Below, piece after piece: positions 1-51,027 of a DNA stretch of 51,027 nt. Both the position numbers and the translations under genes were made by a program. Each line of letters opens with the position of its first letter. Within the stretch, counting starts at the first letter, position 1. Source of the stretch: Elusimicrobiota bacterium (lineage in GTDB: Bacteria; Elusimicrobiota; Endomicrobiia; CG1-02-37-114; XYA2-FULL-39-19); assembly GCA_018816525.1 (NCBI GenBank), contig JAHIVV010000048.1:1-51027 (forward strand), written 5' to 3'. The notes beneath the pieces are model-generated. The model saw nothing but the letters and a program-made list of their open reading frames with translations. It had not been told where the DNA came from and did not search any database.

Positions 1-2
1 AC

Positions 3-824
3 CGTTCTCTTACTTTTGACGGCAATAAAACCATTTATACCGCCACCGCCTGCCTGCATGACGCTTCCTTATATATGGATGCTAAAGGCGGCAGGATCTT
101 TTCCTATGATATTGAATCAAAGAAATACGAGACCCTGGCTGCCCCTTTTCCGCACAATTACATACAGACAATCACCCTGGATATGAAGCGGCGGATAATT
201 TATGCGATGACCTATCCGAATTTTAATTTAATACGTTTTGATATTGACACCAGGAAAGTAACAAACATTGGGTTTATGGGAAGCATTACTCATATATCAG
301 CCCTGGATGACAAAGGCAGGTTCTGGGGAACGTGGCACCAGCGCCACCATAAATTTTACCGTTATGACCCTGACGCTAACAAAGTGGAATTTTTTGATTT
401 TAACATACCCAATGCTACCGGCGGCACAATGTATGCCGGCGCGGGCCCTGTAGACACTATGATTAACGGTGGGGACGGTTTTATTTACATTGGGATAACC
501 GACGGCGCGCTTGTAAGATTAGACCCGGAAAAATTAAAAATTGAGTTTTTAGGCAAACCTTTTGCCGAAGGAAGGATGCCGGGCCTGGAAATAGGCAGTG
601 ATAATTTGATTTATGGAATCGGCGGAGATGATGGGAAGAGTTTTCTTTTCACTTATGACCGTTCAAAAAGATCGTTTAATATTCTCGGTGAGATTAAAGA
701 ACCGGGCGGGATTGGATGCCACAGGTCGCACGATATCGCGATAGTTGACAAAAAAACTATTTATGTAGCAGAATCCGATAACCCGAGGCGGGCCTGCTAC
801 TTATGGGAATGTAAACTTGTATGA
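3..824 (+). CDS. Beta-propeller (SMP-30/NHL-like) protein, 5' end outside window
   Basis: The frame is open from the first bases of the window, so the N-terminus lies upstream; the first in-frame ATG at 75 is internal. About 273 codons are visible. The sequence is a series of roughly 45-residue beta-rich units with recurring Tyr-Asp and Gly-Asp-Asp turns (for example FSYDIES, LIRFDIDT, LVRLDPEKL, LFTYDRSKR). This pattern is typical of six- or seven-bladed propellers of the SMP-30/strictosidine-synthase/NHL type. No catalytic residues can be assigned with confidence. It ends 65 bases before a glycoside-hydrolase-like gene on the same strand, so a role in sugar or polymer handling is a reasonable inference only. 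The fold call is moderately sure; the function is unknown. Confidence 0.6.
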   Translation, partial: RSLTFDGNKTIYTATACLHDASLYMDAKGGRIFSYDIESKKYETLAAPFPHNYIQTITLDMKRRIIYAMTYPNFNLIRFDIDTRKVTNIGFMGSITHISALDDKGRFWGTWHQRHHKFYRYDPDANKVEFFDFNIPNATGGTMYAGAGPVDTMINGGDGFIYIGITDGALVRLDPEKLKIEFLGKPFAEGRMPGLEIGSDNLIYGIGGDDGKSFLFTYDRSKRSFNILGEIKEPGGIGCHRSHDIAIVDKKTIYVAESDNPRRACYLWECKLV

Positions 825-889
825 TTCCTTAATTTTCTGGCAAAAAAAATATATTCGTTTCTGGATAAACAATTAAAAAAGGGGTAATT

Positions 890-2839
890 ATGATTACTAA
901 CAGCGGGCCAAAATGTTTTATCATGGGGTTTCATTATACTTTACAGTATGGGCGCAGGACAAGAATAAAGGTTTTGAATACAGTTGATATTGGCGGCCAT
1001 ATTTTTGAAGAGTGGTATGAAAGGATGCATACCTACGAAGAACTCAAAAAAATAGCAGATGCAGGCTATAACCTGCTGGAAACTCACTTTTTATACGGTT
1101 TCGGATTAAAAAGCGAGAGGGAAGAAATAGAACGCACTAAATTATTTGTGGAAAATGCGCATAAAGCTGGAATAAAAGTTCTGGGGTATTTCCAGTTTTT
1201 TTCAATTCAATCAGAAACTTTTTTTCTGGATTATCCTGAATTGCAATCAATGCTTCAGATAGATGAATACGGCAAACCTTACAAATACGCATCTACGTAT
1301 GACCGGAATGTATTATGTTTCTCCTATCCCGAAGTACAAAAATACTATCTGGACGGCGTTGAACTTGGGTTAAATTACTGTGATTTAGACGGAATCCGCC
1401 TGGATAATGATTATTATAAAGGCTGTTATTGCCAGAGATGCCTGGAGCAGTTCAGGGAGTATCTTAAAGAAACATATTCCCGGGAAAAATGCAAAATGGT
1501 TTTTGGTATTTCTTCGCTGGAAGGTGTTCAATTTCCTTCAGCCCGGAATTATATATGTAACGATCCCCTGTGGATGGAGATGATAAAGTTCCGCCAGATA
1601 CAGCGCCAGAAGATGATAAAATTAATACGCGATAAAGTAAAAAGTACAAAGGAAGGCGCAATTTTTGGCGGCAACCCTACCATAGGCAGAAGATCCGACC
1701 AGGTATCTTATGTGAATATTTACATACCGGATCTTGGCGAAACACACGATTTAGTCTGCGCAGAAAATCTTCTCTTCCCTCAAAGCCTGAGAAATTCCAT
1801 ACGGCATCAATCGGAAATTTACCAGCACGGCAATGCCAGTGGTTTCAAGGTATATGCCTCGCACCATCATTTAAACAAAAACGGCAGTTACAGGTTTCCC
1901 AATGACAGCAATGAAGTAATGTTATCATTATGCGAAGGCCTGGCGTTCGGCGGGCATTGTGCTGCTTCAACCTGGGGAATGCGCCTGGATAACGATGGGA
2001 AGTCTGCGCTATACGAACGCCCGGAATACTTGAACCCTCAAAGAGATGTGGCTAAGTTTTTAGAACAGCATCCTGGTTTATATGATAATGTAAAACATGC
2101 TTCCCAGGCAGGCATATATTATAACAGGGAAAGCATAACGGCTGATTTTAACCATTGCTGGAATTCCTTGCAGGGCTTACAGCAAATTCTGTTGCAAAAT
2201 AAAATTCCTTTTTCTTTCGTTTATGGAGAAAAGCCTGAATTGCTTCAAAATATAGATTTGTTGATTGTTCCTGATGTCCGCTTGATGAAAAATGCGGAGT
2301 TGGAAGCATTAGAAAAATTCCTGGAAGGCCCGAAAGGCGGGAAAATTATTTTTACCGGTGAATCTTGTGCTCATGATGAATATTTTCTTAAAAGAAAAAC
2401 CGGTGTGTTGGATAACTTGAAGGATAATGAAAATGCTTTATGGCTTGAGGATGCGCCCGAAAAGCTGGATTTTAAAAAAGGGTTCGATTTCAGGCCGAAT
2501 AAATGGCTGTTGAATACGTACTATCCGCCAAAAGCAAAAAAAATGGTTGATGCAATTACAAAACAGCTGGGCCTTCGGAAAAAGTTATTTACGGTTAAGT
2601 CAAAAATATTTGTTACAGCCGACATTTACAAAAAAGACGATATTTACTTTTTGCATCTGTTAAATTACGAAAACAATAAAAAGTGCAATGCAGAAATAAC
2701 CTGGAACGGAGCTTATAAAAACGCGGAGATATTTTCTCCGGAAAAGGATGTTACAGTAAATATAAACAAAAAAACCAAAAAAATAGAAGTCAAAAATTTA
2801 AAAACTTATGCGGTATTAAAAATTGGCACGGAGAAATAA
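890..2839 (+). CDS. TIM-barrel glycoside-hydrolase-like protein with GATase-like domain
   Basis: The 649-residue protein begins at an ATG with a purine-rich site (aaaaaaggggt) just upstream. Residues about 1-390 look like a GH42/GHL-type TIM barrel: an ETHFLYG strand near 64-70, and DGIRLDN at 167-173 in the position of a catalytic-strand acid. A Cys cluster (C179, C181, C184, then F188) follows, of the kind common in these uncharacterised hydrolase families. Residues about 405-510 resemble the class I glutamine-amidotransferase-like (beta-galactosidase trimerisation) domain, with the motif DLLIVPDVRLM followed by GGKIIFTGES. The C-terminal 90 residues are beta-rich, as in accessory domains. 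No signal peptide is seen, so it probably acts in the cytoplasm on imported oligosaccharides. The substrate cannot be read from the sequence. Confidence 0.65.
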   Translation: MITNSGPKCFIMGFHYTLQYGRRTRIKVLNTVDIGGHIFEEWYERMHTYEELKKIADAGYNLLETHFLYGFGLKSEREEIERTKLFVENAHKAGIKVLGYFQFFSIQSETFFLDYPELQSMLQIDEYGKPYKYASTYDRNVLCFSYPEVQKYYLDGVELGLNYCDLDGIRLDNDYYKGCYCQRCLEQFREYLKETYSREKCKMVFGISSLEGVQFPSARNYICNDPLWMEMIKFRQIQRQKMIKLIRDKVKSTKEGAIFGGNPTIGRRSDQVSYVNIYIPDLGETHDLVCAENLLFPQSLRNSIRHQSEIYQHGNASGFKVYASHHHLNKNGSYRFPNDSNEVMLSLCEGLAFGGHCAASTWGMRLDNDGKSALYERPEYLNPQRDVAKFLEQHPGLYDNVKHASQAGIYYNRESITADFNHCWNSLQGLQQILLQNKIPFSFVYGEKPELLQNIDLLIVPDVRLMKNAELEALEKFLEGPKGGKIIFTGESCAHDEYFLKRKTGVLDNLKDNENALWLEDAPEKLDFKKGFDFRPNKWLLNTYYPPKAKKMVDAITKQLGLRKKLFTVKSKIFVTADIYKKDDIYFLHLLNYENNKKCNAEITWNGAYKNAEIFSPEKDVTVNINKKTKKIEVKNLKTYAVLKIGTEK

Positions 2840-2917
2840 TCCACTTTTGACCCATCCCCAGGTTTGATTTGCAGTTACATTATACCTCTTTGTTTACTAG
2901 TTGTAGTCGGCCTCACC

Positions 2918-2946
2918 TTTACTTCTTCTTGTTTTTTTGCTATAGT
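2918..2946 (+). promoter_or_regulatory. Promoter of yggS, near-leaderless
   Basis: TTTACT (2918-2923), a 17-base spacer, then TATAGT (2941-2946). The expected start point is near 2953, only 3 bases before the GTG at 2956. There is no Shine-Dalgarno sequence before that GTG. Confidence 0.65.
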
Positions 2947-2955
2947 AATAAGATA

Positions 2956-3660
2956 GTGATTAGTGATAATCTTAACCAAATACGCGAAAAAATAGCTAAA
3001 TCTGCTCAAAAAACAGGTAGGAAAGTAGATGAAATCACACTTGTCGCTGTCACTAAGACGGTAGAAATTGACAAAATTGAAGAATTAATAGGCCTTGGTG
3101 TTAAAAATATTGGGGAGAATCGTATTCAGTCCGCAACTACAAAATTTGAAGCGCTTTCTTCGGCTTCGAAGACTGATTGCCTTCCGCTAAACACCAGCTG
3201 GCACATGATAGGCCACTTGCAATCAAATAAGGCAAAAAAAGCCGTAGAATTGTTTGATTTTATACAATCTGTTGACAGCCCGAACCTGGCAAAAGAGATA
3301 AATAAACAAGCACAAAAGTTAAAGAAAAACATTAAGTGTCTAATTGAAATTAAAGTATCTGAAGAACCATCAAAATTCGGTATTTTTGAAGATAATATTA
3401 AAGCATTACTTGATATTATTCCTGAGCTAAAAAACGTCGTTTTTTGCGGAATAATGACAATGGCTCCATTTTTCGAAGATCCTGAAAAAGCAAGGCCATA
3501 CTTTAACAAAGCAAAAAGAACGATGGATGACATCAAGCACTTGTTAAATGAACCTTATTCAAAGACCCCGATTCTTTCAATGGGCATGTCGAACGACTTT
3601 GAAGCGGCAATTGAAGAAGGCTCAAATATGGTTAGAATCGGCACAGCGCTTTATAAATGA
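2956..3660 (+). CDS. yggS: YggS-family PLP homeostasis protein
   Basis: This 234-residue single-domain type III alanine-racemase-fold protein binds pyridoxal phosphate and is known in the family to buffer cellular PLP and affect amino-acid pools. Visible motifs are TLVAVTKTV with PLP Lys34, GENRIQ, HMIGHLQSNKAK, and the C-terminal phosphate-binding stretch SMGMSNDFEAAIEEGSNMV. The open frame extends upstream to 2869, but that extension reads as non-homologous hydrophobic sequence. I therefore place the start at GTG 2956, where homology begins (ISDNLNQIREKI). A TTTACT-17-TATAGT promoter ends 9 bases before this GTG. The gene overlaps proC by four bases (ATGA), the classical yggS-proC pairing. 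Confidence 0.9.
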   Translation: MISDNLNQIREKIAKSAQKTGRKVDEITLVAVTKTVEIDKIEELIGLGVKNIGENRIQSATTKFEALSSASKTDCLPLNTSWHMIGHLQSNKAKKAVELFDFIQSVDSPNLAKEINKQAQKLKKNIKCLIEIKVSEEPSKFGIFEDNIKALLDIIPELKNVVFCGIMTMAPFFEDPEKARPYFNKAKRTMDDIKHLLNEPYSKTPILSMGMSNDFEAAIEEGSNMVRIGTALYK

Positions 3661-4454
3661 AAACTGACAAAATACTCTTTTTAGGCGCCGGGAACATGGC
3701 AGAATCGATTATTTCCGGACTCATTAATTCAAACAGCTTTTTGAAACACAGGATAACTGCAACAGATATCAGAAAAGAGAGATTAAGCTATCTTTCAAAA
3801 AAGTATGGGATATCCATTTCTCCAAAAAACATTGGTTCGTACGACATCCTAGTGATTGCAGTTAAACCTCAACAAATGCCTGATTTACTGGCTGGACTAT
3901 CCGGTAAAATAACAAAAAAACAGACTGTTGTTTCAGTAGCCGCAGGGATAAGCACCTCATTTATTGAAAAATTTCTTGGCAAAGTGCCGGTTATCCGCAC
4001 AATGCCGAATACGCCGGTATTCGTAAGAGAAGGCATGGCGGCTCTTTGTGCCGGCAAATACGCATCCAAAAATAATTCAAATCGTGCGGCCACCCTATTT
4101 AGTTGTGCGGGTAAAACAATAGTTTTGTCTGAGAAACACTTTGATACGGTTACTTCAATTTCAGGATCAGGCCCGGCTTACTTGTTTTATTTTGCTGAGT
4201 CAATGATAAAAGCTGCTGAAAAGATGGGGTTAGACAAAACCACAGCCAAAACTCTTGTTATACAGACTTTATTCGGCGCAAGCAAAATGTTAAGAAGCTC
4301 TGGCGAAGCGCCAGAACTTCTCAGGCAGAGAGTAACTTCGCCCGGCGGAACAACCGAGCAGGCGATTAAATATTTTGAAGCAAAAAAATTGAAAACTATA
4401 GTTCTTGAAGCCGTTAAATGCGCAAAAAAACGCTCAAAAGAACTTACAAAATAG
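3657..4454 (+). CDS. proC: Pyrroline-5-carboxylate reductase
   Basis: It reduces pyrroline-5-carboxylate to proline with NAD(P)H, the last step of proline synthesis. The 265 residues match the family length. The N-terminal Rossmann motif FLGAGNMAESI is at about 8-18, followed by AVKPQQM, RTMPNTPVFVREGM, the SGSGPAYLFYFAE helix and the conserved dimerisation and active-site stretch VTSPGGTTEQAI. The start overlaps the yggS stop (ATGA), indicating translational coupling. proA, the preceding step, is in the window at 21926, in a different operon. Confidence 0.95.
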   Translation: MKTDKILFLGAGNMAESIISGLINSNSFLKHRITATDIRKERLSYLSKKYGISISPKNIGSYDILVIAVKPQQMPDLLAGLSGKITKKQTVVSVAAGISTSFIEKFLGKVPVIRTMPNTPVFVREGMAALCAGKYASKNNSNRAATLFSCAGKTIVLSEKHFDTVTSISGSGPAYLFYFAESMIKAAEKMGLDKTTAKTLVIQTLFGASKMLRSSGEAPELLRQRVTSPGGTTEQAIKYFEAKKLKTIVLEAVKCAKKRSKELTK

Positions 4455-4497
4455 CCGGCTAAAAAAGCCAGCAATTTATTAGGGGGTTTAAACCCGT

Positions 4498-4761
4498 ATG
4501 ATTATCAAAGTCCGCGTGATACCAAATTCAAAGAAAACGGAGATTGTATCACGGCTTGGTTCTATCCTCAGGGTTAAAATTCATGCTCCTGCCGTGGAAG
4601 ACAAGGCAAACAAACTGCTGATTAAATTTCTAGCAGAGTTTTTTGAAGTGAAACAATCGAAAATTTTCCTAAGGCGCGGCCATCGCGGCAGAGAAAAAAT
4701 TATCGAAATAGAAGGCCGCAGCGAAGAAGAACTGCATCAATCGCTCGAAACCATTCCGTAA
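4498..4761 (+). CDS. yggU: YggU/DUF167 family protein
   Basis: This small 87-residue protein is of the DUF167 fold. It shows the family pattern IKVRVIPNSKKTEI near the N-terminus, then VKIHAPAVEDKANKLLIKFLAEFF and a terminal SKIFLRRGHRGREKIIEIEG. The biochemical role is unknown. Members are commonly found beside yggS and proC, as here. A gggg-containing stretch lies about 10 bases before the ATG. The 43-base gap after proC holds no other clear signal. Confidence 0.85.
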   Translation: MIIKVRVIPNSKKTEIVSRLGSILRVKIHAPAVEDKANKLLIKFLAEFFEVKQSKIFLRRGHRGREKIIEIEGRSEEELHQSLETIP

Positions 4762-4775
4762 ATTGAAAGAAACAA

Positions 4776-5828
4776 ATGAAAAACATTAGGCCTTTTTACT
4801 GGAAAAATTCTAACTTGTTCCTGATTGATCAGAAACAATTGCCTCAGGATATAATTTACGTCAGGGCAGGAAACCATCAGCAGGCCGCAGCCGCCATCAA
4901 AAATATGGTAGTCAGGGGCGCTCCGGCTATCGGCATAACCGCCGCTTTCGGCATGGCTCTGGCTTGTAATGAAAAAAAATTCAAAAATACCGCTGAACTT
5001 TTAAAATATACGTTTAAAGCCGGTGAAGCGTTAAAGAAATCCAGGCCCACTGCTGTAAACCTTTCCTGGGCCGTTGAGAGGATGAAAGAAAAAATTTCGG
5101 AATTCATAGCAATTGCACCCGAAAAGTTCAAAACAGAAAAAGAAAAAATCACATTCGTGCAAAAATCTGCCGAGAAAGAAGCGCTTAATATCTGGGCGGA
5201 AGATATAGAAATGAACAAGAAAATAAGTAAATTCGGCGCAAAACTATTCAAAAAAAATACAAACGTAATTACCCACTGCAATGCCGGGGCGCTGGCAACC
5301 GGGGGTATCGGCACGGCAGTCGGAGTAATAACTGAAGCCTACAGGCAGAAAAAAGTAAAAATGGTTTACGCTGATGAAACCAGGCCTTACCTGCAGGGCG
5401 CCAGGTTAACCACCTGGGAATTTAAACAACAGAATATTCCCGTTACATTGATAACCGACAACATGGCCGGCTATATCATGAAAACCGAAAATGTAAAAGC
5501 CATTGTCGTAGGCGCTGACAGAATCACAACAAATGGCGATACAGCTAATAAAATTGGCACGTATTCGCTTTCCATACTTGCAAAATACCACAACGTTCCT
5601 TTTTATGTTGCAGCACCCGGTTCAACAATCGACACAGGTAAGAAAACAGGAAGAGAAATACCTATAGAAGAACGTTCCTGGGACGAAGTTACAAACATAG
5701 GAGATAAATGCATTGCTCCAAAAAATATAAAAGTCCGCCATCCTGCATTTGATGTTACACCCTCGAAATTGATAACTGCAATAATAACCGAAAAAGGCGT
5801 CTTTAGATATCCTTACAATTTCAAATAA
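4776..5828 (+). CDS. mtnA: S-methyl-5-thioribose-1-phosphate isomerase
   Basis: It converts methylthioribose-1-phosphate to methylthioribulose-1-phosphate in the methionine salvage pathway. The 350 residues are the usual MtnA length. Visible family marks are VVRGAPAIGITAAFG (46-60), the catalytic Cys168 in THCNAGALATGGIGTA, and the catalytic Asp248 in VVGADRITTNGDTANKIGTY. The presence of both active-site residues and the methionine-salvage-type N-terminus argues against an eIF2B-alpha or ribose-1,5-bisphosphate isomerase. No other mtn gene is in the window. A tRNA gene starts two bases after its stop codon. Confidence 0.93.
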   Translation: MKNIRPFYWKNSNLFLIDQKQLPQDIIYVRAGNHQQAAAAIKNMVVRGAPAIGITAAFGMALACNEKKFKNTAELLKYTFKAGEALKKSRPTAVNLSWAVERMKEKISEFIAIAPEKFKTEKEKITFVQKSAEKEALNIWAEDIEMNKKISKFGAKLFKKNTNVITHCNAGALATGGIGTAVGVITEAYRQKKVKMVYADETRPYLQGARLTTWEFKQQNIPVTLITDNMAGYIMKTENVKAIVVGADRITTNGDTANKIGTYSLSILAKYHNVPFYVAAPGSTIDTGKKTGREIPIEERSWDEVTNIGDKCIAPKNIKVRHPAFDVTPSKLITAIITEKGVFRYPYNFK

Positions 5829-5829
5829 T

Positions 5830-5902
5830 GGGGCCATAGCTCAACTGGGAGAGCGCTGCGTTCGCAACGCAGAGGCTGAGGGTTCAAATCCCTTTGGCTC
5901 CA
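5830..5902 (+). tRNA. tRNA-Ala (anticodon CGC)
   Basis: The 73 bases fold into a full cloverleaf. The acceptor arms GGGGCCA and TGGCTCC pair over 7 bp, with G3-U70 in the third position, the alanine identity pair. The D stem is GCTC/GAGC. The anticodon stem CTGCG/CGCAG encloses loop TTCGCAA, anticodon CGC. The T arm has the TTCAAAT loop. The discriminator is A and CCA is not encoded. It lies inside an operon, one base after the mtnA stop and eight bases before the tilS ATG. Confidence 0.96.
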
Positions 5903-5910
5903 TTTCTTTT

Positions 5911-6897
5911 ATGAAACTAATCTACGAAAAATTCCTGGCACACGTTCGTGAAAACCAACTCATCAAACCTACAGACAAAATTCTGGCGGCCGTTTCCTGC
6001 GGGCCTGATTCCGTCTGCATGCTTAACCTGCTTTTAACTCTCAGGAAAAAACTCGGCTTTAACCTGGGAATTGCCTATATTAACCATAACCTAAGGCCGA
6101 ATGAAGTAAAAAATGAAGTAAAATTTATTTTAAAAACCGGCGTTAATTTAAAATTGCCTGTTTACATCGAAAGTGTCAGGATAAAAAAATCCAAATCCGG
6201 GGTAGAATCTGAAGCCAGAAAAGTAAGATACGGCGCGTTGGCCGAAATCGCAAATCATAACGGCTATAACGTAATCGCAACAGGGCACACTCTGGACGAT
6301 CTTGCTGAAACAGTTTTGTTAAACCTCGTAAGGTCCAGGTGCGAGGAGGGAATAACAGCAATTCCCGTAAAAAGACAGCTCACCGGCAAGGATATTCTAA
6401 TAATCCGGCCCCTGCTTTCTTTAAAAAAACAGGAAATCCTTGCCTACTTAAAAGACAGGCACATTAAATACTGCTTTGACAGCTCCAATAAAGATGTAAA
6501 TTTCTCCAGAAATTTAATCAGGCACGAGATTTTACCAAAACTTTTAAAAATTAACCGGCAGGTATTCGAACATTTTGCAAACCTTTCAAAATATTCAGAT
6601 TTAAAAGAAACCTATTTTGATAAAATTGCCGAAACAGCTCAAAAAGCCGCGGTTAGGCTTAATTATAATTACGTAACGCTTGATTTAAAAACGTTTTTTA
6701 AGTATAATCCATACCTGAGATGGAAACTTCTGAAAAGCATCCTGTCTAAATTAAACATTCAGGACTATTCAAAATCCATTCAAGAGATATTTCAGTTTTT
6801 GGCTTCCGCCAAAGGCGGCAAGAACAAAATAATACTGAAAAATATTTCAATCGAACGAAAAGGGGACGATCTTGTTTTTAAGAAAACACAAAAATGA
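5911..6897 (+). CDS. tilS: tRNA(Ile)-lysidine synthase
   Basis: It ligates lysine to C34 of tRNA-Ile(CAU) with ATP, which changes its codon from AUG to AUA. The 328 residues correspond to the short TilS form (N-terminal PP-loop ATPase plus a reduced C-terminal part). The PP-loop is at 26-36 and reads SCGPDS at 29-34, where the family consensus is SGGxDS. Further motifs are INHNLR, the GVESEARKVRYGAL segment, ATGHTLDDLAETVLLNL and the RPLLSLKKQEI region. Only eight pyrimidine-rich bases separate it from the tRNA 3' end, so it has no Shine-Dalgarno sequence. It overlaps ftsH by four bases. Confidence 0.92.
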   Translation: MKLIYEKFLAHVRENQLIKPTDKILAAVSCGPDSVCMLNLLLTLRKKLGFNLGIAYINHNLRPNEVKNEVKFILKTGVNLKLPVYIESVRIKKSKSGVESEARKVRYGALAEIANHNGYNVIATGHTLDDLAETVLLNLVRSRCEEGITAIPVKRQLTGKDILIIRPLLSLKKQEILAYLKDRHIKYCFDSSNKDVNFSRNLIRHEILPKLLKINRQVFEHFANLSKYSDLKETYFDKIAETAQKAAVRLNYNYVTLDLKTFFKYNPYLRWKLLKSILSKLNIQDYSKSIQEIFQFLASAKGGKNKIILKNISIERKGDDLVFKKTQK

Positions 6898-8726
6898 AAA
6901 ATAAAAATGTTTTTAAAGGGCTTTTCATCTGGGTATTGGTTTTCTTCGGGCTTTTTATGCTTCTAAAACCGTTATCAATGATGCAGGCAGAAGAAGAAAT
7001 CCCCTATTCACAATTCAGGGTTCTAATAAAAAACAATCAGATTAAAGACGTAAAAATAAAGAGCGACCTCATCAGGGGCGCCTATCTTTCGGACAAAGGC
7101 AAGGAAGTTTTATTCAAAACCTTGCCCGTAAACGACCCAAAACTTGTAGAAGAACTTGAAGCAAACAATGTAAAATATTCCGCTGAAAATGAGCATACTT
7201 TGTTGATTGCAATTTTAAGCAATGTCGGCTGGATAATACTGTTTGTTGCTCTCTACTATTTTGTTATGCGCCAGATGCAGGGCGGGGGCAAGCAGGTGCT
7301 TGCATTCGGAAGAAGCAAAGCAAAAATGCAGGGCGTTAAGAAAACCAAAGTTACTTTCGCCGATGTTGCAGGATGCGATGAAGCGAAGGAAGAACTTAAA
7401 GAAATAATTGAGTTTTTAAAAGACCCGGCAAAGTTTCAAAAGCTGGGAGGGAAAATACCCAAAGGCGTAATTTTATACGGAGCGCCGGGTACCGGAAAAA
7501 CTATGCTTGCAAAAGCAGTTGCCGGCGAGGCCGGTGTTCCCTTCTTCTCATCAAGCGGAAGTGAATTTGTTGAAATGTTTGTAGGTGTAGGCGCCAGCCG
7601 GGTAAGAGACCTTTTTGAACAAGGCCGCAAAAGCGCGCCCTGCCTGCTTTTTATCGACGAGCTTGACGCAGTCGGCAGGCACAGGTTCTCCGGTATCGGC
7701 GGAGGCCACGATGAAAGGGAACAGACATTAAACCAACTGCTTGTAGAAATGGACGGTTTTGACACAAAAGAAGGTGTAATTCTTATTGCCGCAACAAACA
7801 GGCCTGATGTACTGGATCCGGCATTGATGAGGCCCGGCAGGTTTGACCGCCATGTAGTTGTTCCGACACCCGACCTCAAAGGCAGGCAGCAAATCCTGGA
7901 AGTTCACGCAAAAAACATAAAATTTGAAAAAGCTGTCGACCTGAACGTTATTGCAAGAAGGACACCCGGATTTGTGGGCGCTGACCTGGCGAATCTTGTA
8001 AATGAAGCGGCGCTATTAGCCGCAAGAAAAAATAAAACCGGCGTTGAAATGACCGAGCTTGAAGAAGCCATTGACAGGGTAATTGCCGGGCCGGAAAGAA
8101 AATCCAGAATGATTTCAGACAGAGAAAAAAAGATCATAGCCTACCACGAATCAGGGCACGCCTTGATTGCAAAACTTATTCCGGAATCAGACCCGGTACA
8201 TAAAGTTTCAATAATCCCAAGAGGACCCGCTCTGGGCTACACGCTGCAGCTGCCGATTGAAGACAGGTATCTGGTAACAAAAACTGAAATACTTGCACGG
8301 CTGGCTGCTATGCTTGGCGGAAGAATGGCCGAAATACTTGTATTCAACGAACAAACTACAGGGTCGCAGAATGACCTGATAAAAGCAACAGAAATAGCCA
8401 CAAAAATGGTTTGTGAATACGGAATGAGCCAGAAGCTCGGTTCTCTTACGTTAAGAAAACGCGAAGAAGAAACTTTCCTGGGCAGGGACATTGTTCAGAG
8501 AGAACGCCAATATTCCGAAAATACCGCCCAAATCATCGATGAAGAAATAAAGAGAATAATTTCTGAATGCGAAGGCAGGGCAAAAAACCTGCTTGAGCAG
8601 AACATGGGAACATTAAAACGATTGGCTGAAAAATTAATTGAAAAAGAAATTCTGGACTCTGAAGAAGTCGAAAAAATAATTAAGGGTGAAGAAATAACAA
8701 ATGGAACAACGCAAACAGCAAATTGA
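6894..8726 (+). CDS. ftsH: ATP-dependent zinc metalloprotease FtsH
   Basis: This membrane-anchored AAA+ protease degrades misfolded membrane proteins and regulatory proteins. The 610 residues run as follows: TM1 at about 6-25, a short extracytoplasmic domain, TM2 at about 103-125, then the AAA module with Walker A GAPGTGKT at 196-203, pore motif FVGVGA, Walker [10 protein letters not shown], and the second region of homology [19 protein letters not shown]. The peptidase part has zinc motif HESGH at 418-422 and a distal Asp in [11 protein letters not shown]. All key residues are present. The start overlaps tilS (ATGA), and its end overlaps folE by 26 bases. Confidence 0.97.
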
Positions 8727-9282
8727 TAAGCCCAGAGTGGCAAAAGCTATAAGAGAACTGCTCATCGCCATAGGCGAAAATCCTGACAGAGAGGGATTAA
8801 AAGACACGCCGAAACGCGTAAGCAATTTCTATGTTGAAGCCCTAAGCGGGCAATCCCAGAAAGCCGAAGAAGTACTTTCAATCTACTACGAAGAAGAACA
8901 ATATGACGAAATAGTCCTGATAAAAAATATTCCTTTCTACTCGCTGTGCGAGCATCACCTTCTGCCTTTCTACGGTAAAATTCATATTGCTTATATACCT
9001 CATAAAAAACGCCTGTTGGGAATTTCAAAACTTGCCCGGCTGGTAGAAATGTATTCAAGAAGGCTGCAACTTCAGGAAAGGATAACAAAACACATTGCTG
9101 ATACGCTTGTGAAACTCGCAAAACCCTTGGGAGTACTCGTAATCGCAGAGGCGGAGCATCTTTGTTTTTCCATGAGAGGCGTAAAGAAACCAGGCACAAC
9201 AATTGTGACATCCGCAGTAAGAGGCACTTTCTTGAAAGACGCAAAAACCAGGGCTGAAGCATTGAGTTTAATCAAGAAATGA
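8701..9282 (+). CDS. folE: GTP cyclohydrolase I
   Basis: It converts GTP to 7,8-dihydroneopterin triphosphate, the entry step to folate (and possibly queuosine) synthesis. The 193 residues match FolE1. Zinc ligands are visible as C83 and H86 in SLCEHHLLPF and C155 in HLCFSMRGV. The substrate-binding region GISKLARLVEMYSRRLQLQERI is intact. The ATG lies within the last 26 bases of ftsH in another frame; residues such as ENPDREGLKDTPKRV right after it confirm the start. folP follows with an ATGA overlap, so the two folate genes are coupled. Confidence 0.95.
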   Translation: MEQRKQQIDKPRVAKAIRELLIAIGENPDREGLKDTPKRVSNFYVEALSGQSQKAEEVLSIYYEEEQYDEIVLIKNIPFYSLCEHHLLPFYGKIHIAYIPHKKRLLGISKLARLVEMYSRRLQLQERITKHIADTLVKLAKPLGVLVIAEAEHLCFSMRGVKKPGTTIVTSAVRGTFLKDAKTRAEALSLIKK

Positions 9283-10139
9283 CATTAAATGATCTTTTAA
9301 ATTCTGACAGGCCTTTAATTATGGGAGTCTTGAATGTAACCCCCGATTCATTTTTTGACGGTGGAAAATATAATTTGTTGGACAATGCTCTCAATCATTC
9401 CCAGGAAATGGTCGCGCAAGGCGCGGATATCATTGATATCGGCGGCGAATCCACCAGGCCCGGCGCAGAAGCTGTTGATGAAAATGAGGAAATCAAAAGG
9501 ATTGTTCCGGTTATAGAACGAATTGCCAAACAATTCAAAGATACGATAATTTCCGTAGACACCTATAAATCATCAGTAGCGAATGCTGCCATTGACTCTG
9601 GGGCTGCGGTTGTAAACGACATATCCGGCCTGACTTTCAGCGCCGGCATGGCGAAACTTGTTTCTGAAAGAAACGTGCACGTAATAATCATGCACATTAA
9701 AGGAACTCCGAAAAATATGCAGCTGAATCCGGCATATACAAATGTTTCCAGGGAGATTAACGATTTTTTTCATAAAAGAATTGATTACGCAGCAACTGCC
9801 GGGATAAAAAAAGAAAAAATCCTGATTGACCCTGGGATTGGTTTTGGAAAAACGACACAACACAATCTGGAAATAATGAGTAACTTAAAAAACTTCAACA
9901 CAACCGGTTGCCCTTTAGTTTTGGGAACCTCAAGAAAATCGTTTATTGGAAAAATACTCGTGTCGGAAGACAGCCCTCTCCCAGCCAGCGAAAGGCTTTA
10001 CGGAAGCCTTGCTGCCTGTGCCTGGGCTTTCACCAGCTCAGTTAAAGTTTTGCGAGTGCACGACGTGAAAGAAACAAAACAATTTTTAAAAGTGCTTGAA
10101 ACAATAACAAAAACAAAGAATGAAAGAGTATTGGCATGA
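9279..10139 (+). CDS. folP: Dihydropteroate synthase
   Basis: It condenses dihydropterin pyrophosphate with p-aminobenzoate to give dihydropteroate, the target step of sulfonamides. The TIM-barrel protein of 286 residues shows the two family signatures: MGVLNVTPDSFFDGG near the N-terminus and DIIDIGGESTRPGA. VVNDISG, the IDPGIGFGKTTQHNLEIM phosphate and pterin loop, and GTSRKSFIG follow. It starts within the folE stop (ATGA) and its own stop overlaps the cdaA start (ATGA). Confidence 0.95.
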   Translation: MTLNDLLNSDRPLIMGVLNVTPDSFFDGGKYNLLDNALNHSQEMVAQGADIIDIGGESTRPGAEAVDENEEIKRIVPVIERIAKQFKDTIISVDTYKSSVANAAIDSGAAVVNDISGLTFSAGMAKLVSERNVHVIIMHIKGTPKNMQLNPAYTNVSREINDFFHKRIDYAATAGIKKEKILIDPGIGFGKTTQHNLEIMSNLKNFNTTGCPLVLGTSRKSFIGKILVSEDSPLPASERLYGSLAACAWAFTSSVKVLRVHDVKETKQFLKVLETITKTKNERVLA

Positions 10140-10933
10140 GCCTGATCTGGAATAACTACATAGTAAATATTGTAGACATTTTGTTAGTGAGCTGGATTTT
10201 TTATAAAATAATCCTGCTAATAAAGGGTACCAGGGCGGTACAAATACTCCTGGGTTTTGTCATACTTGCTTTGCTGACAATTTTTGTGGGGCAAATGGCC
10301 CATTTTAAAACTTTAAGCTGGCTCCTTGAAAAATTCTGGATTGCCGCGCCAATAATTGTTGCAATCGTATTTCAGCCGGAATTAAGGCAGGTACTTGCGA
10401 AAATAGGCGGCGAGCCGCTTAAAAGAATATTCATCAAAAGTGAACTTAAAGTTGTTAAAGAGATTGCCCAGGCCGTAAAAGAAATGTCGCAGAAAAGAAT
10501 CGGCGCATTGATAGCCATCGAACAGGAAATCGGCCTTAAGAATTATATTGAAACAGGAACCCTGATAAACGGGGATGTAAGCAACGAATTGCTTTTAAGC
10601 ATATTTTACCCAAAATCTATTCTGCATGACGGCGCTGTTATTATCGAGCATTCCAGGCTTACTTCAGCCGGCTGTATTTTTCCTGTAAGCGACAACCCCG
10701 TGGCATCAAAGATGATAGGCACCAGGCACCGCGCAGCGCTGGGAATATCTGAAATTTCTGATGCTATCGTTATTGTAGTTTCCGAAGAAACCGGGGATAT
10801 TTCTCTGGCGCTCGAAGGCAAACTTGAACAAAACATAAATCCTGACGATTTACATAAGAAACTCAGCGACATTTACAGAAAAAAACTGGAAAAAACTTTT
10901 ATTCCAAATAACAAGAAGGCTTCCAATGCTTGA
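10136..10933 (+). CDS. cdaA: Diadenylate cyclase CdaA
   Basis: This membrane enzyme condenses two ATP into c-di-AMP. Three hydrophobic segments occupy roughly residues 8-29, 35-52 and 66-80. The DAC (DisA_N) domain follows, with catalytic DGA at 165-167 and ATP-binding GTRHRAALG at 195-203. The C-terminus is charged (KKLEKTFIPNNKKASNA). The 265 residues are the usual CdaA length. In most genomes the next gene is cdaR (YbbR domains), its regulator; here only a 27-codon anchor follows. folP immediately upstream is coupled by ATGA. Confidence 0.95.
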   Translation: MSLIWNNYIVNIVDILLVSWIFYKIILLIKGTRAVQILLGFVILALLTIFVGQMAHFKTLSWLLEKFWIAAPIIVAIVFQPELRQVLAKIGGEPLKRIFIKSELKVVKEIAQAVKEMSQKRIGALIAIEQEIGLKNYIETGTLINGDVSNELLLSIFYPKSILHDGAVIIEHSRLTSAGCIFPVSDNPVASKMIGTRHRAALGISEISDAIVIVVSEETGDISLALEGKLEQNINPDDLHKKLSDIYRKKLEKTFIPNNKKASNA

Positions 10934-11009
10934 ACGGTTTAAACACAATTGGCAGTTAAAACTTCTGGCATTCGTTTTAGCTGTACTTCTTTGGCTTTAC
11001 ATAAGGTAA
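10926..11009 (+). CDS. CdaR/YbbR-like membrane anchor only (27 aa)
   Basis: The ATG overlaps the cdaA stop by eight bases and the frame ends with TAA one base before the pdxJ ATG. The peptide begins MLERFKHNWQLKLLAF, continues as a Leu/Val/Ala helix and ends LLWLYIR. That is the pattern of the N-terminal transmembrane anchor of CdaR/YbbR proteins, which is normally followed by two to four extracytoplasmic YbbR domains. None of that remains, and there is no room for it before pdxJ. It may be a functional small membrane protein or a remnant. The tight overlap with cdaA and the clean ends favour continued translation. Confidence 0.7.
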   Translation: MLERFKHNWQLKLLAFVLAVLLWLYIR

Positions 11010-11010
11010 C

Positions 11011-11721
11011 ATGGTAAAACTAGGCGTAAATATCGACCATATTGCAACTTTACGGCAGGCAAGGAAAGCGGGTTTTCCTGAACCGATTTATGCTGCGGGT
11101 ATATGCGAATCTGCTGGCGCGGATGGTATAACCGTACATTTAAGGGAAGACCGGAGGCATATTCAGGACAGTGATGTAGTTCTGTTAAGAAAAAAATTGA
11201 AAATACCTCTTAATCTTGAGATGTCTGTTGCGGAAGCAATAGTAAAATTCGCATTAAAAATCAGGCCGGATGAAGTTTGCCTGGTCCCAGAGAAGAGAGA
11301 GGAATTAACTACTGAAGGCGGCCTGGATGTGTTTTCCCAAAAAGAGAGAATAAAAAAAGTCGTTTCAAGGCTCAAATCAAAAGGCATTGTAGTAAGCCTG
11401 TTTATTGACCCGGACAAAAAACAGGTTGAAGCAGCCAAAATAGTTGGAGCCGATTGTGTTGAACTGCATACCGGCAAATATGCCGAATGCGCAAAAATGA
11501 AAAACATTAAGATGGAACTTAAAAAAATCCGCCAGGCGGCCGAGCTTGCGATAGAGCTCGGGCTGGTTTTAAATGCAGGCCACGGGCTGGACTATAAAAA
11601 CGTAAAACCGATTGCAAGGCTGCCCAATATGAATACTTTGAATATTGGCTTTTCTATAGTAGCGCAGGCTGTATTTACAGGGCTTTACAAAGCAGTCAAA
11701 GAAATGAAAGAATTAATTTAA
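11011..11721 (+). CDS. pdxJ: Pyridoxine 5'-phosphate synthase
   Basis: It makes pyridoxine 5'-phosphate from 1-deoxyxylulose-5-phosphate and aminoacetone-3-phosphate (DXP-dependent vitamin B6 route). The 236-residue TIM barrel has the signature LGVNIDHIATLRQARK at the N-terminus, GITVHLREDRRHI, the central CLVPEKREELTTEGG, the glycine-rich NAGHGLDYKNV and the terminal NIGFSIVAQAVFTGL. Its start lies one base after the stop of the CdaR-like anchor. No Shine-Dalgarno sequence is evident, so coupling to the upstream genes is likely. Acting with yggS, it is one of two B6-related genes in this run. Confidence 0.95.
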   Translation: MVKLGVNIDHIATLRQARKAGFPEPIYAAGICESAGADGITVHLREDRRHIQDSDVVLLRKKLKIPLNLEMSVAEAIVKFALKIRPDEVCLVPEKREELTTEGGLDVFSQKERIKKVVSRLKSKGIVVSLFIDPDKKQVEAAKIVGADCVELHTGKYAECAKMKNIKMELKKIRQAAELAIELGLVLNAGHGLDYKNVKPIARLPNMNTLNIGFSIVAQAVFTGLYKAVKEMKELI

Positions 11722-11736
11722 GGAGAGGGGAACAAA

Positions 11737-12162
11737 ATGCAAAAGACTTATCAACCAAGAGTAATTGATGTAAAGAGAAAATGGCACTTAATGGACGCAA
11801 ATGATAAGGTGCTCGGGCGCATGGCTACGGAAATTTCTAAAATCCTCCAGGGGAAACACAAGCCGGATTACTCAAAAGATACTGATTGCGGCGATTTTAT
11901 TGTCCTTATCAATGCAAGCAAGGTCCGGGTAACTGGCAAAAAAGCGGAACAGCTTATTTATTTCCGCCATACAGGCCATACCGGAGGAGATAAATATGCT
12001 TCCTATAAAAACATTTTCGCGAAAAAACCGGAAGAAATAATTGTATCCGCAGTCAGCGGAATGCTTCCAAAAAACAAACTTCGCGATGTTATGCTGAAAA
12101 GGCTCAAGATATACAAAGATGAAACTCATCCACACGTAGCTCAATTAACACAAATAGGCTAA
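11737..12162 (+). CDS. rplM: Ribosomal protein L13
   Basis: This protein of the large ribosomal subunit has 141 residues, the usual bacterial size. Recognisable stretches are KWHLMDANDKVLGRMATEI, the YFRHTGHTGG segment and the end AVSGMLPKNKLRDVMLKRLKIY followed by PHVAQ. A strong Shine-Dalgarno sequence (aaggagagggg) precedes the ATG, unlike many upstream genes. It is followed by rpsI in the universally common rplM-rpsI pair. Confidence 0.97.
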   Translation: MQKTYQPRVIDVKRKWHLMDANDKVLGRMATEISKILQGKHKPDYSKDTDCGDFIVLINASKVRVTGKKAEQLIYFRHTGHTGGDKYASYKNIFAKKPEEIIVSAVSGMLPKNKLRDVMLKRLKIYKDETHPHVAQLTQIG

Positions 12163-12180
12163 TTCCGGGAGGATATAAAA

Positions 12181-12630
12181 ATGCCAGAAACAACACCGCA
12201 GGAAGTAACTCAAAACACGCAGAACGCGCAAATAACCAAGGAAAGCGAAGCCCTTTGGGCCACAGGAAGAAGAAAAACTTCGATCGCAAGAGTAAAAACA
12301 GTCAACGGGTCGGGAAAAATCAAAGTCAACTCGAAAGAACTGGATAAGTATTTCGTAATGGAGAAGCACCGGGCTGAAATCATGAAACCGTTTAATGTAA
12401 TTTTGGACTCAAAAAAATACGATTATGCCGTCAATGTTACCGGCGGAGGCTTAAGCGGGCAGGCAGAAGCGGTAAGGCATGCTATTTCCAGAGTGCTGAT
12501 AAAAGTAAACAGCACTTTCAGGGGAAAACTAAAAGATGCCGGCTTGCTGACAAGAGACCCCAGGGAAGTTGAACGCAAAAAACCCGGCCAGCCGAAAGCA
12601 AGAAAGAAATTCCAATGGACCAAACGTTAA
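12181..12630 (+). CDS. rpsI: Ribosomal protein S9
   Basis: This protein of the small subunit has 149 residues. The S9 core starts near residue 26 (WATGRRKTSIARVK) and ends with the family tail KARKKFQWTKR, which reaches the P-site tRNA. The first ~22 residues form a Thr/Gln/Asn-rich extension that the core family lacks; the good Shine-Dalgarno sequence (gggagga) before this ATG supports it as real. The 18-base gap from rplM indicates a shared transcript. Confidence 0.96.
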   Translation: MPETTPQEVTQNTQNAQITKESEALWATGRRKTSIARVKTVNGSGKIKVNSKELDKYFVMEKHRAEIMKPFNVILDSKKYDYAVNVTGGGLSGQAEAVRHAISRVLIKVNSTFRGKLKDAGLLTRDPREVERKKPGQPKARKKFQWTKR

Positions 12631-12634
12631 TTCT

Positions 12635-12976
12635 ATGCAGGCAGGAGTTGACATTATTGAAGTAGCCAGAATTGCAAAATTGGTCAAAAATAGGAAATTT
12701 CTTAACAAAATATTTTCGAAAGAAGAAATTGACTATTGCAGCAAGAGAAAAAACTGCTCCGAGCATTATGCCGTAAGGTTTGCCGCAAAAGAGGCAATCT
12801 GGAAAGCTGTGGGAGACAGGAAATTATCCCATAAGGATATTTCGGTTAAAAATGACAGTTTTGGGAAACCTGTAGTTGTTTTGCCGAAACGGCTCGATAA
12901 AATCCGGAAGAAAATTTGTATATCCTTGTCCCACACAAAAAATTACGCTGTAGCCCTGGCTGTATTGAATATGTGA
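12635..12976 (+). CDS. acpS: Holo-[acyl-carrier-protein] synthase
   Basis: It transfers the phosphopantetheine arm of CoA to acyl carrier protein. The 113 residues are close to the typical AcpS size. The Mg/CoA motif GVDIIEVARI is at the N-terminus and the second motif RFAAKEAIWKAVGD in the middle. I use ATG 12635, five bases after the rpsI stop. The frame stays open upstream within rpsI, but homology begins right at MQAGVDIIEV. It ends in a GTGA overlap with nnrD. Confidence 0.92.
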   Translation: MQAGVDIIEVARIAKLVKNRKFLNKIFSKEEIDYCSKRKNCSEHYAVRFAAKEAIWKAVGDRKLSHKDISVKNDSFGKPVVVLPKRLDKIRKKICISLSHTKNYAVALAVLNM

Positions 12977-13875
12977 AAACACAGAAAATAGACAAAAACC
13001 TTATAAACAGGCTCATTCAAAAAAGAAAACCAGGTTCACATAAGGGCGATTACGGGAATATTTTAATTCTCGCCGGGTCTAAAGGCATGACGGGCGCAGC
13101 GGTCTTAAGCGCAAATGCATGCGTTAGAAGCGGCGCAGGATTAGTAACTTTGGGCGTCCCGGAAAACCAGCAGCCGGCCGCGGCAAAAAGAACTCTTCCC
13201 GAAATAATGACTCTCCCGTTAAAAGAGACAAAAGACGGAACATTGTCTTTTAGTGCACTAAATTCAATTTTAAATTTCATCGGGAAGCACAAAATTACTA
13301 CGCTGGCTGTCGGGCCCGGATTAACAACTAATTTCTCAACGCAAAAACTGGTAATTGAAATTCTAAAAAGAGCTGCATTGCCTGTCGTAATTGATGCTGA
13401 CGGCCTTAATGCGCTCAATGGAAAAACCAAATCACTAAAAGAATCAGCCGCGGAAATTATTATAACCCCGCATCCGGGCGAATTAACCCGGTTAACCAGA
13501 TTAAGCATGAATATTATACAATCAAAACGCGCTGAGAATACCCTCAAATTCGCCAAAGAGAATAAAGTAATTTGTGTTCTCAAGGGTAACAAGACTGTTG
13601 TAAGCGACGGTAAAAAAGTTTTTATTAATTCTACAGGAAACCCCGGCATGGCCAAGGGCGGAAGCGGGGATGTGCTTACCGGGATTTTGGCGGCTTTCAT
13701 ATTCCAGGTTGCCGGTACAACTAGCAAAGAAAAACTATTGAACGCAGGAATTGTTTCAGTATATGTCCACGGCCTGGCTGGCGACCTGGCAGCAAAAGAA
13801 AAAACACAAATAGCTATGACACCGAGTGATATAATTGAGAATATACCTAAGGCATTAAAAAGAACTCTAAACTAA
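12973..13875 (+). CDS. nnrD: ADP-dependent NAD(P)HX dehydratase
   Basis: It repairs hydrated NAD(P)H in a ribokinase-like fold. About 300 residues from GTG 12973, which overlaps the acpS stop as GTGA; an upstream in-frame ATG at 12916 would add an unrelated N-terminus read from acpS. Visible motifs are the N-terminal HKGDYGNILILAGSKGMTGA, the central GPGL turn, VIDADGLNAL, TPHPGEL, and the nucleotide loop GMAKGGSGDVLTGI. This is the stand-alone C-terminal half of YjeF-type proteins. The partner epimerase domain (NnrE) is not fused and not found in the window. Confidence 0.9.
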   Translation: MKTQKIDKNLINRLIQKRKPGSHKGDYGNILILAGSKGMTGAAVLSANACVRSGAGLVTLGVPENQQPAAAKRTLPEIMTLPLKETKDGTLSFSALNSILNFIGKHKITTLAVGPGLTTNFSTQKLVIEILKRAALPVVIDADGLNALNGKTKSLKESAAEIIITPHPGELTRLTRLSMNIIQSKRAENTLKFAKENKVICVLKGNKTVVSDGKKVFINSTGNPGMAKGGSGDVLTGILAAFIFQVAGTTSKEKLLNAGIVSVYVHGLAGDLAAKEKTQIAMTPSDIIENIPKALKRTLN

Positions 13876-13893
13876 AGAGGTAATATACCCAAT

Positions 13894-15069
13894 ATGGAAA
13901 ACCTTCAAAAAAAATTGGTATCCATCAGAAGACAGATTCACCAGAACCCAGAACTGGGAAACCAGGAAATAAAAACCACAAAATATATTAACTCCATCCT
14001 AAAATCATACGGCATACAAACAAGAATTCTTAAACAAAGCGGGCTGATAGCGCATATTCCGTCCTACACGCAGGGACAGAAAGTTAGGAAAGTTGTGGCA
14101 TTCAGAGCGGACATTGATGCGCTTCCTATAGAAGAAAAAACAAAAAAACATTACCAGTCGAAAAACAAAGGCGTGATGCATGCCTGCGGCCATGACGCTC
14201 ATACCGCAATGCTTATCGGCGCGGCAATTTTGCTGAAACAGAATGAAGCTGAGCTTAAAAAAAGTGGTTGTATTGTAAAACTTATTTTCCAGCCCAATGA
14301 AGAACAGATTGGAGGAGCTCTAGATGTAATAAAAGCAGGCGCGTTAAAAAACCCTCCTGTTGACTGCATTTTCGGCCTTCATGTGCACCCGGAAATCCCA
14401 ACAAATACAATTGGTTTCAAGTACGGGCAAATGATGGCATCTTCGGATAAATTTGAATTAAAAATTTACGGCGGGGGAGGGCACGGCGCTTATCCTTACC
14501 TGGCAAAAGATGTAATATTTACCGCAAGTGAACTGATTGTTTCCTTGAAATCGCTTGTACAGCGCAAAATTCACCCGGCAACACCTGCCGTTGTAAGCGT
14601 TTGTATGGTTCACGGCGGAGCCCGGCCTAATATTTTTCCGGAAAGTATAGAACTGACCGGAACCGTGAGGACTCTTGACGAAATCCAACGAAGAAAAATG
14701 CCAAAACTCATTGAAGAAATTATAAAACAAAAAACCGCTGAACATAAGTTAAAATACGGCTTTAAATATTTCAATCTATGCCCTGTGGTAGACAACGATA
14801 ACAAATATGTCGATAACTGCATTGAGTCGGCTAAAAAAGTAGTCAAAAGAAACAAAATTGTTATTTCTAAAAAACCAACTATGGGGTCGGAAGATTTTTC
14901 TGAATATCTGCAGTTTGTGCCCGGATGTTTCATGAGAATAGGAACCCAGCTTAAAGGCGCCGCAACGGCATTACATCACGCAGAATTTGATATAGATGAA
15001 AGCATATTAATCACAGGAGCAAAATTGTTTGCTCAGATTGCAGAGGATCAAATGTCCCAAAACCAATAA
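13894..15069 (+). CDS. M20 family amidohydrolase (hippurate/IAA-amino acid hydrolase type)
   Basis: This dinuclear metallo-amidohydrolase of peptidase subfamily M20D has 391 residues. Metal and catalytic motifs are visible: RADIDALPIEE, MHACGHDAHTAM with Cys98, His100 and His103, FQPNEEQIGGA with Glu136/Glu137, and LHVHPEIP. The terminal metal His is in ALHHAEFDIDE. The dimerisation lid lies around residues 185-300 (HGAYPYLAKD). It lacks a signal peptide. Members hydrolyse N-acyl amino acids, including N-acetyl-diaminopimelate; the substrate here cannot be told. An aagaggtaa site precedes the ATG. Confidence 0.88.
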   Translation: MENLQKKLVSIRRQIHQNPELGNQEIKTTKYINSILKSYGIQTRILKQSGLIAHIPSYTQGQKVRKVVAFRADIDALPIEEKTKKHYQSKNKGVMHACGHDAHTAMLIGAAILLKQNEAELKKSGCIVKLIFQPNEEQIGGALDVIKAGALKNPPVDCIFGLHVHPEIPTNTIGFKYGQMMASSDKFELKIYGGGGHGAYPYLAKDVIFTASELIVSLKSLVQRKIHPATPAVVSVCMVHGGARPNIFPESIELTGTVRTLDEIQRRKMPKLIEEIIKQKTAEHKLKYGFKYFNLCPVVDNDNKYVDNCIESAKKVVKRNKIVISKKPTMGSEDFSEYLQFVPGCFMRIGTQLKGAATALHHAEFDIDESILITGAKLFAQIAEDQMSQNQ

Positions 15070-15101
15070 TGAAGCGGTTTTGGGATTTCGTCCAACTCAA
15101 A

Positions 15102-15111
15102 GGGGGGGGGG
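15102..15111 (+). repeat. Ten-G homopolymer in the ribosome-binding region
   Basis: Ten consecutive G residues lie six bases upstream of the ATG at 15118, where the Shine-Dalgarno sequence of the small membrane protein should be. Tracts of this length are prone to slippage; here a change would alter the spacing or strength of the site and not the reading frame. Confidence 0.75.
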
Positions 15112-15117
15112 TAAATC

Positions 15118-15327
15118 ATGTTAGCATTGATTATCGGATTGCTGGTTGTTTCAATTTCTGCCTGGATAGGCTTAAATTTTTGCCTGGCAGACATTATCAT
15201 CATTTTGAAAGGAGCTCTGCCTATTATGTTTTTTTTCGGCGGCCTTCTGTCGGTAATTGCAGGCATTACCACTCTTAAAGATGAAAACGACGCCAAAAAG
15301 GGCGAAGAAGAATTAAAAAAGGATTGA
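15118..15327 (+). CDS. Small two-helix membrane protein, unknown
   Basis: The 69-residue protein has two hydrophobic helices at about residues 2-22 and 25-52, the second containing a Gly-rich FFFGGLLSVIAG stretch. A strongly charged tail (DENDAKKGEEELKKD) follows. I recognise no family. It lies between the M20 amidohydrolase and thiL on the same strand, with 7 bases to thiL. Its ribosome-binding region is a run of ten Gs. The coding frame is convincing from its composition and neat fit between the two genes, but no function can be assigned. Confidence 0.6.
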   Translation: MLALIIGLLVVSISAWIGLNFCLADIIIILKGALPIMFFFGGLLSVIAGITTLKDENDAKKGEEELKKD

Positions 15328-15334
15328 AGTTCCT

Positions 15335-16324
15335 TTGAAACTTAAAAATTATGGCGAATATAATCTTATAAACAAGATCCTGGGGTGGCTCTCGGCAGAT
15401 TCTTTATATAAAAAAAGAGTTATCGTTGCCCCCGGCGATGACGCCGCAGTCATAAACTCTCCTGACAAACAACTCGTTTTTACCACAGATTTATTGTTTG
15501 AGGACGTGCATTTTTGCTTATCCTGGGCTGATTCGCTGATAAGCAGGCCTGCGCTGTTTGAAGCGCTTGGTTATAAATCCCTGGCAATAAACTTAAGCGA
15601 CCTATCATCAATGGGATGCAAGAGTGAACCGATATATTGCCTTATCGGCGTTGGTTTGCCTGATAGCAGGGTTGAAATTGAGGATATAAACAGTTTTTAT
15701 AAGGGCTTAAAAAAGTTTTGCAAAAAATATAAAGTATTCATTTTAGGAGGGGATACAAACTCTTCAGACAAACTTACCATCGCAATCACAATGTTCGGCG
15801 CAACAGGCACCAACGGAAAAATTATAAGGCGTTCAGGCGCTAAACCCGGAGATAAAATCTATGTTACTGGCCCGCTGGGTGATTCTGCCGGCGGCCTGGA
15901 TATATTGCTTAAAGGTAAAAAAACTGACAAAAAAACCGCAGACTATTTGATAAAAAAACATTTATATCCTCCGGTAAGGATTAATGAAGCGCAGACAATA
16001 GCAAAATACGCCACCAGTATGATAGATTGTTCAGACGGCCTTGCCAACTCCATCGGCCTTATCTGCGCCATGAGCAAAACCGGAGCTAAAATCAATTTAG
16101 ATACTATTCCGGTTTCCAGTCCTTTAAAAAGATATTCCGGTTCTCCAATCGATTTTGCGCTTTACGGCGGGGAAGATTATGAACTGATATTCACGTCAAA
16201 AAAAAGCATGCCAAAATACAGGTGCATAGGAACCGTTGAAAATAAAAACAGCGGCATTAAATACTATCAAAATGGCAAAGAAATTCAAATCAAAAAAGAA
16301 AAACTCTACCAGCACTTCAAATAA
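15335..16324 (+). CDS. thiL: Thiamine-monophosphate kinase
   Basis: It phosphorylates thiamine monophosphate to the active diphosphate. The 329 residues start at TTG 15335, where the family pattern GEYNLINKI begins soon after; no ATG is available nearby. ATP and Mg motifs are visible: VAPGDDAAVI, FTTDLLFEDVHF, YKSLAINLSDLSSMG, ILGGDTNSS, IDCSDGLANSI, and the C-terminal FALYGGEDYELIFT. No riboswitch or other thi gene is near. Its last 53 bases are overlapped by the presumed tsaE start. Confidence 0.93.
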   Translation: MKLKNYGEYNLINKILGWLSADSLYKKRVIVAPGDDAAVINSPDKQLVFTTDLLFEDVHFCLSWADSLISRPALFEALGYKSLAINLSDLSSMGCKSEPIYCLIGVGLPDSRVEIEDINSFYKGLKKFCKKYKVFILGGDTNSSDKLTIAITMFGATGTNGKIIRRSGAKPGDKIYVTGPLGDSAGGLDILLKGKKTDKKTADYLIKKHLYPPVRINEAQTIAKYATSMIDCSDGLANSIGLICAMSKTGAKINLDTIPVSSPLKRYSGSPIDFALYGGEDYELIFTSKKSMPKYRCIGTVENKNSGIKYYQNGKEIQIKKEKLYQHFK

Positions 16325-16751
16325 AAACATTTTTTATTCTAAAAGCGCTGATGAAACAATCAACATGGCCGCAAACCTCTCACATAATCTTAAAGGCGGC
16401 GATATTATCTGCCTTTTAGGAGATTTAGGCGCCGGCAAAACAACTTTTGCTAAAGGCCTGGCTAAAGGGCTTGGTATAAAGAAAATAATTGTCAGTCCTA
16501 CTTTTGTAATTATGAAGGAATATTCGTTAAAAAAAGGGAAATTCTGCCACCTGGACCTGTATCGGATAAACGGGAATGATTTCATTACATCCGGATTAGA
16601 CCAATGCCTGAATGAAAATAATATCTGCGCAATAGAATGGCCTGAAAAAATTGAATCTTCACTGCCAAAAAAATATACTGAAATAGTAATTTCAACTCAT
16701 AGGAATAACTCAAGAAAAATAATAATAAAAAAACATGATTTTAGCAATTGA
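16272..16751 (+). CDS. tsaE: tRNA t6A threonylcarbamoyladenosine ATPase TsaE
   Basis: This P-loop ATPase resets the TsaB-TsaD complex in threonylcarbamoyladenosine (t6A37) synthesis. About 159 residues if ATG 16272 is used; ATG 16236 is an alternative. The start is uncertain because both lie inside thiL in another frame. The core shows Walker A GDLGAGKTTFAKGL, the switch-like SPTFVIMKEY, HLDLYRI and AIEWPEK. It is followed by tsaB with a 17-base overlap. tsaC lies at 47047-47673; tsaD is not in the window. Confidence 0.88.
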   Translation: MAKKFKSKKKNSTSTSNKNIFYSKSADETINMAANLSHNLKGGDIICLLGDLGAGKTTFAKGLAKGLGIKKIIVSPTFVIMKEYSLKKGKFCHLDLYRINGNDFITSGLDQCLNENNICAIEWPEKIESSLPKKYTEIVISTHRNNSRKIIIKKHDFSN

Positions 16752-17409
16752 TTCTTCAACAAAAAGCCTTAGTTTAGCCCTTACGGACAATAGCGGCGCA
16801 GTAATTAGGGAAGTGTTTGTACTAAGTGACCAATTAAGGCATTCAGATGTACTGTTTCAGCAATTAAATAAAATCACCCGCGGTATTAAACTTGAACAAC
16901 TTACAAAAATTGCCTGTACAACGGGGCCCGGAAGTTTTACAGGAATACGTATAGGCCTTTCTTTTGCCAGAACTTTGTCCCAGATTTACAACATTCCTCT
17001 GGTTGGAGTGTCCACGCTGGATGCATTGGCGCGCCAATCAGAAGCTTCGAAAGCTTTTTTTATCTGTCCGTTAATACCGGCCCAGCAGGAAAATGTTTAT
17101 ATTGCGCTTTACAAAACGGAGGGAACAAAGTTTAAAAGATTGATTGCGCCTAAACTTCAAAATATTAAGGATGTTAAAAACCTTTTTAAACATACGCCGG
17201 TAATTTTTACAGGCGAAGGCGCGTTAAAGTATAAAGAATTGTTGAAAACATTATTCCCTGATTCTAAAATTTTAACGGATACCAAATTCATCTTTCCAAA
17301 AGCTTCCACAATCGCCCTTATTGCATCCAAGAAAAAAGGCACATCATTTCGCAAAGTGGTACCAACCTATTTCCAATTACCAAGGTTAAGCAAAAACCCC
17401 AAGAACTAA
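16735..17409 (+). CDS. tsaB: tRNA t6A biosynthesis protein TsaB
   Basis: TsaB is the inactive ASKHA-fold partner of TsaD in t6A37 formation. The 224 residues start ILAIDSSTKSLSLALTD, followed by LRHSDVLFQQLN, the signature TTGPGSFTGIRIGLSFAR and GVSTLDALA. The C-terminal third, with a QEN-containing stretch and the PTYFQ end, matches the family. The start lies 17 bases inside tsaE, and the gene closes this long operon; a new promoter follows at 17469. Confidence 0.92.
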   Translation: MILAIDSSTKSLSLALTDNSGAVIREVFVLSDQLRHSDVLFQQLNKITRGIKLEQLTKIACTTGPGSFTGIRIGLSFARTLSQIYNIPLVGVSTLDALARQSEASKAFFICPLIPAQQENVYIALYKTEGTKFKRLIAPKLQNIKDVKNLFKHTPVIFTGEGALKYKELLKTLFPDSKILTDTKFIFPKASTIALIASKKKGTSFRKVVPTYFQLPRLSKNPKN

Positions 17410-17468
17410 AACAAAGCACTCAACACAACCAAACAGCAATAGATGGAATAATGATTTGCGAAGCCCTA

Positions 17469-17498
17469 TTGACAAAAAATATGTTTATATTGTATAAT
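17469..17498 (+). promoter_or_regulatory. Consensus sigma70-like promoter of the HTH-kamA cassette
   Basis: TTGACA (17469-17474), an 18-base spacer, then TATAAT (17493-17498); both hexamers are perfect consensus. Transcription would start near 17505 and give a leader of about 34 bases before the ATG at 17539. Confidence 0.82.
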
Positions 17499-17538
17499 AT
17501 GGCAGTCGAAAGGAAAAGACAAAACAGGATGGTAAAAG

Positions 17539-17796
17539 ATGGAAGAGAATAAAGCGCTAACAAACCTGAATTCAGAAAAATTACCTGAAATTATGGATGT
17601 TATTCAATTAGCCCAGTATTTAGGGATAGGAAAATCAAAAATTTATAATCTAATAAGAACAAAAAAAATTCCTGCATCCCGTATTGGCAGGCAGTATAGA
17701 TTTTCAAAAGAAGTTATCGATCACTGGCTGAAAGAAAGAATAATTACCGGGCTGGAACCTCAGATACAATTGTTCGATAAAAAAGACAAGGAGTAA
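17539..17796 (+). CDS. Excisionase-type helix-turn-helix protein
   Basis: This 85-residue single-domain DNA-binding protein is of the HTH_17/excisionase (MerR-like winged helix) family. The diagnostic stretch is MDVIQLAQYLGIGKSKIYNLI, followed by KKIPASRIGRQYRFSKEVIDHWL. Proteins of this type occur in plasmids and phages but also as plain chromosomal regulators. No integrase is near, so a role as local regulator of the kamA cassette is the more likely inference. The stop is three bases from the kamA ATG, with gaaaaaagacaaggagtaat as ribosome-binding region. Confidence 0.85.
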   Translation: MEENKALTNLNSEKLPEIMDVIQLAQYLGIGKSKIYNLIRTKKIPASRIGRQYRFSKEVIDHWLKERIITGLEPQIQLFDKKDKE

Positions 17797-17798
17797 TA

Positions 17799-18977
17799 AT
17801 GCCTCACACAGACTGCGAGCCTCCGGACACAAGTCCCGTAAGTTGGCCCTCAAACCTGAATGACTGGTTCTGGCAATTAAGGCACAGAATAACTACTGTA
17901 GGTCAGCTGGAAAAAATTATTAACCTGACAGTTGAAGAAAAACGCGCAATTCAGTATTCAAACAAAATATTTAAAATGGCAATTACACCATACTTTGCAT
18001 CATTGCTAAGCAAAGACGACCCAAACTGCCCTTTAAGAAAACAGTGCATACCTTCTTTACAGGAATTTAAAACAAACATCAATGAAATGTCAGATCCTTG
18101 CGGAGAGGAAGAAGACAGCCCTGTCCCCGGATTGATTCACCGTTATCCTGACCGGGTTCTGCTTTTAGCAACGGATACCTGCGCAACTTACTGCAGGCAT
18201 TGCACCAGAAGGCGTATTGTAGGCTCCAGTGAGACTCGCATGTCAACAGCAAACTTTCATCAGGCAGTTAACTATATAAAGGAACATAAAGAAATACGGG
18301 ACGTACTTATCTCTGGCGGGGACCCGCTTCTTTTGTCTGATGAAAAACTTGAGTATTTCCTGAAAACCCTCCGTTCAATTGAAACTATCGAAGTAATCAG
18401 GATTGGAACCCGCGCGCCAGTGACACTGCCGCAGAGAATCACAGAAAAACTCTGCTCAATGCTTAAAAAATACCAGCCACTCTATATAAGCATTCATTTT
18501 AATCATCCAAAAGAAATAACAGCCGAATCAAAAAAAGCCTGCAACCTGCTTTCAGACTCGGGTATTCCTTTAGGTTCGCAGAGTGTACTGTTAAAGGGAA
18601 TAAATGATAAACCCCAGATAATAATGACTCTTATGCACGAACTTTTGAAAATCCGGGTAAGGCCTTATTACATATATCAGTGCGATTTAGCAAAAGGAAC
18701 TTCCCATTTCAGGACTAATATAAGCGCCGGAATAAAAATTATTGACTCTTTGAGAGGCCATACTACCGGCTATGCTGTACCAACTTATGTAATTGACGCG
18801 CCGGGCGGCGGCGGGAAGGTCCCGATCGGACCGGAATATCTTATTTCCAAATCAAAAAGCGGCGTAATTATAAAAAATTACGAAGGGAAAATGTTTGTTT
18901 ACCCTGAGAACGGCAAGCCGTTTACCCAGGAAGAGATTGATAAAGCAAACAGACAGTTTTCTTTTGTAAAAAAATAA
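17799..18977 (+). CDS. kamA: Lysine 2,3-aminomutase (radical SAM)
   Basis: It converts L-lysine to L-beta-lysine using a [4Fe-4S] cluster, S-adenosylmethionine and PLP. In the 392 residues the cluster cysteines are C128, C132 and C135 in CATYCRHC. GGDPLLL is the SAM-binding stretch and PLP Lys340 lies in DAPGGGGK. D296 (YQCD) and D333 (VIDAPGGGGK) sit at the spacing of the two lysine-recognising Asp residues in the clostridial enzyme (D293, D330, K337). This favours free lysine as substrate over glutamate or EF-P. No ablB acetyltransferase is adjacent, so the fate of beta-lysine is open. Confidence 0.9.
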   Translation: MPHTDCEPPDTSPVSWPSNLNDWFWQLRHRITTVGQLEKIINLTVEEKRAIQYSNKIFKMAITPYFASLLSKDDPNCPLRKQCIPSLQEFKTNINEMSDPCGEEEDSPVPGLIHRYPDRVLLLATDTCATYCRHCTRRRIVGSSETRMSTANFHQAVNYIKEHKEIRDVLISGGDPLLLSDEKLEYFLKTLRSIETIEVIRIGTRAPVTLPQRITEKLCSMLKKYQPLYISIHFNHPKEITAESKKACNLLSDSGIPLGSQSVLLKGINDKPQIIMTLMHELLKIRVRPYYIYQCDLAKGTSHFRTNISAGIKIIDSLRGHTTGYAVPTYVIDAPGGGGKVPIGPEYLISKSKSGVIIKNYEGKMFVYPENGKPFTQEEIDKANRQFSFVKK

Positions 18978-18993
18978 TGAGGGGGAAGAAAAA

Positions 18994-19578
18994 ATGAAGA
19001 AATTGTTGGTGTTAGCAGTAGTTGTTTTGAGCAGTTGCAGCGGTGCTTTTGCCTGGACATTAAAACCAGTCCTTGGTTATGGCACATTGATGTCACCGTC
19101 ATTACCGGATGTCTCTAGTTTGGGCGGAACAATGACCAAAGGCGGATTGAATGGGGGAGTTCAGGCATTGTGGGATAAGGGAACATATTCCGCAGGAATA
19201 GAACTTGCCTCTATCCCGCTGTATAGCTATAATTACAGCCTTACAGGATTAACGGGTTTCAACTATCAGACTTTTCAACCAATATATGGGACAGTTTCAT
19301 ATAATGTTTCTGCAACTGCAATGCCTATACTTGCCGTAATTCAATATCCGGTTGGCAACCAGTCAGGAAGTTTCGCTCCGTATCTTACCGGCGGCGCAGG
19401 AATTTACATGATTTCGGGAGCGGGGATTTTAAGCAAATCGGATTTTGGAATCTGCGCTGGAGCCGGCGCTTCATTAAGCCCGGCAATAGATGCCGCCATA
19501 AAATACTATTATATTACAACCAGCGGCACTGCCTGTTCGCTTTTTAATATTGCTGTTGGTTATAGTTTCAAAATGTAA
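18994..19578 (+). CDS. Secreted beta-barrel-like outer-membrane protein, unknown
   Basis: The 194-residue protein has a signal peptide (MKKLLVLAVVVLSSC, with possible cleavage after AFA before Trp21). A lipobox-like LSSC is also present, so lipoprotein processing cannot be excluded. The mature part alternates short Gly/Tyr/Thr/Ser-rich strands (VLGYGTLM, GGVQALWD, YSAGIELASIPLYSY, FAPYLTGGAGIYM) and ends VGYSFKM. This is typical of small eight-strand barrels. A gagggggaag site precedes the ATG. It lies 16 bases after kamA, so it is probably cotranscribed. No specific family is recognised. Confidence 0.68.
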   Translation: MKKLLVLAVVVLSSCSGAFAWTLKPVLGYGTLMSPSLPDVSSLGGTMTKGGLNGGVQALWDKGTYSAGIELASIPLYSYNYSLTGLTGFNYQTFQPIYGTVSYNVSATAMPILAVIQYPVGNQSGSFAPYLTGGAGIYMISGAGILSKSDFGICAGAGASLSPAIDAAIKYYYITTSGTACSLFNIAVGYSFKM

Positions 19579-19625
19579 TTTCGGAAACTATTTTTAAATT
19601 CTAAAACAAAAGGAGGTGAGTTTAC

Positions 19626-19847
19626 ATGGCAGAAAAAGTCGTAGCAGTTGGAGTAAAAAAAGAGGACGGATTCCTGTATTTCGTAGACAAAGCAGGTGAT
19701 GTTTCTCGCGCTAAAATGGCAAGAGGCGGCAAAAAAGGTGGCAAACCTACAAAAGTCGCTAAAGTCGGCGTGAAGAAAGCGAAAGGGTATTTGTATTTCA
19801 TCGATAAGAAAGGTGATGTCTCTCGCGCTAAAATGGTGAGAAGATAA
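19626..19847 (+). CDS. Small basic protein with two tandem repeats, unknown
   Basis: The 73-residue protein is built from two copies of a 24-residue unit, residues 8-31 and 47-70, with a period of 39. Nineteen of 24 positions are identical (core GxLYFxDKxGDVSRAKM). A Gly/Lys-rich linker (GGKKGGKPTK) joins them. It is strongly basic and has no signal or membrane segment. The ribosome-binding site aaaggaggtga is the strongest in the window, so abundant synthesis is expected. A terminator follows. The repeats may be two small beta-hairpin modules; nucleic-acid or ribosome contact is an inference from charge. I cannot name a family. Confidence 0.75.
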   Translation: MAEKVVAVGVKKEDGFLYFVDKAGDVSRAKMARGGKKGGKPTKVAKVGVKKAKGYLYFIDKKGDVSRAKMVRR

Positions 19848-19884
19848 TACTTATCTGCTAAAATACTCAGGACAAACTCAGGAT

Positions 19885-19955
19885 AAAAAGAGTCTTTTCT
19901 ATCTAACAAAGTCACTAACTATAGTGGCAAACAGATATTAAGGGCTCTTTTTTTT
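19885..19955 (+). terminator. Multi-stem intrinsic terminator after the kamA cassette
   Basis: The outer stem is AAAAAGAGTC (19885-19894) with GGCTCTTTTT (19943-19952), 10 bp including one G-U. Inside are TATCT/AGATA and an inner hairpin CACTA-ACTA-TAGTG. The outer 3' arm runs into eight Ts at 19948-19955. It separates the 73-aa repeat protein from the aconitase promoter. Confidence 0.65.
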
Positions 19956-19967
19956 ACTCTTTTTTTA

Positions 19968-19976
19968 TGGTATAAT
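19968..19976 (+). promoter_or_regulatory. Extended -10 promoter of aconitase, near-leaderless
   Basis: TGGTATAAT at 19968-19976 is a perfect extended -10 element, and a second TATAAT follows immediately at 19977-19982. The start point from the first box would be near 19983, four bases before the aconitase ATG. The -35 region is only a T-rich tract that overlaps the upstream terminator. No Shine-Dalgarno sequence precedes the ATG. Confidence 0.62.
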
Positions 19977-19986
19977 TATAATTATT

Positions 19987-21933
19987 ATGAACCTAACCGA
20001 AAAAATCATTTCCAGCCATTTAGTTGACAAAAAAGCCAAATTAGTACCAGGGGAGAAGGTAGGCATTAAAATTGACCAGACTTTAACCCAGGATGCTACC
20101 GGAACTCTAGTATATCTACAGCTTGAAACCCTTGATATTAAGAACATTAAAACCAAGCTTTCAGTTTCCTATGTTGACCACAATACCCTGCAAACCGGCT
20201 TTGAAAACTCCGATGACCACCGATATCTTAAATCTATAGCCCAAAAATACGGGATTATCTTCTCTCCTCCGGGAAACGGCATTTGCCACCAGTTGCATCT
20301 CGAAAATTTTGCCTCGCCCGGCGAAACGCTACTGGGCTCGGACAGCCATACACCTACCTCAGGCGCAACAGGAATGATTGCTATCGGCGCAGGCGGCTTG
20401 GATATCGCCTGCGCAATTGCCGGAGAGTCCTATTTCATTACTATGCCTGAAGTTGTTAATATAGTGCTTAAGGGCAGGCTTAAACCCTGGGTAAGCGCTA
20501 AAGATATTATCCTTGAACTGCTCAGGATGTTCACAGTAAAAGGCGGGGTAAATAAAATTTATGAATATTCCGGGGATGCCCTTAAATATTTATCAGTTCC
20601 CGAGCGCTCAACAATCACCAATATGGGCGCTGAGCTGGGCCTGACTACATCAATATTTCCGTCTGATGAAATAACAAAACAATTTTTAACCCGGCAGTGG
20701 CGCGCAAAACAGTGGAAGAAACTCTCTGCAGATAAAGATGCAAAATACAGCGAAACAGTCGAAATAGACTTGAATAAACTGGAACCTTTAATTGCCTGTC
20801 CTCACAGCCCTGATGCAGTTAAAAAGGTATCTGAAGTTGCAAATATAAAAGTTGACCAGGTTTGTATCGGTTCCTGCACAAACTCAAGCTATCGTGATTT
20901 GTTGCTTGTTGCAAAATTACTTGAAAATAAAGAAATTCACAATGACGTTGATTTTATAATTTCACCCGGCTCAAAACAGGTTATGTCCATGCTTTCTGCT
21001 TCAGGAGCGTTAGAATCACTTGTAAAATCGCGGGCAAGGATACTTGAAGCAACCTGCGGCCCTTGTATCGGTATGGGCAGTGCTCCTTCAACCAACAGTG
21101 TTTCTCTGCGCACTTTTAACAGAAATTTTGCTGGCAGAAGCGGCACAAAAAGCGCATCCATTTATCTTTGCAGCCCTGAAACAGCGGTTGCAAGCGCAAT
21201 TTTTGGTTCAATAACCGACCCGAGAGAACTGGGCAAATTCCCTGAGCTGGAAATATCCCCTGCGGGAAAACAGGAAATAAAATCAAATTTTATCTACCCA
21301 TCCTATGATAAAACAAAAAAAGTGGAAATTGTCCGCGGCCCGAATATTAAACCATTGCCTGAATTCACGCCGCTTAAAGATAAAATTTTATGCTCTGTTG
21401 CTATTAAATTGGGCGACAATATTTCAACCGACGATATTCTGCCGGCAGGCGCAAAGATATTGCCTCTAAGGTCAAATATACCGGCGATATCCGAGTATAC
21501 TTTAACCAGAGTTGATGAATTATTTCCTAAAAGGGCAAAAGGCCTTCTCCAAACCGGAAAGACAAACATAATTATTGCCGGGGAAAATTATGGGCAGGGC
21601 TCTTCCCGCGAGCATGCGGCGATAGTTTTAAGGTATTTAGGCGTTTCCGCCGTGCTTGCAAAATCCTTTGCCAGAATACACAGGTCAAACCTGATAAATT
21701 TCGGCGTTATTCCTCTTGTTTTTAAAAATCCAGTAGATTATGATAACATTATCCAGGGTGACGAATTTGAAATGGAGGATATTATTAATTCCATTAAACA
21801 GGATCTTCCTTTAAAAATTTTCAATAAAACAAAAAACCTTGTATTCAAGGTAAAATATACCTTTGACCAACGGGAGAAGGAATTAATTTTTGCCGGCGGT
21901 TTACTGCCTTTTATAAAAAATAAAAATGACTGA
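19987..21933 (+). CDS. Aconitate hydratase, short (648-aa) anaerobe type
   Basis: It isomerises citrate to isocitrate via a [4Fe-4S] cluster. The cluster cysteines are C297 (IGSCTNS) and C357/C360 (CGPCIGMG). The N-terminal KIDQTLTQDATGT and SDSHTPTSGATGMIAIGAGG motifs and the C-terminal swivel domain (GDNISTDDILPAG, then GENYGQGSSREHAA) are in the usual order. The length fits the compact single-chain aconitases and not the ~900-residue AcnA/B. A homoaconitase or related dehydratase cannot be wholly excluded. No other citrate-cycle gene is in the window. The stop overlaps proA by eight bases. Confidence 0.88.
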   Translation: MNLTEKIISSHLVDKKAKLVPGEKVGIKIDQTLTQDATGTLVYLQLETLDIKNIKTKLSVSYVDHNTLQTGFENSDDHRYLKSIAQKYGIIFSPPGNGICHQLHLENFASPGETLLGSDSHTPTSGATGMIAIGAGGLDIACAIAGESYFITMPEVVNIVLKGRLKPWVSAKDIILELLRMFTVKGGVNKIYEYSGDALKYLSVPERSTITNMGAELGLTTSIFPSDEITKQFLTRQWRAKQWKKLSADKDAKYSETVEIDLNKLEPLIACPHSPDAVKKVSEVANIKVDQVCIGSCTNSSYRDLLLVAKLLENKEIHNDVDFIISPGSKQVMSMLSASGALESLVKSRARILEATCGPCIGMGSAPSTNSVSLRTFNRNFAGRSGTKSASIYLCSPETAVASAIFGSITDPRELGKFPELEISPAGKQEIKSNFIYPSYDKTKKVEIVRGPNIKPLPEFTPLKDKILCSVAIKLGDNISTDDILPAGAKILPLRSNIPAISEYTLTRVDELFPKRAKGLLQTGKTNIIIAGENYGQGSSREHAAIVLRYLGVSAVLAKSFARIHRSNLINFGVIPLVFKNPVDYDNIIQGDEFEMEDIINSIKQDLPLKIFNKTKNLVFKVKYTFDQREKELIFAGGLLPFIKNKND

Positions 21934-23179
21934 TAAACAACTTTTAAAACTTGTTCAAGCTGTAAAAACAGCCTCCCGAAAACTAGCCAATGTTTCTACA
22001 GAACTTAAAAACAAAGCTTTAACCAGGGCAGCTGAACTTATTATTGAAAAAAAAGACGCGATAATAAAAGAAAACCTTAAGGATGTTGCTAACGCAAAAA
22101 AAAACAAACTTTCCGAAGCGCTTATGGACAGGCTTACCCTCAATGAGAATAGAATAAATGAAATGTCTAAGGGCGTGAAAGATGTAATTGCCCTTCCCGA
22201 TCCGGTTGGCACGGTTATATCAGAACAAACAAGGCCGTCAGGAATAAAACTGCAAAAAATAAAAGTGCCTATCGGAGTAATATGCATGATTTACGAATCC
22301 AGGCCGAATGTAACAATAGATTCCACGGCGTTATGCCTCAAATCAGGCAATGCGGTAATTTTACGCGGCGGCAGTGAAGCGATAAATTCAAACAGACTGC
22401 TCTCAAAAATAATTAAGCAGGCGCTTAAAGAAACAGGCTTGCCGGAAAATGCGGTATTTTTCATTGATTCCACCGACAGGAAAATAATTTACAGGCTGAT
22501 AAAAATGGATACTTTAATAGACCTGGTAATCCCGCGCGGCGGGGAGAAAATGGTCAACGAAATCCGCGAACAATCCTGCGTGCCTGTTTTGTCGCACGGC
22601 AGGGGTTTATGTGCCACTTATATTGACAAATCCGCTGATAGCGACATGGCCGTAAAAATTGTTTACAACGCCAAAGTTCAGCGGCCGGGCGTGTGCAACG
22701 CAACCGAAACCCTTCTGGTACATAAAGACATTGCCGGCGCCGTGCTTCCGGAATTAGGCCGATTACTGCAAAAAACAGGAGTACAAATTCGGGGATGTGC
22801 AAATACGAAGAAAATCCTCAAAAATATAAAAACAGCCGCAAGTAAAGATTGGTCCACGGAGTTTCATGACCTGATACTTGCCGTAAAAATTGTTGGTTCC
22901 ATCGAAGAAGCAATAAAGCATATCAATACATACGGTTCAGGCCATACTGATTCAATAATCACACAGGACATAAATGAGGCAGAAAAATTCCTAAACGAAG
23001 TTGATTCTTCCGCTGTTTTGCACAACGCTTCAACACGCCTGCACGATGGCAGTGTCTTTGGATTAGGGTCAGAAATGGGGATATCTACGCAAAAACTTCA
23101 CGCCCGGGGCACCATGGGCTTGAACGAACTAACCTCAACAAAGTATATTGTTCGCGGAACAGGACAAATAAGAGAATGA
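21926..23179 (+). CDS. proA: Glutamate-5-semialdehyde dehydrogenase (gamma-glutamyl phosphate reductase)
   Basis: It reduces gamma-glutamyl phosphate to glutamate semialdehyde, the second step of proline synthesis. The 417 residues are typical. Family stretches include VPIGVICMIYESRPNVTID, LRGGSEAINSNR, IPRGGEKMV, the catalytic Cys in VQRPGVCNATETLLVH, and the C-terminal GLGSEMGISTQKLHARGTMG. It overlaps the aconitase stop by eight bases and nadD by four (ATGA). proB is not here; proC is at 3657-4454. Confidence 0.95.
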   Translation: MTDKQLLKLVQAVKTASRKLANVSTELKNKALTRAAELIIEKKDAIIKENLKDVANAKKNKLSEALMDRLTLNENRINEMSKGVKDVIALPDPVGTVISEQTRPSGIKLQKIKVPIGVICMIYESRPNVTIDSTALCLKSGNAVILRGGSEAINSNRLLSKIIKQALKETGLPENAVFFIDSTDRKIIYRLIKMDTLIDLVIPRGGEKMVNEIREQSCVPVLSHGRGLCATYIDKSADSDMAVKIVYNAKVQRPGVCNATETLLVHKDIAGAVLPELGRLLQKTGVQIRGCANTKKILKNIKTAASKDWSTEFHDLILAVKIVGSIEEAIKHINTYGSGHTDSIITQDINEAEKFLNEVDSSAVLHNASTRLHDGSVFGLGSEMGISTQKLHARGTMGLNELTSTKYIVRGTGQIRE

Positions 23180-23757
23180 AAATCGGGTTATTCGGCGGGA
23201 CATTTAATCCTATACATCACGGGCACCTGATTATTGCAGAATCGGCGAGATCCTATTTCGGGCTGGATAAAGTTATATTAATTCCTTCCGGGAAACCTCC
23301 GCACAAACCGGGCATTCCTATTGCATCAAAGGAACACCGGCTGAAAATGGTAAAAATAGCCATTGAGGATAACCCATATTTTTCTGTCAGCGATTATGAA
23401 CTCCGAAAAACTGACCTAACCTATACTTTTGATACAATCCAGTATTTTAAAAATTTGTACCCAAAAGATGAGCTGTACTTTATTATGGGCCTTGAACTAT
23501 TGCTGGAAATTAATACCTGGGAAAAGGGCGAAAACATCCTGGATGAATGTAAATTCCTTGTTGGTTTGAAACCAAATTTTTCAGTCAGCAAGATACCTGA
23601 TAAGGTAAAAAACAAAGTAAAATTTTTCTATATACCTTTTATAGATATTTCCAGCACCCTGCTCCGGGGCTATTTAAGCAGAAATGTTTCCCTGCGTTAC
23701 TTAACGCCTGAATCTGTGAGAAAATATATTTCCAAAAATAATTTATATCAGGAATAA
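23176..23757 (+). CDS. nadD: Nicotinate-nucleotide adenylyltransferase
   Basis: It adenylates nicotinate mononucleotide to deamido-NAD in NAD synthesis. The 193 residues carry the N-terminal nucleotidyltransferase motif GGTFNPIHHGHL (6-17), SGKPPHK, the YFIMGLELL region, and the C-terminal DISSTLLRGYL motif. It overlaps proA (ATGA). The next gene begins right after its stop. The proA-nadD-LCP-rsfS order is a common bacterial neighbourhood, here with pilT and a cNMP/GAF gene inserted. Confidence 0.94.
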   Translation: MKIGLFGGTFNPIHHGHLIIAESARSYFGLDKVILIPSGKPPHKPGIPIASKEHRLKMVKIAIEDNPYFSVSDYELRKTDLTYTFDTIQYFKNLYPKDELYFIMGLELLLEINTWEKGENILDECKFLVGLKPNFSVSKIPDKVKNKVKFFYIPFIDISSTLLRGYLSRNVSLRYLTPESVRKYISKNNLYQE

Positions 23758-24990
23758 GTGTACCCCATGCACGATAAACTAAAAAAACTCACTCTAAAAC
23801 AAATAACTTTAATTGTCGCCGCTTCCATCGTTGTAATTACAATATTTTTATCCTGGAGAAGCAACGTTGTATCCCGCATAACAGCTAAAAAGAACATTAA
23901 TTTTATTGTTGTCGGCACCGACTACGTTGACCATTCCCTGCATTCTGATACGCTTATTTTTGTTTCCTACAATCCGCGCAGTAACTTCATTGATATTATC
24001 TCAATTCCCAGGGACACGAAAATCTCCGTGCCCGGCCTCAATGTAAACAGGATAAACGAGGTTTATGCGTATTATTTTAAAAGGGAGAAAAACCATTATT
24101 CCTCTCTTGAAGCCTTGCGTAAAGTTGTGGCGATAATATTTTTAAACCGGGTTGAAATACCTTACTATTTCCAGGTGGATTATAATGCTTTCAGAAAACT
24201 TATTGACGCTGTAGGCGGCATTAAGATAGAAATTGATGACCCAATGAAATATGACGACCAGGCGGGAAACCTGCATATAAATTTCACGCCAGGCCCCTGG
24301 CTTTTATACGGCAGTTCAGCTGTCGACCTTACTACAAAAAAAGAATACAAGAATATGGGCGCTTTGGAATATGTAAGGTTTCGCTCCAACGCCGGAGATA
24401 TCGGCAGGATCTACCGACAGCAAAGGTTCGTAGAAGCCCTGGTTAACCGCTTCAAGAGTCCGACAATAATTCTGCGCATTCCCAGATTATTGAAGTGTAT
24501 AATGGAATCACCCCATACGAATTTAGGCATTTACGATATTTTAACTATGATGCTTGAGCTTAAAAAAGTTGATTTCGACAATATCCGTAAAGCCCAGCTT
24601 CCCGGAAAACCTTTTTACAATTATTGGATGGCTGACCCCGTAGAAATCAATAAAGTACTGGGCCTTATTTATGGTTCAGGCGTTGAATACGACCAGGCAA
24701 AAATTATTGTTGAAGTGTTAAATGCTTCCAGCTACCCCGGGATAGCCCTGGAAGTATCAAGGAAATTGAGAGACTCAGGGTTTGATGTTATCAATTACCA
24801 AAATTGCCCGACAAAATCCTTGAAAACTATAATTGTAGACCGGGTAGGAAACCTGAAAGCTGCCCAGAATATTGCCAATCTGATGGAAACCGAAGAAATT
24901 TTTACACGCTACGATTCTAAACGACTGGTAGACATTTCCGTATATATCGGCAAAGATTATAAAATAAAAAACAAGCAGGAATATCAGTAA
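23758..24990 (+). CDS. LytR-CpsA-Psr (LCP) family protein with LytR_C domain
   Basis: LCP proteins transfer lipid-linked glycopolymers onto peptidoglycan or other acceptors at the outer face of the cytoplasmic membrane. The 410 residues start with a short cytoplasmic part and one TM helix at about 16-34. The LCP domain follows, with SDTLIFVSYN, SIPRDTKI, RINEVYAY, VDYNAFRKLIDAVGGI, ALEYVRFRS and RIYRQQRF. The catalytic Asp and Arg positions look conserved. Residues about 320-405 form a LytR_C domain (VEVLNASSYPGIA onwards). The start is GTG 23758, immediately after the nadD stop; ATG 23767 is equally possible. Confidence 0.88.
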   Translation: MYPMHDKLKKLTLKQITLIVAASIVVITIFLSWRSNVVSRITAKKNINFIVVGTDYVDHSLHSDTLIFVSYNPRSNFIDIISIPRDTKISVPGLNVNRINEVYAYYFKREKNHYSSLEALRKVVAIIFLNRVEIPYYFQVDYNAFRKLIDAVGGIKIEIDDPMKYDDQAGNLHINFTPGPWLLYGSSAVDLTTKKEYKNMGALEYVRFRSNAGDIGRIYRQQRFVEALVNRFKSPTIILRIPRLLKCIMESPHTNLGIYDILTMMLELKKVDFDNIRKAQLPGKPFYNYWMADPVEINKVLGLIYGSGVEYDQAKIIVEVLNASSYPGIALEVSRKLRDSGFDVINYQNCPTKSLKTIIVDRVGNLKAAQNIANLMETEEIFTRYDSKRLVDISVYIGKDYKIKNKQEYQ

Positions 24991-25006
24991 ATGGGGGTAA
25001 AAAAGT

Positions 25007-26107
25007 ATGGCTGAGATGGTAGAAATCCTGAAAGCAGCAGTTGACAAAAAAGCAAGCGACATTCACGTTGTGGTTGGCAAGCCGCCAATGGTAAGAATCC
25101 GGGGCGAAATCCAGTCTTTGGATGAATTCCCTGTATTAACGCCGGATGAAAGCAAACGGATTATTTACTCGATTTTATTTGAAGACCAGCGCGGAAAATT
25201 TGAAGAATCCGGGGAACTTGATTCTTCAACCATCGTCCCGAAAGTTGCCAGATTCAGGGTAAACGTATTCCTGCAGAAAAACGGGGTTGAAGCGGTTCTG
25301 CGCGTTATCCCTACGGTAATCCCTACTCCGGAAGAAATAGAATTGCCTACGCAGATCACGTCCCTTGCAGACCTGCCGAAAGGACTTGTGCTTGTCACCG
25401 GCCCTACAGGTTCAGGAAAATCAACAACACTTGCCTGCCTTTTAAACTTAATCAATACAAAGCACAAACACAATATAATAACCGTTGAAGATCCGATTGA
25501 ATTCGTTTACGAACATAAAAGCAGTATCGTCAGGCAGAGGGAAATCGGCCAGCACACTAAATCATTTGCCACCGCTTTGAAATATGCTTTACGCCAGGAC
25601 CCTGACGTTCTTCTTGTCGGCGAAATGCGTGATTTGGAAACAATCGGCGCTGCTATTACAATGGCTGAAACAGGGCATCTGGTTTTTGCAACGCTTCATA
25701 CCCAGGATGCCGCCCAAACCGTTGACCGCGTTATAGACGTGTTTCCTCCGCATCAGCAGCAACAGGTGCGCGTGCAGCTGGCGTCCACTCTAAAAGCCGT
25801 TGTATCACAAATACTTGTTCCGCGGTGCGACATGCCCGGGAGAGCCGCGGCGAGGGAAATAATGACGGTAACCCCGGCTATTGCCAACCTTATCCGTGAA
25901 GGAAAAACACACCAGATTTATAATGCCATAGACACCGGCATGAAATTCGGTATGATAAGCATGGATAAAGCGCTGATAGCTCTTGTCCAGGCTGGTAGAG
26001 TATCTACGGAAGATGCAGCAGCAAAAGCCGCAAACCCCGATTATGTGCGCAGCGGCGGAAAAACAGTAATGGCTACGGGAGGGCCGGGTTCCTATGCAGC
26101 ACACTAA
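25007..26107 (+). CDS. pilT: Type IV pilus retraction ATPase PilT
   Basis: This hexameric ATPase disassembles pili for twitching. It has 366 residues. The N-terminal PAS-like part starts AAVDKKASDIHVVVGKPPM. Walker A GPTGSGKST is at 132-140. The Asp box (TVEDPIEF), Walker B (DPDVLLVGEMRD) and His box (AETGHLVFATLHTQDA) follow. The C-terminal AREIMTVTPAIANLIREGKT corresponds to the PilT AIRNLIRE motif, which supports PilT over PilB. No other pilus genes are near. A gggggt site precedes the ATG. Its end overlaps the next gene by 14 bases. Confidence 0.93.
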   Translation: MAEMVEILKAAVDKKASDIHVVVGKPPMVRIRGEIQSLDEFPVLTPDESKRIIYSILFEDQRGKFEESGELDSSTIVPKVARFRVNVFLQKNGVEAVLRVIPTVIPTPEEIELPTQITSLADLPKGLVLVTGPTGSGKSTTLACLLNLINTKHKHNIITVEDPIEFVYEHKSSIVRQREIGQHTKSFATALKYALRQDPDVLLVGEMRDLETIGAAITMAETGHLVFATLHTQDAAQTVDRVIDVFPPHQQQQVRVQLASTLKAVVSQILVPRCDMPGRAAAREIMTVTPAIANLIREGKTHQIYNAIDTGMKFGMISMDKALIALVQAGRVSTEDAAAKAANPDYVRSGGKTVMATGGPGSYAAH

Positions 26108-27065
26108 TACTTCGGATAAATTGAAATTTATTAAAACTATTCCGGCATTGAGTAACTTTTCGCAGGATTTTTCCAACAAACTTGCGGAAATGATGGAGTA
26201 TAAGGAAGCACAACCGGACGAAACTATTTTTTCTGAAGGCTCGGCATCAGCTCATCTTTACATTATTGAAGAAGGCGAAGCCATAGTCATAAAAAAACTT
26301 TCAGAAGAGACAGAAAAAGTTCTTTCTGTAATAAACGATAAAAACATCTTCGGTGAAATGAGCCTTTTCAGCGCTCAGTCCAGGACTGCATCAGTAAAAG
26401 CAAAAACAAGGCTTCTTTATTACAGAATATCTATTGATGCTTTTAAGAAATTACTTTCTTCAGACCCGGCAGGAACCCAGAAAATGCTTGAAACGCTTCT
26501 TTTCTTGACGCTGGGAAGATTAGAGCAAACCAGCCGGGAACTGGCAACTATTTATGAAATCGGTAAAATGATGATTAAAAGCCTTCCGCTTCCGGAATTT
26601 TGCCAGGAAATCATTAAACATTTGTGTTTATCAGTCCCGGATGTTAATACAGGATCTCTTTTTTTCTGGAATGAATTTGCTGGGGACTATGAGCCTTATG
26701 GAACTTTCCCGGAAAACATCCAAAAAACTGCCATCCCCGGCAAACATCCGCTCTCCACATTTCTTGCCGGTAAAACCGAAGCGATAGCCATCACAAATAA
26801 AGAAAAAGAAATAAAAGGGATTATTGACAAAGAAATTACAAATGTAAAATCCGCTGTAATCTCTCCGCTTTTTAAAAAAAATCTCCTTGGGTTTATTTTA
26901 CTGGGCAATACTGCTAAAGAAGTAACTTATCAGCATACAACCTGCGACCTGCTCAATTCAGTCTCTTTACAACTTGTTGATGCTATAGAGAATATTAAAA
27001 ACCAGGAAGAAAGGCTGGCAAAAGAAAGATTAGAAAGAAACAGAACGGGAAGCGTCAAATTTTAA
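26094..27065 (+). CDS. Cyclic-nucleotide-binding plus GAF domain protein
   Basis: Of the 323 residues, about 15-130 are a cNMP-binding domain of the Crp/PKA type (PDETIFSEGSASAHLYIIEEGEA, then IFGEMSLFSAQSRTASVKA, with Glu and an SRT instead of an RxA phosphate-contact pattern). About residues 150-305 resemble a GAF sensor domain, and the end is a short charged helix. No DNA-binding or enzymatic output domain is present. It overlaps pilT by 14 bases, so a partner role in pilus control, signalled by a cyclic nucleotide, is a plausible inference. Confidence 0.78.
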   Translation: MQHTNTSDKLKFIKTIPALSNFSQDFSNKLAEMMEYKEAQPDETIFSEGSASAHLYIIEEGEAIVIKKLSEETEKVLSVINDKNIFGEMSLFSAQSRTASVKAKTRLLYYRISIDAFKKLLSSDPAGTQKMLETLLFLTLGRLEQTSRELATIYEIGKMMIKSLPLPEFCQEIIKHLCLSVPDVNTGSLFFWNEFAGDYEPYGTFPENIQKTAIPGKHPLSTFLAGKTEAIAITNKEKEIKGIIDKEITNVKSAVISPLFKKNLLGFILLGNTAKEVTYQHTTCDLLNSVSLQLVDAIENIKNQEERLAKERLERNRTGSVKF

Positions 27066-27073
27066 GGAGAACT

Positions 27074-27436
27074 ATGATCAAGAAAACTACACCGCTGAGT
27101 ATAGCGAAAGAATCCGCAAAATTAATGTGGGCCAAAAAAACCAAAGATATTGTATTGCTAAACATCAGCAAACTTACCGCGATCGCTGACTATTTTGTGA
27201 TCGGCACCGTAGAATCAAGCGTTCAAATGGACGCAGTAATTGACTCAATCAAAAAAAACTTTAAGCAAAAAGGCCTTCTTCAGCTATCGCGCCAGGAAAT
27301 GAAGGATTCATCTCCAAGCTGGCAGATAATAGATTACGGCAGCGTGGTTGTGCACGTAATGACAAAAGAAGCGCGGGAATTCTACTCACTGGAAAATGTA
27401 TGGCACAAAGCAAGAAAACTTTCGTTCAAGAAATAA
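27074..27436 (+). CDS. rsfS: Ribosomal silencing factor RsfS
   Basis: It binds L14 on the 50S subunit and blocks subunit joining when nutrients are low. The 120 residues show the family pattern: DIVLLNISKLTAIADYFVIGT, SVQMDAVIDSI, and the C-terminal SWQIIDYGSVVVHVMTKEAREFYSLENVW. A taaggaga site precedes the ATG. The end overlaps argS by 37 bases in another frame. Confidence 0.94.
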   Translation: MIKKTTPLSIAKESAKLMWAKKTKDIVLLNISKLTAIADYFVIGTVESSVQMDAVIDSIKKNFKQKGLLQLSRQEMKDSSPSWQIIDYGSVVVHVMTKEAREFYSLENVWHKARKLSFKK

Positions 27437-29040
27437 GAAATAATATTTACGAACTGCTTGAATTAGAAAACGATTTTGAATTCAGCCTGGAAGAACCTCC
27501 TCAGAACTTCAATGCTGACCTTTCAACAAACGTAGTCCTTCTGCTGGCAAAAAAAGAAAAAACCAACCCAAAAACGCTTTCTGAAGGAATTATAAAAAAA
27601 CTTGAGAAAGCGCCGTATTTTTCTAAAATAGAATTTGTTCCTCCGGGTTTCCTGAATTTTCATATTTCAAAAGAACTTCTTGAGAGTGAACTTGAAAAAG
27701 TCCTGGCCCAAGGGGACAAATACCCTGAAATTGATTTATACGACGGCAACCCGGTACTAATTGATTTTGTTTCAAGCAACCCCACAGGCCCTCTGCATAT
27801 CGGCCACGGCAGGGGCGCTGTAATAGGAGACGCTCTTGCCAGAATATACACCCAGTTAGGTTTTAAAATCCTGAAAGAATATTACGTAAACGATGTAGGC
27901 GTCCAGATGAATTTTCTGGCGCAATCCGTTGAACTGCAGGCAAAAATAATCAAAAGCGAAGATGTTTCATCAATCAGCACAGAAAAACTATATAAGGGAA
28001 CCTACATCGCGGAAATTGCAAAAAAGCTGCTTGAAGAATACCGGGATAAAATACCGGAAATTTCTGTTATCAAGGAATTTGCGGTTACTGAAATATTGAA
28101 GGATATAAGAAGCGACCTAGCAGAATTTAAAGTTGAGTTTGATTCCTGGCAGTATGAGTCAGAGCTGCATAATAAAGGCATAGTCAAAAAAGTGGTTGAA
28201 GGCCTCCATAAAGACGGATTTTTGTTTGAAAAAGATTCCGCTCTCTGGTTCAAAACCGAAGATTCAATAGATGAGAAGGACCGCGTTATCCAAAAACAGG
28301 ACGGCAGGTACACTTATTTCGGCGCGGATATAGCTTATCACTGGTACAAATTTGAAAGAGGCTATAAAAAACTACTGAATATCTGGGGCTGTGACCATCA
28401 CGGGTATGTTCCAAGAATTAAATCCGCCATGTTATCTATCGGGCATAAACCGGAAGATGTGGAAGTATTGCTCTACCAGCTTGTATCTCTTTCAAGAAAC
28501 GGCGAAAGGGTCAGGATGTCAACAAGAGCGGGGGAATTTGTGACCCTGCGTGAAGTGCGGGAAGAAATAGGAACGGATGCCGCCAGATACTTCCTCTCTA
28601 CAAAAACTCCAGGCACACACCTGGAATTTGACCTGGAACTGGCAAAAAAGAAAGCAAATGAAAATCCGATATTTTATATTCAATACGCCCACACGCGCTG
28701 CTGCGGAATCCTGAGAGAAGCGGAAAAAACCCAATCAATCTCTGCTGTATCTAAAATTGACTATAGCCTTTTGAAAGAAAATCTCGAGCACCAGATTATT
28801 AAAAAAATAACTTTGTACCCCGACGTACTGCACAGATGCATAAAAAATCTGTCGCCCCATTACCTGGCAACCTATTTGCTTGATTTTGCCGGGTTATTTC
28901 ACAGATATTACGACACTCACCGCGTAGTTACCCAGGATCCAGAACAAACCCGGGCCAGGATCGCATTAATAAAATCAATAAAAATTACATTAAAAAATGG
29001 GCTTTCTTTGCTTGCTATCACTGCCCCGGAGAAAATGTGA
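27400..29040 (+). CDS. argS: Arginyl-tRNA synthetase
   Basis: This class I synthetase charges tRNA-Arg. In the 546 residues, the N-terminal additional domain is at about 1-90. The HIGH motif (133-136) lies in SSNPTGPLHIGHGRGAVIGD. The KMSKS region is degenerate, as in many ArgRS (RVRMSTRAGEFV). The anticodon-binding domain ends NGLSLLAITAPEKM, the usual C-terminal signature. The ATG lies within rsfS; the good match right after it (EIRNNIYELLELE) supports the start. Confidence 0.95.
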   Translation: MAQSKKTFVQEIRNNIYELLELENDFEFSLEEPPQNFNADLSTNVVLLLAKKEKTNPKTLSEGIIKKLEKAPYFSKIEFVPPGFLNFHISKELLESELEKVLAQGDKYPEIDLYDGNPVLIDFVSSNPTGPLHIGHGRGAVIGDALARIYTQLGFKILKEYYVNDVGVQMNFLAQSVELQAKIIKSEDVSSISTEKLYKGTYIAEIAKKLLEEYRDKIPEISVIKEFAVTEILKDIRSDLAEFKVEFDSWQYESELHNKGIVKKVVEGLHKDGFLFEKDSALWFKTEDSIDEKDRVIQKQDGRYTYFGADIAYHWYKFERGYKKLLNIWGCDHHGYVPRIKSAMLSIGHKPEDVEVLLYQLVSLSRNGERVRMSTRAGEFVTLREVREEIGTDAARYFLSTKTPGTHLEFDLELAKKKANENPIFYIQYAHTRCCGILREAEKTQSISAVSKIDYSLLKENLEHQIIKKITLYPDVLHRCIKNLSPHYLATYLLDFAGLFHRYYDTHRVVTQDPEQTRARIALIKSIKITLKNGLSLLAITAPEKM

Positions 29041-30062
29041 TGAACATTTTTAAAGACATCCCAAAAAGAATCCTTGTATCCTTCATGTTAATGGTAATTG
29101 TTTTTTTTGTAGGCACTTTCGGTTATATGGTCATAGAACACTGGAAGTTCCTTGACTCGCTTTTTATGACTGTTATTACTCTTGCCACTGTAGGCTACGG
29201 CGAAACTAACCCGCTTACAACCCAAGGCAGGATATTCACCATTTTTCTTATTTTAACAGGCATCGGAATTTTAACCTATGTATTTACCACCGGCATGTCA
29301 TTTCTAATTGAAGGCGAACTAACCGGCCTTATGAGGAGGCGTAAAATGGAAAAAGCAATAAAAGCGCTGAAAAACCATTATATTATCTGTGTAGACAGTG
29401 AAACCGGCGAATATGCAATAGAAGAATTTGTAAAAACCAAACAGGACGTAGTAGTTATTACAAACAACAAACATATTGCCGAGAAACTGAACGAGAGCAT
29501 ACTATTAATTTACGGCAACCCTGAAGAAGATAGAACTCTTCAAACAGCAGGCATAGAAAACGCTGCCGGCCTGGTTTCCATATTGCAGGAAGACAAAGAT
29601 AATCTTTTTGTGGTACTTTCAGCAAAAGGGTTTAACCCCAACCTCAAAATAGTTACCCAGGCAAAAGAACGGGAAAGTGTTGCAAAGTTGCAGAAAGCCG
29701 GCGCGGACGAAGTTATATCAACAAACTTAATAGGAGGCATGAGAATCGCATCCGCAGCTCTAAGGCCTACGGTGGTTTCTTTTCTTGACCGGATGCTTTA
29801 CCAGACAGTTGATAATGAACCCCTGCGCATCGAAGAAGAAACAATTTCCGACAAATCGCCGCTGACAGGAAAAGCGCTTTCTGATTGCAATATAAACGAA
29901 AAAGTCGGACTGATCGTAATTGCAATAAGGGAAAGTAAAACTGAAAAATTTATCTATAACCCTAAACAAAACTATAAACTTAATTCCGGTGATACCTTAA
30001 TTGTAATCGGCACGCCAACTCAGGTAAAACAGCTTCATAGTTTGATAGAGGTGGGGGTTTGA
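29037..30062 (+). CDS. Two-TM potassium channel with RCK (TrkA-N/TrkA-C) domains
   Basis: The 341-residue protein has TM1 at about 12-33, a pore helix with selectivity filter TVGYG (51-55), TM2 at about 66-91, an RCK_N domain at about 113-235 and an RCK_C domain at about 250-335. The layout is that of MthK-type channels. The Rossmann glycine motif is degenerate (CVDSETGEY), as it also is in MthK. By alignment from memory, the MthK calcium ligands E210/E212 correspond to Gln and Lys here, so calcium gating is doubtful. The start is GTG 29037 or ATG 29040, both overlapping the argS stop. An internal ATG with a strong ribosome-binding site lies at 29346. Confidence 0.88.
   Translation: MMNIFKDIPKRILVSFMLMVIVFFVGTFGYMVIEHWKFLDSLFMTVITLATVGYGETNPLTTQGRIFTIFLILTGIGILTYVFTTGMSFLIEGELTGLMRRRKMEKAIKALKNHYIICVDSETGEYAIEEFVKTKQDVVVITNNKHIAEKLNESILLIYGNPEEDRTLQTAGIENAAGLVSILQEDKDNLFVVLSAKGFNPNLKIVTQAKERESVAKLQKAGADEVISTNLIGGMRIASAALRPTVVSFLDRMLYQTVDNEPLRIEEETISDKSPLTGKALSDCNINEKVGLIVIAIRESKTEKFIYNPKQNYKLNSGDTLIVIGTPTQVKQLHSLIEVGV
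29334..29348 (+). promoter_or_regulatory. Internal ribosome-binding site and ATG within the K+ channel gene
   Basis: AGGAGG at 29334-29339, six bases, then in-frame ATG at 29346 (Met104), just after TM2 and before the RCK domain. Translation from here would give a soluble 238-residue RCK protein. The AGGAGG also encodes two Arg residues, so it could be coincidental. Confidence 0.55.
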
Positions 30063-30087
30063 CAAGCTTCCTTAAAATGGATATAAT
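30059..30087 (+). promoter_or_regulatory. Perfect consensus sigma70-like promoter
   Basis: TTGACA (30059-30064), a 17-base spacer and TATAAT (30082-30087), all optimal. It overlaps the stop codon of the K+ channel gene. The start point would be near 30094, 29 bases before the ATG of the frameshifted secreted gene. Confidence 0.83.
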
Positions 30088-30122
30088 TATTCAATTATTT
30101 TAAGTATCACGGAAGTATTAAA

Positions 30123-30297
30123 ATGGTTAAAAGGTCATTGAAAAGGTCATTGATTTTTTCGATTTTTATAGTTGTTATTTCGGTTAATTTGCTCTTTGCA
30201 CAGGAAGGTACTTCCTGTTCTTGAAAAAGCAATAACAAAACCAGCGGAAGGGAAAACTACACCAGTTGAAAAAAAACAACAACAAAAAAGTAAATAA
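30123..30297 (+). pseudogene. Frameshifted small secreted-protein gene
   Basis: From ATG 30123 the frame encodes a clear signal peptide (starting MVKRSLKRSLIFSIF, ending LLFAQE) but stops at 30222-30224 after 33 residues. In the +1 frame the sequence continues VLPVLEKAITKPAEGK and on to a TAA at 30295-30297. Removing one G from the GG at 30206-30207 joins both parts into one secreted peptide of about 57 residues rich in Lys, Pro and Gln. The break lies within a perfect 7-bp inverted repeat, CAGGAAG-GTA-CTTCCTG (30201-30217). It could be a pseudogene, a slippage site or a sequencing or assembly error. Confidence 0.6.
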
Positions 30298-31027
30298 TAA
30301 ACCAGTATTCTTTTTAGGCTTTTTTTTAGCTTGCTTGATTACCCTGCAGACAGGAAGTTTGTTTGCTTCCACAATCAAGCTTGTTGATACGCCTACAGCC
30401 GGGATAATTGATTACTACTCAATGAATTTGAATTTCCGCCTATACCGCGGAGGGGGCGTAATACCCCGGATTGATTTCGGAGTATTCAGAAAATTGAATA
30501 TCGGATTTTCCTGGGATATAGATAAACTTATCGGAAATGAGAACCCTCAGCCCCGCAAACCCACTCTCAACCTTAAATTCCGCATCTTTGACGGCTCGAA
30601 GAATTTTCCCGCGATAGCGCTTGGCTATGACGGTCAGGGATACATGTATAATGACGGCAATGGCTTATACAGTTATAGGGAAAAGGGAGTTTTCCTTGTA
30701 ACAGACACTGAAATATTTACAGATAATCTAATGTTTCATCTGGGAACCAACGTAAACTTTTCAACAGAAAATAACAGGGATGTAGCTAATGTTTATGGTT
30801 TTACCGGTTTCGATTATTCCTTAATAGATAACGAACAAAAGATAATGGCTTTTATTGTTGAGTTTGATAATCTCCTCAAATATTATGATGATACCAGGCT
30901 CAATGCCGCCATAAGGCTTTATCCCACTGAAGATATTTATATAGATTTTTCGTTCAGGGACCTTGCGTCACCAAGGAAGATTGATATCGACAGGTTTGTC
31001 GAAATCAATTACCAAACCAAATTTTAA
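30266..31027 (+). CDS. Exported beta-barrel-like protein, unknown (YjbH-like resemblance)
   Basis: It starts at TTG 30266 with a ggaaggga site upstream and overlaps the frameshifted gene by 32 bases. The 253 residues have a signal peptide (basic KKNNNKKVNNK, hydrophobic FFLGFFLACLITLQ, and cleavage after LFA). The mature part is beta-rich with alternating aromatic residues (YYSMNLNFRLYRGGG, FGVFRKLNIGFSWD, LNLKFRIFD, AIALGYDGQGY), and ends FVEINYQTKF with a terminal Phe typical of outer-membrane barrels. It resembles YjbH-type proteins weakly. No enzyme motif is seen. Confidence 0.68.
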   Translation: MKKNNNKKVNNKPVFFLGFFLACLITLQTGSLFASTIKLVDTPTAGIIDYYSMNLNFRLYRGGGVIPRIDFGVFRKLNIGFSWDIDKLIGNENPQPRKPTLNLKFRIFDGSKNFPAIALGYDGQGYMYNDGNGLYSYREKGVFLVTDTEIFTDNLMFHLGTNVNFSTENNRDVANVYGFTGFDYSLIDNEQKIMAFIVEFDNLLKYYDDTRLNAAIRLYPTEDIYIDFSFRDLASPRKIDIDRFVEINYQTKF

Positions 31028-31057
31028 ACGGCAGTCCAACAAAGGAAAATTTAAATT

Positions 31058-32065
31058 ATGGCAGAAGAATTCCAGGGATTAGATTTCGAACAGCCTATAG
31101 TTGAACTTGAAAATAGAATTGCCGAACTTAAAAAAATTTCAAACAATCCGGCGAACAAAGACGGTATTCCCCAGGTAAACGTTAACGCCGAAATAAAAAC
31201 CCTGGAAGAAAAATGCCATACTCTAAAGCACGACATTTATTCAAACCTGATTCCCGCGCAGCGGGTAAAATTTGCCCGCCATCCTAAAAGGCCTTACAGC
31301 CTGGATTATATCAACCTTATTTTTACGGATTTTACAGAACTGCACGGCGATAGAAACTTTTCCGATGATAAGGCGCTTATTGCCGGCTTCGCACTGCTCG
31401 ACGGCGAACCCGTTGCCATATTAGCCCAGCAAAAAGGCAGAACCCTGCAGGAAAACATGGAACGTAACTTCGGATCCATGCACCCTGAAGGTTACAGGAA
31501 AGCATTGCGTATTATGAAATTGGCAGAAAAATTTAACAGGCCTGTCATTTCTTTCATTGATACTATGGGAGCTTATCCGGGTATAGGAGCGGAAGAAAGG
31601 GGCCAGGGCGAAGCAATAGCAAGAAACCTCAGGGAAATGTCCATTGTTGAAACACCGATAATCTGCATTGTCATCGGGGAAGGCGGTTCAGGGGGAGCGT
31701 TAGGTATCGGCGTAACTGATAAGATTCTTATGCTTGAAAATGCTTACTATTCTGTTATAAGCCCTGAAGGCTGCGCGAGCATTTTATTTCATGATGCCAC
31801 AAAATACGCAGAGGCTGCAGAAGCCATGAAAATCACCGCGCCGGACTTATTAAAACTTAAAGTAATAGATGAGATTGTCACTGAACCTCTCGGTGGAGCC
31901 AATAAGGATATCAATCTGACTGCAGAAAATATGAAAAAAGCTTTTATCAAAAATTTATCAGCCCTTAAAAAAATGAAAATTCCGGAATTACTCAAGGCAA
32001 GATATAAAAAGTACCGCTCCATAGGCAATTTTACGGAAAATAAAAAATCCAAGAAGGAGGATTAA
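31058..32065 (+). CDS. accA: Acetyl-CoA carboxylase carboxyltransferase subunit alpha
   Basis: It is half of the carboxyltransferase that makes malonyl-CoA for fatty-acid synthesis. The 335 residues show the N-terminal [17 protein letters not shown] coiled segment, [32 protein letters not shown], the [17 protein letters not shown] core, [32 protein letters not shown] and [10 protein letters not shown]. The partner accD is not in the window. An aaagga site precedes the ATG. Confidence 0.96.
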
Positions 32066-32068
32066 CTA

Positions 32069-33484
32069 ATGAAAGAGCATGCAGACAAAAAATCTTTGAT
32101 AGACAGCATCAAAGACACAATCAAATTTAGCAAAGACGGTTCAGCTGTTGAAATTCTTAATGATAAAAAATTAAGAAGCGAACTGATAGACGAACTGGTC
32201 TGGAACTCGGCATTTTCGCCCAGCGAAGAAGTACGCAATATGTCCAGATTCATTATCAGGCTTTTAGGACAAAAGCTGGGAAACGGACCGGCTTCAATAT
32301 TTGAGGTTTACAAAGCCCGCGGCGAAGGAAAAATAAAAGGTTTTACAGTTCCGGCGATAAACGTAAGGCAGCTCAGCTACGATTTCGCAAGAGCAGTCTT
32401 CAGAGCGGCCAAGAAAGCAAATGTCGGCCTTTTTATTTTTGAAATAGCCCGTTCAGAATCCGGCTATACTGACCAGAGGCCTTCTGAATTTGCAGCGGCA
32501 ATGCTGGCTGCCGCAATAAAAGAAAATTATCCTAACCCAATATTCGTCCAAGGCGACCATTACCAGGTAAACGGTAAAAAATATAAAGAAGATGCGGCAA
32601 AAGAAATGAAAGGCGCAAAAGACCTTCTTCAGGAATCAATTGAAGCAGGATTTTTCAACATTGACCTTGATACATCAACTCTTGTAGATCTTTCGAAAAC
32701 ATCGATAGATGAACAACAGAAACCCAATTTTGATGTTGCCGCTGAATTAACAAAATTCACCAGAAGTATTCAGCCCGAAGGCATTGATGTAATGCTCGGC
32801 GGGGAAATCGGCGAAATAGGCGGATCAAATTCAAATGAAGCCGAGATGCGCGCTTATTTGAACGGCTATTTGAAAGAGATCGGAAAAATATCAGGGATTT
32901 CGAAAATAGCAGTTCAAACCGGAACTTCGCACGGCGGAGTACCTCTTCCAGACGGAAGCATAGCCTCGGTAAAACTTGATTTTAATGTCCTTGAAAAATT
33001 AGGCAAAATTGCCCGCGATGAATACAAGATTTCCGGCTGTGTACAGCACGGAGCTTCCACTCTTCCGGCTGATTTGTTTGATAAGTTTTCAAAAGTCGAG
33101 ACTTCGGAAATCCACCTGGCAACAGAATTCCAGAACATGATTTTTGACAGCCCTGCTTTTCCGGAAAGCCTTAAAAAAGAAATCAATGAATGGTGCGTTA
33201 AGAATTGCGCCGCTGAAAGAAAATCAACTGATACCGACCAGCAGTTCCTTTATAAAACACGTAAAAAAGCCAACGGCCCGTTCAAAAAAGCCATTTGGTC
33301 GCTTCCTCAAAGCGCAAGGGATACAATTACTGAAGCGTTGGAGGAAAAATTTGTATTTTATTTCGACAAATTGAACGTAAAAAATAGCGCTGAAATAGTG
33401 AAAAAATATGTAAAAACAGCAAACGTTGCGGTTAAAGCACCAACCAGCGGCGGAATAAAAGAAGCTTTTGAAGGCGCAGACTGA
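32069..33484 (+). CDS. Class II (zinc) fructose-bisphosphate aldolase-like protein, long form
   Basis: The 471-residue protein is much longer than common class II aldolases (280-360). The barrel core starts at about residue 87 (KGFTVPAINVRQLSY). Motifs corresponding to the zinc and catalytic sites are VQGDHYQVNG (Asp-His), GEIGEIGG, VQTGTSHGGVPLPDG and GCVQHGASTLP. The N-terminal ~85 and C-terminal ~110 residues are additional; the tail is Lys-rich and helical. Substrate could be fructose- or tagatose-bisphosphate, or something else. A strong aagaaggaggatt site precedes the ATG, and the accA stop lies three bases upstream. Confidence 0.8.
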   Translation: MKEHADKKSLIDSIKDTIKFSKDGSAVEILNDKKLRSELIDELVWNSAFSPSEEVRNMSRFIIRLLGQKLGNGPASIFEVYKARGEGKIKGFTVPAINVRQLSYDFARAVFRAAKKANVGLFIFEIARSESGYTDQRPSEFAAAMLAAAIKENYPNPIFVQGDHYQVNGKKYKEDAAKEMKGAKDLLQESIEAGFFNIDLDTSTLVDLSKTSIDEQQKPNFDVAAELTKFTRSIQPEGIDVMLGGEIGEIGGSNSNEAEMRAYLNGYLKEIGKISGISKIAVQTGTSHGGVPLPDGSIASVKLDFNVLEKLGKIARDEYKISGCVQHGASTLPADLFDKFSKVETSEIHLATEFQNMIFDSPAFPESLKKEINEWCVKNCAAERKSTDTDQQFLYKTRKKANGPFKKAIWSLPQSARDTITEALEEKFVFYFDKLNVKNSAEIVKKYVKTANVAVKAPTSGGIKEAFEGAD

Positions 33485-33485
33485 T

Positions 33486-34541
33486 ATGTATAAAGGCGTT
33501 ATAGAACGCTACAAGAAATACCTCCCGGTAACCGATAAAACCCCGATTATAACTTTGTATGAAGGGAATACTCCTCTTTTAAGGGCAAAAAACATAGAAT
33601 CACACTTGAAACTGGACTTAAAGATTTACTTGAAGTGTGAGGGTTTTAATCCAACCGGCTCATTTAAAGACCGCGGTATGACTATGGCCATTTCAAAAGC
33701 TGTGGAAGAAAAAGCAAACGCGGTCATTTGCGCTTCTACCGGCAATACTTCAGCCAGCGCAGCCGCTTATTCCGCCAAAGCCGGCATCAAATGTATCGTA
33801 ATTATACCGGAGGGCTCAATTGCTCTTGGAAAACTATCGCAGGCAATGATGCATGGTGCCAAAGTTATCGCCATTAAAGGCAACTTTGACGAAGCTCTCA
33901 CCCTTGTTAAAAAAATCAGCGAAACCTACCCGGTAACAGTTGTCAATTCAATAAACCCGTATAGAATTGAAGGCCAGAAAACCGGATCATTTGAAATTAT
34001 AGAATTTTTGGGAGACGCTCCCGATTACCAGTTCATGCCCGTAGGAAACGCGGGAAATATTACAGCTTATTGGAAAGGGTATAAAGAATATCAACAATTT
34101 CAAATTTCAAATCTCAAATTGCCGCGCATGATGGGGTTTCAGGCAAAAGGCTCAGCGCCGATAGTTTTAGGAAAACCCATCAAGCACCCGAAAACCCTTG
34201 CAACCGCAATAAAGATAGGCAACCCGGCCAGCTGGAAACAGGCAGAAGCCGCGAGAGACGAATCCAAAGGTGTTATCGATACCGTAACAGATACCGAAAT
34301 TATAAATGCTTATAAACTTTTAGCCGGATTGGAAGGCGTGTTTGCCGAACCTGCAAGCGCGGCCTCTTTGGCAGGGCTTATAAAATATTCTGCTAAATTA
34401 AAAAAGGAAAACGGAAAAACCGCTATTTGCATTTTGACCGGACACGGGCTTAAAGACCCTGAAAGAGCAATAAAATCGATAAAACAGCCTACAGTTGTGG
34501 AAGCAAAACTTGAAAAAATATTGAAAGCGATAAAACTATAG
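33486..34541 (+). CDS. thrC: Threonine synthase
   Basis: It converts O-phosphohomoserine to threonine with PLP. The 351 residues fit the shorter threonine-synthase class. Motifs are IITLYEGNTPLLRA, KCEGFNPTGSFKDRGM with the PLP Lys, CASTGNTSASAAAYSAKAG, NSINPYRIEGQKT, PVGNAGNITAYWKG, and the C-terminal LTGHGLKDP. I choose ATG 33486, just past the aldolase stop; an upstream in-frame ATG at 33468 lies inside that gene. No other thr genes are present. Confidence 0.94.
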   Translation: MYKGVIERYKKYLPVTDKTPIITLYEGNTPLLRAKNIESHLKLDLKIYLKCEGFNPTGSFKDRGMTMAISKAVEEKANAVICASTGNTSASAAAYSAKAGIKCIVIIPEGSIALGKLSQAMMHGAKVIAIKGNFDEALTLVKKISETYPVTVVNSINPYRIEGQKTGSFEIIEFLGDAPDYQFMPVGNAGNITAYWKGYKEYQQFQISNLKLPRMMGFQAKGSAPIVLGKPIKHPKTLATAIKIGNPASWKQAEAARDESKGVIDTVTDTEIINAYKLLAGLEGVFAEPASAASLAGLIKYSAKLKKENGKTAICILTGHGLKDPERAIKSIKQPTVVEAKLEKILKAIKL

Positions 34542-34560
34542 AGGTATTTACAAGGAGAAT

Positions 34561-34597
34561 ACACTCAATACTCTTCCAAGCGAGTAACATTGGGTGT
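34561..34597 (+). promoter_or_regulatory. Stem-loop between thrC and the DUF3467 gene
   Basis: ACACTCAATACTC (34561-34573) pairs with GAGTAACATTGGGTGT (34582-34597): nine pairs (one G-U), a three-base bulge, four pairs and an eight-base loop TTCCAAGC. No T run follows, so it is not a simple terminator. An RNA processing site or stability element is possible. The next gene's aaagggg site lies just downstream. Confidence 0.5.
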
Positions 34598-34612
34598 TAA
34601 AGGGGAAAAAAA

Positions 34613-34924
34613 ATGGCCGAACAAAATCAACCGTCACTTGAGACAAAACAGATTCAGATTGAAGTAGATGACCAGACTGCGCAGGGGATTTATTGTAACT
34701 TAGCGTTAATATCCCATAATGAAACCGAATTTGTGTTCGATTTTATCTTTGTCCAGCCCCAGGCGCCAAAAGCAAAAATAAGGTCAAGAATAATAACTTC
34801 GCCCCAGCATATGAAACGCCTGCTTTTGGCAATTAATGACAACATAAAAAAATATGAACTGCAATTCGGCGAGATAAAAACACCTCAAGCAGTAGAAGAA
34901 AAAAAAGTAGGTTTCTTTCACTAA
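34613..34924 (+). CDS. DUF3467 family protein
   Basis: The 103-residue protein has the family layout: IQIEVDDQTAQGIYCNLALISHNETEFVFDF, then FVQPQAPKAKIRSRIITSPQHMKRLLLAI and an amphipathic helix DNIKKYELQFGEI. The C-terminus is short and variable. The function of the family is not established. It lies after a stem-loop that follows thrC and only three bases before cinA, so it is likely cotranscribed with cinA. A gggg-containing ribosome-binding site is present. Confidence 0.85.
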   Translation: MAEQNQPSLETKQIQIEVDDQTAQGIYCNLALISHNETEFVFDFIFVQPQAPKAKIRSRIITSPQHMKRLLLAINDNIKKYELQFGEIKTPQAVEEKKVGFFH

Positions 34925-34927
34925 AAT

Positions 34928-36181
34928 ATGCGTATTGAACTTATCTGTGTAGGGCATGAACTTCTCTATGGTAAACTAAACTCCCATATCGCTTATATCG
35001 GAGAACATCTCAGTGATATCGGCCTGCAATTGAATTCCGCAAGAACCATTCCTGATGATCTTGAAGAAATGACAGCAACTTTTAAAGATGCCTTCGTCAA
35101 AGCCGATATTACAATAATTACCGGCGGGCTCGGGCCCACTTTTGACGACCTTACCAGAGAAGCCGCTGCAAAAGCATTAAATAAAAAACTTATACGCAAC
35201 GAAGAGTTGCTTAAAAAACTGGAACAGTACATGGCTTCCAGGGGCTACAAATTCTCGCTTAAGGGGAATGAAAATCAGGCTTACCTTATTGAAGGTGCAA
35301 AAACAATAGAGAACAAGTTCGGCACGGCCCCCGGGCAATTTTTGGAACACAATAACAAACTTATTGTGATTCTTCCCGGCCCGCCGAAAGAAATGCACAC
35401 AATGTTTGAATCCTTCTTAGCGCCTCTTTTGAAAAATAAATATTGCGGGATTATTGCGAAATCAAAAACTATTCATATTTTCGGGCTTGGGGAATCAAAA
35501 GTAAATGAAATAATAAAACCTATCATTGAAACGGAGCGCAAACTTGAAGATGGCTCCGTATCCTTTACCATTCTTGCCCATTTATCCGGAGTAAACATAA
35601 AAACTACTGTCACGGGCACTGATTCAATGTTAGTGGATGAAATTATGCACAGCATAAAAGCAGAGTTCTATAGGGTGCTCAAAGATTATATTTACGGTGA
35701 GGATGCTCAAACTTTAGAAAGTATTGTTGGAGACCTGCTCATTAAACATAAAAGTACTCTTTCCGTTGCAGAATCCTGCACAGGCGGGCTTATAGCAAAC
35801 CGGCTGACAAATATTCCCGGTAGTTCGCTTTTTTTTCAGGGCGGGATAGTTTCTTACTCAAACCACTCAAAAATTGAAATACTCAAAGTAAATCCTGAGG
35901 TAATTGATAAAAATGGTGCTGTTTCCGAGCCCACTGCGCTGGAAATGGCAAAAGGCGCGAAAGCGCTCACCAAAAGCGATTACGCTGTCGCGATCAGCGG
36001 AATTGCCGGCCCTTCGGGAGGGACTCCCGAAAAACCGGTAGGAACGGTCTGTTTTGCCCTGGTTACTCCCAAAAAAAATAAAACTGAAACGGTGCACTTC
36101 ATAGGCACACGCCTAGAAATCAAAGAACGCTCCGCAAACCACGTTTTCAATATCCTCCGTTTAGAATTACAAGCCCATTAA
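34928..36181 (+). CDS. cinA: CinA: ADP-ribose pyrophosphatase / nicotinamide-nucleotide amidase
   Basis: The 417 residues comprise an N-terminal MoCF-like (COG1058) domain with IELICVGHELLYGK, IITGGLGPTFDDLTREA and ILPGPPKEMHTMFE, a middle linker domain, and a C-terminal PncC amidase domain with VAESCTGGLIANRLTNIPGSS, GGIVSYSNHSKIEIL and AISGIAGPSGGTPEKPVGTV. The family hydrolyses ADP-ribose and deamidates nicotinamide mononucleotide, recycling pyridine nucleotides. It ends 143 bases from the convergent glyS; I see no clear terminator there. Confidence 0.94.
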   Translation: MRIELICVGHELLYGKLNSHIAYIGEHLSDIGLQLNSARTIPDDLEEMTATFKDAFVKADITIITGGLGPTFDDLTREAAAKALNKKLIRNEELLKKLEQYMASRGYKFSLKGNENQAYLIEGAKTIENKFGTAPGQFLEHNNKLIVILPGPPKEMHTMFESFLAPLLKNKYCGIIAKSKTIHIFGLGESKVNEIIKPIIETERKLEDGSVSFTILAHLSGVNIKTTVTGTDSMLVDEIMHSIKAEFYRVLKDYIYGEDAQTLESIVGDLLIKHKSTLSVAESCTGGLIANRLTNIPGSSLFFQGGIVSYSNHSKIEILKVNPEVIDKNGAVSEPTALEMAKGAKALTKSDYAVAISGIAGPSGGTPEKPVGTVCFALVTPKKNKTETVHFIGTRLEIKERSANHVFNILRLELQAH

Positions 36182-36324
36182 AAATATTGGGGAACTTTTT
36201 TGGCATTTTTTACGTCTATCTGGCAAATAGGGGACATCTCGTGATTATTTAATTCAAATTTCAGCCAGTCACCCGGCAACCATTATTTTTCGTTAGGAAT
36301 GAAATTTTAAACGGCCTGGGGCGA

Positions 36325-38415
36325 TTATTGCAGTTGGGAGAGGTCAGAAACGTTTAGAAAGAGGTTTACTGTTTCCTGCAAGAGAGCAAGGCGGTTATCG
36401 CGTAAAGTTGTATCGGGTGCCATTACCATAACCTTATCGAAAAACTTATCTATCGGTTCCCTCAAGGTTACAAGTATCTTTAAAACTTCCAAATATTCCT
36501 TCTTATCAATAAACTGCTGAATTTCCTTTTTTACTCTTTCAAGGCTTTGGTAGAGATCCTTTTCTTCCTGTTCCATTAATTTATCGGCAGACAATTGATT
36601 AACATTAACAGGCAAGTTCTTTTGCTGGGCCTGCCTTAAAATATTAGATGCTCTTTTAAATCCTGCCGCCAAAGGTTCAAAGTCAGGAAGTTTCCGGATT
36701 TCTTTAATAGCATCCAGTTTTTCCTGAACTTCAATTAAATTGTTAAAATCCTTGCTTAAAACCGACCTGATTTCGTCTATTTTGTAACCTTTTTCTTCAA
36801 AAATTACTTCTAAGCGTTGGCGGAAAAAATCCAGTGTTATATCCAAAAGCTTCGGCTGGCTTCCTGTAATTGAACCCGGAAGGCATGCTATAGCTTTCTG
36901 TATTAATTCTTTCAGCGGAATCTGGATTTTCTTTTCAATAAGAATCCTGACTATTCCTATCGCCTGGCGTCTTAATCCATAGGGGTCTGCTGAGCCTGTA
37001 GGAATAAGCCCTACGGCAAAATTGCCTGCAATCGTGTCAATCTTGTCTGAAATGGAAACCACAGCGCCCGTTATTGTTTTTGGAAGTTTGCCCTGGGCTG
37101 ATAAAGGCCAGTAATGTTGTTCAATTGCGCTATAGACATTTTCAGGTTCGCCGTTTTTTTCTGCGTAAATTGCGCCGATAACACCCTGAAGCTCGGCATA
37201 TTCAAATACTATAGAAGTTAATAAATCATTTTTGCACAGCATTACCGTGCGGCTGATTTCTCTTTTTTGCACCGGGTCTAGGTTAAGCCACTGGCCGATC
37301 TGACTGGAAAGTTTTTCTATCCGCTGTATTTTTTCGTACACTGTACCAAGTTTCTGCTGGAATATTATGCCTTTGAGTTTTTCTGTTTTGGTTTCAAGCT
37401 TTTCTTTCAAATCCTGTTCATAGAAGAATTCTGCGTCTTTAAGCCGCGCTGACGCCACTTTCTCGTAGCCTTCCTTAACAATCTCCTGGTGTTCCGATGC
37501 GCCGTTCCTGATACCTATAAAATAATTGCTAAGTTTTCCGTTCTTGTCCATAACCGGGAAGAATTTTTGTTTCTTTTCCAGGCAAGTGATAATGACTATT
37601 TCGGGTAGTTTTAGGAAATTTTTATCGAATTCACAAAGGACAGCTGTGGGGTGTTCCACTAAATATGTTATCTCTTCAAGGAGCTTTTCATCAAATTCTA
37701 CTTTACCGCCTATTTTTTTAATTGCCTGGTTGGCAGTGCTCAGTATATTTCCTTTCCTTATTTGTTGGTCAACAATAACGTAATTATCCCTCAAAATGCT
37801 TGTATATTTTTCAGGCAGGGCAACCTTGAGTTTTTTTGATGATTTTATGTAAAGCCCGTAAGTGTGAACGCCTGATTTTATTCCTGCTATTGTAAGTTTT
37901 ACCGGTTTAGCTCCATGAAGCGCGATAATGCTTTTTATAGGCCTGACAAACTTGAATTTTGATTCATTCCACACCATAGTTTTGGGGAAATAAATTTTGG
38001 TAATGATTTTTGTGAATATTTCCGGCAATACTTTTTCTGTTAGCTGGCCGCCGGTTTGTTTGGTGATGTAGTAATAGTCGCCCTTAGGAGTGTTTTTTAT
38101 CTGGAGGTTCTCAGCTTTAATTCCCTGGGTGTTGGCAAAGCCAAGTCCTACCTTTGTAAATTCGCCGTTTTCATCTTTGGCTATTTTGACGGGAGGCCCC
38201 ATTACTTCAATGGTTTCCTCTTTTGTCTTTTCAACAAGGCCGTCTATATAAACAGCAAGGCGTCTGGGTGTGGCCCAGACAGTTACATTTTTGTATTCAA
38301 GTTTCTGTTCATCAAGGAACTTTTTCGTGAGCTCACGCAAGTTTGCGATAACCGGGGGGATAAAGTTCGCCGGTATTTCTTCTGTATAGATTTCGAGTAA
38401 AGTGTTCTTAGCCAT
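36325..38415 (-). CDS. glyS: Glycyl-tRNA synthetase beta subunit
   Basis: The large subunit of the bacterial alpha2beta2 GlyRS; it binds tRNA-Gly. The 696 residues begin LLEIYTEEIPANFIPPV, the family N-terminus, with ATG at 38415. An open frame extends further upstream (to 38529) but it reads glyQ in another frame. Further marks are ATPRRLAVYI, the MGPPVKIAKDENG segment, the HD-like core (VEHPTAVLCEFD, FFPVMDKNGKL), the SDKIDTIAGNFAVGLIPTGS stretch with DPYGLRRQA, and a C-terminal anticodon-binding-like DALR region. It lies four bases after glyQ. Confidence 0.95.
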   Translation of the reverse strand: MAKNTLLEIYTEEIPANFIPPVIANLRELTKKFLDEQKLEYKNVTVWATPRRLAVYIDGLVEKTKEETIEVMGPPVKIAKDENGEFTKVGLGFANTQGIKAENLQIKNTPKGDYYYITKQTGGQLTEKVLPEIFTKIITKIYFPKTMVWNESKFKFVRPIKSIIALHGAKPVKLTIAGIKSGVHTYGLYIKSSKKLKVALPEKYTSILRDNYVIVDQQIRKGNILSTANQAIKKIGGKVEFDEKLLEEITYLVEHPTAVLCEFDKNFLKLPEIVIITCLEKKQKFFPVMDKNGKLSNYFIGIRNGASEHQEIVKEGYEKVASARLKDAEFFYEQDLKEKLETKTEKLKGIIFQQKLGTVYEKIQRIEKLSSQIGQWLNLDPVQKREISRTVMLCKNDLLTSIVFEYAELQGVIGAIYAEKNGEPENVYSAIEQHYWPLSAQGKLPKTITGAVVSISDKIDTIAGNFAVGLIPTGSADPYGLRRQAIGIVRILIEKKIQIPLKELIQKAIACLPGSITGSQPKLLDITLDFFRQRLEVIFEEKGYKIDEIRSVLSKDFNNLIEVQEKLDAIKEIRKLPDFEPLAAGFKRASNILRQAQQKNLPVNVNQLSADKLMEQEEKDLYQSLERVKKEIQQFIDKKEYLEVLKILVTLREPIDKFFDKVMVMAPDTTLRDNRLALLQETVNLFLNVSDLSQLQ

Positions 38416-38419
38416 AAAG

Positions 38420-39265
38420 CTATTTTGTCTCTTTTTCGATGTACTGTTCTGCTGCGCGGTGAGCCAGGTTGCGCACCCGGCTGATATACGAGATGCGTTC
38501 TGTAACTGAAATTGCTCCGCGCGCGTCAAGCAGGTTAAACAAGTGCGAGCATTTCATTACGCAGTCATAAGCGGGCAAAACCAGTTTTTTGTCTAAAAGG
38601 GAAAGCGCTTCTTTTTCCCAATCTGTAAAATGCCTTTGTAAAAGTTCTACATTTGCTTCTTCAAAGTTATATCTGGAAAATTGTTTTTCATCTTCAAGGT
38701 GCACTTCTCCGTAAGTGGTATCTTTGTTCCATAGAATATCGTAAACAGAATTTTTCTTCTGGGAGTAAGTGGCAAGCCGTTCGAGCCCGTAGGTCAACTC
38801 CACTGAGATGGGGTTTAGTTCAAACCCTCCGATCTGCTGAAAATATGTAAACTGCGTGATTTCCATTCCGTCAAGCCATACTTCCCAGCCCAGCCCCCAG
38901 GCGCCAAGGGTAGGCGATTCCCAGTCGTCTTCTACAAAACGGATATCGTGTTGTTTCAGGTTTAAGCCGATAGCGGTCAATGAAGATAAATATAATTGCT
39001 GTATGTTTGCCGGAGCAGGTTTCATTATAACCTGGTACTGGTAATAATGCTGTAAGCGGTTTGGGTTTTCACCGTATCTGCCGTCGGTTGGCCTGCGAGA
39101 GGGTTCCACATAGGCGGCTTTCCAGGGCTTGGGTCCTAGGGCCCTCAAAAAAGTCGCCGGGTTAAACGTCCCTGCGCCTTTTTCAAGGTCGTAGGGCTGG
39201 ACAATCAGGCAGCCCTTGCGGGACCAGAATTTTTCTAATGCAAAAATAATTTCCTGGAAAATCAC
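38420..39265 (-). CDS. glyQ: Glycyl-tRNA synthetase alpha subunit
   Basis: This is the catalytic class II subunit. The 281 residues show [66 protein letters not shown], and [31 protein letters not shown]-type motifs spread over the first half. The start codon is GTG at 39265 with an AAAGG site seven bases upstream. A 7-bp hairpin lies just upstream; a T-box leader, common for glyQS, is not seen in the 61-base gap after recO. Confidence 0.95.
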
Positions 39266-39280
39266 AGTTACCTTTCTCGA

Positions 39281-39313
39281 ACCGCACGGTATTCGATAGG
39301 AAGAATGTGCGGT
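39281..39313 (-). repeat. Inverted repeat between recO and glyQ
   Basis: ACCGCAC (39281-39287) and GTGCGGT (39307-39313) are perfect complements separated by 19 bases. In the recO-glyQ transcript they would form a stem just upstream of the glyQ ribosome-binding site. No T run follows on either strand. Confidence 0.4.
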
Positions 39314-39326
39314 CAGTCATGTGTTA

Positions 39327-40103
39327 TTAGCTGGTTAAATTTTTCACGAACATCTGGGTTTTCAATGAGTACGGCACGTATTCATTGACGTATGTTCTTA
39401 TTAAATTTTCAACGAGTTCTTCTATTCTTTTTGGAACTTCCAATTTTTCCACGTCTTCGCCCGGGAGTTTTGAAAGCTGTCTGATGAAACTTGTTGCCTT
39501 AGTGTTAACACCTATTAACTCAAAATCAGCTTCATTATAACAGTTTTTGCAGACAAGCCCTCCGTCTTTCAGGCTGAAGAATATTATATCAGATTTTTGG
39601 CTGATTTCATCATTCAGGACTTCTGTTTCGCAGTTAACGCATTTATTTAATTCCAGCCCATAACCGCAGAGTTTCATGAATCTCAGGGCAAAGGCCAGGT
39701 AAATATAATCCGGCCGTTTTGAAGTTTCAAGCAATTCGAGAGTTCTTTTTAAAAGGACATATTTATGGATATTTTTTTCATGTTCGGCGGTCAATGAATC
39801 TACCAGGTTTACTACGGCGCAGGCATAGGAATATTTCGTAATATTTGTTTTAAGCGGATTGAACATATTTTTTAATATTCCACCTATAACCCTGATCCTG
39901 GATGTTTTACTGTTCAGGTAGAGCATGAATTCGGTTTCTGTGACGGGTTCTGTGGCCGCAAGCAGTTTGGCTGTGATTTTTCTGGAACCGGTGGCCGTAG
40001 CTTTTACTTTGCCAAGTTCCAGGCTGTAAATGTGCAGGTACTTGTCAACTTCGCCGGTTTTTCTGGAATACAAAACGATCCCGCGGGTTCTTTGGTATTG
40101 CAT
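39327..40103 (-). CDS. recO: DNA repair protein RecO
   Basis: RecO anneals single strands and loads RecA with RecR. The 258 residues have an N-terminal OB fold (RTRGIVLYSRKTGEVDKYLHIYS, then a central KVKATATGSRK segment). A helical domain with a four-Cys zinc site follows: C-G-Y-G-L-E-L-N-K-C-V-N-C and GGLVCKNC. The start ATG lies four bases past the CNNM gene stop. The neighbourhood ybeY/CNNM/recO/glyQ is common in many phyla. Confidence 0.9.
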   Translation of the reverse strand: MQYQRTRGIVLYSRKTGEVDKYLHIYSLELGKVKATATGSRKITAKLLAATEPVTETEFMLYLNSKTSRIRVIGGILKNMFNPLKTNITKYSYACAVVNLVDSLTAEHEKNIHKYVLLKRTLELLETSKRPDYIYLAFALRFMKLCGYGLELNKCVNCETEVLNDEISQKSDIIFFSLKDGGLVCKNCYNEADFELIGVNTKATSFIRQLSKLPGEDVEKLEVPKRIEELVENLIRTYVNEYVPYSLKTQMFVKNLTS

Positions 40104-40107
40104 GTTT

Positions 40108-41391
40108 TTATTTTGTGATTTTAACTATCTTTATCTTTTTACGGTCTGCATCCACTATTTCAATGGTAAATTCTTTCCACACTATTTTCTCGCCGGGTGC
40201 CGGTATTTTCTTAAACAGCGTAAGCACCCAGCCGCCCACGGTGGTGAAAGCTCTGGTCGGCTGGACGCCAAGCTTTAATTCTTCATTCACTTTGTGTATG
40301 GACCGCGTGGCTTTAACCACCCAGTTTGTGCTGGCGGCACAGGGAAAATCAGTTATAGGTTTTTCACGTATGTCATATTCGTCGTAAATTTCGCCGACTA
40401 TTTCCTCAACAATATCTTCGACGGTAATCAATCCTTGCGCTACCCCATATTCATCCACTACAACCGCCAGGTGGTGCTTACCGGATTTGAATTCGCGGAT
40501 TAAATTATCTACTAAAATATTTTCAGGCACGAAATAAGCTGGGCGTATTATGTCATCCAGAACAAAGAGTTTCCTGTTTTGCCAGGTAAGTATAAGGTCT
40601 TTGGCGTAAATGACGCCGATGATGTTGTCCAGGGAACCTTTATAAACGGGAATGCGGGAATATTTGCTTGTTAAAACCCTGTTTATTATCTCGTCCAGGC
40701 CCGTATTGTAATCTATGGCAAAAATTTCCGGCCTGGGAACCATGACTTCCTGAACGCGCCTCTCGCCGAAAAGCAGGATGTTGGAAAACATTTTTTTCTC
40801 CTGCCTGGACAGGCCGAGGCTTGAGTCAGCGCTTGAATTCGTGATGGGTTCCGTGTCGGAATTAAGCAGAATCTGCAATTCTTCTTTGGACAAAAATGGC
40901 GATTCTGATCTTTCATGGATCCTGATCAGGCGCATGAAACTTTTTGCAAAGCGTACAAGAATATTTGTTACAGGAAAAAACAATTTTGAGAAAAATATCA
41001 GTAAAGGTATCCCGGAAATACAAACTGCTTCTGCATTAAGCCTGCTGTAAATCTTGGGAGCTATATCGCTGAACATCAGAACCAAAACAACAACAATAAA
41101 AGGTATAAAATATATAAACCAGCGGCCGGCAAAATCCAAAGCCAGGGAAACAGAAAGCACCCCGGCGCCGATACTCATAAGGTTGTTCCCTACCAGGATT
41201 GTCGCTATCAGGTTATCAGGATTTGTTTCCCAGGCCGTAAGGCATTTACTTATCTTAGGGTGCTTTTCCTTCATTCCAGTCAGGCCTAATCCGGAGATGC
41301 TCAGGATAGCGGTTTCAACTGCGTTAAAATAAGCGCCCATGAGTATGAAAACTGCCATTAGAATAAGTTTTACAACTATTAATAGTTCCAT
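40108..41391 (-). CDS. CNNM/CBS transporter-like protein with CorC_HlyC domain
   Basis: The 427-residue membrane protein has a DUF21/CNNM domain of about 190 residues with a hydrophobic N-terminus (LLIVVKLILMAVFILMGAYF) and further helices. A tandem CBS pair follows (VMVPRPEIFAIDYNTGLDEII, SRIPVYKGSLDNIIGVIYAKDL, LAVVVDEYGVAQGLITVEDIVEEIVGE in parts). A C-terminal CorC_HlyC domain ends in PGEKIVWKEFTIEIVDADRKK. The family handles Mg2+ or Co2+ export or Na+/Mg2+ exchange; the substrate here is unknown. It is a paralogue of the gene immediately upstream. Confidence 0.87.
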   Translation of the reverse strand: MELLIVVKLILMAVFILMGAYFNAVETAILSISGLGLTGMKEKHPKISKCLTAWETNPDNLIATILVGNNLMSIGAGVLSVSLALDFAGRWFIYFIPFIVVVLVLMFSDIAPKIYSRLNAEAVCISGIPLLIFFSKLFFPVTNILVRFAKSFMRLIRIHERSESPFLSKEELQILLNSDTEPITNSSADSSLGLSRQEKKMFSNILLFGERRVQEVMVPRPEIFAIDYNTGLDEIINRVLTSKYSRIPVYKGSLDNIIGVIYAKDLILTWQNRKLFVLDDIIRPAYFVPENILVDNLIREFKSGKHHLAVVVDEYGVAQGLITVEDIVEEIVGEIYDEYDIREKPITDFPCAASTNWVVKATRSIHKVNEELKLGVQPTRAFTTVGGWVLTLFKKIPAPGEKIVWKEFTIEIVDADRKKIKIVKITK

Positions 41392-41412
41392 ATATTTATT
41401 TTAATTTAGTTT

Positions 41413-42438
41413 TCAACGGGACTGGCCGTAGGCCAATTCGTATTCGTCAATAATTTCTCCTACTATTTCTTCCAACACATCTTCAAGCGTCAGGAATCCT
41501 TTCACATCGTTTTTATAATCTATGACAATAGCGCAATGCGAAGTGCCTTTGCGGAATTCAGAAAGCAGTTTACTTACCTTTTCATCCGCGGTAACAAAAT
41601 GCGCGGGCCTGATAAGCGATTTTGAAAATTCTATTGATTCATTTTGACCTGTATTAACCAGGTCTTTCAGCAGGACGATTCCGATTATTCTGTTTCTGGA
41701 ACCTGAATAAACAGGGACGCGGCTGCGGCCGGTTTCAAGCAGGTCGTCCATGATTTTTTCCGAAGAGTTGTCAATGTTTACGCTTTCCACCTTGTCTATA
41801 GGTACCATGATTTCACTGACCCTGATTTTTGAAAGTTTCAGCATTCCTTCCAGCATTTTTGTGGTTTCTTTTCCCAATATGCCCCGTCTGCCGGAATCTA
41901 AAACTATATTTCTGACTTCTTCAGCGGTTATCGAGTTAATTTTGCTGACAGGCCTTGCGGATTTTATGCCCAATACGCCTCCGGCAAACCATATAAAGGG
42001 CTTAATCAGGGGGTAAATTATTTTATTGATAAAACCGATAGGTGTTATAACCAGCAGGGACATTCTTTCCGGGTTGCTTTTACCGTACATTTTCGGCACA
42101 ATGTCACAAAAGGTAATTATAAAAGCGGTAATAAAAAGCCAGGCGGCAAATTCAATTATTTCTCTTGATAGAAATTTATCGAAAATTTGTATTGCAATGA
42201 AAGTGGCAATAGAACTTACCAAAATGTTGGAGACGGCGTTGCCCACAAGAATGGTGGTCAAAAAATCCTGCGGGTACTGAAGCCATTTGGAAAAGATTTT
42301 GCGAAGAGGTTTTTGAAGCGCGGTAATTTTTCTTATTTTATATTTTGACAGGGAGGAAAGCGCGGCTTCCGCACCAGAGAAAAAGAATGACAAAAATAAC
42401 AGGAATAAAATCAGGATAAGGCTGAAAAAAATTAGCAT
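41413..42438 (-). CDS. CNNM/CBS protein lacking the CorC_HlyC domain
   Basis: The 341-residue protein has the same DUF21 (helices from residue 1: MLIFFSLILILFLLFLSFFF, then the AEAALSSLSKYKIRKI motif) and CBS pair (SEIMVPIDKVESVNI, SRVPVYSGSRNRIIGI, CAIVIDYKNDVKGFLTLEDVLEEI) as its neighbour. It stops right after the second CBS (EIIDEYELAYGQSR), so the CorC_HlyC domain is missing. The ATG at 42438 overlaps the ybeY stop by seven bases; a longer frame to 42507 runs inside ybeY and is not homologous. Confidence 0.86.
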   Translation of the reverse strand: MLIFFSLILILFLLFLSFFFSGAEAALSSLSKYKIRKITALQKPLRKIFSKWLQYPQDFLTTILVGNAVSNILVSSIATFIAIQIFDKFLSREIIEFAAWLFITAFIITFCDIVPKMYGKSNPERMSLLVITPIGFINKIIYPLIKPFIWFAGGVLGIKSARPVSKINSITAEEVRNIVLDSGRRGILGKETTKMLEGMLKLSKIRVSEIMVPIDKVESVNIDNSSEKIMDDLLETGRSRVPVYSGSRNRIIGIVLLKDLVNTGQNESIEFSKSLIRPAHFVTADEKVSKLLSEFRKGTSHCAIVIDYKNDVKGFLTLEDVLEEIVGEIIDEYELAYGQSR

Positions 42439-42878
42439 ACCGATTTCAGGATTTGTTCCTGCCGGCCCCACATCTGGTTTCTTCTGCCGTCGGAATCGTC
42501 GTTCCATCCGATCAGGTGAAGTATACCGTGAATGACAAGAAAAAGTATTTCCTGTTTAAAGGTATGGTTGTATTGTTCGGCCTGGGCCTGGGCGGAATCC
42601 ACTGAAATAAATATGTCGGATTGCACCTGCTTGCCGGTTGCGTAGGGGAAGCACATTACGTCAGTGGTGCGGTCTTTTTGCAAATACCGCAGGTTCATTT
42701 CTTTTATCTCTTCATCCGACGTAAGCACGATTGACAGCTGGTAGGAACCGAAGAATTTTTCCTGGTCAAAAGTGGCTTTAGCTACGGTCCTGATGTCGTT
42801 TTCAATATTTTCCGGCAGATCTATTTTAACATTAAGATTGTGGATCCGTATTGTTGTCTTTCTGTTTTGATCTTTCAT
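42432..42878 (-). CDS. ybeY: Endoribonuclease YbeY (rRNA maturation)
   Basis: This metal-dependent RNase takes part in 16S 3'-end maturation and ribosome quality control. The 148 residues show the family core: LSIVLTSDEEIKEMNLRYL, DRTTDVMCFPY and FLVIHGILHLIGW. The metal motif normally reads HxxxHxxxxxH; here it is HGILHLIGWND, so the third His position is Asp, a variant I also recall from Bacteroidetes-type YbeY. The start lies 47 bases inside the HD gene. It ends overlapping the CNNM start by seven bases. Confidence 0.9.
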   Translation of the reverse strand: MKDQNRKTTIRIHNLNVKIDLPENIENDIRTVAKATFDQEKFFGSYQLSIVLTSDEEIKEMNLRYLQKDRTTDVMCFPYATGKQVQSDIFISVDSAQAQAEQYNHTFKQEILFLVIHGILHLIGWNDDSDGRRNQMWGRQEQILKSVC

Positions 42879-44313
42879 ATTCCGTCCTTGTGTGATGTAT
42901 GCTGGTAAGGGTTGTTATCATGCTTCCTGCAATCATGTGCAGGTCTGAAAGGGTTATCGGCGCTTCATCCAGCTGACCGTCGGTGAATTTATTATTTATG
43001 ATTTTTTCAACGGTTTCCTTTATTCTGTTTGAAGAAGGCGTTTCAAGCAGGCGCAATGCTGCTTCACAGGAATCTGCGAGCATAAGTATGGCGGATTCCT
43101 TTGTTTTAGGTTTTGGGCCGGGATAGCGGAACCTGCTTTCCTCGGCATCATCTCCGCCTTGAAGCGCTTTCTGGTAAAACATGTATATGAGTGAGGTGCC
43201 GTGGTGTTCTTTAATTAAATCAACTATAGGTTTGTCTAAATTTTGCTGTTCCGCGTAAGTTACGCCTTCTTTGACGTGCGTTATAACAACCAGTCCCGAC
43301 ATGGAAGGCGGAATAGCATCGTGGGGATTATCGCTGGCGAGCTGGTTTTCAATAAAGTATTCCGGTTTGGCAATCTTTCCGATGTCGTGATAAATCGCGC
43401 CTACTCTTGCGAGCAATGCGTTGGCGCCTATGACTTCGGCCGCCTGTTCTGCGACGGATGCCACCATCAGCGAATGGTGATAAGTTCCGGGCGCTTCCAT
43501 CATTAACCTTTTCAACAAAGGCTGGTTGAAATCCGCCAGCTCTATCAGTTTAATATTAGTAATACGTGAAAAAAATGTTTCAAGCGGCGACAGGAGCCCG
43601 AACACAAATATTATGCTTGCAATACCGTTGGCGCAGGCCCATAAAATATTTGTGACTAATTGGCCAGCAGGGAGAGGCCCCAGAAGCGTGAGGGTTATTA
43701 CAGAAATAACGTTAATGGCCATTATTTTTGTGCCAACCCGGGTGATGTCCTGCCTGTGTTTTATTTTTGTAGACAAATTTAAAGCTAAGAGAGAACCCAT
43801 GATATGGTAAAACAAATATTCAAGCTTAAAATCGTAAAGAATCCCGCACATAAAAGGAATAGCAATGGCAAGAAGCATGCCCGCTTTATTTCCAAGCAAC
43901 AGCGATGCCAGAAGTATAACACCCGCTATGGGCACAAGCAGCGGCGAAAGCGAGCCAAAAGGTTTTATAGTTTCAATCAACAGGACCGACAATGAGGTTA
44001 AAATACCCAGGAGCATCATCGCATCATTGTCCCTGGCTAAATCCTGCAAGTTTCTCTTAAGGAATACAATGAATAAAGTAAAAGAAAGCAAAACAAAAAG
44101 CAAAAGCCCGAAAAGCTTTGTAGGTGTGGGGCCGATTTCAATAACAAGTGCTGAAAAAATAAGAAGCGCATTAACCCCGATGATTATTACAGGATGTATA
44201 TGTATTTGTCTCTGCCAGAATTGAAGATTGTCCCTTAGCACGGGTTTTGAATTTTTTTCCGTCCAGATTAAAAGCCTTAAAAGGAATTTTCTTGCCGCCT
44301 CTCTTAGTGTCAT
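42832..44313 (-). CDS. PgpH-like membrane HD phosphohydrolase lacking the extracellular domain
   Basis: This is a seven-TM HD-domain protein of the PgpH/YqfF class, which hydrolyse c-di-AMP. The 493 residues start with a short cytoplasmic part and a TM helix at about 41-60. A six-residue loop (GPTPTK) leads directly into the next helices (to about residue 265). The HD domain at about 285-450 has [31 protein letters not shown] and [10 protein letters not shown]. Full-length family members have a ~230-residue 7TMR-HDED domain between TM1 and TM2; it is absent. I choose ATG 44313 (ATGA overlap with phoH); an ATG at 44334 adds seven residues. Confidence 0.85.
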
Positions 44314-45254
44314 TTGTCTTTCCGGTTCTCCCAAATTTCGTAAGCTTTTATTATTTCTTTCACTAGTTTGTGCCTGACGACATCTTTATCGGTGAAATGT
44401 ATGAATTTTATCGCTTCGATTTTGTTTAATATTTTTTCGCTTAAAACCAGCCCGGACTGTTTTTTGTTTTCCAGGTCTATCTGGGTCACATCTCCGGTGA
44501 TTACTGCCTGGGAATTAAAGCCGAGGCGCGTTAAAAACATTTTCATCTGTTCCGGGACTGTGTTCTGGGCTTCGTCGAGAATTATGAACGCATTTTCAAG
44601 CGTCCTTCCTCTCATATAAGCCAGCGGAACGATTTCAATAGTATCATCATCCCTGTACCTGCGGAATCTCTCCGGGCCTATCATGCTGTAAAAAGCGTCA
44701 TAAAGAGGCCGCAAATAAGGGTTAATTTTTTCATAAAGGTCGCCCGGAAGAAAGCCCAGTTTTTCACCGGATTCAACAACCGGCCTGGTGATAACAATCT
44801 TGCTGACTTTGCCGCTTTCAAGCATGGTCAAAGCCGCAGCCACAGCAAGGAAAGTTTTTCCGGTGCCTGCGGGACCGATGCCGAACACCAGGTCGTATTT
44901 ATTTATAGCGTCTATATAAGCTTTTTGATTTGCTGATAACGAGCGAATCTGCTTGCCGGAAAAGGTATTATAAACAGCGCTCTGGCCGGGCTCAGGGCAT
45001 GAATTTGCCGGGCCTGGTTTTTCCGGATTAGTCGGCATTGTTTTGTTTTTCAAATCAAGCAGGCTCTCGAATGCATTGTCCACTTTTGTTTTTTTTCCTG
45101 AAACCTCAATAACGTATTTGTTCGTTTTAGGATCTTCAAAAGAAAGAACCTTTACATTGTGTTCGTTTTCAATATCCTTTATATTCCTGTCGCTTTCGCC
45201 CAGGATGCTGATGGCTTGCGTATAATTACTTAGAAATAGTTTCTTTTTCGACAT
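44310..45254 (-). CDS. phoH: PhoH-like ATPase/RNA-binding protein
   Basis: The 314 residues contain a KH-like N-terminal segment (about 10-70), then a superfamily-1-like ATPase domain with Walker A GPAGTGKT at 127-134, [18 protein letters not shown], Walker [10 protein letters not shown], and the sensor-like [10 protein letters not shown]. Its role is not fully established; it is nearly always found with ybeY and the HD gene, which suggests RNA or ribosome functions. The start lies 29 bases inside aspS; homology starts immediately after the ATG. Confidence 0.93.
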
Positions 45255-47013
45255 AAGTTGATTTTATATTTAACTCCTTCAATTGTTTGTCTTCTACAGT
45301 ATCAGGGCCGCCCGTAAGCGGGCAGATTCCTTTTTGGGTTTTAGGGAATGCGATAACATCCCGGATAGATTCTTCGCCTTTTAGCAGGGCTACAAACCTG
45401 TCTAAACCCAGCGCTATACCGCCGTGCGGGGGCGCTCCGAATTTGAACGCTTCCACAAGAAAACCGAACCTGTCTTTTGCTTCTTCGTCGGCTATTCCCA
45501 GCAGCTTGAATATTTTTTCCTGGAGTTCTTTTTTATGAATACGTATGCTTCCGCCGCCGAGTTCTGTGCCGTTTAATACAATATCGTAGGCCAGCGCTTT
45601 AATGCCGGCTGTGGCCTGGCCAATTTCTGAAATATCTTTTATATTGGGCATAGTAAACGGGTGGTGCATGCTTACCCACCGTTTATTTTCAGCGTTCCAT
45701 TCAAGCAGGGGAAAATTAACAACCCATAAAAATTCAAGTTTCCCGGCAGAAGTGTCAATTAAATTCAATTCCTTGCCAAGATAGTTTCTTAGACAGCCGA
45801 GTGAATTATAGGTTACATTTGGCTTATCCGCAACAAAGAATATGATAGTTCCGGGCTGTGCTCCGAACTGTTGTTTTATTTTTGCTAATTCTTCAGGCGT
45901 GAAAAATTTCGCTATGGGAGAATCAAACCCGTCAGTCGTTATCTTAATCCAGGCAAGGCCTTTTGCGCCGAAGGGCGCTACAATTTCTGTCATGGAAAGA
46001 AGTTTCTGGCGTGAAAATTTCTCTTTGTCATCTTTACAGCAGATGCCGCAGACAATTCCCTTGTTAGCAACCGTATCAGAAAAAACTTTAAATTTTGCGG
46101 TTTTTACGATATCCGATATATCAACCAATTCCAGGCCGAACCTTAAATCCGGTTTGTCAGAGCCATATCTGGAAAGGGCTTCAGCATAGTCCATTCTTTT
46201 AAAAGGTGTTTTTATTTCAATACCGGTGGCTTCTTTTAAAGCCGCACAGAGAAGTTTCTCGGTCATCGTCATTACGTCGTCGGGTTCAACGAAACTCATT
46301 TCAATATCAACCTGGGTAAATTCCGGCTGTCTGTCTGCGCGCAGGTCTTCATCCCGGAAGCACCTGACTATCTGGTAATATTTGTCAAAACCGGAAACCA
46401 TCAGCAATTGCTTGAATAATTGTGGTGACTGGGGTAGAGCATAAAAGGTGCCCGGGTTCAAACGCGATGGAACAAGGAAATCTCTTGCGCCTTCAGGTGT
46501 GGATTTTGTTAAAAATGGGGTTTCGATATCGGTGAAACCCTCATGAGACAGGTGTTTTCTTAGGGCAGAAGTCAATTTGTTCCTGAAAAGGATGTTTTCT
46601 TTTACCTGAGGCCTGCGCAAGTCCAAGTACCTGTATTTCAGGCGCAATTCTTCGCCGGCATTTGAGAATTCGGATATTTCAAAAGGCAGAGTTTCGCAAG
46701 TGTTTAATATTTCAAGGGTTTCAACGATGATTTCTATTTCACCGGTAGGCAGTTTGGGGTTGATTGTGCCTTTAGGCCTTTTTTGGACAAGGCCCGTTAT
46801 CATCAATACATATTCAGCATGAAGTTGTTCTGCCTGTTGGAATAGTTTTGAAGATTCAGGATTAAAAACCAACTGTACCACACCTTCCCGGTCGCGCAAA
46901 TCAACAAATATTACTCCGCCGTGGTCTCTCCTGGAGTGCACCCAGCCGCATAGAGTTACTTTATTTCCAAGATGTTCAAGATTAGGTTCACCGCAATAAT
47001 GTGTTCGTTTCAT
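45226..47013 (-). CDS. aspS: Aspartyl-tRNA synthetase
   Basis: This class II synthetase has 595 residues, the bacterial AspRS size. The N-terminal OB fold has [16 protein letters not shown]. The catalytic core has [55 protein letters not shown] in parts, [18 protein letters not shown] and motif 3 [16 protein letters not shown] bacterial GAD domain insertion lies in between. The start codon lies two bases from the predicted transcription start, so the mRNA is near-leaderless. It heads the phoH-HD-ybeY run. Confidence 0.96.
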
Positions 47014-47021
47014 AGTGTGGT

Positions 47022-47050
47022 ATTATACTAAAATTACAGGGGTAGTTCAA
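47022..47050 (-). promoter_or_regulatory. Promoter of aspS, near-leaderless
   Basis: On the minus strand TTGAAC (47050-47045), a 17-base spacer, and TATAAT (47027-47022). The predicted start point is near 47015, two bases before the ATG at 47013. The -35 box overlaps the tsaC stop. There is no Shine-Dalgarno sequence. Confidence 0.7.
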
Positions 47051-47673
47051 ATAATGCGTTTTAAATCTTCCATAGTTATCGCTCCTTGGCGGAGTATTTT
47101 TGGCGGGGAAACAGTAAAATCAACCACAGTTGAGGGCATTCCTGTCAAGGCAGGGCCGCTATCAAGAACGATATCCGCTTTTTCAAGCAATTTTTTTGGG
47201 ATTTCCTGGATACTTTGCGGGCTTTTTTTGCCTGAAAAGTTCGCGCTAGGCGCGGCTATCAATGAGCCGGATTCCTTTATAAATTCAAAAGCGACCGGGT
47301 GATCCGGCATTCTGATGCCTACGGTTTGTCTGCCGGCGGTGACCAGGTCGCTAACATCTTTATTTTTTAATAGCACTATTGTCAAAGGGCCGGGCATGAA
47401 TTTATTGATGATTTTAAAGATATAATCCGGGATATTCCAGGCTATTTTGATTATATCCTGTTTATTGGCTATGTGAATAGTAAGAGGGTTGTTTTGCGGC
47501 CTTCCTTTTAATTCAAATACTTTTTTTACTGCTTCAGGGTTTAAAGCATCAACACCAATACCGTAAACCGTTTCTGTTGGAAATATAACCGTCCCGCCTT
47601 TTTTTATAGTTTCAGCGGCCAGCGCAATCTTTTCTTTTTCGGGCTTAAAATAGTCTATTTTTAAGAGTTTCAT
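47047..47673 (-). CDS. tsaC: Threonylcarbamoyl-AMP synthase (Sua5/YrdC)
   Basis: It makes threonylcarbamoyl-AMP from threonine, bicarbonate and ATP for t6A37. About 208 residues of the YrdC fold: AAETIKKGGTVIFPTETVYG, ELKGRPQNNPLTIHI, the PGPLTIVL strand, VGIRMPDHPVA, and APSANFSGKKSPQ. No Sua5 C-terminal domain is fused, so it is the short form. The frame stays open upstream to 47721 but homology and promoter position (TTTACT-17-TAAAAT) favour ATG 47673. It serves the same pathway as tsaE and tsaB. Confidence 0.93.
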   Translation of the reverse strand: MKLLKIDYFKPEKEKIALAAETIKKGGTVIFPTETVYGIGVDALNPEAVKKVFELKGRPQNNPLTIHIANKQDIIKIAWNIPDYIFKIINKFMPGPLTIVLLKNKDVSDLVTAGRQTVGIRMPDHPVAFEFIKESGSLIAAPSANFSGKKSPQSIQEIPKKLLEKADIVLDSGPALTGMPSTVVDFTVSPPKILRQGAITMEDLKRII

Positions 47674-47683
47674 GATGTGGCTA

Positions 47684-47712
47684 ATTTTACAATAAATATA
47701 GGCGGGAGTAAA
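47684..47712 (-). promoter_or_regulatory. Promoter of tsaC, near-leaderless
   Basis: On the minus strand TTTACT (47712-47707), a 17-base spacer and TAAAAT (47689-47684). The start point is expected near 47677, four bases from the ATG at 47673. The -35 hexamer and the spacer length are the same as for yggS. No Shine-Dalgarno sequence is present. Confidence 0.65.
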
Positions 47713-47759
47713 GAGGGACATCAGTACCGGTATTGTATCATATAGTGTGTAATTTCAGT

Positions 47760-47788
47760 TTGACATAAAAAATGAAAAGGGCTAAACT
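47760..47788 (+). promoter_or_regulatory. Candidate promoter for the 21-codon ORF
   Basis: TTGACA (47760-47765), a 17-base spacer, and TAAACT (47783-47788), which matches the -10 consensus at four of six positions. It points at the small ORF starting at 47829 and overlaps the 5' arm of the inverted repeat. Confidence 0.42.
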
Positions 47789-47828
47789 CCTAAAGGTTAT
47801 CATCAAAATAACTTAAGGAGGTAGCCCT
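47778..47828 (+). repeat. Long imperfect inverted repeat sequestering a ribosome-binding site
   Basis: The arms 47778-47800 and 47808-47828 pair through AGGGCTA/TAGCCCT, CTCCT/AGGAG and AAG..TTAT/ATAACTT, about 19-20 pairs in all with small bulges around a CATCAAA loop. The AAGGAGG at 47815-47821 is in the 3' arm, directly before the ATG at 47829. It may be an end of a mobile element or an RNA hairpin controlling the small ORF. Confidence 0.6.
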
Positions 47829-47894
47829 ATGGCTAACATTGTACAAGAATTAGAGTTCACTGACAAGTTCCATCGCGCCCTGTTTGAAATATAA
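47829..47894 (+). CDS. 21-codon ORF, possible truncated gene start
   Basis: It starts at ATG 47829 with a strong AAGGAGG site seven bases upstream and encodes 21 residues (MANIVQELEFTDKF...) before TAA. The strong start signal with so short a frame suggests a truncated gene, for instance the first codons of a transposase next to an inverted repeat, or a leader peptide. Homology cannot be judged by eye at this length. The -35 box of the next gene lies within its last codons. Confidence 0.35.
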   Translation: MANIVQELEFTDKFHRALFEI

Positions 47895-47911
47895 CTAAAA
47901 ACTTGTATAAT
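47884..47911 (+). promoter_or_regulatory. Promoter of the MEMO1-family gene, leaderless
   Basis: TTGAAA (47884-47889), a 16-base spacer and TATAAT (47906-47911). Seven bases after the -10 box is 47918, the A of the presumed ATG, so the transcript would be leaderless. Confidence 0.65.
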
Positions 47912-47917
47912 ACCATC

Positions 47918-48709
47918 ATGATTCGCAACGCGCTTTTTGCAGGTACCTGGTATCCAAAAACAAAAACAGAGATTGAAGAGTATTTGGATCTCAAAACACA
48001 AAAAACTGACGCTATTTCCTGTATTTGCCCTCATGCCGGCTGGATGTACTCAGGCAAGGTCGCCGGGAAGGTTTATTCCGGAATAAATACTGCAGAAACC
48101 TATATAATAATCGGGCCAAACCATACCGGTAATGGCGCGCCGGCAAGCATTTTTTCTGAAGGTGCCTGGAAAATGCCTCTTGGAGATGTTGAAATAGATT
48201 CGGCTCTTTCAAAAAGCATAATGCAGTTTTCGGAATTTTTGAAAACTGATACACAAGCGCATATGCGCGAACATTGTATCGAAGTCCAAATACCTTTTAT
48301 TCAATATTTTAACCCAAAAGTAAAAATTGTACCCATTGTCCTTATGTCGGACGAATTTGAAGTTGCCCAGGATATTGCTAATGCAGTGGCTGAATCCATA
48401 AAAAAAACAAATTATAAAACTATGATTATTGCGTCAACAGATATGACCCATTATGAACCCCAGCAGTATGCCAAAAAAATGGATTCATTAGCTATTGATA
48501 AAATACTCCAGCTTGACGCCGCCGGTTTGTATAGCACAGTCAAACAAAATGGAATTTCCATGTGCGGTATCCTGCCCGCAACTGCTGTAATCATCGCCAG
48601 TAAAAAACTTGGCGCAAAATCTGCAAGGCTTATCCAATACTCAACAAGCGGCGATGTCAGCGGCGACATGGATGCCGTTGTTGGCTACGCCGGAATCGCG
48701 GTAAAATGA
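47918..48709 (+). CDS. MEMO1 family protein (AmmeMemoRadiSam protein B)
   Basis: The 263-residue protein is of the MEMO family, structurally related to class III extradiol dioxygenases. Conserved pieces are the start RNALFAGTWYP, CPHAGWMYSGKVAG, IIGPNHTGNGAPASIF, EHCIEVQIPFIQYF, STDMTHYEP and MCGILPATAVI. The His residues form the putative metal site. Its partners AmmeMemoRadiSam protein A and the radical SAM protein are not in the window, so its function remains unclear. I choose ATG 47918; an in-frame TTG at 47903 lies within the promoter. The end overlaps polX (ATGA). Confidence 0.88.
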   Translation: MIRNALFAGTWYPKTKTEIEEYLDLKTQKTDAISCICPHAGWMYSGKVAGKVYSGINTAETYIIIGPNHTGNGAPASIFSEGAWKMPLGDVEIDSALSKSIMQFSEFLKTDTQAHMREHCIEVQIPFIQYFNPKVKIVPIVLMSDEFEVAQDIANAVAESIKKTNYKTMIIASTDMTHYEPQQYAKKMDSLAIDKILQLDAAGLYSTVKQNGISMCGILPATAVIIASKKLGAKSARLIQYSTSGDVSGDMDAVVGYAGIAVK

Positions 48710-50445
48710 GAAACAATGAAGTAGCAAAATTACTTTACGAAATTTCCGAATTATTAAGCCTCACCGAGCATAATCCTTTCCGCATAAGGGCCTACGAAAG
48801 GGCAGCGCAGGCCGTAGAATCTTTAACTGACGACATTGATGCTCTTTCCGCCAGGGGAAAACTAAGGGAAGTTCCCAGAATAGGCGAGAGCATAGCTGAA
48901 AAGATAACAGAATACCTTAATACCGGGAAGATCGAATACTTCGAAGACCTTAAAAAACTGTCTCCCAAAGGGTTAATACAAATCATGCAGATTCCCGGCC
49001 TGGGCCCGAAAAAAGCTAAAATAGTATTTGATAAACTGCATATTTCCGACATTGACAAGTTAAAAAAAGCTGCCGAGGAAGGCAAATTGAAAGATTTGCC
49101 CGGTTTTGCTGAAAAAACTCAGGCCAATATTTTGCAGGGTATTGCATTAAAACAAAAGACAAGAGGCAGAATACTTTTGCATGACGCTCTTGCGCTTTCA
49201 GAAAATATAATCAGCCAGTTAAAAAAAATCAAAGAAGTCCGTAATATCAGTTACGCGGGTTCTTTAAGAAGAAAGCTGGAAACCGTCGGAGATATTGATA
49301 TTTTGTGCACCGTAGAAAATAACAATAACAGCCTGATAATTGAAAAATTTACGCACCTGCCCGAAGTTGACAGAATAATTTCCAGCGGGGAAACAAAGGC
49401 CAGTATTTATACCGACGAGAATATCCAGATAGACCTCAGAGTTGTTGCGCCGGAAAGTTACGGCGCGGCCCTGCAGTATTTTACGGGCTCCAAAGAACAT
49501 AATGTCGCCCTCAGGGAACTTGCTTCCAAGAAGGATTTAACTATTAACGAATACGGCGTATATAAAGTAAAAAAGAAAAATACTTCCAACGAACTTATAG
49601 CCGGTAAAACTGAGACCGAAGTTTATAATTCAGTCGGGCTGCAGTATATACCTCCGGAAATAAGGGAGAACCGGGGGGAAATTGAAGCGGCGAAAACAAA
49701 TTCTATCCCTGGGCTTATCCGCGAAAAGGATATTCTGGGGGATATACACCTGCACACAAATTACAGCGACGGCGCAAATACCGTAGAACAGGTTGCTGAA
49801 AAAGCCATTGAATTGGGGTGGGAATGGATAATAATCTGCGATCATTCTCAAAGTTTAAAAATTGCAAATGGGGCTTCAGTAAAAGACCTCAGGAAAAGAA
49901 ATGATGAAATTCACAATTATAACGCAAAATACGGTGATGTGCATATTCTGTGCGGCTCGGAAGTGGATATCCTTACTGACGGAAAGCTGGATTATCCGGA
50001 TGAAGTGCTTAAAGAACTGGATTTTATTACTGCTTCAATTCATACGGGCTTTAAAGAGACCGAAGAACAAATTACCGGCAGAATTCTCCGCGCTTTTGAA
50101 AATAAATACGTAAATGCTTTATCACATCCCACAGGACGAATTATACGCAAAAGAGATTCCTATTCCATAAGCATGGAAAGAGTGCTTGAAGGCGCAAAAA
50201 AATTCGGTGTATTTCTTGAAATAAACGCATTTCCCGAACGCTTGGACCTTACAGACATTTATTGCAAAAAAGCAAAAGAAATGGGCATAAAGATGACCAT
50301 TGGTTCGGATGCCCACCGTTTGGACCATATGGAATATATCCCTCAGGGTGTTTTTGTCGCCCAGCGCGGTTGGCTTGAAAAAAAAGATGTAATAAACACA
50401 CTGAATTATCACGAACTTATAAAAGTGCTTAAAAAAAGAAGATAA
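48706..50445 (+). CDS. polX: DNA polymerase/3'-5' exonuclease PolX
   Basis: A bacterial family X repair polymerase of 579 residues. Order: N-terminal helix-hairpin-helix (NPFRIRAYERAAQAVE, REVPRIGESIAEKI, PGLGPKKAKIVFD), palm with the catalytic Asp pair in ETVGDIDILC and the third Asp in IQIDLRVV, then YFTGSKEHNVALRE. A C-terminal PHP exonuclease domain has GDIHLHTNYSDG, IICDHSQSLKI, the SEVDILTDG strand and IGSDAHRLDH. Metal-binding His and Asp residues are all there. It is coupled to the MEMO1-family gene by ATGA. Confidence 0.95.
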   Translation: MRNNEVAKLLYEISELLSLTEHNPFRIRAYERAAQAVESLTDDIDALSARGKLREVPRIGESIAEKITEYLNTGKIEYFEDLKKLSPKGLIQIMQIPGLGPKKAKIVFDKLHISDIDKLKKAAEEGKLKDLPGFAEKTQANILQGIALKQKTRGRILLHDALALSENIISQLKKIKEVRNISYAGSLRRKLETVGDIDILCTVENNNNSLIIEKFTHLPEVDRIISSGETKASIYTDENIQIDLRVVAPESYGAALQYFTGSKEHNVALRELASKKDLTINEYGVYKVKKKNTSNELIAGKTETEVYNSVGLQYIPPEIRENRGEIEAAKTNSIPGLIREKDILGDIHLHTNYSDGANTVEQVAEKAIELGWEWIIICDHSQSLKIANGASVKDLRKRNDEIHNYNAKYGDVHILCGSEVDILTDGKLDYPDEVLKELDFITASIHTGFKETEEQITGRILRAFENKYVNALSHPTGRIIRKRDSYSISMERVLEGAKKFGVFLEINAFPERLDLTDIYCKKAKEMGIKMTIGSDAHRLDHMEYIPQGVFVAQRGWLEKKDVINTLNYHELIKVLKKRR

Positions 50446-50487
50446 ATGAAATGAAAACTACTTATTCAGTCCCTATAGATTCTTCCC

Positions 50488-50504
50488 AAGTTCACCTTGA
50501 ACTT
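50488..50504. promoter_or_regulatory. Operator-like palindrome upstream of the M16 gene
   Basis: AAGTTCA-CCT-TGAACTT is a perfect 7-bp dyad with a 3-base centre, 43 bases after polX and 48 bases before the presumed M16 start codon. A TTGAAC -35-like sequence is embedded (50497-50502), but no good -10 follows at 16-18 bases. Confidence 0.42.
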
Positions 50505-50528
50505 ATCAGTCAGAATCTAGCATTGGGA

Positions 50529-50554
50529 CACCTGAAAGAGAGGTGTTTCAGGTG
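50529..50554 (+). promoter_or_regulatory. Perfect stem-loop covering the M16 start codon
   Basis: CACCTGAAA (50529-50537) pairs perfectly with TTTCAGGTG (50546-50554) around loop GAGAGGTG. The ribosome-binding site (gagagg) is in the loop and the GTG start codon (50552-50554) is the last three bases of the stem. Confidence 0.6.
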
Positions 50555-51027
50555 AAAATAAAATACTTGAGAGGAACTATCGCTATGATGAGCTTACTAT
50601 CAATTTTAGGATTGTCCGGATTTTCTCCCTTATCCGGGTTTAAAAAAACTGTTTTTAAAAATGGTTTAAACGTTTTCATTAAGGAGGACCACAAAACTCC
50701 GCTAGTTTCCGTACAGCTATGGGTGCGTGCCGGGTCAATTGATGAAAACACACGGAACAACGGAGTGTCTCATTGTTTAGAACATATGCTTTTTAAGGGC
50801 ACTGTAAATTTTCCTGTCGGGGAAATTTCACGCATTGTCGAATCCTACGGCGGCTATATAAATGCAGCAACCTCTAAAGAGTTCACGTATTTTTATATCG
50901 ATATATCTACAGACGGGTTTTATAATGCCTTAAGAATAATGGCTGATCTTGCAAACCAGCGGGCTAATTTCTCTAAAGATGAACTGGAACTGGAAAGAAC
51001 TGTAATCCTGGAAGAAATAAAAAGGTC
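50552..51027 (+). CDS. M16 family zinc peptidase, 3' end outside window
   Basis: About 158 codons are visible and the frame is open to the window end. The N-terminus (KIKYLRGTIAMMSLLSILGLS) looks like a signal peptide, so it is probably periplasmic. The inverted zinc motif HCLEH lies in NNGVSHCLEHMLFKGT, and the downstream Glu of the third ligand region is in ELERTVILEEIKR. These are the N-terminal half features of processing-peptidase/pitrilysin proteins, often encoded as pairs. The GTG start at 50552 has a gagagg site; ATG 50585 or 50588 are alternatives, which would avoid the start-codon hairpin. Confidence 0.87.
   Translation, partial: MKIKYLRGTIAMMSLLSILGLSGFSPLSGFKKTVFKNGLNVFIKEDHKTPLVSVQLWVRAGSIDENTRNNGVSHCLEHMLFKGTVNFPVGEISRIVESYGGYINAATSKEFTYFYIDISTDGFYNALRIMADLANQRANFSKDELELERTVILEEIKR

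Follow-up and report, generated by a model that had tools for sequence, protein, structure and literature searches.

The archaeal potassium channel MthK of Methanothermobacter is produced together with a free RCK subunit, which is translated from an internal start at Met107 (PMC9440719), and the model of an eight-RCK gating ring for single-RCK channels rests on this protein. A free subunit is needed because one RCK domain per chain provides four domains to a ring that requires eight (PMC9440719; PMC3510474). GsuK and Slo/BK also hold a ring of eight RCK domains under a tetrameric pore; these channels need no free subunit since each chain carries two RCK domains (PMC3510474). Most prokaryotic single-RCK channels have been stated to need an internal start (PMC3510474), and a Met conserved in the linkers of MthK and Kch homologues was noted in 2009 (PMC2920069). 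The relevance of internal starts in bacteria had been cast into doubt by Escherichia coli Kch, in which removal of a putative internal start left expression and function unaltered, as the work of Kuo et al. 2003 is cited in PMC2920069. Outside the channels, the C-terminal domain of Rpn genes-within-genes is likewise translated separately by in-frame internal initiation, although Rpn belongs to another protein family with a toxin-antitoxin role (PMC10327210).

The window, by which we mean the whole 51,027-nucleotide stretch analysed from an Elusimicrobiota bacterium, encodes on its forward strand, as for all features of this locus given below, a 340-residue K+ channel (29040-30062) in which the Ion_trans_2, TrkA_N and TrkA_C profiles all match above cut-off. 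The two-helix (2TM) pore domain spans residues 17-90 (29088-29309; Ion_trans_2 match 5e-17) and contains the TVGYG selectivity filter. It is followed towards the C-terminus by one RCK N-lobe (TrkA_N, 29379-29720) and one C-lobe (TrkA_C, 29832-30044), giving a single RCK domain per chain rather than the tandem of GsuK. A predicted structural model places the pore helices at residues 7-33 and 61-90, the end of TM2 near residue 90, a linker helix at 93-109 and the RCK domain from 114. On these sequence features we classify the gene as an MthK-type channel of two membrane helices and one RCK domain. MthK is both its best solved relative by sequence (8e-37, phmmer) and its top fold match, and the two have in common the 2TM pore, the single RCK domain and the placing of the internal start, 10 residues ahead of the first RCK strand; the window channel differs in being bacterial and in having about 25% identity to MthK in the fold match. 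An alignment-based scan of genome contigs (a single-protein query scan gave no relatives) identified Elusimicrobia bacterium RIFOXYA2_FULL_39_19 as the nearest named relative at 70% identity. A perfect sigma-70 consensus promoter (TTGACA-17-TATAAT) is present on the forward strand at 30059-30087, across the channel stop codon.

MthK is gated by Ca2+, but the ligand of the window channel is probably different, as the residues of the established MthK Ca2+ site (D184, E210 and E212) align with Ile, Gln and Lys in the phmmer alignment. The RCK glycine motif is also degenerate (CVDSETG, residues 117-123, 29388-29408), most homologues having CGxGxxG and MthK a likewise degenerate CGWSEST, and nucleotide binding may have been lost in the lineage of the window channel.

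The linker after TM2 is encoded in frame with the channel ORF by CTT ATG AGG AGG CGT AAA ATG GAA AAA, comprising Met98 (29331-29333), an internal Shine-Dalgarno (SD) sequence AGGAGG formed by the codons of Arg99-Arg100 (29334-29339) and a candidate internal start codon, the ATG of Met103 (29346-29348). An earlier sequence-only reading of this DNA had described AGGAGG six bases ahead of an in-frame Met, and CGTAAA does give a spacer of 6 nt; counting from ATG 29040 makes the Met residue 103, and counting from the alternative full-length start, GTG 29037, makes it 104. That reading also set this Met at the position of MthK Met107, which holds when counted from the RCK side, each Met preceding the conserved His of the first RCK strand by 10 residues (M107-H117 in MthK; M103-H113 here). 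A 5-residue linker gap in the phmmer alignment instead sets M107 opposite Met98, which has no SD and is not conserved, whereas Met103 is conserved. Initiation at Met103 would give a second product of 238 residues and ~26 kDa (29346-30062), beginning within the modelled linker helix and holding all of TrkA_N and TrkA_C; as TM2 ends at about residue 90 and the RCK domain starts at 114, a start at residue 103 leaves the whole domain intact. E. coli Kch likewise combines an RCK domain with a linker Met, but this internal Met240, removal of which was reported to have no effect (PMC2920069), lies 5 residues before the RCK strand and has a weak and distant AAAGGAA as its SD.

The internal ribosome-binding site is the better of the two in the gene, as had been proposed, since the full-length start is preceded only by a weak GGAG (29028-29031). 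Upstream lies argS (27400-29040), whose stop codon (29038-29040) shares one base with ATG 29040 (TGATG) and two with GTG 29037; this overlap, also pointed out earlier, is real in the window but not conserved in the closest relative. Counting both strands of the window, AGGAGG is followed by a start codon within 10 nt in four places, of which only this one is inside a long gene. Most long ORFs (window 75-50445) have no SD of at least 4 nt at their candidate starts, against which the internal SD stands out. RNA structure around the internal start showed nothing unusual (z -0.63), the SD being partly paired in the predicted fold.

Among 74 Elusimicrobiota channel genes, an SD match of at least 5 nt at the right spacing was found in 86%, compared to 10% in synonymous shuffles, and the internal ATG was present in all 74. 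The check on Arg codon choice suggested by the sequence-only reading gave a clear bias, AGG or CGG followed by AGG or AGA being favoured at the site although CGC is the commonest Arg codon in these genes (736 of 1608); CGC appears under the SD only twice, both times at the first codon. A comparison of the window gene with its closest relative shows synonymous changes at 116 of the 226 residues that the two share, Met and Trp being excluded, and none in either SD Arg codon. Homologues that keep the Arg residues but have lost the SD, which had been expected to speak against an internal start, do exist in a few cases (e.g., L115, AAACGCCGCCGCATG), the SD being otherwise mostly kept.

We extended the comparison to 326 distinct homologues, taken in part from named genomes and plasmids but mostly from eight phylum-level samples, whose seeds included Geobacter, Leeia, Ignavibacteriales, an actinobacterium, a Verrucomicrobium, Acidobacteria (Blastocatellia) and Nitrospirae; group labels of the sampled genomes rest on the named seed of each sample. 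The bacteria sampled lie outside Bacillota and Cyanobacteria, and the Archaea are represented by one haloarchaeal plasmid gene. Using 142 representatives at 60% identity and a simple SD score, we shuffled synonymous codons gene by gene, so that each protein and its codon usage stayed the same. An SD of at least 4 nt together with a start codon at this column was found in 94 of the 142 genes against 19.6 expected (z 23.5), with no other column of the gene above z 2.6, these z-scores overstating independence because homologues are related. The SD alone was present upstream of this column in 97 genes (26.6 expected), and GGAG under the SD core in 88 of 142 (13.8 expected in a second null based on each gene's own codon usage). 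Both elements were kept in 56 of 95 clusters at 50% identity and 22 of 46 at 42% (counts without a recomputed null), and the signal persisted, with the SD in 70 of 107, once loci found by peptide patterns were excluded.

The pattern across phyla is striking because the amino acids vary while the nucleotides stay. On a tree built without the linker, genes that keep the SD show at least 37 changes of the residues in its core, with 19 different dipeptides in use; the SD itself has been gained or lost at least 40 times, and the start residue has switched between Met, Val and Leu at least 22 times. GGAG was found in 97 of 102 genes with Arg-Arg at the core, 81 of 92 with Gly-Arg and all nine with Lys-Glu, in the last case as AAGGAG; variants across phyla comprise GGGAGG (Gly-Arg), AAGGAG (Lys-Glu), AGGGAG (Arg-Glu), ACGGAG (Thr-Glu) and GGGGAG (Gly-Glu). 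Of 55 genes with Leu at the start position, 48 use TTG (7.8 expected), and of 29 with Val, 28 use GTG (9.7 expected). The distance from a start at this column to the first RCK strand is always 10 residues, and some genes without one have a Met three codons later, often with the SD shifted too (L199, L204 and L286). Compared with any candidate full-length start, the internal SD is stronger in 74 of 124 genes, equal in 37 and weaker in 13. These codon patterns indicate that the SD signal acts at the nucleotide level, beyond the needs of protein or codon usage, and that related channel genes in many bacterial phyla retain an internal start signal.

The explanation that we prefer, with a probability of roughly 0.87, is that internal initiation supplies an octameric gating ring with free RCK subunits of ~26 kDa, and the comparative evidence supports the internal start proposed in the sequence-only reading. 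Two proteins very probably arise from the gene, the complete channel and its sensor domain on its own. Ribosomes starting at 29040 would make the channel subunit of pore and RCK, and those binding AGGAGG at 29334 and starting at ATG 29346 would yield a 238-residue soluble RCK subunit. As in MthK, the eight-domain ring beneath the tetrameric pore would then be assembled from four RCK domains attached to channel subunits and four free ones. That the short product is made, in what ratio to the full one, and where it sits in the ring are inferred from sequence; because the internal SD is usually the stronger one, free RCK may equal or exceed the channel in abundance. The mechanism is already known from archaeal MthK. 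No report of a conserved internal SD or start-codon constraint, and none of the cross-phylum codon evidence, was found in the literature searched, which mostly excluded subscription papers, so that priority is not certain. We also favour, with rather less confidence, a wider proposal in which internal initiation is ancestral and general for RCK rings built from one gene in SD-using bacteria, is selected directly at the nucleotide level in most single-RCK channels, those of the 6TM-RCK type among them, and is tuned to make free RCK no less strongly than the channel.

It is improbable, though the best of the alternatives, that the internal start is used and the free RCK serves elsewhere, as a cytosolic sensor or as the partner of another transporter. 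Free RCK rings are well established in KtrA/TrkA systems, and an internal SD often much stronger than the full-length one could yield an excess of free RCK. Against such a role stands the precedent of MthK (PMC9440719). TrkA_N detected no stand-alone RCK gene in the organism's own genome (98.6% complete) but two proteins, the window channel and a Kef-type antiporter, and the latter has its own RCK.

Still less probable, and in our judgement very unlikely, is that the SD-like sequence serves as a programmed pause site for ribosomes, aiding membrane insertion of the pore domain, with no second protein made. SD-like elements do pause ribosomes on E. coli membrane-protein mRNAs, and the site comes after TM2, but the reported pauses are at codons 16-60 and before TM2 (PMC4359368), whereas the window site is at codons 99-100, past TM2. 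A pause needs no start codon, yet TTG, GTG or ATG is kept at a fixed spacing as the residue changes, and SD and start shift together. We can dismiss a constraint on the protein only, in which the linker needs Arg-Arg and Met and AGGAGG reflects chance or codon bias, since, despite the invariance of Arg99, Arg100 and Met103 in an alignment of 15 Elusimicrobiota proteins, synonymous codons at the site are strongly non-random, which rules out the chance match of two common post-TM2 Arg codons that the sequence-only reading had allowed for, and other phyla keep the nucleotides and not the residues. Initiation is the best reading of the site because a pause does not require a start codon and a protein constraint would not choose GGAG.

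The codon-level signature provides independent evidence, from hundreds of genes, for selection on a second start, and it indicates which species to test as well as predicting lineages without an internal start. Codon-optimised (recoded) genes used in heterologous expression could silently lose the second subunit.

By the score used here, approximately 29% of genes have no SD of at least 4 nt; Poribacteria, one Verrucomicrobium and many members of the Bacteroidota sample are among them. A minority of homologues keep neither SD nor start. Only 28% of the Bacteroidota sample have the SD, with the Met mostly kept. Many Bacteroidota do not rely on SD sequences, and the low rate therefore fits a signal for initiation. 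The haloarchaeal plasmid homologue (L164) had no comparable site in the stretch examined. Pairing of SD-less channels with a neighbouring stand-alone RCK gene was not supported, as it held in only one of 95 cases within the flanks. A TrkA_N search of 148 genomes and the fetched loci returned Kef-like proteins, of which only four linkers were available for comparison, and channel-receiver fusions, but no GsuK-type tandem-RCK channels.

Two further architectures were recognised by eye. In L374 (forward strand, frame from 1117) and L376 (reverse strand), a 2TM-RCK K+ channel and a C-terminal response-regulator receiver domain form one ORF, with a further Hpt-like tail in L374, and an SD-like stretch and ATG are kept ahead of the RCK. 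A group of Pseudomonadota loci (L218-L233) combines a long N-terminal membrane region of about six helices with an RCK domain, in some cases with extra TrkA_C-like repeats, and these mostly keep AAGGAG or AGGGAG/AGGGAA and an ATG at the same site.
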